The notes under the pieces were generated by a model, which worked only from the letters and a program-made list of their open reading frames with translations, made no database searches and was not told the origin of the DNA. A stretch of DNA of 64,000 bases from Phytophthora colocasiae. Lineage: Eukaryota; Oomycota; Peronosporomycetes; Peronosporales; Peronosporaceae. The stretch spans positions 62,001 through 126,000 of the forward strand of contig JAGKQI010000080.1 in the NCBI GenBank assembly GCA_018806915.1. Direction: 5' to 3'. Position 1 is the stretch's first letter. The number at the start of each line of letters is the position of its first letter. This document shows positions 1 to 64,000 of this stretch, one piece after another. The position numbers and the translations under genes were made by a program.

Positions 1-42
1 GTTACAAGTGGTGTATCCACTTGTACGTGTAACCCTGTTACA
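1..42 (+). repeat. 3' end of a Ty3/gypsy LTR
   Basis: The first 42 bases closely match the last bases of the LTR that ends at 62399: both contain a run around ACAAGTGG, then CCACTTGTACGTGTAACC, and end in GTTACA. The window therefore opens at the very end of an LTR of the same family and orientation. What follows does not match the leader after the second LTR, so this is more likely a 3' or solo LTR than a 5' LTR. Confidence 0.7.
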
Positions 43-660
43 GCTTGGATCACACGGTCAGAAAGACCCAAGGCATCAGGCCATGCCATACGCCAAAGTC
101 GTAGTCGCTTGGGATCGTGTCGTCGCTGATCACGCGTAGTCACCTTTGATTGTCCTCCGTATAACTTGATCACCGTCGACTACCTCTCCACTTTCATCAC
201 ACATGAACTCCACAAGGCCGACACACTCCAGCAGGGATCATCCTACTCTCTTGAGCATGGATTGTTCTTGCTTGGGCTCCGTAGGACCATCCTACTGGCG
301 ACTCTTTCTGTTCCCGGATCTAGCGAACCGCCGCGGGTGTCTCCAGGGCCTGTTCCCGAAAAGGATCCACCATGCCCTCATCTGATTCGCCTCAGATCTG
401 GGGATCACAGGTCGCTCCCTGTCGTTTTCTCCGGCTCTCTTGGCTTCCGTGACTGATATCGCCTTTCCGGGAAATATTCCCGTTCGCTTTACCACATAGC
501 AAAATGGCTCCTTCGACGTGTAGCCATTTCGAAGTGTCGGCGATCGTTAAGATGGCTACAACACAGATGGAAAAAAACGCTACCTTCGAACCCTTTTAAA
601 TAAGTTCTGATATTGGCCAAAAATAAAACTTTAATCTGCGAGTACCAAACACGGTAGTGT
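43..660. other. unassigned sequence after the LTR
   Basis: Short overlapping reading frames occur on both strands but none resembles a known family, and none has recognisable domains. I see no promoter, repeat or RNA signature. It may be flanking DNA of the LTR or a decayed element. Confidence 0.4.
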
Positions 661-710
661 TTACGCGACCCTTCGAGTGGGTCCAAACATCATTCACTTT
701 TGCAAACACT

Positions 711-790
711 GGGCTCGTCGGTGGCCCAGTGGGTTAGCATCAGCTGATCCACCAACTGACCGAGAGTTCGAGCCCCGCCTCCGTCGCCCT
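711..790 (+). repeat. tRNA-like SINE head (RNA polymerase III A and B boxes)
   Basis: TGGCCCAGTGGG at 722-733 fits the A-box consensus and AGTTCGAGCCC at 765-775 fits the B box. The 43-base spacing is that of a tRNA gene. The anticodon and acceptor stems do not fold into a clean cloverleaf, so this is a tRNA pseudogene or, more likely, the head of a tRNA-derived SINE, a class known from oomycete genomes. The 3' body, perhaps to about 1030, has no obvious tail. Confidence 0.55.
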
Positions 791-1838
791 TTTCGACTTC
801 TGCTCTCCTCTCATCGCTGCCCTTCTCTGTTCAATTCCCGTCACTCACAATCCCTTCTCTACAACATCGGGACCAATCAAGGCACACTTACCACGGAGGC
901 TAGACTCAAGGAATTGGCGCGGTCGCAGTTATCTACCCGGCCAGGCACCAGCTGGGGGCTCTTCAACGGCGGCCGATTGGGCAAAATTCCCAAGAAATTC
1001 AAGCGTACCGGTCATAGACTAAGGGTAACCGAGTAGCCGTAGGAAATTAGTTAGGGCGTAACCTTGCTTAGACTTCAATGCGCCTGTTTCTAACAGGCTA
1101 CGAAGTACCTAATATAACCTTCCCCCAACCCTTTTGCAAAGACTGTCGTTGGCAGCAGAATGCATCCATGTGCGCGAAAGGGTTAAAATTAAAGATTTTC
1201 CTTCTCAACACGCGTACAAAAGCGTTAATAACGACATTCTACTACGGTGAACAGGTTTGCTCCTCTAAGGTTTTCCTGAATAGCCAAAATAACAATGAAA
1301 ACAAGAAATTTGCACAACCACACCAACACCATGACAAATCTGACAACGGAAGTCAAAGAAAAGGGTAAGTTGATTAACTGGTTATTCCTGGTTGCTACTT
1401 GGCTTGGCTATTGATTTCTCAAGGTTTGATTGTGATTGTGAATTGTTTGAATGGGATATTGAATTTTCGAATGCTAATCATTTCTAATAGTAAGTCCCCA
1501 GTGGACCACCAGGAGGCGGAAGTCGAAGATCTATATCAAAACAAGTTACCGCTTGTAAATAATCATGCTCGCACAGGACTGTTATATACAGTCACCTGTG
1601 GTACATCAAATTCTACCCGACAGATAGAGCATCATACGCATTCTTCGATGTTGAAGTTACCATCTCTGATGTGATGACGCCTATCTAGGGGATTACCGAC
1701 AAACTCAGAAAGATCTAACCAGCTGAAAGATCTGACCATCTCTAACTTAAGAGATTCATATCCGGAAATCTCTACAAACCCTTGACTTGAAAAAGTTCGG
1801 CATATATTCAACCAATGAAATTACAGACTAACACTTTG
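791..1838. other. intergenic sequence, no gene recognised
   Basis: Apart from the small TTAA-type remnant listed at 1129-1182 I see only short AT-rich frames with no family resemblance. The last 300 bases before 1840 contain no recognisable coding sequence. Confidence 0.4.
1129..1182. repeat. 54-bp TTAA-associated mini-element remnant
   Basis: The segment starts CCCTTTTGC and ends GCGAAAGGG, imperfect inverted ends, and is followed by TTAA at 1183-1186; the left side has CCAA instead. The ends resemble the piggyBac-like ends at 3461 (CCCTTTTGCG) and 43968 (CCCTTCTGCG). It is probably a heavily deleted piggyBac-type MITE. Confidence 0.4.
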
Positions 1839-1880
1839 TACAGTTATTTGCTCCACTGCACCAGAAATGATATCTTGGAC

Positions 1881-2768
1881 TCAAGAAGAATCATCTTTCT
1901 GGATATCCACAACATTAAGCCGGCTAAGATCCTCGTGCATTCCTTGAACGTCCCCGCTGGCTGTGGACCCAAAGTACGGGCCTGATCGATCAAAGGCATG
2001 CCTCACAGTTTCAGCGGAAATCGCCTGAAGCACCAACAGCGCTTGATCAAACATATATCTTCGCCGCTGTACTGAATTCACTGGCAACCCGTTCAACACC
2101 GCAGCTTGCGCGCAGTTCATGCGCATGTGTGTCTTGAGTGGCGACATCATGCCAACGTCGAGCGGCTGCGCAATCCCTGTGCATCCTGGAGGCACAAAAT
2201 GAACGCTTGTGCCGATGTCTCCTAGAGCGTCCTGTACACTCTTCATTTTGTGGGTCTTCAGCGTGTCCAATGGCAGCACAGAATAGCCACACACATTTGG
2301 TTGAAAAGACGTTTCTATCCATTCTAGCATAACGCGCTCGTCAAACCAAGCGTTTTACTGAACAGAGCATGTCGCCACATGATGCGGCACATACCCCTTT
2401 ACCTCTTTTTCGACCTCTCCCCCAGGCTGTCCCTTGAATACGAAGTGCGGTGGCAGCACCAAGCCATTTGCACGTACCAAAATCGCCATCGTAATGCGTT
2501 GGCTGTCCGATCCGGCTGTTAAGGCTGGGACAACTCTTGTGCCAACCTGGTCCACCGTCGTGATTGACATCCTAGATGCAAATATAGCCGTCTGATCCAT
2601 ATTAAAGACACGTTCGAAAGGGTCAATGGACGGGTTCAAAGGAGCCACGCATTCGGCAATTACCTGGCGCACCTCGTCACAGAACACGGCTTTATCCTGG
2701 TACATAGACTCGCGTGAAGCACGACCACGTGTAGTTACCCTGCGGATGGAGAGGCGATTTCTCTTCAT
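1881..2768 (-). pseudogene. pogo-type (DDE_1 superfamily) transposase, broken by one in-frame stop
   Basis: Two reading frames in the same register (2768-2355 and 2354-1881) are separated by a single TAA codon at 2355-2357. Upstream, FNMDQTAIF carries the first catalytic Asp of the DDE_1 fold; downstream, VLPLDTLKTHK carries the second and QPLDVG the third, in the order and context seen in pogo/Tigger-like transposases. The N-terminal CENP-B helix-turn-helix DNA-binding region is not seen; 2769-3000 is AT-rich and closed. A possible element boundary is TA/CAGT at 1839-1844 and ACTG/TA at 3099-3104, but the inverted ends match over only a few bases. Family assignment is firm; function is lost unless the stop is read through. 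Confidence 0.8.
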
Positions 2769-3438
2769 AAATCTAAAAGAAAAAAATAAAATCGTTATTT
2801 CAAAACAAAAAAATTAAAATAAACCTTGCAAACATACCGAGCACACCAACACATGGCTGCATCAACTGTCTTCTTCTCAAATAGTGAGGGCATCTGCTAT
2901 TGAGCCATGAAGATGATCATAGCATGTGTAACAATGTACCGCTGCCGTCGTAAATCCTTGATCTGCGTCAAAAAGAGCCGCTTTTTACCTTGCTTTCACT
3001 AAGAAGAACGCGTCCCGAAAATTTGCCAGCTGGAGGTATAGGGCTACTCCATCTTTTAATATTCAGTATCTAATATCAAATATACCAGTATATGCATTAC
3101 TGTAGGTGAAGGCCGATCACTGCTATAATTCAAGTGCTGACAGCTAGAGCCTTGAGGGCCCTTCGGGGAGCAGGGTTGTCGCTTTCTCTTTTCTGTTACC
3201 TTGGTTGACTGTAAGTTCTTGCAGGACTTCATGGGTTAGCCAACGTCCACCCACAGTCGTATAGTCCGGGCGTCCTTTGGTCTTCGTAATTGACAGATTG
3301 AATGGTTGTGGCGCTAAAACTTTAAGGCCATATTTTTGGAATAAAAATGTGCAGGTATTCGTACTTATGACGTATTAGCGAATAAGAGGTGGTAAAACTC
3401 AAAAACACTGCATGATAGGTCAAAATAAAGGATGGCTC
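2769..3438. other. intergenic, AT-rich; probable decayed pogo 5' region
   Basis: No reading frame resembles the missing helix-turn-helix domains of the pogo transposase. Candidate terminal CAGT-type end at 3099-3102. The rest to 3438 holds nothing I recognise. Confidence 0.35.
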
Positions 3439-3491
3439 TTAATTGGCAATCGGCTCTTAACCCTTTTGCGGTGCAGGGGTGCATCATGCGC
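3439..3491 (+). repeat. TTAA-bounded 14-bp block followed by a piggyBac-like left end
   Basis: TTAA at 3439-3442 and 3457-3460 bracket a 14-bp block that recurs exactly, in reverse orientation, at 58012-58033. From 3461 the sequence CCCTTTTGCGG begins, typical of piggyBac ends, followed by a subterminal CATCATGCGC at 3482-3491. The reverse complement GCGCATGATG occurs at 11846-11855. These could be the two sides of a composite element holding the DOT1 and transposase genes, but the right end is degraded. Confidence 0.4.
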
Positions 3492-4089
3492 TCTTTGGGT
3501 ATGTTTCTCATTTAGGTACGAAAACAGACTGCTTGAAGGGCGCATAAAGGCCCTTTTAGAAAAAAAAACGTACTTTAAAGAACTTCCAGAATTTCTACCA
3601 ATGACTGCACTTTGTTTTCTTACGGCTTCGGTATTTTATAAACTACGACCTTTTTTTTCGATGCGCAGCATAATCATCCTGTCTGACCGTCTCTCTGCCG
3701 TTCATTTGCCCGCCAATAGAAAGGTAGGATATTTGCATGGATTTATTATCAAACATATTGGACTAATGCGAACTACGTTCTCAGACGCAAAAGACAAGCT
3801 ACTAGTGCATATTGCTGCCCAATTCGAGGATGAAGGCCTGCGGGTTACATGGGCATATGTAGCCCGGCAGATGCATGGGACGCGGACGTCTAAGGAGCTC
3901 CGGCTTCGGATGGAAAGTCTCAAGCGCACCTACGGCAAGGTAGTAAGGGCCTTCCCGCGATGCTTCTTCGGAGAACAACACACGCGTCCGCGCTACCGTC
4001 GTGTAGCTCCTTCCCGGTCGTTACTTGCAGGTGGGCCAAGGGTTCATTCACGAGAGGTAGCTACAGCTGCCACCAGCCGTGGCATCGTT

Positions 4090-5375
4090 GCCGTCCAAGG
4101 TCAGTAAGAATGGTGTGATGCGGTGCTACGTGTACTTGACGTTGTTCGTGTATGTTCTATAGGTGACGAGCTACGAGAAGCAGTGGCAGAGCGTGGTACG
4201 GAAGGAGGTCGCCCAGGAGAAGATTACGCTGGCGTCATAGGCGCTGATGGTGCTGCCGCCGCTGCAGGTGTGCGATAACCTGACGCGTGTGTCAACAGAG
4301 CTGCTGGCTGCTGACCTTTGTCTGTTTGTGTATGTTGTAGGTGGCGAGTCTCACAGAGGCGTCGTGAGGCTTCATGGCGCTGCACGAGCAGTCAGCATTG
4401 CCGCTGTCGGCCAAGGCGAATAGACTGGCGGTAAGTGGGGAGAGTACGCCCGGTCGCTAATGTTGTATGTGTGTGACCGCAGGTGGTGAGCGTGGCGGTG
4501 CAGTACAGCAGCGTCGTGGTGCAGAACAAGACACCGGCGTAGCCGTTGATACCAACGTCCAAGGTGCGTGATGAATGTGTACTGGACGACGGTGCACTAA
4601 TTGCTGATGTTGTGTGCATACGTAAGGTGCAGGTGGTGAGCATCGAGAAGTAGGTGGACTACACCTCATCGATGCTGTGCAAGGTGTGTGAGGACTTTAT
4701 GGAGGTGGTGCTTCCGATGGCTGATGCTGTTATGTGTTTTGTAGGAGTTGGACATCGGGACGATGCTGGCACAGCGGACGCTGGTACTGTCGGTAGAGGT
4801 GAGAAAGAACTACGTGGACTGTGTGGATGCTGTGGTTGCTGACGTTATTTGCGTGCTGTGTATGTAGCTCACGAGCATCGTGTAGGAGTTGCTGTTATTG
4901 ACGCCGCTGTCCGAGGTGAGGGAAGACGTGTTCTGAGGTGGACGCAGGATGCTGACGTTCTGCTATGTGATATGCAGTTTCCAAGCGCCGTGGATCAGCA
5001 GCAGTAGATGCTGAGGGTGGTGTTACTGGCCCAGGTGAGCGGAAATTATATTATAGAGATGTTCTGTGTTGGTGACGTCGTTATGCCTGTTGTATAGTTA
5101 CAAAACGTCGCGTGCGCGTGAGTTCTGCTAGTGGTGTTCGTGCGTCGAGACGTGGGCGTGCAACTACTGAACGTCCGATTGGTGGACAATCTGCTCGTGG
5201 CAAAAGTGCACTTCGAAGTGCTAGTGATGGACGTGCTTCGGCCATCGGACGTGCTGCTGGTGATGACTTTGTTTCGAGTGGCGGGCAGGTTGGCAGCGAT
5301 GAACTTGCTCGTGGTGGGCGTGCGCTTCGAGGTGGCCGTCCAGCTGGTGATGGCCTTGCTTCGAGTGGGTTGGTG
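4090..5375 (+). repeat. left arm of a near-identical inverted repeat (1.3 kb)
   Basis: This stretch is repeated in reverse complement at 9744-11029; paired positions sum to 15119 with almost no indels. Introns are as conserved as exons, with only scattered differences (for example a donor GTGTGC here against GTATGC in the other arm). The similarity starts in the last ten or so bases of exon 1 and ends inside the repetitive exon 9, so both genes share the middle but not the ends. Confidence 0.9.
4163..5034 (+). other. array of seven phase-1 symmetric mini-exons (exons 2-8)
   Basis: Inferred exons are 4163-4267, 4341-4415, 4483-4563, 4633-4683, 4745-4798, 4868-4915 and 4978-5034 (105, 75, 81, 51, 54, 48 and 57 bases). 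Each is a multiple of three and each junction falls after the first base of a codon, usually Gly. Introns (63-73 bp) have GT donors, except the one after exon 3, and most acceptors read TATGTAG, TTGTAG or similar. Translations are Gly/Ala/Val/Arg-rich; several exons end in Val-Gln. The same array exists in mirror image at 10085-10956 within the piggyBac gene. Exon 3 either uses a GC donor at 4416 or runs to a strong GTAAGT at 4431 through a TAG. Confidence 0.7.
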
Positions 5376-6235
5376 GTGGACGTACTGGTCAAAGCCCTCA
5401 TGTATTAAATTCACCCAGTGATTCTGACGTACCCGGTAAGAATGCACATACCCTTGTATTACTGTCGGTTACTGCTGATTCAGTGTCATTGTACATCAAG
5501 CACCAGCTCCATTATCCCATGGTGACGCTGTGGTTGCCGTCGGGCTTATCTTTAGGGACATCACTCGCGGGGACGTGAGGCAAAAGCCTGGGAAGACCCA
5601 AGATAATGCCGGTGAAGTTCTTTCTTGGGGAGTTGTTCGCCTAATTCAGGCGATGAGTCCTGTTACCAATAGCGACATTTTTCTGGACGTCGGTGCAGGT
5701 GTTGGCAACGTCCTCGCTCAAGTAGCGATAGCGACATCGGCCCGGGCATGCGTTGGCATAGAGGTTCGTAGTGATCTTTGTCAACTTGCAGAGCGTTGCC
5801 TTCATCGGTTTGTTGGAAGATTTCCACACCTTGGCAAAGTGATGATCAAGGAAACAGACGTGCGGGATGTTTCATTTTCGAGCAACCCTGCTACACGTGA
5901 TGCTACATTAATTTTCGCGAACATTTTTTTTTATTTGAAGAAGACGCGAAACTGGTGGTGGCCCGAGAGCTCGCAACTTTATCAAAGGCTCGCTTACTGG
6001 CGGCGACATCTCGATTCTGCCCAAGACATCGAAAGTCGTGCACAGAGCCGTTTTGCCTACGCTGGAGTATAGCAGATGAAATCTCTGTGAGATGTAGCTG
6101 GAAGGCTGATCGCGTTCCTGTGTATCTGTACATCAGCAATACTAAGTAGTATCACAGTCCTGCCAACAATAACTACTCTCAACCACTTTCAATTTAGACA
6201 ATATTTTCACCAAACACATAGTAAAGTGAAGTGAA

Positions 6236-6530
6236 ATACATGTAAACACCTGCGCCAAAACTATAGTATACTCAAGTTACATGCAGGTAAACACATGCAC
6301 TAAAAGCATACTAAACTCAAGTTACATGCAGGTAAACACAAGCACTAAAAGCATACTAAACTCAAGTTACATGCAGGTTAACACATGCACTAAAAACATA
6401 CTAAACTCAAGTCACATACAGGTTAACACATGCACTAAAAGCATACTAAACTCTAGTTACATGCAGGTTAGCACATGCACTAAAAGCTTATTAAACTAAA
6501 GTTGAATGCAGGTAAACACCTGCACCAAAC
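6236..6530. repeat. 45-bp tandem repeat, about six copies, between convergent 3' ends
   Basis: Units begin near 6281, 6326, 6371, 6416, 6461 and 6506, each containing ATGCAGGTAAACACATGCAC and a CATACTAAACTC segment. The first and last copies are degenerate. The array is translatable as a 15-residue repeat (MQVNTCTKSILNSSY), but this simply follows from a unit divisible by three and no gene is supported. It separates the end of the DOT1 gene (6149) from the end of the transposase gene (6540). Confidence 0.9.
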
Positions 6531-9502
6531 AAACGTTACCTATATTTGAATTTGGCGTACTACAGGTGGTCTCGACTCGTGGTCGCCTGCTGCTGCTTTC
6601 AACACGGCAAGCTTGGAGTGTCGCCTGACATTCCCCTTGGCAGTAAACAAATTCTGCTGAAGATAGAACTGATGGAATTTTTCCCAGCATGTTGCAGTAG
6701 TGTTTGGGCACATCCACGGCTTGACAGGTACGTCGTGCAGTTCTTGGCACAAGCACACGTCATGGGAATAGCAGTAGGTCGTAACCTCGGTTGGGTATCT
6801 GCCCTCCCATCTGCATACTATGCAGCGTCGACGTTTCCTTTGCTTTTTGTCATAAATTTGCCTTGACGAAACCGACGTACACACCATCGTCGCACCTCTA
6901 ACACGGTCATCGCTTGGTCGTGCCGGCGGCATGTTCATAACTTCAATTTCGCCCCTTGTAGCACACGCACCAGTGTAAAGCATGCGCCCTTCACTTGGAG
7001 CATTTTTCCACTTTCTATTCAACAATTCCCCCACTAGCTCCATCATAAACGTTCGATGGGGGTCTCGGGTAGGCGGGGTGTCTGTTTTTACAAGACGTTG
7101 AGTGAGGTATGCGTTGGATCGCGCGACATCGATAAGTGCTAATGCCAGCTTTTTGTGCCAACGTCTGTAGGAGTGTCCGTCCGAAATCGAGAAGCGTCCT
7201 CTAATTTGATCAAGTCTATCAACCCCTTGCATATTGGCGTTGTAGTGCGCAACACACACTGGCGACGAAAATTCCTTTCGTTCTTTGCCAATCACTCGAG
7301 CCACACTGGTAATGACGGTCGAATCTGCATTGGAAATCATGTTTACTACATTGCCATCACACCAGGATGCCGCTAACATACTGTGATCCCGAGCCACAGC
7401 CTGTCGGTAGTCTCCACGAATGCAATCATCTTTGGGCAGTATTGAATGTGCAGGAAAATGTTTGCTATTCGCACGAATTGTACCTCTCCCATAGAGACCT
7501 TTAAGCCGCAGTTCCTGTAGCAGCTGCACTGATGTATAGTAGTTGTCCATGTTCACAATTCGGTTCGTCCCAAAGAGAGGTCGGGTCACTTCAAGCACAT
7601 GCTGCCGAATTTTCGATACAGCTTCGAACTCCTCCCTCAAACTCTGGGCTTCCTCCAGCCCAACAACACCGTCTAAACGGTCTTAAATGTCACTTCGATT
7701 ACAGTGAAGCTTGTAGTTCAGCGCTATCCACGTAGTAGAACAGCACACCATATAAAGTCGGAAGTGATACTTGCCCGTTGGCTTGGTGGGGTTGTACACG
7801 ATCATGTGTCGGCCTTGGCGAGTTCGGCACGCCACACTAGCCTCGTCCAAAGCAACATTGCGTCCGACATTAACGTACTGCCCCCCGGTGATCTTCAGTA
7901 GATTCAGAAGCGGCCTAATCCTTGCTGCAGCATCTTTCTCAAGAGTGGTTGGCGAAGAATTGAAGCTCAGGCAACGCCGAATGAGCTTGAATCGATACAG
8001 TGACATGATAGAATCTAGAGCGGTTGTAGATCCTCCAAACACTAAGTCTTCGGCTTGTTGACCCCAATAGTTTGCGTACTCCCCCTTATCATTCACGGCC
8101 ATGAAGAACAAAATTCCGAGGAAAGTCATCAACTCGTCCAGCGTGAACGGGTTGCCAATGCGGATTTCCTTCAAAGTTGCGTAGTGATTCGTCTCATGTA
8201 ATGTCTGGCGCCAGAAGAATAGTGGTATGTACGCGAAAAAGCTTGAGCAGGCAGAGTCCTCGAAAAGGTACTTGTACTCAGGGCGGATGTGGGTCTCGGT
8301 TGTACCGTCAGCATGCGCATACAGGTAGGAGGGAGATTCAACGTCTTCCCCGGGGACAAATCGCATGTTTCTAATCGCCTCCACCTCTGCTAGACTCGAG
8401 GGAAGAACGCTGCCAGGATCGAACGCTTCAATGGGGTCTTCCACTAGGTCGGAGGCTTCAGAGTCGATGTCAAGCTCCTCACCAGGATCAGGCTCCACGA
8501 GAACACGCCAGTTAGGAGTTTTCAACTGTGTAAGTGCAATGTAGTTCTTGATACCACGCTGTGCGACGCCAGCGTTGATGATCTCCAAGTTATTTTGAAA
8601 TTGACTATCCAGCCATCGGATTTGAAAGAGAGTAGCGTTCTTCCCCTTCTTCACAGAACGGTAAATGCGGCCGACAATGTAGGACGTACCAATCGGTCTG
8701 TATGCCTTAGCCTTCATCCACGTTTCCTTGTCAGGTGTGAACGCGACCAGTTTGTCAACGTAGACATCTTGGAGTAGGATAGGCATGGATCGTGGTGTTG
8801 TTTTGGCCTCATTGGGTGATCGAGATGTTGGGGTGTTCGCACGTGATGAAGCTGGAGCATGATTCATCGTGTCTGGACTACTAGCACCTCTGTTAATCGC
8901 ATGTACTCCGTCACTATCATCTCCATCAGCCACTGATATAATGTCGTTGTCACCAGTGTAACAGGTAGTGCCGATACTAATACTACCGTCACAAGATGCT
9001 CGAGCACCGAGACACCGTGAGGAATCAACTTCACCAAGCGTGATGATATTGCCAGCGCACGCGGCATCACCACCACTCGCAGAATCACCACCGCTCGCAG
9101 AACCACCACCGCTCGCAGAACCACCACCGCTTGAAACCCGCCCATCCATTACTGCCCCATCAGTATTAGATGTAGGTTGGTTGCTAGCAGCCAAGTCAAC
9201 ACGCCCAACACTAACATCCCGTCCATCATGAATCGGACGACCACCACTAGTAGTGTCACCTCTAGCTGTACTCCCACCTCTAGAAGTGCGTGCATCTCCA
9301 GTAGTACACCCACCTCTAGACACACACTCATCTCTAGCCGTACACCCGTGTTTAGCCGTACGTTGCTCGCCAGTACCACACGCACAACGAACATGATGTC
9401 CACCACTAGTGCCACCCAAACCACTCGAAGTAAGTCCATCACCGGTCGCACGACCACTGTCCAAAACATCACCACTAATGCCACCCAACCCACTCGAAGC
9501 AA

Positions 9503-9850
9503 GGTCATCACCAGCTGGACGGCCACCTCGACGTGTACGTCCACCACGAGCAAGTTCATCGCTGCCAACCTGCCCGCCACTCGAAGCAAGGCCATCATCA
9601 GCTGGACGGCAACCTCGACGTGCACGTCCACCACGAGCAAGTTCATCGCTACCAACCTGCCCGCCACTCGAAGCAAGGCCATCATCAGCTGGACGGCAAC
9701 CTCGACGTGCACGTCCACCACGAGCAAGTTCATCGCTGCCAACCTGCCCGCCACTCGAAGCAAGGCCATCACCAGCTGGACGGCCACCTCGAAGTGCACG
9801 TCCACCACGAGCAAGTTCATCGCTGCCAACCTGCCCGCCACTCGAAACAA
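9503..9850 (-). repeat. 87-bp tandem repeat, four units, in the transposase linker exon
   Basis: Units start at 9503, 9590, 9677 and 9764 on the + strand. On the coding strand each encodes 29 residues around GGQVGSDELARGG and a Cys- or Gly-containing RG segment. The corresponding part of the DOT1 gene (5268-5354) has a single unit, so copy number differs between the two arms. Arg-Gly-rich low-complexity segments of this kind are usually disordered and nucleic-acid associated, which is only a general expectation. Confidence 0.88.
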
Positions 9851-11029
9851 AGTCATCACCAGCAGCACGTCCGATGGCCGAAGCACGTCCATCACTAGCA
9901 CTTCGAAGTGCACGTTTGCCACGAGCAGATTGTCCACCAATCGGACGTTCAGTAGTTGCACGCCCACGTCTCGACGCACGAACACCACTAGCAGAACTCA
10001 CGCGCACGCGACGTTTTGTAACTATACAACAGGCATAACGACGTCACCAACACAGAACATCTCTATAATATAATTTCCGCTCACCTGGGCCAGTAACACC
10101 ACCCTCAGCATCTACTGCTGCTGATCCACGGCGCTTGGAAACTGCATATCACATAGCAGAACGTCAGCATCCTGCGTCCACCTCAGAACACGTCTTCCCT
10201 CACCTCGGACAGCGGCGTCAATAACAGCAACTCCTACACGATGCTCGTGAGCTACATACACAGCACGCAAATAACGTCAGCAACCACAGCATCCACACAG
10301 TCCACGTAGTTCTTTCTCACCTCTACCGACAGTACCAGCGTCCGCTGTGCCAGCATCGTCCCGATGTCCAACTCCTACAAAACACATAACAGCATCAGCC
10401 ATCGGAAGCACCACCTCCATAAAGTCCTCACACACCTTGCACAGCATCGATGAGGTGTAGTCCACCTACTTCTCGATGCTCACCACCTGCACCTTACGTA
10501 TGCACACAACATCAGCAATTAGTGCACCGTCGTCCAGTACACATTCATCACGCACCTTGGACGTTGGTATCAACGGCTACGCCGGTGTCTTGTTCTGCAC
10601 CACGACGCTGCTGTACTGCACCGCCACGCTCACCACCTGCGGTCACACACATACAACATTAGCGACCGGGCGTACTCTCCCCACTTACCGCCAGTCTATT
10701 CGCCTTGGCCGACAGCGGCAATGCTGACTGCTCGTGCAGCGCCATGAAGCCTCACGACGCCTCTGTGAGACTCGCCACCTACAACATACACAAACAGACA
10801 AAGGTCAGCAGCCAGCAGCTCTGTTGACACATGCGTCAGGTTATCGCATACCTTCAGCGGCGGCAGCACCATCAGCGCCTATGACGCCAGCGTGATCTTC
10901 TCCTGGGCGACCTCCTTCCGTACCACGCTCTGCCACTGCTTCTCGTAGCTCGTCACCTATAGAACATACACGAACAACGTCAAGTACACGTAGCACCGCA
11001 TCACACCATTCTTACTGACCTTGGACGGC
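9744..11029 (-). repeat. right arm of the 1.3-kb inverted repeat
   Basis: Reverse complement of 4090-5375, including the introns. It carries mini-exons 2-8 of the transposase gene and the start of its long exon. The shared TAG/GC-donor configuration of mini-exon 3 is present here too (around 10704), so that feature predates the duplication or was copied by conversion. Confidence 0.9.
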
Positions 11030-11343
11030 GGCAGTTGTTGTAGTAACGGCGTCAACTGGTGCTTCACGGTCATGGAGGTGTTGCATCAAGGCGTCTTCGC
11101 CGAGAAAGAAGTCGACCCCTTCCTCACCATTGCGACGCCCGTTGGGGACGACGTACTGGTATCTCGAGTCCAAGCTCCGGCCACTGTCCACCCATCTTTC
11201 AATAGCGCCGCCCACACATCACGAAACCGAACGCCCCATGCGGTGGACGTTTCGGTCGCAGTAAGCCGGCGTCGCTTGCTGACTTGCCCTGGTGGTGGAT
11301 CGCGTGCCTTCTTCTCTCCGGGTGTTTCTTCACTAAGCGTCAT

Positions 11344-12063
11344 GAATTCTCCAAAACGGAACGGGGAGGGAAATGACGGACGGTTGACACGCGTAGCTCA
11401 TCAGTATTACTTTTAACAGGTCGGATTTTGATAGTTCATTCGTTGTTTCGTAATTTATTTGCTATGTGTTATTGAAAAAATTAAATTTCAAGAAAAATTC
11501 ATTCTAGCATTTACAGGCATTTACTCCAGTTTGCTAGCTGTTTTTACAATAAGCTAATTGCGAACACGTAGATAATGATAAAGCCATACAGGACTGACAT
11601 TAGCAAGTGAAAAGTGTGTTTGTAGACGTAGTCGCTGCAAGCATGGCACCAGTGCTCATGCAAGACAACATCCAAGCATCATAGATGCCAAGCAGACGTT
11701 CAAAAAAGAGGCTCATGTTTGACGTAATTTTTGATTTGTTACCTGAAGCTGCCTCCCACCAACTTCTTTTTTATCCAATCAGAGTATCCTTCCAGATTTT
11801 TGTTTGGCTCCAGGATATCGGCCAATCAGATTGCCAACTCGAAAGGCGCATGATGTGCCCTTAGACGTTGATGGCGGCTGTATAAAAACGTCTCAGACGT
11901 CTTTTCGTTTAGACACTGTCTTTTGAGGCGTCAATACTGTCTTTTCGAGGTGTCTAAACTCTTTTTACGAGTGCCGTTCCAAAGGTATCCGTAAAAACAA
12001 ATCTTGATTTCATTATGCAATCCTTGGTCTATATAGTCCTCTATTAGGGCCATTGCTGCCAAA
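11344..12063. other. intergenic flank of the piggyBac gene and gypsy target region
   Basis: The 5' side of the transposase gene would lie in 11344-11480, which is AT-rich from 11417. GCGCATGATG at 11846-11855 mirrors the subterminal motif at 3482-3491. At 11885-11980 a motif around AGACGTCTTTTCG and GTCTTTTGAGGCGTC recurs imperfectly, resembling 31305-31380. No gene seen. Confidence 0.4.
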
Positions 12064-12067
12064 CGAC

Positions 12068-13964
12068 TGACACGTTGCTAATTACGATTTTTCGGGTGGA
12101 TATGGACGTTACGCTGTGATGTGATTGGACATATACTGGATTGTGGGAGAAAGGGAGATGTGGGACGAGGTTATGTCCCGTGTGACAATATGATGGGTCT
12201 GTGGAAGAAAACTGCTATATATATTAACCTTCACCTGTACTGCAAAGGGGCCCAAGAGATCAGAAGTGTTCCTCGGAAAAGTGCACAAACTCCGAGAGAC
12301 AACAACACTCAGTCTGATCACCGGACTTTCCCCGACGATGAGTGCCTAAAGGTTGGCAGAAAGTCTCTCAGAAGAACGTATCTCTGAGAGACCTCATCCC
12401 GTTGCCGTCCTGTGTGACGATGATGGTTCAAGGAATACAGTTATACCCGCAAGATACCAAGTATCGCGCACCGGACGTAGCGCACCCCGCGCATATCCCA
12501 ACTGGACTTCGTGCGTTGCAGCATACGTGCTCCGCACCCTGAAAACACTCATGGATTTCTGGTATCACGCATGGAAACTCTGATATCACACCATGAAGTC
12601 TGACGTACATGAGTCCGACGTACATGAAGTCCGACGTACATGAAGTCCGACGTACATGAGTCTGACGAACATGATTCTGGTGAACAAGTCTGATGTGTCC
12701 GGCTTATACAAGCAATATTCCAGACATTTACCAATTTCCGATGAACAGACTCCGACGTACAAGACTCCGATGAACAGACCCAAGTGTCACGACTCTGGTA
12801 TTTATGACTCTGATGTACATGATTCCGGAGTACATGGTTCCGATGAACATGTCTCCGACGCACATGATTCGAGACCCTGATGAACAGGATACCAGACTCT
12901 GACACTCTGAAGTCCACCCCATACTGAAGCCAAGTGTACCCAACACGTCCTCACGCAATCAAGTGAAACGCAACCCGCTCATCCCTGTAATGACATCATT
13001 AAGTGTCGACTCGACAAGATCGGCAGCATCGACCACCATAGTGAGCCCAAGTGAAAGTTCCTGAGTTATACTGAGACCAAGTTTATATGAGAATATGGAA
13101 GACAGAAGACAGAGAGATACGAGATAGATAACCAGAGTTCAATTTTCCCTGTTGTAACGAGTTCGATTTGCTTTGTTATAACGTGGTCGTCTGCCTGCTG
13201 CTTCCCGTGAGTACTAGGCCACGACAAAGCTTTGAGTCGTGTGATCTCTCACCTATCAAGCCCCTTTAGGTGGAGATCAGCGTAACGTAGAGACCTGAGA
13301 GGACCCACCTATTCCATTTACTAGTTGGGTCGTTTGTCTTGTCTCTAGCGGTAGCCCATTTCATATTGTACGTTTGGACAGGTTTTGGGAGCTAGACAGT
13401 CGCTCTCAAGACGCTCGGTAGACTGTTATATAACTGATAGTGTATTGGTTTATTTTCCCTCTATATATTAGAGGGTGGTGCGCGAAAGTTACGGGATTAC
13501 CAGACAGACCAGGTGTCTGGTGAACATTTCCCTAGTTGACCTGGAGAACTAGCCCACTGCTCAAGGGCCAGGAAGAATAAGAGCAGCTACATATTTGTAT
13601 ATCGGAACTCTATATTGCGGTTATCTCGGAAGTCTAGTGACAGGACTTCCCTTTGTATTAATTTCTCTTTTGACTTCAGAAATCCCTGGTGTACACAAGT
13701 GTTCACCGGAAAACGTTCGACTCTCAAGCGCTCCCGTGAGGACCAGAAGGACATCCGACGGTCTACGCAAGGAACCCTCACTCTCAGCAACACTCTCACG
13801 ACCCCGGCGAGGGTCTCATTACCAAGACAACGAACCTACGAGGACAGCACAAGGTAACACACGCCCACCTTGCTGTGCGACTCTGGTATCACTACCGGTA
13901 GTCACACTTCCAGGTTCACTGTACGCCCCTGCACCGCGGTAAAAGTTGCACCGACTTCGCGACA
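12068..13964 (+). repeat. gypsy 5' LTR
   Basis: Starts TGACACGTTG, ends CGCGACA; the partner is 27706-29614. A tandem array of about 17-bp units (AGTCCGACGTACATGA) lies at 12591-12680, followed by degenerate copies to about 12900. The pair is nearly identical except for a replaced block at about 13141-13212 and one repeat unit fewer here. Confidence 0.93.
12591..12900. repeat. short tandem GTACATGA-type repeats in the LTR
   Basis: Four close copies of a unit AGTC(C/T)GACGTACATGA occur at 12591-12660, then looser versions containing TCTGGTGAACA, TCCGATGAACA and TCTGATGTACATGA. The 3' LTR has five close copies. Related words occur inside gag, pol and the antisense ORF. Confidence 0.8.
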
Positions 13965-13985
13965 ACTGGCGCGCGTGCCCGGATC
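13965..13985 (+). other. putative primer-binding site
   Basis: Two bases after the LTR the sequence TGGCGCGCGTGCCCGGA begins. Starting with TGG next to an LTR is expected for a site complementary to a tRNA 3' end (CCA). I cannot name the tRNA from the sequence alone. Confidence 0.55.
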
Positions 13986-14055
13986 TTGGTATCGTGATAT
14001 CACCGGATCTAAGAGAGTTTGAGAAGAGGGTTTCTGTCAAGCGTCTATATTCAAG

Positions 14056-17000
14056 ATGGCTTCACATGGAACTACGAGAGGAGGACGTCGGGGACACGGT
14101 GGTCGCAGTATGGCGACACGTCAGTCGAAGCGTCTTCAAGGTCTTCCGCCTGACGAACAACCCGACTTGGATGCTGTTCAGAAGGCGGCACGCGAGAAGA
14201 GGAAGGCTGCACGTGAAAAGGAAGCGGTCGAGAAGGTGAACGTCACGGAACCGGCGGTCGAAGACCAGCCTGCTGCGGAACCTGAAGCCCGAGAGACACC
14301 CGATGTGTCTGGCGAACAAGGTTCTGAGGAAGGTCCGTCCGAAGCTGAAGCTTCTGGTGACGAGGTGGCCACTGCCCGTGAGGGTGGTGATGAGGCGTCT
14401 GAGGGAGGCGCCGACGTGGTTGAGTCCCCGGAGGTCATTGACTTGTGTTCTGAGTCGACGGCTTCTGGGAAGTCCGTGGGGGAAGTGAAGACGGAACCCG
14501 GACTGGTTGATGAACGTGTCTCGAAGACTTCAAAGTCCGAAGACACTCCGATGTCTGACGACATGCCGATGAAGTCCGAAGATTCTCTGAAGACACCGTC
14601 TGATGAGTCTGGGAGGGCTGATTCGCTGGATGGAGAACGTGCCTTGAAGTACGTACGCCGTGAGTTCCGCCGCTGGGGACATGGACGCTGGAAGAATTGT
14701 TCCGCCGAACGTCGAATACGCCTGGCGAACAGCGAAGCCTGACGCAAATGTCTTTCAGAAGGCTGCGGCAGCGACGGGCGACTACATCAAGTGGCGGTGT
14801 TCTTCAGTATTTCCGGAAGACATGTGGATATCGGAGTTCTGCTTGAGGCGCCATAGTTTTGGCCGAATCCAAGACTTGTCATACGTCGAGATCTCGATGA
14901 ATACTCTGACGGCACCTGAATGCGTCGCTGTCCTTCAGACGATGCTGTATGAAGCAGGATTTGCGTTCCAGAACCTGCTACCGAGGTGGTCTCAGACCCA
15001 AGCGTCTGCTATCTTCGAACCTCAAGTGCGCAGTGTGGCGACGGAGCTTCAGAGCCGACTTGCTGAAGAACTGGTTGAGTGGGCCACGGTGACCGCCAGG
15101 TCACAGGTCAATCGACTCCCAGAAGACACAAAAGCAGGCAACGAAGCACGTCAAGGCGAAGCTGATGGTATATTACACGATGAGGAGGCTGACCTACAAG
15201 GACGACAGCTGATCATGAGACTCCGGGTGACCGGACTCAGAGTCACACATAGTTCTGACGGGTCCAGCAGTGGAGAACCGCCGCATTCCAAGCGCCTGCA
15301 GCATGGTCCGCCGCGCCCGCAAGTCTCGTCGACATCATCTGCACTGTCGACGCCGTCGCTGAGTTCGCTGCCAGTGTACGAGAGTCACTCTGATAGCACT
15401 CGTTTGGAGTCTGGTGTACCAATGTCTGAAGATCGAGGTAGCTCTCTGACGACTGATGCGCTTGTGCCAAGTGTCATTGGGACCTCGCGTACGTCTGACG
15501 ACCACTCGTCGGGACTCCAGACCTCTCGTGGAAGTTCCACAGACTCGTCGCTGATGTCCATGAGTCGAGGGGCGTCTGCACATATGCCGTTGTCCGTCGG
15601 AAGTCTGGCGATGATTGCCCAAGGTGCTGAAGCCGGAGGAATGCTCGCCGGAGAGTCTATGGGAATCCACGTGACACGAACACTGATGCCGGTGAAGTCG
15701 GAGCCTGAAGACTTCGAGATGTTGAAAGAGAAGCCGGAGTTTCCAGAAGTGAAGTCCGAGAGACAGTTGTCTACCAGAGATTCTGTTCACCGGACGCCAG
15801 AAGCTCCATCATCGTCCGTCTCGAGTCGTGGGAGAAGCCACCAGAGCAGGCACCAGAGTCTGAAGAGCGAGGATCACCAGAAAGTGTCTTCCAGACGCCT
15901 GAGTTCCGTTGCGTCAAGCCACACACGAAGTTCCCAGAGATCAGGCCCAGCGCAGATCGAACTGAACGCTATGCGGCAGCAACAGGAATGGCAGCGTCGA
16001 ATGGAACAGGAGCAGAAGGAATTTCTGGCCAGAGAACGTCTGGAATCCATGGAGCGTGAACGTCGACGTGAACAACGGGAACTTGATACGCGCCAGCAGA
16101 TCCAGACACTTACCGACCGACTACTTGAGTCTGAGAGCGCCAGACTGGAAGCCCAGAGACGCGTGGATGACTTGGAAGAGCGTCGGCGTCAAGCGTCAGA
16201 GTCCAAGCTCAAGTACCATTCGAAGTCGTCTGAGAAACAGGTGTCCGACGAACAAGTTTCTGGTGAACAGTTTTCCGATGTACAGCGTCTGGAGACCGAG
16301 TTTGCAGATCGCTGGAAACAACGGGAAGCCGAGGCCGAAGCCGAACGTGCGCGTTGGGCAGACGAGCTGAAACGTGACTGGATTTCGCAAATGGAGACCT
16401 TACGACAGCGGGTGCACGACGTGGAGTCGGAGCGCGACAGGGAGCGGGAAAGTTCCCAGAACATGCAGCGTTTCCAGGCCGCAGAATTGAGGAACCGTCG
16501 TGCAACATTGTCCCAAGTTCAAGGGGTCGCCCACCCTGAAGTAGCAACTTCAAGTCGGATCTCCAGTGAACATGACCCTAAACCGGCAACCGGATTTCTG
16601 GTGAACAGTCGGGATACGGGAGATTGCACACCTGGGGTTAGGAGATCAGAAGGAGTCGCCAGCAGGGGTAGGGTTACACCCATTAAAACGACGGAGGCCT
16701 TCCATACGCCTCTTCCCCTACGGAGAACGACCGACACCAAGCGCGCGAAGGCTGGAAGGCATGGCGCGGCCACCGCGGCCGCTACGACGACCCAGACGGC
16801 TCAAGCGGCTCCCCTGACCGAGATCAAGACTGAAGGAAGGCGCCCAGCGACTCCCAGGCGCGAAGGACACCGGAAACCAAGCGAAAGACGCTCTGAAGAT
16901 GGCCGGGACGCTCCTCGAAGGCCCGGAAAACGCAGGAATGACCCAGACCCGGGTGGAAGCTCAAGTGACTCAAGCTCGGACTCAAGTGATTCGTCTTCTG

Positions 17001-18268
17001 ATGACTTGGATCCTCCGGAGGTTGTAAACCTGACTTCTGCGTCCCAGGGACAAGCTGGAGCGACCCTGTTGACTATGAGGCCCTTCATAAACTCAAGTAT
17101 CATCGGAGAATTTGATCCCCGGGCGACATTACGGGAGCGTGTTCACTGGTGGGAGCGCTTCGTGAACATGGCATCTCAGGGAGCGTGGACGAACAAGACC
17201 CGCATACAGGAACTCAAGCTGAAGCTCCCAGTGACTGCCAGAGATTGGTTTAACCAGCTTCCGAAGAGCGTTTCCCGTGACTGGAAAGAATTATCATCGG
17301 AGTTTCGCAGGCGCTATTGCAAGGCCCGGTCATCATACTCCGAGAGATATTTCACGATGGAAATGAAGAGTTTCGAGACTCCGTTGGACTTCTTCTATCG
17401 CCTGAACTCAGCCGCCGGAAAAGCTGAGGTAGACTTCAGAAAATCCTCCAGACGTCTGGAGAAACACGTTCTGAGGTACATCACCAAGCTGAAGGACGAG
17501 CGTCTGAAGATCGCGTTACAAGGCCGGAAGTTCAGGAGTATCTCGGACTTGGAATATGCTCTGCAACAGGACGAAGATGTCTGGCGAACGGCTGATCAGG
17601 AAACTACGACCACCAGACATCGGGATTTCCGAGCGGACAATCTCCCACGTGGACAGTTTAAGCCGAAGCGCATGGGGAAGACTTACGTCGCCCGAGAAGC
17701 AGACCCGGATGCCTCTGACGATGTCGATGCGGGTACCAGAACTCAAGAAAAGGATGCCAGAGCTTCGTCGTCAGAGCACGATCGCGATATGTCTGGTGTA
17801 CAATCTTCGTCTGGTGTACAATCTGCCTCTCAGGCACCTGGCGGTGCTGATTGGACTCAGACTCTGACAAACGAAGTTTATCGGGTCATGGACAACATGG
17901 GATGGCGACCGCCGCCCCAGTCTCCCCGAGGATCGTCAGGTCAAGACTTCCAGCAGACACGGCGCGATAACCCTGACTACTGGAACAAGTTCTGCGAAAA
18001 GTGTCGTCACTCAGGCCATTCAGAAGAAAACTGCTGGAGAGACATTGTCTGTGACAGATGTCAGGAGAAAAGTCACCCGAGCAGGATGTGCCGAGTACCG
18101 CCGTGTGAGGTTTGCGGAAAGGTGCACTCTGGAAGACCATGCGAAGACATCAAGACTCTGGAATCCCTCAAGAAACTAGCCCGTCAAGGTACACTGAAGG
18201 ACCTGCCGGATCACCTACTGGAGAGACTCCTGGGTGACGAGGCTGACTCTGGGAAACAGTTAAACTAG
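14056..18268 (+). pseudogene. gypsy gag in two overlapping frames
   Basis: The first frame (14056-14742, 228 residues) starts MASHGTTRGG and is acidic and Ser/Glu-rich. The second (open from 14660 to 18268) is shifted by +1 and overlaps it by 83 bases. It carries Ser-rich segments, a long charged coiled-coil-like region around 15960-16480, a retrotransposon gag domain (about 17090-17590, with WFNQLP and FRRRYCK), and three zinc knuckles at 17995-18150: two perfect C-x2-C-x4-H-x4-C and a third C-x2-C-x3-H-x4-C. Gag forms the particle and binds RNA. The frame change could be programmed, but given the damage in pol an indel near 14700 is more likely. The words VSGEQ and SDEQ recur in it. Confidence 0.8.
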
Positions 18269-18333
18269 CAAGCCCGTCGGATGGGGATCCGAAACGCGCC
18301 GGGCAAGGCATACCCCCAGAGTTATGTGTTCTA

Positions 18334-21300
18334 GTGTACGTAGGACCGGAGCTGAAAACAACCCAACCTAAAAATCAACATTGCATGACCGCTTTAGCTC
18401 AAGAATCAGCCATGTCTTCAGAAATTCCGCGTCTGAGAGACAGTTCATCGGACTTTCCGAGAGACTGTTCACCGGACTTTCCGAGAGACAACGAACCGCC
18501 TCCGGACGACACAATCCAGTTTCGTCTGAAAGACGGGGAATGTTATGGCTGGTGGGAGGATCACTACCCTGATCCTGCAAAGCGTGATGTGGTCATGGTG
18601 CATGGCGCTGTCAATGATCATCGGACCAAGATTCTCCTGGACACCGGTGCGACTATCAACATCCTGAGTTACGACTTTGCGCGTAAGCTCGGACTCAGGC
18701 TTAAGTCACACAAACAAACAAGGGTGTCTGGGATGGGAGGTGTTCCGACGTACATTGGTGCCAGTGCTGAGATCAAACTGACTCTTGGACCGAGAGTAGT
18801 TTACATTGTTGATGTCTGGGTTGCGAATATCGGCGAAGGTATAAACGTGCTATTGGGAATGGGATTCATGTTCGCTGCTGGTCTGAGGATCAGCGTCCGT
18901 GAGGGATTGGTATCTATGCCAGACGAAGTTGTGGTGATGATGTGCAGCTGGGAGCCCGGTGATCATATCGGCAGGAACAGGTCCATCAGACCAAGTGAAG
19001 CTGTACTTCTGAGACCTGGTGAAGAATTTGTTGTTCGCATTGATTATGGTCCGACGAACCCGCAACGAGAAGTCGTGTGGGCAGGACGTGGAGACCGTTG
19101 GGTGACTCAGCTGATTTATGCAGCCCGGTCATGGCCTGTGGCGGTGCGCGTGGTGAACATTTCGGACAAGAATACGTGGGTGAATGAATTCTCTGACATT
19201 GCAAGGATTGTGGAGTATGGATTTTTCCCACGACATGGTCGCTTTGTACGGCCAGGCTCTGCAGCCTACCGCGACTGGGAAGTTTTGATTCTGGAGAACA
19301 CTCCGTCACCAGAGACGAAGAGACGCCTGAAGGCCGAAGCTGACTTGGAGGATTTGATACCTCAACCTCCGTGTGTGGATCACCCGGTATACCCGTGGCC
19401 AACTGAGATTTTACAGCGCCCGAGGCTGGACAATGCTCGAGTACAGTTCGTGAGGCCTGATTCGGTCCCACGAACAAAACGAGTTCGTTTCGCTTTGGAT
19501 GTGGCTACGCAGACAGATGACTGGGTGAGTGCCGGAAGAGAGGAGACCCGAGATACCGCTGTGGACACCGGAGATCTGGGATTGTCATCAGAGAAAATGA
19601 CTCCGAAAGACTCTGGAACCACGTTTGAAATTCCGAGTAACATGGTCGAGGATGAAGTCACTCTGAGTGTTTCTGGTGAACTGTTCATGGGAAATGAGGA
19701 GCCGACAGACTGTTCATGGGACATCCCAATCCGGTGTATGCCAGGCACCCCTGTGGAAAAGCTTCGAGCTGAGTACGAGCGGTGCATGCGAGTCACGAAT
19801 GAGGAATTGGATCTGGAACCCGGTGTCTACATACGGGAAGGAACAGACCTACTATCTCAATTACGTGACCAACTGGTTATGCTACCTGAATTGGAAGATT
19901 TGACCCCCGAATGTGACATCGACAAGGCTGACGTCGGAGTACCCGGGAGAACAACGCCGGGGATGGAGAAGAAACTCAGGGACATTCTGAAGTATCATCG
20001 GAAAATCTTTCTGGGAGACGGCAACGCCGCACCTGCCCCGGCAAGGGGCGTGGTCTGTGACTTGGACGTGGGAGACGCTAAACCTGTTGCCCAACGTCCG
20101 AGGTCCGTTGCCCCTCACCTGATGATCAAGGTGTACAAACTTCTGAAGAAACTCCTGGAGACCGGACTCATCGAGTACTCAACTTCGCCTTGGGCATCAC
20201 CAATTGTGATTGTCCTCAAGAAGAATGGTGTGGACATACGCATGTGTATCGATTATCGAGTGGTGAATGGTTTTATCCAGTTGTCGCGTTATCCGTTGCC
20301 CCTGATAGACGATCTGCTGATTGGTTTTGAGGCAGCACTGTGGTTTATGAGTCTGGATATGGCGAGTGGTTTTTGGGCTATTCGAATGACGGAGCGTGCA
20401 AGGCTGATCTCAGCGTTTATCTGCCCATTTGGACACTTCCAGTGGGTAAGAATGCCCTTTGGTCTGAAGAACGCGCCCCTGGTATACCAGGCGATGTTGG
20501 ATAACTGCCTGTGGGGGTTTGTGCGACTGTCACCTGAAGAAGAAGCCGACGTTGATCCCGACGTGCTGGAATTCCTGAAGTTAGAACCCCAGAACTCTGA
20601 CGTACATGGTCTGATGTCCGGTGAACAACTTCAGAACTCTGATGAACACACGCCAGAGTTTCCGGTGCTCACCGACCAAATGACTGTCTTTCAGAGGAAC
20701 ATCCCAGTCCCGTCCTTCATGGGACCGGTGCTCGGTCGAAGTTCCTACATTGACGACATTGCTCAGGGGCGCCCACCTGGGATCAACTTTGTGAAGACTT
20801 GAACGCCTTGCTTTTCAGACTCAGATACTGAAATATTTCTGTGAGCTTGCCCAAGAGCGAGTTCGGGAAGCTGACGATTCCTTATCTGTCGCATGAGATC
20901 AGTGCTGAAGGGCTGAGAGCCACGCCGAAGATCGTCAAGGGAGTGGAAGAATTGCCGTTCCCGTCGACACTCAAGGGAGTACAGAGTTTCATGGGAAGTC
21001 TGAAGTACTATAACAAGTTTATTGAAGACTTACCGGTGATCGCTGCTGTGCTCTACGAGTTGTCTGATGAACAGATTCGCGCTGGTCGAGATTTGGCTCG
21101 AGCTAAGGAAGCCTTCGAGATTCTGAAGCGCAAGATTGTCTCGACACCGCTCCTCAGACACCCAGATCGCACCAGACCTTTCGTTATTATACCTCATGCG
21201 AACCCGTGGGCTGCTTCAGCCGTCTTGGGACAGGAGTACGATGGAGTGATACACCCCGTACGGTTCACTGGACGTGTGCTGAATGAGGCAGAACTCCGGT

Positions 21301-23990
21301 ATCACATCGCAGAGTAGGAGGTCATCGCGATTCTCAGGGTTCTGGAGAACTTTCGGGCTCTGATAAACACGAGTCCCGTGATCACGGTGTACACCAGACA
21401 TTCGGTGTTGAAATGGCTCCTGTCATCCAGTTCGGCTGACGGTCGGAACGTGAAGTGGGGATTGAAGTTGTCACACTGGAATTTGGAGATTCGCAGGATC
21501 CAGCGAGATGAAGATGGTCTCCCGGCTATTCTTGGAGCAGGCATCACACCCCGTGAACACCTCGATGAAGTCTCTGAAAACCTCATCCCCGTCAAGGGGC
21601 GAGTCAAACCTCCAGCACCCATTAGCGTGGAGATGCTAGAGGCTGATTACCGAGGTTGTGAGTTTCGATGGTGCCGCCAAGACATCCACTCGCCTGGGAA
21701 GCTGCGGATGTGTGCTCTGGGAGCTCCCGGGGTGGAATATCCTGGAAGCCCAAGGGTTCGCTCTGAAAGATGTCACTGTGAATGACTCAGAGTACTGTGG
21801 TCTGATCAATGGATTGAAGTTAGCTTTGGAACGTGGCATCCGAGACTTGGTGGTTGTCGGAGACTCTCGTATCGCTATCCAGCAAGCTCAAGGACTGATC
21901 AATTGTAATCAGCCGAACCTGCAGCGGAAATTGGCCGAGTTTGAGTCTCTGAAAATCAAGTTCCAGTCTCTGAAGCTAGTGCACGTGAAGCGTGAGTTCA
22001 ATCAAGCAGCGGACTATTTGACTTCCAAGACCCTCGTTCTTGGCGAGTTCTGGCAGGTCCAAGACCCTGACGAACTGACTCACCTAAAACTGGTGTCCAA
22101 GATCCTAGAGAAACTGATGAAGCCTCCCGAAGGGATGTCTTCTGAAACTCCGGACGATGTTCACCGGACCTCTGGTGAACATGATTGTACACCGGAGATG
22201 GATGACCCAGGGCCAGAGTCTGCGCCCCTGCCTCATGCTGCCAAGGTGCTTGTTGCCATCACTCGTGCACGCGATCAGGAAGAAGCAAACCTACCAGATG
22301 ACGCGGAGGCTCGTGAACCCATGGGCCCATTGGAGTTTCAGGAAGAACGCTGGCGGCGGATCAAAGTTCACCAGACTCGAGATGTTCATCTGGCAGAACT
22401 CATCAAGTTCCTTAAGGGTGACGTGGGAGATCTACCACGACCCCGAGTAAGGAAGCTTGCCAGGATTGCCGATTATTTCATCTTGGATTCCAGAGACGTT
22501 TGGTACCGCCTCAGCCGCGCTACCAGGGAACGTCCGAGAGACATGGTTGATGAGCTTAGACTTGTGGTTCCCAGAGACTTGCACGCCGATATGCTGCACT
22601 ATGCTCATGGGGATTTCCAGGGTGCTCACCAGGGAATCAAACGTACGTTCGAGAAGCTGAGCTCCGAGTTCTACTGGATTGGTATGTACGCGGATGTGGA
22701 AAGGTTCGTCAAGGAGTGTATGGACTGTGCAAGTGGCAAGGGGCGTCCCCCGAATCCTGGACCGTCGCCCGGCAACATCGAGCCCAGTCGACCTTTTGAA
22801 GTAGTGTCCATGGATTTCGTGACGCACATGCCAAAGTCCGCCAGAGGCAACACGTTCCTGTTGTTGTTCCAAGACATGTTCTCAGGATATGTGATGTGCA
22901 AGCCTATGAGTATTACTACGGCTCAAGATGTCGCTGAGGCCTACGAGGAACGTGTCTTCCGGAACTTCGGAGCTAGTTCCCTGATACACCATGATCAGGA
23001 CCCTCGGTTCATGAGTGAAGTGTTCAGGTGTTTCCGGGATCTCCTGGGAAGCAGACAGCGAGCGACTCTGGCGTACCGTCCCCAGGCGACGGCCAACAAG
23101 AACGGTCTGTTCAAACAGTCGTGCGTGCCATCAAGGCCTACATCGCTGAAGCTGATCAAAGTGACTGGGATGACCACGCCGAACGTCTGATGTTCGCGTT
23201 GAACACTTCCTTTGATGCGACCCGTCTGGAAACACCTTTCTTTCTGGTGCACGGATGGGATGCTCACGGGACTGTGTCCGCGATGCTTGGTCCAAAGCCT
23301 TCTGGTGTACATGAGCGCACTGCTTATGAGTGGCGTCGGAAGATGCAGCGAGATTACAGCTACGCTCAAGCCTGTGCTGAAGAACTTCAGAAGAAGGCCA
23401 AGCGGGAGCGTTCTGAAGAACAGACCCGAAAGTGGAAGGAGTTGTCGGAACGTCTGAAGTCCGGATTTGCCGTCGGTGATGCCGTGTGGCTATACATCCC
23501 CAAGGTACAAACGGGGTTGAGTCGGAAGCTCGCACACATGTGGCATGGTCCCTTCCGGATTGAAGAAATGTTGGATGATTTTCGTGTGAAACTGAAGGTT
23601 GAGGATACCGGGTATCGGGTGAACCCTTGGGTTCACATAAGTCGCCTGAAGCCGAGAGCCTTGTTTCCCAGAAGACCGACTGTGGAACTCGACATCTCTG
23701 AGGATGATGACTTTGATGCAGCACTATTACCAGAGGACAGTTGGGAGCCCGACACCGAGAATGATGAATACGAAGTGGAAAAGATACTAGACACTCGGTG
23801 GAATAAGCGTACTAGGACCTCCAAGAGACTTCGCGAATACCTGGTCAAGTGGAAGGGGTACGACGAGACAGAGTGGCTACCCTTGTCAAAGCTGAACTGT
23901 GGCGCTTTGCTATATGAGTTCAATCAGAGCGCACGAGCGCGAGCTCGTTTCCAAGCAATGCAAGCTGGAGACGATCACCCCAGAGTTTAA
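18334..23990 (+). pseudogene. gypsy pol: protease, RT, two RNase H domains, integrase, chromodomain
   Basis: The first frame opens with GTG at 18334, after the gag stop; the first ATG is at 18385. In order: aspartic protease with LLDTGAT (about 18640), RT with YIDDI (about 20745), the gypsy RNase H, a second RNase H-like domain starting SFDGAAKT (about 21665), an H-H-C-C zinc finger and integrase core (MDFVTHM, HHDQDPRF and the Glu in QQERS), a GPF module, and a chromodomain (about 23770-23900, WKGYDETEW). Lesions: frameshift near 20770, TGA at 20829-20831, TAG at 21315-21317, frameshift near 21650, frameshift near 23090 just before the catalytic Glu. About 75 residues of unusual sequence sit between the RT body and YIDDI. 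The polyprotein cannot be made intact from this copy. Confidence 0.9.
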
Positions 23991-24372
23991 ACTCTGAAAC
24001 TTATTCTGAGGACTCTGGTGAACATCACTGTTCACCAGACGATGTATTTCAGAGATGAGGTGTCTGAGAGACATGTCTTTCGGAAATGTGATTTCGGGGA
24101 TACGTGACTCCCAGAGATGGTGATTGTTATGAGAATTTGTATGGAGATGATTTTGTGGTTGTGTGTGTATGATGGAATTTTACGAAGTGGATTATGATGG
24201 TGTGAGAAGAAGATTACTGAACGACATACGAGGATGTTAAAGGATAAGATAGTCGGGGAACTATATTTGGAATTGTTACTACGCTACGATATGCAGACGA
24301 CTAAGTTGTTCTGGAAGAAGAAGTGTAGTTCCCCGGAGATGTCGCGAAGAGTACACCAGACCTCTGGCGTAC
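23991..24372. other. non-coding stretch between convergent pol and antisense ORF
   Basis: It begins with a near-palindromic pair of the dispersed motif (TCTGGTGAACA and TGTTCACCAGA at 24013-24040). The rest is AT-rich with GTGTGTATGATGG-like sequence. Convergent transcripts would both end here. No gene seen. Confidence 0.5.
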
Positions 24373-27300
24373 TTACTTCAGAGAGACAGGATTTTCGGCG
24401 CGTTCAGCGGGCGTCAGAGCTTGTTTCCGGAGATCGGATGGCACGAATTCCATCCAGTCCTTGTCGGAAGACGCTGTGGCCCACTGCGTGCGCGCCGGTT
24501 CCGCTGAGTCGATAGCTTCGAGCTGCTTGCGCAAGCTCAGGCACTTGGGACCTCCGATGTCACGTGCACGTGGGTCCTGCCAGATCCATGGGCAATATTT
24601 GTCCGGGACCTTCCAGATACCAGGCTCGAACATGAGCGTCTCCGGGAAATCCTTGTGCTTCAGAATCTTGGAAACTGCCCCTCGATATTGGCGCAGTAAA
24701 GATGCACGTCGGAGCCCACGTTCCTTGTGCTGTTCACCGGACAGCAGGTCCTCGTCGGGATCCATGATCACCCAGTGAGTGCGTTCCCACAGCGCCTGGG
24801 CGTGCTTGCGCATGAGAGACGCGAGTTCTTCGATGTCCGCCTGAAACAAGGGACAGAGGTCTTCACGCCGGTGAAAGTACAGTTCGGTCCGACGGTTCTG
24901 GTACATGATGTCCCAGGGCGCTGGCACTTCGTCCAGCAGGGCTTGATACTTCTTGGAGTCCAACGTTTCTTGAGGCGTGCCAGACTGTGTCTGTGGGGCT
25001 CAAAGTCTGGGAACCCTGGGGTTTGCCCGATGGACGTCTTGGTGTCACTTGTCGGCTGAACCGGAATGCCGTAGTACAGCCACGAAGAACAATGTGTGTC
25101 CGGGGCCTCGATCGTCAGTAATTCCTTTGGCGTCAGCGACTTGTATGACTTGGACACTAGACTTGACTTCCGGAGTTTACCAGAAGGTCGCTTGCCCGAA
25201 GAACTCTTAGTTGACTTGGAGTCTTGAGACTTCTTGTCCTTGGAACTTGACTTGGGCGAACCACCGGACTTCTTGCTCTTGGGACTTGACGTGGAGGTGC
25301 CACCGGACTTTTGACTGCCTGACTTGGATCGGGATGCTTCGTGCACACTATCCCGCTTGGACTTCTTGGTGGGGATTATTGGACCCGAGTCATCCGAGTC
25401 GCTGGACTCGTAGTCCCGTGGACGCTTGTTGCCGGCGTGCGAATGATCATCAGACTCATCGTCGTCAGAGTCATCGCTGTTGCCGCTCGACTTTTCGTCG
25501 TCAGACTCGCTGTCGCTAGATGCAGACTCTTGTTCACCAGACTCCTTGAAGTCCGGGTCCTTCTGAGGGTCATCCTCTGTGGACTCAGGCTCACTGATAG
25601 GATATGGAACGTGAGCATCCAGTGCCTCCCAGACCGGTGGCTCCACATCGTTCTTCCGCAGTTCCTCCTCAGCCATCTTGTAATACGTCTCTGGGACGTA
25701 CGAGGTCCACGGGGTCTGATTCAGCTTGCGCCAGTACATCATGCTCACTAGCATTTTTACCAAGGGGCGCCCCGTGAACAGGCTGTGGGCGGGCTTGTCC
25801 GTGCGCAGCCACTTCATCGCTGTCTCGTAAGAAATGCCGGCGAGCAGAGCCAAGCGCAAGTCCGGACGAACTTCTTCCCAGACGACTCCAGCCGGTAACG
25901 TGGTGTGAACCGCGTCCTTGGACACCGGAGACTTGGCGTTCGCCGGACGCACTGAATCGATACCAGGCGTGTAATTCTTGGGGCGATCCTGGGGAACACG
26001 AACCCGATGTTTCCCAGACGGCCGGTTGGGCTTGAGTGGTGGAGATCCGGAAGATTTGGGCGACCTGGTGGGCGACCCAGACTTGTTCACCGGGCGAGTG
26101 CCTGATTTCTCGGGGCCACCCGCATGTTCAACGGAGACCTTCACACCACTGCCAGCACCCGTCAGATCCAGCACTTTGGTTGATTTCTTGGCCGCTGCTG
26201 CTTGATCGGACCGATGTTTAGCCAGACGCTTGGAGAAGTCAGGGATTTCCGCCTTGCGCTGATCCATTGCAGTCACGTTGATGATGGTATCCCAGTCTCC
26301 TGGCGGCGCCTTGCCCTCTTGGAAGTTCACCAGAAGCTCCCGAAGACGCACCCAACTGCCGTTCAACTCCCCGTGTTCAAACAGGTATTCCAGAAAACCC
26401 CAGGAGTCTGTGGCTGTGGTCGTGGGGCGAGCCTTCAGCAACCGGACCTCCGCTTGAGAGTCCTCCAGGCGTTCCTCCAAGGACGACTTCTCAGCTTCCA
26501 GGGCATCGATCTGGTCCTGATAGTGCGACGCGAGCTTCTTGGACTCCGCGTTCACACGATCTTCGGTCTCGCCAGCAGTACGCCGGGCGTCCAGTACTTC
26601 ATGGCGCCAATACTGGCAGTTGAAGACCCACTGACGCTTGAGATCTTCGGACTCGTTCTGGATAGCGGCCGTGTCCACCAGAGATGCACCGCCCTGGGAC
26701 TCTACTTGGAGTCGAAGCCGGCGGTGAGCGCCAGCCATCTGCTTCAGGTAACCCGATGTCTTGTACACCCGCTCGGCGAGGCGCTGATGAGGGAGGTGCA
26801 GGAGGATTGCCGCCAATTCCCGGAGGACGTCAACGGATCCCATGTGCGCCTCAAGACTCATGCGGTTACGGCTATCCACGTGGGGAACAAGCATCTGACT
26901 TTCAGTGAAGTCGGGGATGACACGCTCGAGCTCCGAGATGTCTGCCGGTGTGAAGCCTTCAAGGCCAACTAATACACCAGGCTCACCATAGATATTCGCG
27001 ATGTGGTTGCCCACACGGAAGTCCTCGGCGAGCGCCGGAACACCAACCAAGAATGGTTGCCCCTCAGGTCGTGGCTCAGGATCCACCCAGTTGGAAGGGA
27101 CGTCGGACTTCTCTTCGTCCAACGGGTGTTGCCCAGGTCCAAACAGATCGTCCACCTCGGCGGTGGAGAGAATGTGGGGGCCTCTGTGAAGCGAAGACAA
27201 GACGCCAAGAGTCGAACCCGCAGTAGCGGAAGCCGCCGACGTACCAGGTCCGCTCACGTGATCATCGCTGTCAGCAGCATCAACGCCCTGCTTCGGAGCG

Positions 27301-27449
27301 GCGGACGCGCTCGACTGTGTGGCTGGGGCGCTTGAGCTGCCACCAGGTGATGCGGAAGTACCGTCACCACCACCGCGCGATGCTACAGATGCCGAAGCGG
27401 GCCCAGTGCCCGAGGAGTCGCCAATGGTAGAAGCCGATGGGGAACTCAT
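24373..27449 (-). CDS. long antisense ORF of the gypsy element, unknown function (one frameshift)
   Basis: The frame is open from 27650; the ATG at 27449 (MSSPSAST) is the likelier start because the 67 codons before it look non-coding. It reads to about 25000, where a one-base loss in a C4 run moves the protein into a second frame ending at 24373. Together about 1,025 codons. Features: Ser/Gly/Ala-rich N-terminus; a folded-looking central part with a coiled coil (DALEAEKSSLEERLEDSQAE); a module around VWEEVRPDLRLALLAG and YWRKLNQTPW; a Ser/Asp-rich then Lys/Ser-rich tract; and a C-terminal segment with YQNRRTELYFHRRED. I recognise no catalytic domain. It lies wholly inside the element, 256 bp from the 3' LTR, reading towards pol. 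It shares the SGEQ word with gag and pol. Plant gypsy elements also carry antisense ORFs, but no homology is claimed. Confidence 0.75.
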
Positions 27450-27691
27450 GGCTGCAGGATCTTCTTCCGAAGTGTGCGTCAGAAAGGAAATCGGGATGTG
27501 CCCGTTTGTGGGATACGACAGTTGGCTATTTCTGAGTCTGATGGAATCAGATTGAGCGACAGGACACCAGAGACTTTGAAACCCCGGAAGTTTTGAGAGC
27601 GTCACAGCTACACTATGTTCACGGGACCTCTGACGTACTGTCCTGGCCATGATGCTCAGTTTGGAGAAAGTTCCGCACTGACGAATTATGA

Positions 27692-27705
27692 CCAGGAGGG
27701 GCGGT
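27692..27705 (+). other. polypurine tract
   Basis: AGGAGGGGCGG lies immediately before the 3' LTR start (TGACACG at 27706), the place where plus-strand priming occurs in LTR retrotransposons. Confidence 0.7.
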
Positions 27706-29614
27706 TGACACGTTGCTAATTACGATTTTTCGAGTGGATATGGACGTTACGCTGTGATGTGATTGGACATATACTGGATTGTGGGAGAAAGGGAGATGTG
27801 GGACGAGGTTATGTCCCGTTTGACAATATGATGGGTCTGTGGAAGAAAACTGCTATATATATTAACCTTCACCTGTACTGCAAAGGGGCCCAAGAGATCA
27901 GAAGTGTTCCTCGGAAAAGTGCACAAACTCCGAGAGATAACAACACTCAGTCTGATCACCGGACTTTCCCCGACGATGAGTGCCTAAAGGTTGGCAGAAA
28001 GTCTCTCAGAAGAACGTATCTCTGAGAGACCTCATCCCGTTGCCGTCCTGTGTGACGATGATGGTTCAAGGAATACAGTTATACCCGCAAGATACCAAGT
28101 ATCGCGCACCGGACGTAGCGCACCCCGCGCATATCCCGATTGGACTTCGTGCGTTGTAGCATACGTGCTCCGCACCCTGAAAAACTCATGGATTTCTGGT
28201 ATCACGCATGGAAACTCTGATATCACACCATGAAGTCTGACGTACATGAGTCTGACGTACATGAGTCCGACGTACATGAAGTCCGACGTACATGAAGTCC
28301 GACGTACATGAGTCTGACGAACATGATTCTGGTGAACAAGTCTGATGTGTCCGGCTTATACAAGCAATATTCCAGACATTTACCAGTTTCCGATGAACAG
28401 ACTCCGACGTACAAGACTCCGATGAACAGACCCAAGTGTCACGACTCTGGTATTTATGACTCTGATGTACATGATTCCGGAGTACATGGTTCCGATGAAC
28501 ATGTCTCCGACGCACATGATTCCAGACCCTGATGAACAGGATACCAGACTCTGACACTCTGAAGTCCACCCCATACTGAAGCCAAGTGTACCCAACACGT
28601 CCTCACGCAATCAAGTGAAACGCAACCCGCTCATCCCTGTAATGACATCATTAAGTGTCGACTCGACAAGATCTGCAGCATCGACTACCATAGTGAGCCC
28701 AAGTGAAGATTCTTGAGTTATACTGAGACCAAGTGTATATAAGAATATGGAAGATAGAAGACAGAGAGATACGAGATAGATAACCAGAGTTCAATTTGAT
28801 CGGTACCCCCGAGTTAAATTTGCGTTACAACCCCAAGGTCGATTCGTCGGTTCTTCGGAAGTGTAAGGCCACGACAAAGCTTTGAGTCGTGTGATCTCTC
28901 ACCTATCAAGCCCCTTTAGGTGGAGATCAGCGTAACGCAGAGACCTGAGAGGACCCACCTATTCCATTTACTAGTTGGGTCGTTTGTCTTGTCTCTAGCG
29001 GTAGCCCATTTCATATTGTACGTTTGGACAGGTTTTGGGAGCTAGACAGTCGCTCTCAAGACGCTCGGTAGACTGTTATATAACTGATAGTGTATTGGTT
29101 TATTTTCCCTCTATATATTAGAGGGTGGTGCGCGAAAGTTACGGGAATACCAGACAGACCAGGTGTCTGGTGAACATTTCCTAGTTGACCTGGAGAACTA
29201 GCCCACTGCTCAAGGGCCAGGAAAGAATAAGAGCAGCTACATATTTGTATATCGGAACTCTATATTGCGGTTATCTCGGAAGTCTAATTACTGGACTTCC
29301 CATTGTATTAATTTCTCTTTTGCCTTCAGAAATCTCTGGTGTACACAAGTGTTCACCGGAAAACGTTCGACTCTCAAGCGCTCCTGTGAGGACCAGAAGG
29401 ACATCCGACGGTCTACGCAAGGAACCCTCACTCTCACACAAACTCTCACGACCCCGGCGAGGGTCTCATTACCAAGACAACGAACCTACGAGGACAGCAC
29501 AAGGTAACACACGCCCACCTTGCTGTGCGACTCTGGTATCACTACCGGTAGTCACACTTCCAGGTTCACTGTACGCCCCTGCACCGCGGTAAAAGTTGCA
29601 CCGACTTCGCGACA
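27706..29614 (+). repeat. gypsy 3' LTR
   Basis: Partner of 12068-13964 with the same start and end; the CGAC target duplication follows at 29615-29618. It holds one more copy of the short tandem unit than the 5' LTR, and differs from it in one compact block (about 28797-28866). Confidence 0.93.
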
Positions 29615-29618
29615 CGAC

Positions 29619-30067
29619 AAGGACATGATTGAGCCCCAGAGGACCAGGTCAAGGGCTTCGTGAAGAGTTTGGCAAGACCAAGATCATGATGCCGGGCAAG
29701 GACGTCCATCATTGCCTTCTCCGTATGATGGGTGAGGCCCTTGAGGCCACTGCTGCCCTGATAGAGAGAGCATTGACGCAGAGGTGATTAATCTGTCATT
29801 GAGAGGCTACCGTCACTCCAACCAGAATTCTGGTACATGGAACTTAAGCAGAATAATGGTACGCGAAAACACATAATGCCATTCTGCCTCTCCCCTAATT
29901 AGGCGGACTCTTTTTGAAATATGACATACAGAAATTTGTGCCTGCGCCCTTAGACCAGAAGCTTAGTGATCGAGCTCCCCGAAGAAGCCCACATCTGTCT
30001 TGGGTTTCTCCTTCTTTTAGACAGATACTAGACGCGGTGCGGCAGCAACAGGAGCAGCCATCATTGC
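29619..30067. other. flank of the gypsy insertion, no clear gene
   Basis: A short frame at about 29670-29785 reads FGKTKIMMPGKDVHHC and then stops; it may be a remnant of the sequence into which the element inserted. Nothing else is recognisable before the START-like remnant. Confidence 0.35.
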
Positions 30068-30627
30068 GTGGCAATCGGGACGATCGAAGGGGAATTCAAC
30101 GACATGGCGTTTGGACTGTTAAATGCTACGACGGAAATGCAGAAGATTAAATCCTCATACACTAACGACAAGATCGCTGATGCCAAGGTTTTAGCAGCTA
30201 TTGTAGAGCCTACTCCAAATGAACCAGTGAAGAAACGTACCTCAATTAGAGTGTCTCGACTGGAGCTCCCTTTTTACTACGGAAGATCGTTCGACCTCGA
30301 GATTTCGGCTATTTGGAATCTATCGGTATCCTTAAGACTGACAAGGGGGAACGAATTGGCTACAGTTTAATACATTCGCTTCAGATCCCCACTATCCGAG
30401 AGCTAAAGGAGTATCAAATCGTACGAGCGAATGCTTCTATCGGCGCTTTATTTAGTCAAAAAGCATCGGGGAAACTCGAGTTGTACGTCAAAGGGTTCGT
30501 GGATGCCGCACGGCAGGCAGCTATGGCACTCTCCTTTTCTGTATTGACAACTCCTGTTGATGTTCCAGACGCATTAACTGCTCGTGAGACGTCAACGACG
30601 TCTGATTTTGATCCGTTTTACTACTAG
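30068..30627 (+). pseudogene. START-like lipid-binding domain remnant
   Basis: Two frames overlap with a shift near 30260-30300. The first has KIKSSYTNDKIADAKVLA and AIVEPTPNEP; the second has the continuation LESIGILKTDKGERIGYS and LYVKGFVDAA. This order and wording resemble the START-like domain of a large oomycete family that often pairs START with FYVE. START domains bind lipids or sterols. The N-terminal half is absent and the C-terminus ends at 30627 without a FYVE domain, so this is a fragment. Assignment rests on remembered family features, not a search. Confidence 0.5.
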
Positions 30628-31050
30628 TACATAGTTCTTCTAATGTGGCGGAGCACGTACGCTCACAAATTTCTTTTGGTTTTGTCAGCAGCTCAACACA
30701 AACGCATAGCTCCTCTGCAAATCTAACAACTCCCCAAAACAACGAGGCGGAGCGCTGCGCAATTTTTTTTAAAATGCTCATCATTTTCCGCACGGAGGTA
30801 GTAGTAGCTACTACTATTGAAACATGCTACTATAGTAAATAGTCGATTGCATTAGTAATTTACTCTGGTACTATCTAGCTAATATCGAACTACTAGTACT
30901 GTGTACCACGCATACATCTCCGGGCTCACGCCGCACGAGAAGCAGCTCTATAGCGAAGACGTGAAGACGTGAAGCTCACATTGGCTTGTTATAATTGGCT
31001 TTATGTCCCGTATCCGGGATTGAGAGGGTCATTCCAGCGGTGCTGGACCT
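30628..31050. other. intergenic with a 30-bp segment shared with 36258-36290
   Basis: ATGCTCATCATTTTCCGCAC and the following GGAGGTAGTA occur at 30773-30805 and again at 36259-36291. Here the match runs into a palindrome-like GGTAGTAGTAGCTACTACT, there into GGTAGTAATTTCTACC. It may mark an element end. No gene seen. Confidence 0.4.
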
Positions 31051-31286
31051 TGCTTTTTGTAAGCTCCTCCTTCTCCACGCATCTTGCTCCAGATGAGAGC
31101 GATGAGGAGAAAGAACCTCGTACTCTTATCCGCGAGGAGCTCTCTGAAAAGTTGGAGTGGTCTTACGGTGGAGTGCCCTATTTGTTTGGCTATGCTGCGT
31201 CGGGCTTCGAGCTAGAATTATTTGCTCTCTACCGAGATGTGAAGCGTGACGACATGGGGCAAGATGTCGTGGAGATGCGTGACCAG
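31051..31286 (+). pseudogene. CRN-associated kinase N-terminal fragment, copy 1
   Basis: About 235 bp are nearly identical to 36922-37157 and encode EELSEKLEWSYGG and PYLFGYAASGFELELFALYR in an open frame. This resembles the region before the kinase domain in oomycete Crinkler-type kinases. Before and after it the two copies share nothing, so it is a dispersed fragment. The frame continues by chance to 31430. Confidence 0.5.
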
Positions 31287-31289
31287 TGC

Positions 31290-31780
31290 TGGCAACAGAC
31301 AGTAAAGACGTCTTTTCGTAAAGACACGTTTAAACGCCTTCTCGGACGTCTGTTTCTCCAAAAGACGTCTAAAGACGTCGTCTATTCAGGGGTACAGCGT
31401 ACCATAACCGAAACAGGAGCAGGACCTTAACTTTTTAAATTGAGGCCTCTGACACTCGAAGCGCTGGACAACTTAGCCAAGCAACAAGCAACTTGCTTAG
31501 GAAGCGCGTGCTACAACGGTCAAGATCGTTGCTTCATTTCAAAGCTTCCTGCGTGTTAGGGCGAACGATTGGTTGATTTGTTGCAAAATGAAGTGAATTC
31601 CTTGTTGAACCTACGTATTCCCTCGGATCTTTTCAAGTTCTTCCCATTCACAATATTTCCTGGTGTTGAGTAAGCCCCCACCCAGTGTGATTCTTCTCTG
31701 GTACGTCCTTCACTGTGCTTGTCTTGTTGATGGTTCGTGTAGCTAACGTTAACTCTGACAGCTTCTAAACCCGAGCTGGA
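31290..31780. other. left flank of the hAT gene, possible terminal sequence
   Basis: Repeated AAGACGTCTTTTCG-like words occur at 31305-31380. CAGGGGTACAG at 31387 looks like a hAT terminus (CAGGG), but no matching right end was found after 34454. The stretch 31440-31780 holds nothing else I recognise. Confidence 0.35.
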
Positions 31781-34454
31781 ATGGGGCGTCCTGGGTGCCC
31801 TGCCCGTAAGCATTTCGTTCGCTGGGGTACGCGGAAGGTTAATGCTTCTCACTATCCCTATCGATGCAAGCATTACGTCTCTGTCCATTATTTACAAGCC
31901 GCAGCACGTAGGCTTGCCGGCTCAACCGCGCCCAGCCCACCATGGTCACCACCCATTACGGGGAGGCAGCCGAACTTCGACAATCATCTGCGGAACGTGC
32001 ACGGTGTCACCGATCCAAGAAGTGTGCCAGTCCCACCAACTCCAAGTGAACACGGGCCTTTCGAAGGGTATCTTCCGCGTGTCAGATCTCCTTGTCATGA
32101 CGACCGCCGCCTACAGCCCCCATCCCATCGGGAGCACCGCCATCTCGGTCATCCACCCTGTAGCAGCCTCCAATCAACACACCTGGAGGGCGGTACAAAT
32201 CATGCGCAGTATTCTCCAGATCAACGCAGTAAATTTGAGCGCCTTCTGCTGGAGTTTCAAGTTTGTATGGCTTTACCGGACTCTTTTGTGGAGGATGCTA
32301 CAACTATACGACTATTCTGCTTTCTAAACCCTGGTTGCTTGGCATATATTCCATCACGACGCGTCTTGGGTGGTCGCAAATTGAATGGATGCGCTGATGA
32401 GTTTGTAGAGAAAAAAAAGCACTGAGCTGCGCAAATACCAGGAAGATACAGGTGGGCGAGTTAATTTACTGAGCGACGTCTGGCAAAATATTTCCAGAAC
32501 TCACTTACTTGGAGCTCATTTATCACTTTTTGGACTTAATGTCGTGGAGGGTCTTCACAGTGTTGGATCGGATCATCACGGACTTGCCGTCGCACGACAA
32601 CTTGAAACATTGATGAACAAGTTGATTTCTAACGGGTGGAATGTTGGATCCTGTATTACCGACGATGCTGGTCAATGTTCTCGCGCCCGACGAGTTTTAG
32701 CTATTCGCTGGCCACACATTTACTTCGGTAAGTGTTTCGCTCACGACATCAATAATTTGGTAAAAGCCATTTTGACACGAACAGGGTTTCGAGTTATTGC
32801 CAACCAAGCTTGTGCTGCCGTAAATGCAATAAATGGATCCTCTTCGAAGTGGCTTCCACGGGCGAACGCCATCATGATGGAAACCTACGACCTTGTGAAG
32901 CCGCTATCCTTCCTGACGCTTTGCTACACGCGGTGGAATTCTATGCAGGCGTGTTTTGCCTCACTACTGCGTGTCAAGACTGGACTGAAGCAGTTCGCAA
33001 CGCGCTATCAGTATGATACTGAAGTGCCATCACACGTGAAAGTATTTCTTGATGAAGTTTTCTGGAATATCTTAGCTGACGCTGAACGAACAATTCGTCC
33101 TTTGTGCAATGCTTCCTATACGTTGCAGCGTGATGAAAATACTTTAGTCGACGTTGTCATGATTTATCGCGACATTTTCGATAGTTTCTCTGGTGGTCCT
33201 CATGCTACGGAATTGATTCCCCTTGTCGAAGAGCGGTGGGCCGACTGCGAACAACCTCTGTTCATTTTGGCGTTATTCTTGCATCCTGGATACGTTAACG
33301 AGGCGAAGGCCCTTCCAAGCGGGCATATATCCTCTATTGATGCCGTGTGCACGTTCGCCGTGCATTACTTCAAACGATTCTTCCCGAAAAGAGATCCCGG
33401 TATGCTTCGCCATCACGTTTTTCAGTGGTGTCGCAGTTCATTGTACATTGGAAAATCGGATCATATCAGCTACGATGAGTTCCCCACTGCCCAAGCATTT
33501 TGGAGTTATGCCAAAGGCAAGTCACCTGGACCAAACCTGCCGGACCTTGCTCTTGCCGTACTTGCAATAGCGGCAAATACAGCAACGTGTGAGCGAAGAT
33601 TTAGTGCCCTCGGTCGTATACACACTCGAACGCGCAACTGCCTTAAGCCCGACAAAGTTAACAAGGCTGCAATCATTAGCCAAATCGTTCGTGAGCGTGA
33701 TCGCAAAGCCAGCAATCCCAATAGATGCAGTGGTGACGAAGAAGTTCTCGAGGAAGATGACGAGGGCAATAAGTTGGTGGGACGAATTGTTAAAGCGGCC
33801 GAGCGTTCGTTTAAAGGTGATAGCTGGTTGCATGCGGCACCTCGTAGACCTGTGGGGTTCTCAACCGAGACAGACGCTGGTCTAACAGCAATCTCCACAG
33901 AGAATTCGACCATCCTTCAGCCTGTCATAGGTTGTACGCCGGAATCGTCTTGCGTGCAGTTCACCACTCCATCAGTTGCACGCTCAACACAACATTCACA
34001 ATCGAATCAAAGCCGCCCAAGTGCTCGGCGTAGATCAACGGAGCCTCGAGTTCGACGCGTAGCGTCTCACTACCGGTCATTGACCTTTGATCTGGACCAG
34101 TGCTCAGACGATTCGCACACTCGTTCAGCCACCGAGCTACCAGTAGATCGCCAGCAACACAGGACTTCCATCGATTATGATGCCGCCAGTACTGATGCCG
34201 ACGATATTCTTTCGCACTGGTGCGAAATTTTTAGCCAAATGACCGATGGTCCTCCTACCAGCTATGACGACTTCGACATGCACGAAGAAGAAGAGGAGGA
34301 GCTTGCGGTCAGATACGACGAATCACAGCTCCGTTTAATACCCATTCCTGAAGACAATGACCCCCACTTCCCTCAAGAATCAAGAAAACTACCTGGGATA
34401 CGCGGCAGAAAGATGTCACTAGTGGAGTTATTCTCCATGCCAAGCACGCTTTAA
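31781..34454 (+). pseudogene. hAT-superfamily transposase, one frameshift
   Basis: The first frame (31781-32425) begins MGRPGCPARKHF, contains a degenerate BED-type zinc finger ending in HLRNVHG, and then FERLLLEFQV and SRRVLGGRKL. An A8 run at 32409-32416 precedes a stop; the next frame is open through 32426-32543 (SDVWQNISRTHLLGAH) into the long ORF ending at 34454. That ORF has the catalytic-core features DDAGQCSRARR and CYTRWNSM and the C-terminal dimerisation region LAIAANTATCERRFSALG. A one-base slip in the A run therefore separates DNA-binding and catalytic parts. Otherwise the gene is nearly full length. The tail after about 33720 is acidic, Ser-rich and of low complexity. Confidence 0.85.
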
Positions 34455-34671
34455 AGGAGATGTGGTCGTGTACTAGGTCTTGAGGACTTCAACATCTGCG
34501 TTGTTGTTGCGCTAGAAGTTCTACAGCATCATGGAGATATATGTATGTGCCATACGGAGCGCCTACCTCGTCTTCATGAACAAGCTGCGTCATGCCACAT
34601 CCTCGTCAATACGTTCTAGGTTATCTGCATCGCTCCTCTGGTTATGTGTATCCCCCACCAGCAGTAGTGAC
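34455..34671. other. short spacer, nothing recognised
   Basis: A 68-codon plus-strand frame from 34531 has no family resemblance. No hAT terminal repeat seen. Confidence 0.3.
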
Positions 34672-34995
34672 TTAGAATATCCGCCAGTTCCACTCCACCT
34701 TCATGTGGTCGAGAGATACTGTCATAGAAACTCGTAGGAAGGCTTTCTTCCTCTTCTTCACGTATACTTGAATGTCTTTAGGCAGCTCTATCGGACCGTG
34801 GAAATAGCGCTGTCCACTAGCATAGAGCAAGTTCCAGTCTTTTGAAGCTTCTCCTTTCGACTCTTTAGAATTTAAATTCCGAGAGAGAACATACATCCGA
34901 GCGAACCCCTTTCGAGCGACGAGTCCGAACTCTTCCGAGTCATAAGAAGACAAAGAAGAGCTCTCATTATCTTCATCTCGAAGTTCCTCCGACAT
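34672..34995 (-). CDS. hypothetical protein, 107 residues
   Basis: The frame starts MSEELRDEDNESSS with an acidic/Ser-rich segment, then a basic part (VYVKKRKKAFLRVS). No domain recognised. It lies downstream of, and in the same direction as, the FYVE fragment and could be an exon of the same decayed gene, but no splice sites prove this. It may be spurious. Confidence 0.25.
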   Translation of the reverse strand: MSEELRDEDNESSSLSSYDSEEFGLVARKGFARMYVLSRNLNSKESKGEASKDWNLLYASGQRYFHGPIELPKDIQVYVKKRKKAFLRVSMTVSLDHMKVEWNWRIF

Positions 34996-35065
34996 CCCAG
35001 CTAGATCTTAAAGTGAAGAGCCGTATAACTTCCAACCTCCGTCTTGTAAAATATAACAGTTCTAG

Positions 35066-35690
35066 CTAACCAAAGAACTCACTAGTAGCATCCGGAGGGT
35101 TTGTACTAGAAGGTGATACTACTTTCGATGAAGGAGTAGAATTCGTCTTAGCTTCGTAGACTTCAAACGGAACCTGCCGCATCATTTCCTCTGCAGCAAT
35201 CTCTAAAGCATCCGCTTTAAATGCTGCTAGTAAACATCGTACGCAGAAGATTAAACGACGTTGAAAAGTCTTCTGTGTACTGGAAGAAAGGAAGCTCAGC
35301 TTCTTCGAGACACTGCAGCGTGTACATACAGTACCCAAACATACTTGACAGCATTTCGGTCGTCTAGCTGCGTTGGTACAAACCACACAGTCCTGACTTC
35401 CATGATCGAGAATGACGGTCTTCTTGATCTCCAGTAACCAGTTGAGTTTCTTCATCTGTCCACAATAAGCAACTTGTCTGAACGACATGAGACCATCCGC
35501 AGTGGCTGGTACAGCTACACAGGAGTGAATGTCACCCATGGCGAAATCGGCAACTTATCGGCACGTATCAGCATTTCCTTGTGCAAATGCCCTTTGAGCA
35601 GTCTGGTTCACAAGCTTGATCGTCCAGCCACCAAAGCATCCTGCCGCAGCTACCACGGGATCGTCCTCCAGGACATGAGGGCGAGCATTA
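35066..35690 (-). pseudogene. FYVE-type zinc finger fragment of a START-FYVE-like protein
   Basis: The frame from 35539 ends at 35066 and holds a Cys array: CVVCTN, CCQVCLGTVCTRC and a later CVRC, in the arrangement of FYVE-related zinc fingers that bind phosphatidylinositol 3-phosphate on endosomes. The segment before it (FRQVAYCGQMKKLNW) fits the end of a START-like domain. Upstream, in the same frame but across a stop near 35560, the sequence VLEDDPVVAAAGCFGGW also looks coding up to about 35690. There it is fused to unrelated mariner-like sequence. A fragment in a mosaic region. Confidence 0.5.
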
Positions 35691-36140
35691 TCACGTCGTG
35701 CATTGCGTCGAACTTGTAGGTTCCATCAAGCTGAGGGGTCACATGATCCACGCTCTTGAGGCGATGCAAAGGGGTGAGCAGTGGACGAGCTTGTCTTAGC
35801 GCACGGCGTAGGAAGCCCTCCTTCACGAGTTGTTGCACGAGATATGAGCTCACGCCAGACCCCTGTTGTATAGCACGCTGGTGCTCACGGTCATTTACTG
35901 GCTCTTCGGCGAGGCACTTGCACAACTACACGCGGTTCTTCTTTTTTCGCCCTCGGGATGTTTTCTCGACTTGACTACCACTGCTACCCCCGGATACCCT
36001 GCTCCCAAATGCGAGAAACAGTTTAGATCAAAGTAGGCAGCTGTCCGGTTGATATCGCCGTGCCTGAGCACCCCTCCGTTGCTGTGAAGAAGCAGCATCT
36101 CCAACACTGTTTGGCGCTTTTCGTCAGACGCCTCCGATCC
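35691..36140 (-). pseudogene. mariner/Tc1-like transposase N-terminal fragment
   Basis: In one frame VLEMLLLHSNGGVLRHGDIN resembles the first helix-turn-helix of oomycete mariner-like transposases; in another, REHQRAIQQGSGVSSYLVQQL and RPLLTPLHRLKSVDHV match the second DNA-binding part leading to YKFDAMHDVI. The expected first catalytic Asp segment is missing: the reading ends at about 35691 where START-like sequence begins. The piece is thus truncated before the DDE domain and frameshifted internally. Confidence 0.5.
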
Positions 36141-36310
36141 GCTCCGGTTTGAAAGTGATGGGGGGAGGTCCAGCGGGAAGATTGGGCGGGAGATTCCAAA
36201 TTCAAAATATGATCAGATTTGCAAGGTATAGATTCTGAACAGGATGTAATACAATTGGAAATGCTCATCATTTTCCGCACGGAGGTAGTAATTTCTACCC
36301 CTGCCGTGAC

Positions 36311-36907
36311 TCACAAACGTGACACAAGCTGTAGCTTCGTGTGCCGTCGGCCGAGCAGGTCCATCAACCGATTTAGGAAACGTGCTCTTTGGGGTTCCGC
36401 AATCCATTCCTTCTCAATCTTACTTTTCTTCACCAGGTATCCCACGGCCCATAAGTCAACCGCAATCGTGTGGGTTCCACCTTCCACAAAAAATTCAGAA
36501 GCGTGTTCCTCGCGATTCAAGTGATCGCCGCTGGGATATTTCTGCGGACTTTGAGCTGCATCAGCACAGACCATTCAGTGCAATCAGTACGCTTGATCAC
36601 ATTAGACCAGCGGATGTCTCTGTGCATCCACCCGTTGCGATGGAGGACTACAAGAGCCTCGAGAACGTTCCGGAGAGCGACGAACAGCTCACTCAAACTG
36701 CATGGCTTCACCTCAATGCCGCGGGGCTCAAGTGTCAATCTCATTTGGTCGGAATCCACCGTGACAACTGCATCGGCACAAGGAACCTTAAAAGGCTTCA
36801 AAAACTCGTAGATCAGCTTCACACGACGATACTCTTCTTTTGTAGGAAAGATCTTATCAACGAAAGCCGGACTCAATCGTATCTTGACGCCGTTGTCGCG
36901 ATGCCAA
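36311..36907 (-). pseudogene. Crinkler-type (CRN) protein kinase domain remnant
   Basis: The first frame (36876-36517, coding-like from about 36907) includes VRLIYEFL-type sequence, then VLEALVVLHRNGWMHRDIRW, which holds the HRD catalytic loop with Arg before Asp. A shift near 36540 leads to the second frame (36574-36311) with DDAAQSPQKYPSG, then GGTHTIAVDLWAVGYL, the helix-F region. The DFG-equivalent lies at the broken junction. Kinases of this type are joined to CRN secretion modules in Phytophthora. The N-lobe is missing, and just beyond 36907 a plus-strand fragment of the same family begins. Confidence 0.6.
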
Positions 36908-36921
36908 TAGGGTTTTAACGA

Positions 36922-37172
36922 TGCTTTTTGTAAGCTCCTCCTTCTCCACGCATCTTGCTCCAGATGAGAGCGATGAGGAGAAAGAACCTCGTACTCTTAT
37001 CCGCGAGGAGCTCTCTGAAAAGTTGGAGTGGTCTTACGGTGGAGTGCCCTATTTGTTTGGCTATGCTGCGTCGGGCTTCGAGCTAGAATTATTTGCTCTC
37101 TACCGAGATGTGAAGCGTGACGACATGGGGCAAGATGTCGTTGAGATGCGTGACGACATACTCGAGCCGTAA
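36922..37172 (+). pseudogene. CRN-associated kinase N-terminal fragment, copy 2
   Basis: It nearly duplicates 31051-31286 and then runs, after GAGATGCGTGAC, into the first bases of CRN unit 1, so the last codons before the stop are from the unit. It points away from the kinase domain remnant at 36311-36907, although in an intact protein it would precede it; an inversion between the two pieces is implied. Confidence 0.5.
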
Positions 37173-37358
37173 TTTTGGCGTACTTAACCCTTTAACTACC
37201 AGTAATTTGTTAGAGGTCCACTACGGACCTATTAATTTAGCCAATGAGAGAAGTGATAATCGAATTATTCAGCCAACCTCAAGTACTTATACAGCCACGT
37301 GGAGGTGAAGGTGTACACCACGGTACTACTTCCAGTTTGAATATCCAAAACAAAGCGC

Positions 37359-37793
37359 ATGGCGCGTAGCGAACTTCCCACAGCAGTGTGTAGCTACTGC
37401 GGTGAGGCTCCTTGCGAGTGGCAGCGATACAACAAGGACATTATCGGCAGCAGGCTCCGAATGCTGGCACCCACACATAAGAGGCGCACTCCACAGAACG
37501 TCAAGCGCACACTCTCGCATCTGTATTACTATCTAAAGCACGGCTCGCTCTCTAAGACTACGGCGGTCACCATTCCGGTCTGCGTCGAGAAGCAGATCGA
37601 CAATATGAACGAGACTATAAGGTACTGTGTGTTCGTTGTTGTGTTTACCTATGGGAGCTCTAGCTTATCGAGGTATATAATTCTGTTCTTCTTCAGGCGT
37701 GTCCGCACATCTGCGTCTCTAGAAGCCGCTGCGCAGACAGCATCGAGTGCTGACCGAACACTGAGTGAGATGGACGTAAGCATGTCCCGGTAA
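37359..37793 (+). CDS. small Cys-motif protein of the piggyBac-like element
   Basis: It starts MARSELPTAVCSYCGEAPCE, giving a C-x2-C-x4-C arrangement near the N-terminus, followed by a basic region. A likely 75-bp intron (37622-37696, GTACTG...TTCAG) lies in frame, so both spliced (about 119 residues) and unspliced (144) forms are open. Family not recognised; a DNA- or metal-binding accessory protein is possible. It converges with the minus-strand fragment at 37937-38260. Confidence 0.4.
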   Translation: MARSELPTAVCSYCGEAPCEWQRYNKDIIGSRLRMLAPTHKRRTPQNVKRTLSHLYYYLKHGSLSKTTAVTIPVCVEKQIDNMNETIRYCVFVVVFTYGSSSLSRYIILFFFRRVRTSASLEAAAQTASSADRTLSEMDVSMSR

Positions 37794-37936
37794 TAAAACG
37801 CTGTGAAGCAGGTTAGTGGAATGATGCTCATCACATTTCTAGGCCTATATATGCGTCAATTTCAAACACCGTAGCCTCCGACTTGCCGTTCTCTTTGAGC
37901 AGTAGGTTGGTCCAGCTCTGTAAAGAGTCTCGAAAC

Positions 37937-38260
37937 TCACAAGTAAAGAATAGCGAGAAGATTCCAAGCTCGGGCTCGATCTACCTCTGCTGGACGAACG
38001 ATATGTAGACCACTTTCACCAATTATTTTATCCACATAGCTGTTACCGGTCAGCTTGCGTTGAGTCGCTGGACGCGCCGCTGCAGCTTCAGACGCTGTAT
38101 CCGTCTCCGTTTCAGTCCCCTCCTCACAGTCACTCTCGTTCGTATCCTCTTCCTCCTCCTCGTCCACGTCGGACTCAAACTCCCATTCCTCATCGCCAAC
38201 CTCGTTCAGGAGGTCATGTATGTCCATCTTCGATACGGAAGATCTCAAAAACGACTGCAA
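37937..38260 (-). pseudogene. acidic N-terminal fragment, probably of a piggyBac transposase
   Basis: The frame has IHDLLNEVGDEEWEFES followed by a Glu/Asp/Thr-rich tract. An acidic leader is common at the start of piggyBac transposases, and the fragment starts close to the right end of a TTAA-flanked element. No DDE residues follow, so the catalytic part has been lost. Assignment rests mainly on context. Confidence 0.4.
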
Positions 38261-38459
38261 CTCGAACTACTGTGGGCTTTACGGTACTGTCGTATTTATA
38301 GGTCTGCAGCGGACCTATTCATCTTGGTGATCCCTACACCAAACCCACGGCGCTGGATTTTTGACCAACCAAAGACGTTCATGAGCCAAATTACAGGACC
38401 GGTGCGGATCTATAAGCCTTGCCAAAATCTCTGGTAGTTAAAGGGTTAAGCGGACACGA

Positions 38460-38638
38460 AGGAGAGTTTCAACCAATGATGAGGCGCTGTACGTCGTTGA
38501 GGTGAAGGGGCGTTACAACAGCCCGTGTCCATGGCGTCTCAACATTGGTTGAAAATCAAAGTCACACACACCTTCATGTCCGCTGAAAATTCTCCTCCCT
38601 ACTTCCTAACATTCCAGAATCTGCCAGCTCGAGGAAAG
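38460..38638 (+). promoter_or_regulatory. upstream region of CRN gene 1 with inverted repeat
   Basis: TTTCAACCAAT at 38467-38477 is mirrored by ATTGGTTGAAA at 38543-38553, and the same pair precedes CRN genes 2, 3 and 4. A (CA)n-rich stretch just before the gene differs in length between copies. A promoter is inferred from position; no start element could be assigned. Confidence 0.4.
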
Positions 38639-40540
38639 ATGGTGAAGCTTTTCTGTGCGATAGTTGGTGCGGCGGGCAGCGCGTTCGAGGTGGGCATCGA
38701 CGACAGTGCTTCAGTGTCGGCGTTGAAGACCGTGATATGGGATGATATCAAAGAGAAGTTTGTAAATGACGAGAGATTCAAGGGTCTTATTGCAAGGGAT
38801 CTACAGCTCTTCCTGGCGAAGTCGGAGGGCGGCCCATGGCTAGAGCTAGACGAGGATGGCGCGGCATCTGTGGCTCTCGATATAGATGGGCACCCTCAAC
38901 ACTCGAACACAAAGCTCATGAAGATGGAATCGATGAAGCTTCTTAAAGAATACGTCGGAGAGCTCCGCGAACAAGATCAGTTCCAAGTTCTCGTGCTGGT
39001 GGTGGTTCCGAAGCAAACCAGTACAGGAAAACGCACTCGTGGACAAGATTGGTTCGTTGACGATAGGATTGTGAAGAAGACTAAAGTGGATGGCGGCGAA
39101 ATCCCGTATTTCACTATGAACCAGTTCCCGCAAATGGCACATCCGGTGACCCGATACAAAAAGGTTTTGGAGAGAGGCGCGTACCGAGTGATCTATGAAC
39201 AATTAATGGGCAGGGTGAAGGAGTCTTTTGAAACCCGATCCCCGGCCAATTTGGTTGTGACGGGAAATCCCGGCACGGGGAAGAGTTGGTTCTACCTCTA
39301 CTGCATCTTTCAGCTAATATTGGGGGACAAAGAGGAAGTGGAGGAGCTCCCTGCTTTTGATTTGGTGCTGAATTTCGACATGTATTACCAATTGTACGAC
39401 GCCAAAACCAAGGAGTTCATTAAATTGAACGAAGATGAAGTTGATATGCTGAGTGGCAAGGACCGCGTGCTTTGGCTTGTCGAGGCGAAATCGACGCACC
39501 TTGTTGGTTGGAAAGGAGTCTCCATTCTATTTGCTTCCCCCGGACTGAAAGGAATGAACGACTACTTAAAAGTTGACTCTCGCAGGTATATTATGCCAGT
39601 GTGGACTTTGGAAGAGATGCAAGACTACAACTCCCTCCATGATGACATTAAACTCGCAGATGATGCTTTGATCGAGAGATTCGACAAATTTGGTGGTATT
39701 GCCAGATCGGTCTTCGCTCTTTCGGAAACGAGTGAGGAAGCACAACTGGAATCAGTAATTAAGTCGTTTGTTGGGTCGAAGATCTTGTCGTATGTCAAAC
39801 TTGATCAAGCTGTGAGAGACAGTATGTACAGCCACCGTGTTATCGCGATGATGCCGAGCACAGACGACTACGCTGACAAGTACTATCTTGATTTTTTGTC
39901 CGAATACATTGCTGAGAAAGTCATTTTCACGATGTCTGACGATAGTGTCCAAGCGATGTCGCATTTTGCGATAGCACAAGCAGCTGACGACTCGGGATCC
40001 ACAAGTGTGCTACTGGGCAAAGTATACGAGTTGCTGTGCCACAGATGGTTTTCTGTTATGCAGTCTGAGCCGTTCGAGCTAAACCTGCGTCCGCTGTCTT
40101 CAGCGCCATTACGCACACTCACAATCAAGAAGATAAAGACAGAACGGTTTTCCGCTGTGAAAGATATCGCGAAGCTTCAACAGAATACCTACTATCGTCC
40201 GACGGCAAAAAACTTTGGTGCTCTGGATGCATTCATCGTGGTCGGGAACGAGTGTTTTGGTTTGCAGATGACCATCAACCTGGATCATGGAATCAATCAT
40301 GCGGCACTGAAAAAGGTTTTAGAGGAGCTCAAAAAGTACCACAAGATTGCACAAGATCATTTCCACTTCGTGTTCCTGGTTCCAAGCAACTTGGCAGGTT
40401 CTTTCACGGAACAGTCTCTCCGAACTACGAAGAATAAAGTGCACCAGAAACCAGGGGAAGTAGCTAACGTCAACCAGTACGTTGCTGCATTCGACGTTAT
40501 CAAGGCAAATCTAGTCACTTCCAACAAAGCCGAGTCGTGA
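38639..40540 (+). CDS. Crinkler (CRN) effector, NTPase-nuclease type, copy 1
   Basis: CRN proteins are oomycete effectors thought to act in host cells, often in the nucleus. I chose the ATG at 38639 (MVKLFCAIVG), the usual CRN start, although the frame is open from 38525. The N-terminal ubiquitin-like module has LQLFLAK at residues 55-61 and ends with a hydrophobic QVLVLVVVP. A P-loop NTPase domain follows with GNPGTGKS at residues 209-216 and VLWLVEA near 277-283. The C-terminal part (FGALDAFIVVG, CFGLQMTI) resembles the restriction-nuclease-like fold of CRN toxins with altered catalytic residues. Length 633, full. It has Trp at residue 279 where the other copies have Arg. No classical signal peptide, as is common in CRNs. 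Its promoter region was hit by the piggyBac insertion at 37184. Confidence 0.88.
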   Translation: MVKLFCAIVGAAGSAFEVGIDDSASVSALKTVIWDDIKEKFVNDERFKGLIARDLQLFLAKSEGGPWLELDEDGAASVALDIDGHPQHSNTKLMKMESMKLLKEYVGELREQDQFQVLVLVVVPKQTSTGKRTRGQDWFVDDRIVKKTKVDGGEIPYFTMNQFPQMAHPVTRYKKVLERGAYRVIYEQLMGRVKESFETRSPANLVVTGNPGTGKSWFYLYCIFQLILGDKEEVEELPAFDLVLNFDMYYQLYDAKTKEFIKLNEDEVDMLSGKDRVLWLVEAKSTHLVGWKGVSILFASPGLKGMNDYLKVDSRRYIMPVWTLEEMQDYNSLHDDIKLADDALIERFDKFGGIARSVFALSETSEEAQLESVIKSFVGSKILSYVKLDQAVRDSMYSHRVIAMMPSTDDYADKYYLDFLSEYIAEKVIFTMSDDSVQAMSHFAIAQAADDSGSTSVLLGKVYELLCHRWFSVMQSEPFELNLRPLSSAPLRTLTIKKIKTERFSAVKDIAKLQQNTYYRPTAKNFGALDAFIVVGNECFGLQMTINLDHGINHAALKKVLEELKKYHKIAQDHFHFVFLVPSNLAGSFTEQSLRTTKNKVHQKPGEVANVNQYVAAFDVIKANLVTSNKAES

Positions 40541-41135
40541 TGTGCCGATGGCAATGGTGGCAGTGATGGTACTTTCGCTTGATATGCAGCTCCATCTTTG
40601 AACTAGTGGTGGGATTTAAGGAAACTTTAACAAGAAACGAACCAAGTATCGCTTAGTAAATGGACTCATCTTGCAACTACCGTGCCGAGGAGCACGGTTG
40701 AGGGCACCTGTTCGTCTTGCGGCGCTGAATTAAGTCTCCTTGGCATCCGGCCACCGTCTTCAGTACGATGGATACATAGCCCACAATCATCCGATCTGTA
40801 GCCCCAGCAGTTTTAACTGCCCCACACGCCAAGCCATGGCATCCATCTCTGCTGCCGACGATTTTATCAGTAACCAATAGTATGGGTGGTTCCCGTAGAA
40901 AAAGAGAATTGAAGCCGAACATCTGATGGAAATATACTCCGCATACATGTCAACATTGATCTCAGCGGTATGGAAAGCGTGAACTTGACGACGCCATAAT
41001 TCCTGCTCAGTTAAACCTGTCGTTGTGGGTCTACGTCGAGGTTTTGAAGCTTCAGGGACAATATTTGGAGAGAGGAGCGAACGAGCATTCGCAATACAGT
41101 CCGCCTCTGTTTAGTTGTGTTGAAGTAATGATTTG
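40541..41135. other. 3' region of CRN unit 1 with a decayed minus-strand coding remnant
   Basis: On the minus strand a broken frame at about 41110-40677 contains LTEQELWRRQVHAFHTAE and ISIRCSASILFFYGNHPYY. The same remnant follows CRN genes 2, 3 and 4. It looks like a worn transposon or gene fragment carried in every unit; I cannot name the family. Confidence 0.4.
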
Positions 41136-41153
41136 CGCAGAGCTGTTAGGTAG

Positions 41154-43864
41154 AGAGAGAAAGTAGTCTATTTAACTTTATGCGTTATTAGCTACTTGAT
41201 ATAAATACAATCTCCTCGGAAGAGCGAGTACTTGCTGCTCATGCCAGGAGGCCTTCGGGAGCGATGCATTCCCATTTGCCCACTTGCCATCCTCAATGGC
41301 CAATTCCGTCTAGCATTTCAAGCTGATCTGTAGCTGAAGACCTTGGATCCGCAGCTGGGGTGTTCGTTGCTCGCTTTTGGCCACCGCTAGCATCTGATGC
41401 TCACATTGGGCCCACATAGCGTCGACTTGTTCTTTCTTCGACCATACTTTTCCGTCATGGACCACTTGATTCCGGATCTGCCATAATATGGCGATCCCTA
41501 TGCTGCAAAAAGCCCACCAAATTCGGTATGGTTGCTGCTCATATTCCTTCTTCCATCGGCCGTAGCGGGCTTTTAGCCGTACTTGGAATTGCTGTGATAT
41601 CGGTGGTGCCGTCCTCGCCGAAATATAATCCTTATATTGCCGCAGGTGTGCTTCCGTTACTTCGTACCCCGTCCAGTGTTGCAGTATTCGAATCCACCAT
41701 TCCTTCGCCCGCCGACAATCCCACAGAATGTGTGCTAACGTATTTGTGTTAGTGGTCGGCTTGCGGTCCTCGTCCAGTGGGCACTTGCTGCCAGGCAGTC
41801 TGCCTGTGTAGTACATATTCAACTGGGACGTCGCTACCCGGTACATCACCCAGACCTGGTAGCTGGTAAGTGTGTCTTGGTGATCCCACAATTCTTTTGG
41901 CTGCTGGCTCTGAAGCCCGCTTGCCCACGAGTTTGCGAGGCGTGTCTTCGCCCATTTGGTGAGAATAGCTCCCGCCGGCTTGGAAAGTCGTTTCAAGCAC
42001 CATTTCTTCACGTTCTTTTTCAAATGCTTCAGTAGATGCCGATTAGACTTGGAGCCATCAACCGTCCAAGGAAATTCGTGGAGGAGTGGATGGGCTTCAA
42101 ACACCAGTATCTTCCCTTCCATCGGAATTTCTTCGACCTTCTCGTCCCTGAAAAAATTGGTGTCATAGCTCTCCACCTTCCATGTGACTCCGTCAACTCT
42201 TTGACGGAGTTTCACTGCGTCGAGGCCTGTCGAGGATTGTCCCGTGACGACACCACTAGGGGTCTTGGTCCATACTAGCGTGGCCAAACTCGACGGGGCC
42301 TGGCGTAACTTCAACGGGGGAGGTTGTCCGATAACACCCCCCACGGGCACTCTGGGAGAACATAGGATGATAGCGATCGCCCATCTCTCTATTTTGGCTA
42401 TCGTGTGGCCCTTTTCCCCGATCCGCTGCACCCTGAAGGAGAAGCTTGTTTCCGAGGTACGTTGAATGTGGAGATCTTGAATAGCGGACACTCTCAACTT
42501 GGCATATTTCTTCCTGGTTAGCTCAGGTGCTGAAGCTTCTGGAATCCATGGGTTGTCTGCCCAGGAAAATGTGCCCCAGAATGTCTCTACCTCTCGTGGC
42601 ATCAGCTGATGGAAGGGTATATTCTCGAGATCCACCAATATCCGCTCCATATCCTGAGGTTGTCTCGTAGCACTGCGTGGTTCCGACATCGCCCTATGAC
42701 TCAGCGTAGCAATGTGCCTGTGCACATACCGCGTAATTTGCTCCACCTTTGCTGGCGGAGGCGCTAAGTACTCCCCCAGTTCTTGTCTTACTCGTTGTTG
42801 AGGGTTGAATACGGCCTTCTGCGCCTTCTTCCGGGCTGGCCGTCTTGGACTCACACCTTCTCCATGCTGAATTCCGACCCAGAATCTCCAGGCCGCTTTA
42901 TATTCATCATCCTGGCTGAGTAACCATAGCATCGATCCTGTGACCCGTTGCGTCTGGATCGCCACTGGGATTGCGACGAGGCCTAGACCGCCTGCTTCTC
43001 GTGGTTGGAAGATCAACAGCGGAGACATTTTGTGTCGGCTTGGGTCGTCCTTCATTTGCTTTTTCCAGATAAATTGCTTCTGGATATTGATAAGGAGCTC
43101 CAGCACTTGCGGTGGGGTAGCGAATACCTTTGCTGTGAACAGGATTGCTGGTAGTACGACCGTGTTGAAGAGGTCTACCCTATCTTGTACAGTCGTCGAC
43201 GCTTCTTCTGCTGTCACCATCCGACGCTTGATGGCCCGGATGCGCTGTGCCCAATTAACCTGTTGTTGATCCACCACCCCAAGTTCATATCCTAGGTACT
43301 TCTGAGTCCGTCCTTGCTGCAGAACCGGAATGCCGTGCCACTCCGTACCCACTACTGCTGTGTTCAGGAAAATGAAACAACTTTTTGCTGGTTGAACATG
43401 GAGGCCCGAAATTCTTCCAAATGCCTGGATCACTTCCAGTGCATCCGGTAATTGACTGCTGTGCTGTAGGAACAGTGAGGAGTCGTCCACAAATGCAGAG
43501 AATTTGTGTTCACGCTTCCTTGGATCCCCAGGTACCGTCATTCCCGTAATGGTTGACTGCTTAGTCACCGCTATCGCCAGCACCTCGACCGCTAGGATGA
43601 CCAACAGCGGAGCTAAAGGACACCCTTGTCGTATTCCGGACCTGACTTCCATCGCTTGTGATTTCTCTCCATTTACAAGGAAGTGGGCTGTCGTGCCTAA
43701 GTGCAGTCGTTCCATTAGGGAGACAAATTCCTTCGCGAAACCAAACTGGCGAAGTACCTCCATGAGATATACCCGGTCCACTGTGTCATATGCCTTTGCA
43801 AAGTCGAGGAGCAAGATACCCGGGCTATCATCTGGAGAACCGCCCTCCCCGTGAAATCTCGTCT
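41154..43864 (-). mobile_element. 5'-truncated LINE-type retrotransposon with 18-bp target duplications
   Basis: The insert is bracketed by CGCAGAGCTGTTAGGTAG at 41136-41153 and 43865-43882; the uninterrupted site is present in units 2-4. The 3' end (left) carries a CT-rich tail rather than poly(A). The 5' side is truncated within the reverse transcriptase, as usual for target-primed insertions. Confidence 0.92.
41310..43814 (-). pseudogene. LINE ORF2 fragment: reverse transcriptase and zinc-binding C-terminus
   Basis: The frame begins within RT at the first catalytic motif ([13 protein letters not shown]), then [12 protein letters not shown] and the catalytic FVDDSSLF, a variant of YxDD. 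The rest includes a zf-RVT-like region near the C-terminus ([25 protein letters not shown]). The endonuclease and the first part of RT are absent because of the 5' truncation, but the remaining 834 codons are open, indicating a recent insertion. It would not be functional alone. Confidence 0.87.
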
Positions 43865-43882
43865 CGCAGAGCTGTTAGGTAG

Positions 43883-44338
43883 ATGAAGGATGGAGACGAA
43901 TAGAGTAATGCATAGAATAAGTCTTGAGTATAGATGAAGAATGGGCTTGTGGAAAATGGTCAATTAACCCTTCTGCGAAGCAAGGGACTAAACTATAGTT
44001 TACAAAATTAAGTCAATGACTTGTAAAAGGGCACTTTAAGCGAAATCCCAAGATCATCCATGCCTCAAATCTCGCAAGATGCACGACGTCATTATTAATA
44101 CCAGTCACGCCGTGACGACATACTCGAGCCGGAATTTTGGCGTACTTAAGCGGACACGAAGGAGAGTTTCAACCAATGATGAGGCGCTGTACGTCGTTGA
44201 CGTGAAGGGACGTTACAACAGCCCGTGTCCATGGCGTCTCAACATTGGTTGAAAATCAAAGTCACACACACCTTCATGTCCGCTGAAAATTCTCCTCCCT
44301 ACTTCCTAACATTCCAGAATCTGCCAGCTCGAGGAAAG
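43883..44338 (+). other. spacer between CRN units 1 and 2
   Basis: It includes TTAA/CCCTTCTGCG at 43964-43977 and AAAAGGGCACTTTAA about 60 bp on, probably a small old piggyBac-type remnant duplicated with each unit. The unit-2 start is at 44112 and the TTTCAACCAAT inverted repeat at about 44167-44253. No gene. Confidence 0.45.
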
Positions 44339-45346
44339 ATGGTGAAGCTTTTCTGTGCGATAGTTGGTGCGGCGGGCAGCGCGTTCGAGGTGGGCATCGA
44401 CGACAGTGCTTCAGTGTCGGCGTTGAAGACCGTGATATGGGATGATATCAAAGAGAAGTTTGTAAATGACGAGAGATTCAAGGGTCTTATTGCAAGGGAT
44501 CTACAGCTCTTCCTGGCGAAGTCGGAGGGCGGCCCATGGCTAGAGCTAGACGAGGATGGCGCGGCATCTGTGGCTCTCGATATAGATGGGCACCCTCAAC
44601 ACTCGAACACAAAGCTCATGAAGATGGAATCGATGAAGCTTCTTAAAGAATACGTCGGAGAGCTCCGCGAACAAGATCAGTTCCAAGTTCTCGTGCTGGT
44701 GGTGGTTCCGAAGCAAACCAGTACAGGAAAACGCACTCGTGGACAAGATTGGTTCGTTGACGATAGGATTGTGAAGAAGACTAAAGTGGATGGCGGCGAA
44801 ATCCCGTATTTCACTATGAACCAGTTCCCGCAAATGGCACATCCGGTGACCCGATACAAAAAGGTTTTGGAGAGAGGCGCGTACCGAGTGATCTATGAAC
44901 AATTAATGGGCAGGGTGAAGGAGTCTTTTGAAACCCGATCCCCGGCCAATTTGGTTGTGACGGGAAATCCCGGCACGGGGAAGAGTTGGTTCTACCTCTA
45001 CTGCATCTTTCAGCTAATATTGGGGGACAAAGAGGAAGTGGAGGAGCTCCCTGCTTTTGATTTGGTGCTGAATTTCGACATGTATTATCAATTGTACGAC
45101 GCCAAAACCAAGGAGTTCATTAAATTGAACGAAGATGAAGTTGATATGCTGAGTGGCAAGGACCGCGTGCTTCGGCTTGTCGAGGCGAAATCGACGCACC
45201 TTGTTGGTTGGAAAGGAGTCTCCATTCTATTTGCTTCCCCCGGACTGAAAGGAATGAACGACTACTTAAAAGTTGACTCTCGCAGGTATATTATGCCAGT
45301 GTGGACTTTGGAAGAGATGCAAGACTACAACTCCCTCCTTGATGAC

Positions 45347-45525
45347 TGTCGGAGTTGAATCAAATGCACTCACACACAACTTGTTTGGTTAAAGGAAACT
45401 CTCGGACTGAAGGCAGGTCCGCCGAGTGCGGAATCGATGCCTTTCTACCATCACTCTGCTAGCTAAGTTTCATAAGACGTCTTCAACTTCTCAGATCGTC
45501 TCAAAAGACGGTACGGTTTCCAACA
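45347..45525 (-). repeat. copia LTR (3' side)
   Basis: 179 bp, TGTCGGAG to CCAACA on the plus strand. Contains GTTTCATAAGACGTCTTC. Partner 50673-50851. Confidence 0.95.
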
Positions 45526-45547
45526 CGCCCTCCTCCGAAGTAAATCG

Positions 45548-48500
45548 TTACTGAGGAAGATGCTTCTTAGACAAACCGACCATCGCACATAAAGTCTCGA
45601 GTCTGTCGCTGGCCAGGGGCTTCGTCATGATGTCGGAAGGATTGACTTCGGTCTTGACCTTCCACAAATCCATGGTTCTCTTAGCCACTTGGTCTCTCAC
45701 GAAGTGCCAACGTAACTCGATGTGTCGCGTTCTGCGACTGTAAGTTGGGTTCGTCGCCATGACGAATGCCGCTTGGTTATCAATGCCCATGCGGAACTTA
45801 GTTTCCAACTCCGGAAACACCTCAATCAATACATTGCGAAGCCCTTGGCCGTCCATGCATGCCTCACATGCTGCAACGTACTCCGCCTCTGCGGTAGATT
45901 GAGCTACAATGCTCTGACGCCTAGATGCCCATGAAATGGCACCGCCCGCCATGCAATGCACAAAGCCCGTGATGCTCTTGCGTGTATCTGGGTCATTTCC
46001 CCAGTCAGAGTCACAATATCCATCCACAACCAGCTCTGGGTTCTGCTTTCCACTCTTCTCCCTGGAGTACACAATTCCTAGCGTTTTGGTCCCAATGAGG
46101 TACCGCAGTACTCTCTTGGCTGCACCGATATGCTGCTGTGTAGGATTCTGTACGTAGCGACTGAGCTGACCAACCACAAACGCGATATCCGGTCTCGTGC
46201 AGGTTGTCAAGTACATCAAAGATCCGACCAGCTCACGATATGGAAACGTCTTGCCATTTGCGGCCACCTGCTTCCGTTGATCTGTGTCGGTGTCTTTCAC
46301 CGTCAAACGCATGTTTGTCTCCATTGGTATTCTACTGGGATGAGCGTCAGTAAAGTTGAACCGCTCAATGACCTCCTCGCAGTACTTGGTCTGGTGTATC
46401 TTAATAGACTTTTCGTTCTGCTCCACCTGAACTCCCAAGTAAGTGTTGAGTAGGCCCTGGTCCTTGAGGCCGTAGTCCATGTCGAGTTTATCGAACATCT
46501 TCTTCTTGAACTCCTCGTTCTTGGTTGCACACAAGATGTCGTCAACATAGAGAAGAACAATGACGAACTCGCCGTCTTTATCGTAGAAGTACAGACATGG
46601 CTCAGTCTTGCACTGCTTGAACCCGTAGTTCACGAACCAGTTATTCACTTCCGAATTCCACTCTCTCCCGGACTGCCGTAGCCCGTATAGTGCTTTGTTG
46701 ATGATGTAAATCATCCCGCCATCCTCGCACGGATAGCCTTCGACCTCCTCCAGATACTGCTTAATGCCTAGCGCAGCACTGAGGTAGGCTGTGTTTACAT
46801 CTCCTTGGTAGATCACCAGGTTCAGAAGAATGCACACTGCAACAAACATTCTGAATGTCGCCATGCGAGCGACCGGCGAGAATGTGTCTGTGAAATCAAT
46901 TCCGAAACGCTGCTTATCACCTCGAGCCACGACTCGTGCTTTGAAGGTCACAATGTAGCCTAAGTGATCCGTCTTCACGTCGAAAACCCACATTGTCTTG
47001 ATGGCATGCTGTCCTGCCGGCATATCCGATCTTGGAATCTGCTTCAGCACATCCTTGGACTTCAGTGCAGCCATCTCCTTGTCCATAGCCTCTTTCCAGA
47101 AACTCGATTGTTTTGACCTCATTGCTTCTCTGTAGTTCGTGGGTATTTTGATGTCACTAGCCCGTAAACCACCCTTGCCGCGTCGATCCTCATGCAGCGC
47201 TTTGAACGCCGAACAAACCTCAAAATCTTCGAATGGTTTACGCTCAGCAATTTCTCGGAGTCCAGCTCGTCTTGCTGCTATCACTCGCTGTGCGTTCACC
47301 TTGGTACGCTTCCGGTCTTGTGTGCAGCGAACCTCTTCGTCCCTAGGGTGTACTTTTCCCACTAGCATCTGCTGAGGAAATCCAAGAACATCATCCCGGA
47401 CTGGGATCTGTATTGTTTGCCTTGGAGGATCATCTACTTCGTCACTCAGGTTGCTGTTCCACTCAGCTTCATGTTCATCACTCGGGTCAAACAAGAAATC
47501 GCATCCATTCTCGTCACTCTCCACATCTTCTGAGACTGAAACAAGGTCTGTAACGTGATTAGCAACATCTTCGTGTTCAAACTCAATGAATTCTCCGCCT
47601 GCAAAATCGTCATCACCGTCAAATTCACAATTATCGTGTTCACTCACTGCCGCATCGGCATCGTCATCGCTCTCGACTTGAGCATCGTCAAAATCAACGT
47701 CCTCGCTCTCGATGCTCACTTGAGCATCGTCAAAATCACCGTCATGTTCACGATGTTCATCCTCGTTCTCATGTCCCTCGGTGCTGGCATCGTCTTCGCC
47801 CTCCTGCGTTTGAACTAACGCAAGCTCGTAGTCCGGCATGGAACTATTCTCCAACATGTCTTGCCATACTTGTTGGTCTTCATCGGCCAGTTTGCTGCTT
47901 GGCGTGCTACTTGGTGCATCCTCGAATGTAGGTAGTACACTGTTCTGTACCATCTCATTCCACTGAGTCGCTCTCTCGGCATCCAGCTCTTCACTCTCAG
48001 CCACACTGACCATGTCCACGTTACTGTCTTCGCGAACTGAATCTGCATCACACTCCGCGTGTTGTGAAGATTCTTCACTGTCACTATCTCCATCGTCAAA
48101 GTAGCCATCTTCGACAAACTCTGTAAACGTTTGCAGCCATTTGTTCACTTTGGCCTTGAACGTACCGCCGTATCTGTCCTTATACTTAATTGACTCGTTC
48201 ACTTTCACGTCTGCAACGAAGCCTTTCTGATGCTCCGTAGGGAAATACACTTGACAACCCACAACATCTTCCTGGTAGCCGATAAGAAATCCCACCTTGC
48301 AGTTCACAGCCAACTTCGTACGCTTGGCGACCGGAGTGTGGCAATACACCAGTGAACCAAAAGTCCGGATATGATGAAGATCCGGTTTCGTTCCATACAC
48401 CATTTCATACGGCGTACGGCCAGCCCCCTTACAGAAAACTCTGTTCTTGATGTAGACTGCAGTTTGTAGGGCATGTGTCCAGAACGACCTCGGTAACCCC

Positions 48501-50605
48501 GAGTCGTGCATCATGGTCTTGACCATACTGATCAAAGTCTGGTGAGTCCGCTCTACCAGGTTCAACTGCGACGATGTGGGACCAACTTTGGTGTGAACAA
48601 TTCCCTTGTCTGCGTACCAACGCTCCATTGCATTGTTGCAAAACTCCTTGCCTTTGTCCGTTAGCACCTCCTTCACAGGTCCAATAACTTCGTCGTCTTT
48701 ATCGTGAGTCTCAGCACACCACTGGCGAGTCACAACTGTGTCCACCCGGCGTCCGTGTTGCCGTTCGGCCCACGCGATATACTGCTTCATGTATTCGTTC
48801 ACTTTCCCTTCTGTCTTAGACTTCAACAGGTATGTGGTCACGAAGCGAGAGAATCCGTCCATAATGACCAACACTGCACTGTACTGTGTCCCATTGTGTA
48901 GACCAGGAATCAATAAGTCAGCGAAGATCATGTCATTCACCTTCTCGATGTTGCGCTCGAGCTTCTTGCGAAACGACTTACGTCTCTGCTTGCCGAAATG
49001 ACAGTCAGCGCAATCCATTTTCTCACGTTTCTTTAGCATGATGCCCTTGGCCATCCCGCGATCAACCATCAGGCGTATGTACTCTGGACAAGTGTGTCCG
49101 AGGCGCGTGTGCCAGACGTCAAGATCCTCAACTCCATCAGTCACTGCAAAATTTGCCAGTACACGCTTCTTAACTGCTGCAGTCTTCTTGCTGTTGACTT
49201 TGACACCACCAATATTGTGCACTTCGACAGTCCATAAGCGATGGTCTTGTTTCGTTCGAATCACCTCTGTACCATCCTTTGACATGCCGAAAATCATTGC
49301 CTCCTGATCCCAAGACATCTTGAATCCCTGCTCCAATGCTTGTCCCGGCGAGAACAGGTTGCATCCAGCCGCAGGTACATATAGTACATCCTCCACGAAA
49401 ACGAAAACCATCTCTTCATCAATCATACTGGCTAGTAGAATCGTTCCAAATCCTTCTGCTTGGGCATCAACACCATCAGCAAACCCTGATATTGTCGGGT
49501 TCCAGTCACTGTCCTCCATGCTGTTCAACACAGTGAAATACTCCTTACTGGTCACAATGTGAGCGTTGGTCCCGCTATCGAAGTACCAACGGCTTGGATC
49601 GTAGTTCTTAGCGACGCGCTTCACTACTTCTCCCACCACCACGTCACGTTTGTGTGCGATGTTGACAACTTCATCTGCGTTTTGTGAGGTCACTTCTTCC
49701 ACAGACTTCTCACCAATGCGTGCCATCTTGGCCTGTCCATTCTTCTTGGCGCTGGATTTCTCCTCCAGCTCTGGGCAGTTGCTCTTATAGTGGCCTTTGA
49801 CACCACAATTAAAACACTCGATCTCAGTCTTCGGTGTCTTCTTCTTAGTTGAGTCACCAGAAGGTTTGTTGCTGCTGTCTTTCTGGTTTCCTGAAGAACT
49901 TACTTTCTTCTTGGAGCCTTGATTATTCCCAAATGCATTCTTCTCCCAGTCCTTGCTACGAGACTCAGCCGTGAGAATCAATTCTCGCAACAACTCAGGT
50001 GTGTATTTGCCCATATTGGAGCTAAATAGCACTTTTCTTCGGAGTTCGTTGTAGCAAATTTGCGTCGGGAGACTTCTTAGCAGCATATCCACCATCTGGA
50101 GGTCGCTCAGTGGCGAGCCGAGCTCGTCGAGTTCGTTCTTGATGCGAAACATGGTGTACAAGTGTGCACGCACGTCACCATTCGTGCGCAGATGAGTCCG
50201 GTGCAGCTCTCCTTGTAAGCGGTACACTTTCTGCGCCTTGGTGGCATCGTTGTTCTTTCCTTCGTAGATCTTGCACAGCTCAGCCCACATGTCGGTACCA
50301 TTCTTCTGGTCCATCAACTGCTGAGCGAGTGTGGTCTTCAGCGAGCCCATGATCAGCATCTGGATCTTGGCTTGCTTCTTGGTGTGCTCATCCTTCTCGT
50401 CTTGACTCCACTGGTCGTCTTCCTTGACCTTACCGGTCGCGATCTGCTCGAGCAAGTCTCTCTGGAACGCCACAGTCATGGCTTTCTTGTAGAAAGGCCA
50501 GTTCTCTCCGTCCCAATGCACTGGGTTGCCGGACGAGTTGATGTGGAACTTCTTGTCCTTGTTGCTTTTGCGTCTGTCGTCGTCTGAGTCGCTTGAGGAT
50601 GGCAT
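45548..50605 (-). CDS. copia Gag-Pol polyprotein, intact
   Basis: The frame is open from 50695, but the ATG at 50605 (MPSSSDSDDD) is the sensible start, giving 1,685 residues. In order: a copia-type Gag with a C-x2-C-x4-H-x4-C knuckle (CFNCGVKGHYKSNC); protease YFDSGTNAHIV, with DSGT instead of the usual DSGA; pre-integrase LDVWHTRLGH; integrase zinc finger ending CADCHFGKQ and core with DGFSRF and the Glu in NLVERTH; an acidic spacer; RT with LLYVDDIL; and RNase H with YCDSDWGNDPDTRKS and STAEAEYVA. All catalytic positions I can check are present. Gag-Pol sits in one frame, as is common in this superfamily. Confidence 0.95.
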   Translation of the reverse strand: MPSSSDSDDDRRKSNKDKKFHINSSGNPVHWDGENWPFYKKAMTVAFQRDLLEQIATGKVKEDDQWSQDEKDEHTKKQAKIQMLIMGSLKTTLAQQLMDQKNGTDMWAELCKIYEGKNNDATKAQKVYRLQGELHRTHLRTNGDVRAHLYTMFRIKNELDELGSPLSDLQMVDMLLRSLPTQICYNELRRKVLFSSNMGKYTPELLRELILTAESRSKDWEKNAFGNNQGSKKKVSSSGNQKDSSNKPSGDSTKKKTPKTEIECFNCGVKGHYKSNCPELEEKSSAKKNGQAKMARIGEKSVEEVTSQNADEVVNIAHKRDVVVGEVVKRVAKNYDPSRWYFDSGTNAHIVTSKEYFTVLNSMEDSDWNPTISGFADGVDAQAEGFGTILLASMIDEEMVFVFVEDVLYVPAAGCNLFSPGQALEQGFKMSWDQEAMIFGMSKDGTEVIRTKQDHRLWTVEVHNIGGVKVNSKKTAAVKKRVLANFAVTDGVEDLDVWHTRLGHTCPEYIRLMVDRGMAKGIMLKKREKMDCADCHFGKQRRKSFRKKLERNIEKVNDMIFADLLIPGLHNGTQYSAVLVIMDGFSRFVTTYLLKSKTEGKVNEYMKQYIAWAERQHGRRVDTVVTRQWCAETHDKDDEVIGPVKEVLTDKGKEFCNNAMERWYADKGIVHTKVGPTSSQLNLVERTHQTLISMVKTMMHDSGLPRSFWTHALQTAVYIKNRVFCKGAGRTPYEMVYGTKPDLHHIRTFGSLVYCHTPVAKRTKLAVNCKVGFLIGYQEDVVGCQVYFPTEHQKGFVADVKVNESIKYKDRYGGTFKAKVNKWLQTFTEFVEDGYFDDGDSDSEESSQHAECDADSVREDSNVDMVSVAESEELDAERATQWNEMVQNSVLPTFEDAPSSTPSSKLADEDQQVWQDMLENSSMPDYELALVQTQEGEDDASTEGHENEDEHREHDGDFDDAQVSIESEDVDFDDAQVESDDDADAAVSEHDNCEFDGDDDFAGGEFIEFEHEDVANHVTDLVSVSEDVESDENGCDFLFDPSDEHEAEWNSNLSDEVDDPPRQTIQIPVRDDVLGFPQQMLVGKVHPRDEEVRCTQDRKRTKVNAQRVIAARRAGLREIAERKPFEDFEVCSAFKALHEDRRGKGGLRASDIKIPTNYREAMRSKQSSFWKEAMDKEMAALKSKDVLKQIPRSDMPAGQHAIKTMWVFDVKTDHLGYIVTFKARVVARGDKQRFGIDFTDTFSPVARMATFRMFVAVCILLNLVIYQGDVNTAYLSAALGIKQYLEEVEGYPCEDGGMIYIINKALYGLRQSGREWNSEVNNWFVNYGFKQCKTEPCLYFYDKDGEFVIVLLYVDDILCATKNEEFKKKMFDKLDMDYGLKDQGLLNTYLGVQVEQNEKSIKIHQTKYCEEVIERFNFTDAHPSRIPMETNMRLTVKDTDTDQRKQVAANGKTFPYRELVGSLMYLTTCTRPDIAFVVGQLSRYVQNPTQQHIGAAKRVLRYLIGTKTLGIVYSREKSGKQNPELVVDGYCDSDWGNDPDTRKSITGFVHCMAGGAISWASRRQSIVAQSTAEAEYVAACEACMDGQGLRNVLIEVFPELETKFRMGIDNQAAFVMATNPTYSRRTRHIELRWHFVRDQVAKRTMDLWKVKTEVNPSDIMTKPLASDRLETLCAMVGLSKKHLPQ

Positions 50606-50654
50606 CTTGTTGTGGTAGTGTTGTTTACCGATGTGTAGCGTAGGTCGTAGCTTG

Positions 50655-50672
50655 GGTTTGGGCTCGTAACCC
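50655..50672 (-). other. primer-binding site resembling an initiator-tRNA anticodon arm
   Basis: Directly inside the right LTR the + strand reads TTTGGGCTCGTAACCC. This matches TGGGCTCATAACCC, the anticodon arm of many eukaryotic initiator tRNA-Met genes, except for one base. Drosophila copia uses an internal fragment of this tRNA as primer, so a half-tRNA primer is suggested. Confidence 0.5.
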
Positions 50673-50851
50673 TGTCGGAGTTGAATCAAATGCACTCACA
50701 CACAACTTGTTTGGTTAAAGGAAACTTTCGGACTGAAGGCAGGTCCGCCGAGTGCGGAATCGATGCCTTTCTACCATCACTCTGCTAGCTAAGTTTCATA
50801 AGACGTCTTCAACTTCTCAGATCGTCTCAAAAGACGGTACGGTTTCCAACA
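50673..50851 (-). repeat. copia LTR (5' side)
   Basis: 179 bp, partner of 45347-45525; target duplication ATGAC follows at 50852-50856. Confidence 0.95.
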
Positions 50852-51759
50852 ATGACATTAAACTCGCAGATGATGCTTTGATCAAGAGATTCGACAAATT
50901 TGGTGGTATTGCCAGATCGGTCTTCGCTCTTTCGGGAACGAGTGAGGAAGCACAACTGGAATCAGCAATTAAGTCGTTTGTTGGGTCGAAGATCTTGTCG
51001 TATGTCAAACTTGATCAAGCTGTGAGAGACAGTATGTACAGCCACCGTGTTATCGCGATGATGCCGAGCACAGACGACTACGCTGACAAGTACTATCTTG
51101 ATTTTTTGTCCGAATACATTGCTGAGAAAGTCATTTTCACGATGTCTGACGATAGTGTCCAAGCGATGTCGCATTTTGCGATAGCACAAGCAGCTGACGA
51201 CTCGGGATCCACAAGTGTGCTACTGGGCAAAGTATACGAGTTGCTGTGCCACAGATGGTTTTCTGTTATACTGCCCATGCAGTCCGAGCCGTTCGAGCTA
51301 AACCTGCGTCCGCTGTCTTCAGCGCCATTACGCACACTCACAATCAAGAAGATAAAGACAGAACGGTTTTCCGCTGTGAAAGATATCGCGAAGCTTCAAC
51401 AGAATACCTACTATCGTCCGACGGCAAAAAACTTTGGTGCTCTGGATGCATTCATCGTGGTCGGGAACGAGTGTTTTGGTTTGCAGATGACCATCAACCT
51501 GGATCATGGAATCAATCATGCGGCACTGAAAAAGGTTTTAGAGGAGCTCAAAAAGTACCACAAGATTGCACAAGATCATTTCCACTTCGTGTTCCTGGTT
51601 CCAAGCAACTTGGCAGGTTCTTTCACGGAACAGTCTCTCCGAACTACGAAGAATAAAGTGCACCAGAAACCAGGGGAAGTAGCTAACGTCAACCAGTACG
51701 TTGCTGCATTCGACGTTATCAAGGCAAATCTAGTCACTTCCAACAAAGCCGAGTCGTGA

Positions 51760-52822
51760 TGTGCCGATGGCAATGGTGGCAGTGATGGTACTTTCGCTTG
51801 ATATGCAGCTCCATCTTTGAACTAGTGGTGGGATTTAAGGAAACTTTAACAAGAAACGAACCAAGTATCGCTTAGTAAATGGACTCATCTTGCAACTACC
51901 GTGCCGAGGAGCACGGTTGAGGGCACCTGTTCGTCTTGCGGCGCTGAATTAAGTCTCCTTGGCATCCGGCCACCGTCTTCAGTACGATGGATACATAGCC
52001 CACAATCATCCGATCTGTAGCCCCAGCAGTTTTAACTGCCCCACACGCCAAGCCATGACATCCATCTCTGCTGCCGACGATTTTATCAGTAACCAATAGT
52101 ATGGGTGGTTCCCGTAGAAAAAGAGAATTGAAGCCGAACATCTGATGGAAATATACTCCGCATACATGTCAACATTGATCTCAGCGGTATGGAAAGCGTG
52201 AACTTGACGACGCCATAATTCCTGCTCAGTTAAACCTGTCGTTGTGGGTCTACGTCGAGGTTTTGAAGCTTCAGGGACAATATTTGGAGAGAGGAGCGAA
52301 CGAGCATTCGCAATACAGTCCGCCTCTGTTTAGTTGTGTTGAAGTAATGATTTGCGCAGAGCTGTTAGGTAGATGAAGGATGGAGACGAATAGAGTAATG
52401 CATAGAATAAGTCTTGAGTATAGATGAAGAATGGGCTTGTGGAAAATGGTCAATTAACCCTTCTGCGAAGCAAGGGACTAAACTATAGTTTACAAAATTA
52501 AGTCAATGACTTGTAAAAGGGCACTTTAAGCGAGATCCCAAGATCATCCATGCCTCAAATCTCGCAAGATGCACGACGTCATTATTAATACCAGTCACGC
52601 CGTGACGACATACTCGAGCCGGAATTTTGGCGTACTTAAGCGGACACGAAGGAGAGTTTCAACCAATGATGAGGCGCTGTACGTCGTTGAGGTGAAGGGA
52701 CGTTACAACAGCCCGTGTCCATGGCGTCTCAACATTGGTTGAAAATCAAAGTCACACACACACCTTCAGAAAATTCTCCTCCCTACTTCCTAACATTCCA
52801 GAATCTGCCAGCTCGAGGAAAG
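51760..52822 (+). other. 3' region of CRN unit 2 and upstream region of CRN gene 3
   Basis: It repeats the arrangement after copy 1 without the LINE: decayed minus-strand remnant (about 51896-52330), the uninterrupted LINE target at about 52357-52374, TTAA/CCCTTCTGCG at about 52454, unit-3 start at 52602, and the TTTCAACCAAT inverted repeat before the gene. Confidence 0.6.
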
Positions 52823-54732
52823 ATGGTGAAGCTTTTCTGTGCGATAGTTGGTGCGGCGGGCAGCGCGTTCGAGGTGGGCATCGACGACAGTGCTTCAGTG
52901 TCGGCGTTGAAGACCGTGATATGGGATGATATCAAAGAGAAGTTTGTAAATGACGAGAGATTCAAGGGTCTTATTGCAAGGGATCTACAGCTCTTCCTGG
53001 CGAAGTCGGAGGGCGGCCCATGGCTAGAGCTAGACGAGGATGGCGCGGCATCTGTGGCTCTCGATATAGATGGGCACCCTCAACACTCGAACACAAAGCT
53101 CATGAAGATGGAATCGATGAAGCTTCTTAAAGAATACGTCGGAGAGCTCCGCGAACAAGATCAGTTCCAAGTTCTCGTGCTGGTGGTGGTTCCGAAGCAA
53201 ACCAGTACAGGAAAACGCACTCGTGGACAAGATTGGTTCGTTGACGATAGGATTGTGAAGAAGACTAAAGTGGATGGCGGCGAAATCCCGTATTTCACTA
53301 TGAACCAGTTCCCGCAAATGGCACATCCGGTGACCCGATACAAAAAGGTTTTGGAGAGAGGCGCGTACCGAGTGATCTATGAACAATTAATGGGCAGGGT
53401 GAAGGAGTCTTTTGAAACCCGATCCCCGGCCAATTTGGTTGTGACGGGAAATCCCGGCACGGGGAAGAGTTGGTTCTACCTCTACTGCATCTTTCAGCTA
53501 ATATTGGGGGACAAAGAGGAAGTGGAGGAGCTCCCTGCTTTTGATTTGGTGCTGAATTTCGACATGTATTATCAATTGTACGACGCCAAAACCAAGGAGT
53601 TCATTAAATTGAACGAAGATGAAGTTGATATGCTGAGTGGCAAGGACCGCGTGCTTCGGCTTGTCGAGGCGAAATCGACGCACCTTGTTGGTTGGAAAGG
53701 AGTCTCCATTCTATTTGCTTCCCCCGGACTGAAAGGAATGAACGACTACTTAAAAGTTGACTCTCGCAGGTATATTATGCCAGTGTGGACTTTGGAAGAG
53801 ATGCAAGACTACAACTCCCTCCATGATGACATTAAACTCGCAGATGATGCTTTGATCGAGAGATTCGACAAATTTGGTGGTATTGCCAGATCGGTCTTCG
53901 CTCTTTCGGAAACGAGTGAGGAAGCACAACTGGAATCAGTAATTAAGTCGTTTGTTGGGTCGAAGATCTTGTCGTATGTCAAACTTGATCAAGCTGTGGG
54001 AGACAGTATGTACAGCGACCGTGTTATCGCGATGATGCCGAGCACAGACGACTACGCTGACAAGTACTATCTTGATTTTTTGTCCGAATACATTGCTGAG
54101 AAAGTCATTTTCACGATGTCTGACGATAGTGTCCAAGCGATGTCGCATTTTGCGATAGCACAAGCAGCTGACGACTCGGGATCCACAAGTGTGCTACTGG
54201 GCAAAGTATACGAGTTGCTGTGCCACAGATGGTTTTCTGTTATACTGCCCATGCAGTCCGAGCCGTTCGAGCTAAACCTGCGTCCGCTGTCTTCAGCGCC
54301 ATTACGCACACTCACAATCAAGAAGCTCCAGCCATATCGGTTTTCCTCGGTGCAAGATCTCGCGAAGCTTCAACAGAATACCTACTATCGTCCGACGGCA
54401 AAAACTTTGGTGCTCTGGATGCATTCATCGTGGTCGGGAACGAGTGTTTTGGTTTGCAGATGACCATCAACCTGGATCATGGAATCAATCATGCGGCACT
54501 GAAAAAGGTTTTAGAGGAGCTCAAAAAGTACCACAAGATTGCACAAGATCATTTCCACTTCGTGTTCCTGGTTCCAAGCAACTTGGCAGGTTCTTTCACG
54601 GAACAGTCTCTCCGAACTACGAAGAATAAAGTGCACCAGAAACCAGGGGAAGTAGCTAACGTCAACCAGTACGTTGCTGCATTCGACGTTATCAAGGCAA
54701 ATCTAGTCACTTCCAACAAAGCCGAGTCGTGA
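52823..54732 (+). pseudogene. CRN effector copy 3, frameshifted near the C-terminus
   Basis: It is the same protein as copies 1 and 4 up to about 54400, where one A is missing from an A6 run (GGCAAAAACTTTGG here, six A in the others). The frame then ends at 54463 with an unrelated tail, so the nuclease-like end is lost; the original frame stays open to the normal stop at 54732. Just before, at about 54325-54360, a compact block differs from the other copies (CTCCAGCCATATCGG replaces ATAAAGACAGAACGG), encoding a different stretch after LTIKK. CRN N-terminal motif LQLFLAK and P-loop are intact. Confidence 0.9.
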
Positions 54733-55785
54733 TGTGCCGATGGCAATGGTGGCAGTGATGGTACTTTCGCTTGATATGCAGCTCCATCTTTGAACTAGTG
54801 GTGGGATTTAAGGAAACTTTAACAAGAAACGAACCAAGTATCGCTTAGTAAATGGACTCATCTTGCAACTACCGTGCCGAGGAGCACGGTTGAGAGCACC
54901 TGTTCGTCTTGCGGCGCTGAATTAAGTCTCCTTGGCATCCGGCCACCGTCTTCAGTACGATGGATACATAGCCCACAATCATCCGATCTGTAGCCCCAGC
55001 AGTTTTAACTGCCCCACACGCCAAGCCATGACATCCATCTCTGCTGCCGACGATTTTATCAGTAACCAATAGTATGGGTGGTTCCCGTAGAAAAAGAGAA
55101 TTGAAGCCGAACATCTGATGGAAATATACTCCGCATACATGTCAACATTGATCTCAGCGGTATGGAAAGCGTGAACTTGACGACGCCATAATTCCTGCTC
55201 AGTTAAACCTGTCGTTGTGGGTCTACGTCGAGGTTTTGAAGCTTCAGGGACAATATTTGGAGAGAGGAGCGAACGAGCATTCGCAATACAGTCCGCCTCT
55301 GTTTAGTTGTGTTGAAGTAATGATTTGCGCAGAGCTGTTAGGTAGATGAAGGATGGAGACGAATAGAGTAATGCATAGAATAAGTCTTGAGTATAGATGA
55401 AGAATGGGCTTGTGGAAAATGGTCAATTAACCCTTCTGCGAAGCAAGGGACTAAACTATAGTTTACAAAATTAAGTCAATGACTTGTAAAAGGGCACTTT
55501 AAGCGAGATCCCAAGATCATCCATGCCTCAAATCTCGCAAGATGCACGACGTCATTATTAATACCAGTCACGCCGTGACGACATACTCGAGCCGGAATTT
55601 TGGCGTACTTAAGCGGACACGAAGGAGAGTTTCAACCAATGATGAGGCGCTGTACGTCGTTGAGGTGAAGGGACGTTACAACAGCCCGTGTCCATGGCGT
55701 CTCAACATTGGTTGAAAATCAAAGTCACACAGAAAATTCTCCTCCCTACTTCCTAACATTCCAGAATCTGCCAGCTCGAGGAAAG
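54733..55785 (+). other. 3' region of CRN unit 3 and upstream region of CRN gene 4
   Basis: Same arrangement as 51760-52822, including the TTAA/CCCTTCTGCG motif at about 55427 and the unit-4 start at 55575. The leader just before the gene is shorter in its CA-rich part than in copies 1-3. Confidence 0.6.
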
Positions 55786-57696
55786 ATGGTGAAGCTTTTC
55801 TGTGCGATAGTTGGTGCGGCGGGCAGCGCGTTCGAGGTGGGCATCGACGACAGTGCTTCAGTGTCGGCGTTGAAGACCGTGATATGGGATGATATCAAAG
55901 AGAAGTTTGTAAATGACGAGAGATTCAAGGGTCTTATTGCAAGGGATCTACAGCTCTTCCTGGCGAAGTCGGAGGGCGGCCCATGGCTAGAGCTAGACGA
56001 GGATGGCGCGGCATCTGTGGCTCTCGATATAGATGGGCACCCTCAACACTCGAACACAAAGCTCATGAAGATGGAATCGATGAAGCTTCTTAAAGAATAC
56101 GTCGGAGAGCTCCGCGAACAAGATCAGTTCCAAGTTCTCGTGCTGGTGGTGGTTCCGAAGCAAACCAGTACAGGAAAACGCACTCGTGGACAAGATTGGT
56201 TCGTTGACGATAGGATTGTGAAGAAGACTAAAGTGGATGGCGGCGAAATCCCGTATTTCACTATGAACCAGTTCCCGCAAATGGCACATCCGGTGACCCG
56301 ATACAAAAAGGTTTTGGAGAGAGGCGCGTACCGAGTGATCTATGAACAATTAATGGGCAGGGTGAAGGAGTCTTTTGAAACCCGATCCCCGGCCAATTTG
56401 GTTGTGACGGGAAATCCCGGCACGGGGAAGAGTTGGTTCTACCTCTACTGCATCTTTCAGCTAATATTGGGGGACAAAGAGGAAGTGGAGGAGCTCCCTG
56501 CTTTTGATTTGGTGCTGAATTTCGACATGTATTACCAATTGTACGACGCCAAAACCAAGGAGTTCATTAAATTGAACGAAGATGAAGTTGATATGCTGAG
56601 TGGCAAGGACCGCGTGCTTCGGCTTGTCGAGGCGAAATCGACGCACCTTGTTGGTTGGAAAGGAGTCTCCATTCTATTTGCTTCCCCCGGACTGAAAGGA
56701 ATGAACGACTACTTAAAAGTTGACTCTCGCAGGTATATTATGCCAGTGTGGACTTTGGAAGAGATGCAAGACTACAACTCCCTTCTTGATGACATTAAAC
56801 TCGCAGATGATGCTTTGATCAAGAGATTCGACAAATTTGGTGGTATTGCCAGATCAGTCTTCGCTCTTTCGGAAACGAGTGAGGAAGCACAACTGGAATC
56901 AGCAATTAAGTCGTTTGTTGGGTCGAAGATCTTGTCGTATGTCAAACTTGATCAAGCTGTGAGAGACAGTATGTACAGCGACCGTGTTATCGCGATGATG
57001 CCGAGCACAGACGACTACGCTGACAAGTACTATCTTGATTTTTTGTCCGAATACATTGCTGAGAAAGTCATTTTCACGATGTCTGACGATAGTGTCCAAG
57101 CGATGTCGCATTTTGCGATAGCACAAGCAGCTGACGACTCGGGATCCACAAGTGTGCTACTGGGCAAAGTATACGAGTTGCTGTGCCACAGATGGTTTTC
57201 TGTTATACTGCCCATGCAGTCCGAGCCGTTCGAGCTAAACTTGCGTCCGCTGTCTTCAGCGCCATTACGCACACTCACAATCAAGAAGATAAAGACAGAA
57301 CGGTTTTCCGCTGTGAAAGATATCGCGAAGCTTCAACAGAATACCTACTATCGTCCGACGGCAAAAAACTTTGGTGCTCTGGATGCATTCATCGTGGTCG
57401 GGAACGAGTGTTTTGGTTTGCAGATGACCATCAACCTGGATCATGGAATCAATCATGCGGCACTGAAAAAGGTTTTAGAGGAGCTCAAAAAGTACCACAA
57501 GATTGCACAAGATCATTTCCACTTCGTGTTCCTGGTTCCAAGCAACTTGGCAGGTTCTTTCACGGAACAGTCTCTCCGAACTACGAAGAATAAAGTGCAC
57601 CAGAAACCAGGGGAAGTAGCTAACGTCAACCAGTACGTTGCTGCATTCGACGTTATCAAGGCAAATCTAGTCACTTCCAACAAAGCCGAGTCGTGA
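55786..57696 (+). CDS. Crinkler (CRN) effector, NTPase-nuclease type, copy 4
   Basis: An open frame of 636 residues from the conserved MVKLFCAIVG start, with LQLFLAK at residues 55-61, P-loop GNPGTGKS at 209-216, VLRLVEA in the NTPase and the nuclease-like FGALDAFIVVG/CFGLQMTI end. It differs from copy 1 by the three-residue ILP insertion and a few substitutions (for example Lys for Glu in ALIKRFD, Asp for His in MYSDRV). It is the cleanest of the four loci: no insertion in the upstream spacer, gene or near 3' region. Function as in copy 1; no direct evidence of expression. Confidence 0.9.
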   Translation: MVKLFCAIVGAAGSAFEVGIDDSASVSALKTVIWDDIKEKFVNDERFKGLIARDLQLFLAKSEGGPWLELDEDGAASVALDIDGHPQHSNTKLMKMESMKLLKEYVGELREQDQFQVLVLVVVPKQTSTGKRTRGQDWFVDDRIVKKTKVDGGEIPYFTMNQFPQMAHPVTRYKKVLERGAYRVIYEQLMGRVKESFETRSPANLVVTGNPGTGKSWFYLYCIFQLILGDKEEVEELPAFDLVLNFDMYYQLYDAKTKEFIKLNEDEVDMLSGKDRVLRLVEAKSTHLVGWKGVSILFASPGLKGMNDYLKVDSRRYIMPVWTLEEMQDYNSLLDDIKLADDALIKRFDKFGGIARSVFALSETSEEAQLESAIKSFVGSKILSYVKLDQAVRDSMYSDRVIAMMPSTDDYADKYYLDFLSEYIAEKVIFTMSDDSVQAMSHFAIAQAADDSGSTSVLLGKVYELLCHRWFSVILPMQSEPFELNLRPLSSAPLRTLTIKKIKTERFSAVKDIAKLQQNTYYRPTAKNFGALDAFIVVGNECFGLQMTINLDHGINHAALKKVLEELKKYHKIAQDHFHFVFLVPSNLAGSFTEQSLRTTKNKVHQKPGEVANVNQYVAAFDVIKANLVTSNKAES

Positions 57697-58011
57697 TGTG
57701 CCGATGGCAATGGTGGCAGTGATGGTACTTTCGCTTGATATGCAGCTCCATCTTTGAACTAGTGGTGGGATTTAAGGAAACTTTAACAAGAAACGAACCA
57801 AGTATCGCTTAGTAAATGGACTCATCTTGCAACTACCGTGCCGAGGAGCACGGTTGAGGGCACCTGTTCGTCTTGCGGCGCTGAATTAAGTCTCCTTGGC
57901 ATCCGGCCACCGTCTTCAGTACGATGGATACATAGCCCACAATCATCCGATCTGTAGCCCCCAGTTTTAACTGCCCCACACGCCAAGCCATGACATCCAT
58001 CTCTGCTGCCG
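57697..58011. other. truncated 3' region of CRN unit 4
   Basis: Matches the other units until CTCTGCTGCCG at about 58011, then switches abruptly to TTAA-bounded sequence. A four-base deletion occurs in the AGCCCCAGCAG segment near 57958. Confidence 0.7.
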
Positions 58012-58070
58012 TTAAGAGCCGATTGCCAATTAACCCCTCCAACCCGGAGTGCTGCATAATGCAGCTTAGT
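58012..58070. repeat. TTAA-bounded 14-bp block and piggyBac-like end
   Basis: TTAA at 58012-58015 and 58030-58033 enclose the reverse complement of the 14-bp block at 3443-3456. CCCCTCCAACCCGG starts at 58034, followed by a palindromic GCTGCATAATGCAGC. It marks where CRN unit 4 is cut. Confidence 0.5.
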
Positions 58071-58594
58071 CCTTTTTATTAAGCTGCATTATGCAGCGTA
58101 ACGTTGAATTTATCTTGATGTTTGTATGTGCAAAAATCATAATTTTGTCCAATGAAAATTTTGTGGCCGGGTGTGCGGACTACGGACAGACACTTTGCGA
58201 TTCTAAGGATACGTGGATGGGAATTTTTGAAACTGACACGAATCGACGCTTACTGAAATCAAGATACAAAAATGATGGGCAAATATCTTGCACCGAAAAA
58301 GATTCCGGACTCGTAAGTACGAAATAATAGCTGCGAGCTCGCGAAGCGAGTGAGCTGCCCCACTGGTGATTGGCTAAAATACATCCTACCGAGCGGAGCG
58401 AAGGTAGCACCTCGGCCAACAGGCGCGTGCCGAAGGTGTGGCGCCGGTGGTGAGTAGTGGGGCGAACTGGAACAGTGAGCACCACGGGTTTCAACCAAAC
58501 ACATACAAACCGCCCGCAAAAGCGGGCGCCACTCGGCTAGTGGTAAGATAAAATCAAAAAAAAAAAAAATAAATTAGAAAAAAATCCAGCTGTA
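58071..58594 (+). mobile_element. Helitron-like 3' terminus and GC-rich palindromic sequence
   Basis: CGCCCGCAAAAGCGGGCG at 58511-58528 forms a seven-base-pair hairpin with an AAAA loop; eight bases later comes CTAG at 58537-58540, followed by T. A hairpin 8-12 bases before CTRR is the signature of Helitron 3' ends. From 58330 the sequence has further inverted words (CTCGCGAAGCGAG, ACCGAGCGGAGCGAAGGT). The 5' end was not located. A poly(A)-rich tract follows to 58594. No gene seen in 58071-58330. Confidence 0.45.
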
Positions 58595-59261
58595 CTACAC
58601 CTTTGCCCGTCCAATCTGGGAATAGTCTCAAGCAAAGTGGTACCGTCATATTTACCTTATCGCAAATATCACACTACTACTCGCTAAACATCAATGAATC
58701 AGGGAATACTTGCAGTCAAGCAGGGACTCGCAAGGTGATGAGCTGCCGGTCAAAACTTGCTGCCTGCTTGCCACGCCCGAAGGAGCCCGCCTTCGCGCCC
58801 AAACCTGCCGCCTTCGCGCCTGAATGATCTCGTTTTGCTACGCCTCGCCCCGTATTCACTGAAGACTCACATTAAGGAGCGTTTGGCTTTGGATCGTGCC
58901 GAGATTTGTGACCGCAGTAACATGGTGGACGAGGATGGCAACCCCCTGACCATCAAGGAGCGCACGATGCGCTTCCTGGAGCGAGCTGCTCATGCCAGCA
59001 TGAAGTTCATCACGCCAACGTTGGTCACCAAGATGGAGCTTCACGCCCGTGACGCAGTGAACGCGGCGGAGGTGATGAAAGACATGGTCTACGGCGCGTA
59101 GGCGATGCACAAGCCAGACAGCTTGCGAGTCCCTGCTTGACTGCAAGCATTCCCTGATTCATTGATGTTTAGCGAGTAGTAGTGTGATATTTGCGATAAG
59201 GTAAATATGACGGTACCACTTTGCTTGAGACTATTCCCAGATTGGACGGGCAAAGGTGTAG
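58595..59261. mobile_element. 667-bp element with 140-bp terminal inverted repeats
   Basis: 58595-58734 and 59122-59261 are inverted copies, 140 bp each, starting CTACACCTTTGCCCGTCC, with about one mismatch (AATACTTGC against AATGCTTGC). No clear flanking duplication was found (CCAGCTGTA on the left, AATCGGTGT on the right). Long TIRs around a short non-transposase core resemble Mutator-like carriers of gene fragments, but the superfamily is not proven. Confidence 0.85.
58757..59101 (+). CDS. open reading frame carried between long terminal inverted repeats
   Basis: The frame of 114 codons has a poorly folded start and a more gene-like part from about 58850: SLKTHIKERLALDRAEICD, MVDEDGNPLTIKERTMRF, MELHARDAVNAAEVMKDM, ending 20 bases before the right repeat. 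Composition is balanced, and GC content is higher than in the repeats. No family recognised. It could be a captured piece of a host gene; the true start may be later than the first ATG. Confidence 0.4.
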   Translation: MLPACHARRSPPSRPNLPPSRLNDLVLLRLAPYSLKTHIKERLALDRAEICDRSNMVDEDGNPLTIKERTMRFLERAAHASMKFITPTLVTKMELHARDAVNAAEVMKDMVYGA

Positions 59262-59424
59262 AATCGGTGTTTTTAAGTACGATTCTGTACTATATCAACC
59301 CGCCTAAGTGCGATTATTTATTAAGTACGATCAATGTGAGCCTCTCATTCCAGAAATTGCGCGGGAGCGAGTACACGCGTCGAGCACGAGCGAGGTTGGC
59401 GACCTAAACGAGGCAAGGAGCGGC

Positions 59425-59834
59425 ATGGCTAGGACACCGGGCACACGGAAGTCTGGTACGAGAACTAAAGTTCGTCTATATGGTCTAGCGTAAAGCATAC
59501 TGACTAAGACTGTATTATTTCAGGCCGCAAACGTACATCGCCGCATCTCAAAGACGTTTTGGCTACAATTGGTCTGGGGGGCGACACTGAAAGCAGCGAC
59601 TATAGCCGTGATGAAGCCTATGAAGAGGAAGATAATGATGGTGGGTCCAGCTCTGAGGTCTCTATCGAAGAAGTGAATTCTGAAGAAGGTAAGGAGTTTC
59701 CTTTATTTGGAAGCCTGAAATCTTTGAAGCTCATGGAAGTTGTGTTCTATTCAGATCGTGCATCACCCCCTAAGAACGCTAAGCGAAGGGGGACAGCCAC
59801 AACAAAACCAACCTCGGGTAAGGTTGCTTTTTGA
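59425..59834 (+). CDS. hypothetical acidic protein, probably two exons
   Basis: A short first part starts MARTPGTRKSGTRTKVRLYG; after a stretch ending TTATTTCAG at 59524 the reading continues with RKRTSPHLKDVLATIGLGG and an acidic, Ser-rich segment, ending GKVAF at 59834. Donor choice is unclear: GTCTAG keeps the frame but gives an intron of only about 41 bp, while GTAAAG breaks it. Acidic leaders like this occur in transposases, and a deleted piggyBac follows at 60069, but no link is shown. Confidence 0.3.
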
Positions 59835-60068
59835 AAAAATATGTTTGCTTTTTTGTTAAGGTTGCTGCATGACACTAAAGGTTGCTTTATGAATTTACAA
59901 TATACCAGGAAATGTTATCCAGCTGCCTTCATTCAAAGATGCTGCAAGAAGCAAGTCAACTTGGATCGAATGGTGACACCATATTGTAATGGGTGTACCT
60001 AGACCTATTAGATGGCGTACACGTGCGCTTACGTGTATGAGGAAGCGTGCAATTAGAATAGACTTAAT
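59835..60068. other. spacer, nothing recognised
   Basis: AT-rich with repeated AAGGTTGCTTTTTG/AAGGTTGCTTTATG words near 59820-59890. No gene seen. Confidence 0.3.
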
Positions 60069-62027
60069 TTAACCCCTTGGACGCGGATGTTGACGGGAAC
60101 ATCATAACATATGACTTATGTTGTACAGAACAGCGTAAGAAAATGTATTAGTTTCAGAATGGTATACTGAGCACTAATATCAAAATGGATGTTTTGCGCA
60201 CAACATGTAGCTAAGCTCTCCATTAATATTCCTCGCAAAAACGTGATGCTTCATTATCAGTTGCATTTTACCTAATCAAACCCCTTTTGACACGGGTGTA
60301 GAAAGGCATTTTTTTAAAAAATTTAATGGCAGCGGTCATAGCCACAGGCGCTCCGCTCACTGCAACCGCGGAGCTTCGAGACGCTCATTCCTAGCGCCAT
60401 GACGTGCTCAGCTTCTGTCTGCGCGGCGCCAGCAAGAAGCAACAGGCCAGCAGCGATGTGCCATACTCTACGAAGCGGCGAGTGGCGAAGGTATGCTCGT
60501 CACAGGTGTCCAGCTCAGTTTCCGGTCGGTCTGTAAGGCTACGTGACGTTTCCACCACCCTGCAACACAGCATGGATCTAACATGTAGCTGTGTGCTATC
60601 AGTACGATGTATTTCAAGTGTTTAGCCTACTCTTTGACAGAACGACGGCGAATACGGCACTCATGAGGAGCAACTCCCCGTTGTGCCAGACTAAGTGCCA
60701 AATTTGTGAGCACGTCAAGCCTTCATTTTCCGTGTACCCACGGACGGTATTGCAAAGAGGAATCAACCCTTCCATCTTCACCGTGCACGTCGGGCAGTAG
60801 TATCGCGAGCTCTTTCCCCGCTTTTGACCCTTAGGCTTGTAATACAAGCAAACCTTGCACCCACGCTGTCGTGTACGCTTCACACCATCATTATCTCGCT
60901 TTGCAGCCGTCAAAACTAGGTTGTGTTCACTAGTGACCATAGCAGGTAGCGTGTTCACACGCCGCGGCTTCGACGGTGAAGGTACCGTCGTCTGGGTAAA
61001 ATCCATTTCGGACTGAGCAAGCAGCTGCTGGTGCAACGCGGAGAGGAATGCGAAATGCGCGTCCTTTTGCTCTGCTTCTTGTGTCGCCTTGTGAATGATA
61101 TACGCGTTGACAACAGCCATATCTACCAGTCTCAGAAACAGGTTTTTGTAGTACTTAGTGAACCTGCGTCCAGAACAGCATAAAGTTAGAAAAATACGTT
61201 GACATTAGTACGTCAGCATAAAATCGAAATCATAAGTCACCCGTGTCAACATATTACCTTGTCGATAGCTGCATTGAGTAAGATTGGAGTCGTAGTTGAT
61301 CGTGACGATCCACGCCTCCCATGTATCGTTGATACTCAGCAACTAGCGCTGGACAGGGTACCGTCGACATCACGCCATTTTTATCTCGACGCTGCACAGA
61401 TGTACGGTCCGCACTAACATGAGAAGCCAAGAAGTAGACAATGTTGTTGTCCGCCCATCCCAATGCAAGCAGCCCCGGATCAGAGGCGGCTACTGCCATT
61501 CTTATCACCGCGCACATACGCCAGCAGCTCGCCCTCCCCGTTAAAATAGTCAACGCCCCTAGTACCAGTCTTCCGACTACATCCTGGCTTTACATAGTCA
61601 AAGCTACGTCAAATAAAATACAGCGCATTAGAGTAATTACAACATCAATAACATAACGCAAGCGTACTGAACGTCGAGTCCTGTCGGAGGTCTTGCTGTC
61701 CAGTTGGCCTTGCGTAGTAGAGGCCACACCACCTTGATATCCATGGCGCGACGTGCGCGATTACGTGCGTGTCAATCGAATGAGCCGAGGGGAACCGACT
61801 TTTGTTTCTCTACGTTTCAAATTTGTGAAAAGTTTTGGTTCACCACGTGTTTTGAACTACCAGTCAAGTTGTAGAATGCGTCCACGTGTCACCAATCACA
61901 GTCGACAGATTTGTCCATTGATACATCAGTTCGGTTTTGCGGAATTTTTGGCATACTGAAATCAAGTCTTGTTATGTTGTACAGAACAACACAACACGTG
62001 CAAAAACCGCCGCGTCCAAGGAGTTAA
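60069..62027 (-). mobile_element. internally deleted piggyBac element with TTAA duplications
   Basis: TTAA at 60069-60072 and 62024-62027 flank CCCCTTGGACGCGG (left) and CCGCGTCCAAGGAG (right), imperfect inverted ends; subterminal TATGTTGTACAGAACA also occurs at both sides. The 1,951-bp interior keeps only the C-terminal part of a transposase on the minus strand. Confidence 0.9.
60614..61553 (-). pseudogene. C-terminal part of a piggyBac transposase
   Basis: Two frames: 61553-61254 has AEYQRYMGGVDRHDQLRLQS, holding the third catalytic Asp; 61120-60614 continues with MAVVNAYIIHKATQEAEQK and a Cys-rich end (CKVCLYYK, YYCPTC, LCNTVRGYTENEGLTC). The segment between them is disrupted at about 61121-61254. 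The first two catalytic Asp residues are missing because the element lost its 5' half. This family is different from the piggyBac at 6540-11343, with different TIR-associated protein sequence and no mini-exon linker seen. Confidence 0.82.
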
Positions 62028-62170
62028 GTATACTTATTTAAATAAGTATAATTAAATCAAATATAACTAAATTAAACTGCAAAATACCGTAAAATGAAAA
62101 CTGTTATTGAATTTGGCATAAGCCAATTATGAACCTCCTAAAACTGTTTGTTATCTATTTCTAAAGGGTC

Positions 62171-62399
62171 TGCCAACGTGTGGTTGGCAGAAACTCTGCT
62201 CAGTGATTGGTAGAAATCCGTTACTTTCTACCAATAATATGCACAAATGCACACGAACCACCCAATAATGTGGTTCGCCCATGTATCCATTGGTGTGTAC
62301 AGCACACCAAGGTCTGAGGCCCATATCCAACCTCTAACAGTTATCCTAACTGTTAGAGTTACAAGTGGTACAACCACTTGTACGTGTAACCCCGTTACA
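62171..62399 (+). repeat. 5' LTR of a Ty3/gypsy element
   Basis: 229 bp from TGCCAACGTG to CCGTTACA, with short internal inverted words (GTTACAAGTGGTA and CCACTTGTACGTGTAAC). Its end matches positions 1-42. Followed by a leader and a gag remnant in the same direction. Confidence 0.75.
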
Positions 62400-62498
62400 C
62401 CATCCCCCCGTTAAGATTCGACGCATCGGTCTCGATACGTCAATCAACAGAACTTGACAAGACCGTCAAGTTCCCGAGAAATCCGAGTTCATTTCGCA
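62400..62498 (+). other. leader between LTR and gag
   Basis: CCATCCCCCCGTTAAGATTC follows the LTR. No clear tRNA complement. The leader ends where gag would be expected to start. Confidence 0.4.
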
Positions 62499-64000
62499 AT
62501 AGACTCGCCAACACCCACGTTTCCGTCCGCTTCTGCGGACGCGCAAGCCTCACCTGCTGCCTCTGCAGCAGGAACAACGACCTCAGCAGTGCCCACTTGC
62601 ACTGCTGCTTCCAGCGGTCCGACAGAGAAGCTCTCTGTCACCAAGTACCATGCTCTCCATAAGGAGAAGCATGAGAAGAAGAAGAAGTCTTCTTCTCTAG
62701 CAGAGATTAAGAATCCTGCTGTCCCTCTCAAAGAACTCTTTGGAGAGGACTACGAAGACATCCTCGACTACGAGGAGGATGTCGAGGAGGGGGAGGTTGA
62801 TGTCAAGGCTCCCGCTCCCGTGTCTTCGTCTGAAGACACGTCAGACCCACCCGTGGGATCTCGACGACCTCGTGATGAGGCCTCGGACGCTTCAAGCTCG
62901 AAGCGTCCGCGCAGTGATGATGAAGCGTCCCCCATGTCGAGGGCACTGATTCGCCAGTGCGCACACCATGGATGCCTACTGAGGCAGAAATCCATGACCG
63001 GTTCGGTGCTAGTTCACCACCGAACCCGATACTGTTGTACTCATGCAACAGTATCAACGACGACGACGTCGCCGCTAAGGTTGTCTTTGAGTCCGAGACT
63101 CAAAGACGCGACTACTATATCGGACTCTTCCACGAGCTCCGATACTATGCAGCGAAGAAGACTTCGCGCAAGAGCAAAGTGCCGGAGTGGCAGGCACTTT
63201 GTCAGTCGTGGAACGCCTTTGTTGAAAACTTCAACAAAGGCCCGAAGGCATATCGCGAGCGCGTTGCTGCGGCTCGCGATCGCTACTACACTTACACTAC
63301 GCGTGGTAAGTGTGAACGCCTCCATGATCAGTCCATGGAAGCGGGGATCCCATGTGCCGTTCCCTTTGGCACACCCTGCCCGTGTTGCCAACCCTTGGCA
63401 ACACGTCTCACCGAAAGTGATCCCCTGGGGTACACGGTCGTCCGTGTACCCGATCACATCAAGGGACTCCGTGGTCGTATTGTGCCACGCGAAGCTCCGA
63501 GTGCTGTGGCTGACCGCAGCACTCTTCGTGCAGGGTTTAACCCTGCAAGTTATGGTGGGCTTCATACGCCCTCACCATTTCCGGAACGTCCTCCATCAGG
63601 ACGTTCCGCGGCTCCCATGTATCTCGATGGGGAGGAAATCCTCTCCAACGAATACGAAAACGAACCCCTTGAGAGTTTGTTCTCTTATGAGCCACAATCC
63701 GCTCCACAATCCAGCGGATCGCTCCACGCGCGTCGCGCAACGGCGGCGGAGGGGGTGGGAACACTCCCTCCGCATGGTCAACGCTATGACCATGACGATC
63801 GTGCCCTGCACAGTTGCTGCGCTGGAGCAGACACAGAGCGCTGAGATAGCTGCTCTGAAGCAGGAGGTTCGTGTCCTCTGTGCTGAGGTCTGCGAGGCAG
63901 CTCAGACTGCCTCGAACCTCTCGTCCGGTCTTGGGACGAGAGTGAAACGGTTGATCGACCGTGTCGACGGTCTCGAGAAGGCCTTCCAGGCCCCTCGCAC
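62499..64000 (+). pseudogene. gypsy gag, start lost and frame-broken, runs off the window
   Basis: Coding-like sequence begins with ATA GAC TCG CCA at 62499, where a sibling would be expected to have ATG. It encodes an Ala/Ser-rich then Lys-rich and acidic leader (KKKKSSSLAEIKNP, EDYEDILDYEEDVEEGEV). Near 62945 the frame changes to the one open from 62957 to 63844, with MPTEAEIHDRFGAS, WQALCQSWNAFV and RDRYYTYTTRG, typical of an oomycete gypsy Gag. From about 63770 another frame resembles a coiled coil (TQSAEIAALKQEVRVL) and continues to the edge. The part between 63535 and 63765 is better explained by a chromodomain on the other strand. Confidence 0.6.
63537..63764 (-). pseudogene. gypsy pol C-terminal chromodomain fragment, antisense to gag
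   Basis: Minus-strand frame of 75 codons: WIVERIVAHKRTNSQGVRFR then IRWRGFPPHRDTWEPRNVL and DVPEMVRAYE, ending in a stop just after. This is the pattern of chromodomains at the end of oomycete gypsy pol (aromatic and WEP residues present). It lies inside the gag of a plus-strand element. At its left edge TGCAGGGTTTAACCCTGCA is nearly palindromic. An inverted piece of pol has probably been joined here. Confidence 0.65.

Follow-up and report, generated by a model that had tools for sequence, protein, structure and literature searches.

Why should a gene for a DOT1-type histone methyltransferase lie in convergent orientation beside a piggyBac-type transposase gene, with the two linked by a nearly perfect inverted repeat? 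This arrangement is found in the window (the whole 64,000-nucleotide stretch of Phytophthora colocasiae DNA that was analysed), where a plus-strand gene of the form SANT-like exon, linker and DOT1 domain faces a minus-strand transposase gene; the features of the locus are collected in Table 1. The preliminary description of this DNA held that both genes contain the same 1.3-kb inverted-repeat linker (seven mini-exons, then an RG-rich exon), and this is correct: the two arms are each 1279 nt long and differ by 7 mismatches and 0 gaps (99% identity), the mini-exons measure 105, 75, 81, 51, 54, 48 and 57 nt, all multiples of three in one open phase, and the RG-rich exon that comes after them is built of 87-nt repeats.

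Table 1. Features of the DOT1–transposase element in the window (the exon 9 end was taken from the sequence and from comparison with sister copies L061 and L062).
Feature	Positions	Strand	Remarks
Left terminus: TTAA target site and terminal inverted repeat	3457..3470	+	TTAACCCTTTTGCG in window; TTAACCCTTCTGCG in sister copies
DOT1 gene exon 1, Myb/SANT-like N-terminal domain	3766..4099	+	sub-threshold PF13837
DOT1-side inverted-repeat arm: exon 1 end, introns 1-8, mini-exons 2-8, start of RG-rich exon 9	4090..5368	+	
DOT1 gene exon 9, RG-rich, 87-nt repeat units	5098..5435	+	frame broken in window copy
DOT1 gene exon 10, DOT1 methyltransferase domain	5501..6149	+	frame broken in window copy
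45-nt tandem repeats separating the 3' ends of the DOT1 and transposase genes	6163..6529	+	
piggyBac-type transposase, C-terminal half	6540..7682	-	
Transposase DDE domain first half and upstream coding region	7683..9402	-	in-frame stop at 7683 boundary
Transposase gene RG-rich 87-nt repeats	9403..9924	-	
Transposase-side inverted-repeat arm, same mini-exon linker	9751..11029	-	
Transposase gene N-terminal exon	11030..11343	-	frame broken in window copy
Transposase gene 5' flank	11344..11877	no strand	11877 is the final base common with sister copies

Both gene assignments hold. The DOT1 profile PF08123 matches window positions 5482-6072 well above its cut-off (E = 3.2e-13; 50.1 bits, cut-off 23), and the name SANT for the N-terminal exon of the same gene is a fair but weak label, because the Myb/SANT matches there are sub-threshold (PF13837, E = 0.015). 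The element enzyme resembles the DOT1/DOT1L H3K79 methyltransferases (PF08123) in its catalytic domain with a SAM motif, and a profile of seven of its copies matches solved structures of H3K79-specific methyltransferases, DOT1L among them, from 2.7e-16. D.G.GN and an acidic E, which we take to be the SAM-binding motif and the acidic residue of motif II, are invariant in 7 of 7 aligned copies (two of the seven are 93% alike) and are also present in the window copy. Unlike DOT1/DOT1L, the element enzyme has a Myb/SANT-like N-terminal exon and a C.RHR..C....FC motif near its C terminus (partly present in a likely host-type DOT1 of this genome), and it is mobile, with many copies. On the minus strand the DDE_Tnp_1_7 transposase domain is present, and PF13843 matches both transposase ORFs, 6540-7682 (5.1e-23) and 7683-10043 (3.3e-21), which are separated by a stop codon. 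The motifs DEA, [TM]DN[YF][YF]T and M.GVD, presumably those of the catalytic aspartate triad, occur in these two ORFs combined and in several other copies, with the second pattern unmatched as typed in some (for example, L037). The element shares with the piggyBac superfamily this domain, the three-aspartate motifs, a TTAA target and termini beginning CCC; it differs in carrying a second gene, for a histone methyltransferase, and in the long N-terminal region of its transposase, to which the window's family adds the mini-exon, RG-rich linker.

The window copy is a decayed member of this group, about 8.5 kb at full length. Frame breaks occur in its transposase N-terminal exon and, in the DOT1 gene, in both the RG-rich and the DOT1 exon, and its right terminus (...CTTCGCAGAAGGGTTAA in sister copies) is absent. 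A Ty3-type insertion at 11877 was considered as the cause of this loss, but the direct repeat that matches does not start until 12068, some 190 bases farther on, which makes a deletion or some other event more likely. In each of the sister copies L061 and L062 the DOT1 gene (628 aa) is open; neither of the two was found to have a transposase gene open throughout.

Do the two genes move together? Sister copies are bounded by the 14-nt termini TTAACCCTTCTGCG, and L061 extends from one TTAA at 610 to another at 9163, with termini that match over the TTAA and ten further bases. The flanks of L061, joined without the insertion and with a single TTAA and one mismatch, are present at a paralogous site (C55:1576279-1576314), and the L061/L062 insertion is thus precise, with a TTAA target-site duplication. 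Left-terminus matches number 20 in the genome, 16 of them at loci with linker arms. A second family has paired termini at C3, C58 and C20, with spacings of 11.12-11.17 kb, and a DOT1 match lies inside each pair. The common inverted termini and TTAA expected around the gene pair are found in sister copies, the window copy having the left end only. The DOT1 and transposase genes lie within common termini and have moved as one unit, as cargo and engine. The earlier suggestion of a transposon with a chromatin-modifying gene is borne out by the shared termini, the TTAA, the empty site, the many copies and the two bounded families. That a host DOT1 gene merely happens to lie beside a transposon is barely credible in the face of these observations: one likely host-type DOT1 does exist (L001, with a 522-aa frame), but the empty site and the multiple copies reject a host locus, and the DOT1 gene of the window does not sit at a single-copy site lacking mobile ends.

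The association extends across the genome, in which the two kinds of gene repeatedly occur together, against the possibility raised in the preliminary description that their copies never do. A DOT1 match lies within 8 kb of 39 of the 48 scored transposase loci of the window's clade, and the other 9 have none within that distance. The genome contains 135 DOT1 matches; a piggyBac match was scored no more than 8 kb away for 55 of them, and for the other 80 it was not. These figures refer to piggyBac scoring of 116 candidates among 1055 and of 48 among 895, with 150 of the 154 matches of one search listed. A first count gave 52 DOT1 matches with a piggyBac match that near, where a simple density estimate predicts about 3.5. 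On viral contigs, DOT1 alignment yielded two loci (L079 and L080) of 104 pattern stretches, at 29-31% identity, and no transposase-like ORF was seen by eye at either among the listed ORFs of at least 150 aa.

The inverted repeat is likewise recurrent. With 40 of the 43 candidates scored, arm matches are present at 21 loci, the window among them. Two arms facing inward, mostly lacking query positions 109-402, are seen at 17 of these, which shows that the repeat is not due to chance; two more have one arm and a 259-nt remnant of the other, and the last two have a single fragment. No family other than the window's was seen to have the linker repeat. At the related loci L065, L066, C100 and C83 the SANT-like DOT1 gene lacks it in the stretches examined, which rules out a linker required for DOT1 capture and is most simply explained if capture preceded linker fusion.

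Are the two linkers kept alike by conversion, as was also proposed from the window alone? The arms group by subfamily and not by gene (an AU test rejects the nine DOT1-side arms as a clade, p = 1.9e-5), which indicates that they have been homogenised, and at 10 sites the two window arms agree with each other and differ from all four arms of the L061/L062 pair. Within subfamily B, two arms resemble each other no more closely when they come from one element than when they come from different ones, and at three sites L061 and L062 are united in their transposase-side arms, so homogenisation is incomplete. Gene conversion is the simplest cause, in keeping with that proposal. Fresh copying of the linker in each subfamily (or, in part, an assembly that made arms alike) would also group arms by subfamily and would fit the equal likeness in subfamily B, but we consider it improbable: the two subfamilies share the exact 5' boundary of the repeat (window 4090; L064 931; L063, reversed, 1810), all 17 double-armed loci have a single layout, and paired differences both postdate the split of the window copy from L061 (the 10 sites) and occur between the segmental duplicates L061 and L062 (3 sites). 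The arm geometry would also permit a recombination switch that flips the middle of the element and swaps the N-terminal exons of DOT1 and transposase. This is very improbable, and was rejected, since the SANT-side terminus adjoins DOT1 in one orientation at all 14 loci that have both a left-terminus and a DOT1 match, with no inverted isomer among them.

Between subfamilies A and B the linker exons have diverged by 6.8% and the introns by 7.4%, and this near equality counts against a finely tuned linker. It also bears on the idea that the enzyme is part of transposition itself, modifying the transposase or target nucleosomes at insertion, with the common linker joining both proteins. The presence of the same homogenised linker in both genes and the (sub-threshold) SANT-like domain would suit such a role, which we nonetheless regard as unlikely given linker exons that evolve like introns and the four loci whose SANT-like DOT1 lacks the repeat.

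The DOT1 gene itself is shown by its substitution ratios to be under purifying selection between the subfamilies (A versus B, dN/dS 0.18, and 0.12 for the transposase C half), and values among the undamaged frames of L017, L022, L025 and L029 are 0.10-0.24. Of 465 pairs, 35 fell in range, damaged frames included, and their median is 0.54, in part because the frames of L009, L011, L013 and L021 are shifted at their ends; L061 and L062 give 0.67, on three changes. Purifying selection in the clean comparisons, beside so many transposases, would fit any useful role, damping included, and the cargo might serve the host or restrain the element by laying down repressive or neutral chromatin that limits transposition. 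We think this quite unlikely, since Dot1 and H3K79 methylation accompany active chromatin and oppose silencing. The abstract of PMC7464606 describes Dot1/H3K79 methylation as a feature of open chromatin.

We favour, at a probability of about 0.6, the reading that the locus is a decayed piggyBac transposon with captured DOT1 cargo and that this DOT1 counters silencing of the element copies; counter-silencing would be the enzyme's most likely role. The DOT1 enzyme of the element would methylate H3K79, or a site equivalent to it, on element copies or close to them, and this mark would keep them out of silent chromatin, allowing the transposase to be expressed and to act. Binding of both proteins to the same chromatin may be aided by the Myb/SANT-like domain together with the RG-rich linker. 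Conversion between the arms probably follows passively from the presence of so long an inverted repeat, and would have the side effect that the shared linker stays the same in both proteins. More tentatively, this oomycete piggyBac clade may depend on its own DOT1 as a counter-silencing partner and, in one family, a common chromatin-binding linker held by conversion may send both proteins to the same nucleosomes; we see this as possible rather than probable.

Transposons with SET methyltransferases or TET enzymes are already published, and an H3K79-type enzyme on dozens of piggyBac copies would be new. Passages of PMC12730594 describe Phytophthora HarbingerS and MuDR transposons with SET methyltransferase genes (citing Kojima and Jurka 2014); these too are DNA transposons of oomycetes that have captured a histone methyltransferase, but they pair SET with Harbinger or Mutator where the present element pairs DOT1 with piggyBac, and those passages mention no shared linker. 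The same passages describe fungal DNA transposons that carry a TET/JBP dioxygenase, again an element-borne enzyme acting on a silencing mark and proposed to counter silencing, which differs in acting on DNA methylation. The word piggyBac has 0 occurrences in PMC12730594, and among the matches listed no title or abstract opening in the literature reports a DOT1-carrying piggyBac; the 2014 reports cited in PMC12730594 could contain some.

A table in PMC4030286 gives one DOT1 gene, PITG_00145, in the annotation of a related genome, that of P. infestans, and transposon-borne copies may explain this single entry, since repeats could hold more. The inverted linker is a clear example from nature of concerted evolution in a segment that two different genes have in common. 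A mobile element may bring its own tool to alter chromatin, possibly at donor or target sites as the preliminary description suggested; an element-borne H3K79-type enzyme would, if the reading is true, be a new route by which an element acts on host chromatin, and it raises the directly testable question of whether an element-borne histone mark shields the element from silencing.

Two inverted arms of 1279 nt, which differ by 7 mismatches, were located in the window (C78:62001-126000 of G000, a genome of 92.5 Mb in 105 contigs), very close to the nearly identical ~1.3-kb inverted repeat of the preliminary description, and Pfam agrees with it in placing a DOT1 domain on the plus strand and a piggyBac-type transposase on the minus strand. 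The expected linker was read as seven mini-exons of 105, 75, 81, 51, 54, 48 and 57 nt, all divisible by three in length and in phase 1, that follow exon 1 of the DOT1 gene and precede an RG-rich exon containing 87-nt repeats; one intron has a GC donor. In a loose alignment the mini-exon plus intron units resemble tandem repeats of a single exon-intron unit that have since diverged. The proposed order of SANT, linker and DOT1 stands for the latter two, both on the plus strand, while the SANT label reflects Myb/SANT matches of the N-terminal exon that are all below the Pfam threshold.

The window copy is decayed: the frames of both genes are broken (the small breaks being mutations or assembly errors), a stop lies inside the transposase and the right terminus is absent. 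Two sister copies, L061 and L062, have a DOT1 gene with nine introns, all GT-AG, and an open spliced frame of 628 aa that comprises a SANT-like domain, a G-, A- and R-rich linker of ~300 residues and the DOT1 domain. Their transposase gene has, as had been claimed, its own first exon followed by the linker of the DOT1 gene. One transposase ORF of L062 is open for 1020 aa, starting inside the RG-rich part, and the spliced reading of the whole gene ends after 375 aa in L062 and 988 aa in L061, so neither copy has a fully open transposase gene; L065, of another family, has an open transposase of 1090 aa. L061 and L062 have common flanks and are segmental duplicates, so these two represent one insertion counted twice.

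The sisters share the window's element sequence and extend beyond it as far as a right end, ...CTTCGCAGAAGGGTTAA, which was read in three of them (L061, L062 and L063; the sequence of L064 stops short of it). The L061 termini, 8,554 bases apart, match over TTAA plus ten bases, and its flanks joined at a single TTAA are present uninterrupted, with one mismatch, at a site on C55, which is a paralogous empty site for this insertion. The left-terminus pattern matches the genome 20 times at ≤2 mismatches (reversed control, 0); 16 matches are at loci with linker arms and the other four on C81, where one has a 75-nt arm fragment close by. These observations show a transposon that holds the transposase and DOT1 genes within one set of ends, as the suggestion of a mobile element with a chromatin-modifying gene had it. 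Elsewhere in the window (Table), three right ends of the family, each with roughly 130 nt of subterminal sequence, lie ~240 nt upstream of tandem paralogous ORFs, presumably Crinkler-like, inside a duplicated block, and direct repeats that are probably retrotransposon long terminal repeats adjoin the element's decayed right end.

Table. Features of the window and of related loci
Location	Strand	Feature
Window 3457-11877		Sequence common to window and sister copies
Window 4090-5368 / 9751-11029		Inverted linker arms
Window 4163-5097		Mini-exon plus intron units
Window 12068-13000 / 27706-28652		Direct repeat, 97%; query ended at 13000, so true length may exceed this
Window 14648 onward		Ty3-like ORFs flanked by the direct repeat
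Window 43964, 52454, 55427	+	Right-end termini of the family
Window 44201, 52691, 55669		Tandem paralogous ORFs
Window 45548-50695	-	Long polyprotein ORF, presumably Copia-like, immediately after ORF 44201 and seemingly interrupting it
C55:1576279-1576314		Empty site for L061
L063 9237-9899 (C57:759702)		Start of a further SANT-like DOT1 gene, next to an element of the window's family
C20:560493-571611		11.1-kb DOT1 element; a window-family element starts at its closing TTAA (571608)

Genome-wide, where all match counts are lower bounds, the DOT1 profile PF08123 has at least 135 matches (a few may be pieces of one gene), and at least 52 of them lie within 8 kb of a piggyBac match in a first list (116 of the 1055 candidates were scored and 150 of the 154 matches listed), against ~3.5 expected from a simple density estimate; 30 pairs are convergent, 19 tandem and 3 divergent. 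Adding a transposase-protein search (48 of 895 candidates scored) raised the number to at least 55. Transposases of the window's clade have DOT1 within 8 kb at 39 of 48 loci and none nearby at 9; for the other piggyBac places of the first list the figure is 16 of 73. The predicted co-occurrence at other loci is thus borne out in this genome.

How the two arms came to be so alike was examined with 22 arms, 10 belonging to the window and L061-L064 and 12 to further loci, which together represent 11 of the 17 loci with two arms. The arms of one element are 99.3-100% alike in 10 of the 11 loci (97.6% on C21), and between subfamilies A and B the arms are 7-9% divergent. Within B, arms are as alike between elements as within them, so the signal of homogenisation comes from A versus B and from inside A. 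The arm tree separates the six A arms from all others with full support; a tree constrained to unite the nine known DOT1-side arms was rejected (lnL difference 318, p-AU 1.9e-5). Among 36 variable sites in the A arms, 10 set both window arms against all four arms of L061 and L062, and 3 set both L061 arms against both L062 arms; counter to homogenisation, 3 sites link L061 with L062 through their transposase-side arms, and 5 are peculiar to the window DOT1 arm. The repeat starts at the identical base in A and B. Conversion between arms, one of the origins first suggested, is the simplest reading of these sequence comparisons. A switch that flips and swaps gene ends through the inverted arms finds no support, since orientation is the same at 14 of 14 loci with left-terminus and DOT1 matches (C21 and C79 lack the DOT1 match, C69 the terminus match).

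Between A and B the linker differs by 6.8% in exons and 7.4% in introns, with 9, 11 and 17 differences at codon positions 1, 2 and 3; from this equality its exact protein sequence seems to be under little constraint. The motifs D.G.GN and C.RHR..C....FC, an acidic residue and an Asn are conserved in seven aligned DOT1 copies (two 93% alike, the rest 29-43% identical to the first), and a profile of these copies finds solved H3K79-specific methyltransferases from 2.7e-16 (DOT1L, 1nw3, 3.6e-16); identity to L001, the likely host-type locus, is 27-32%, with the Cys/His motif partly included. Between A and B, pairwise Nei-Gojobori dN/dS is 0.18 (DOT1), 0.43 (SANT exon), 0.34 (N exon of the transposase) and 0.12 (C half of the transposase). 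Values for DOT1 are 0.10-0.24 among L017, L022, L025 and L029; L061 versus L062 gives 0.67, from three changes, and the DOT1 median of 0.54, from the 35 pairs (of 465) that were in range, is raised by copies with frames shifted at their ends. DOT1 was thus under selection during the divergence of the families, with many current copies in decay.

The termini of a second family, TTAACCCTATCGTTACC, have nine exact genome matches. Six of these pair up at spacings of 11.12-11.17 kb, one pair each on C3, C58 and C20, and every pair encloses a DOT1 match; three are unpaired. In L065, taken from the C3 element, the SANT-like DOT1 gene and the transposase gene each consist of a single ORF, and L066 has a tandem arrangement with a single-ORF DOT1 gene; both lack the linker repeat, and convergent loci on C100 and C83 have no inverted repeat within the 5.7 kb examined. 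The linker repeat is seen in the window's family only and the DOT1 cargo is more widespread, so by parsimony the cargo predates the repeat. On C20 one of two adjoining elements has been inserted right at the edge of its neighbour.

A histone methyltransferase borne by an oomycete transposon is of a kind already known; new, as far as literature searches reach, are DOT1 on piggyBac, its breadth across families and the common converted linker. The RG-rich linker of both proteins may bind nucleic acid or chromatin, a suggestion for which its low constraint counsels caution. DOT1 accompanies open chromatin and opposes silencing, and by analogy with this enzyme family the most likely role of the cargo is to help keep the element expressed.
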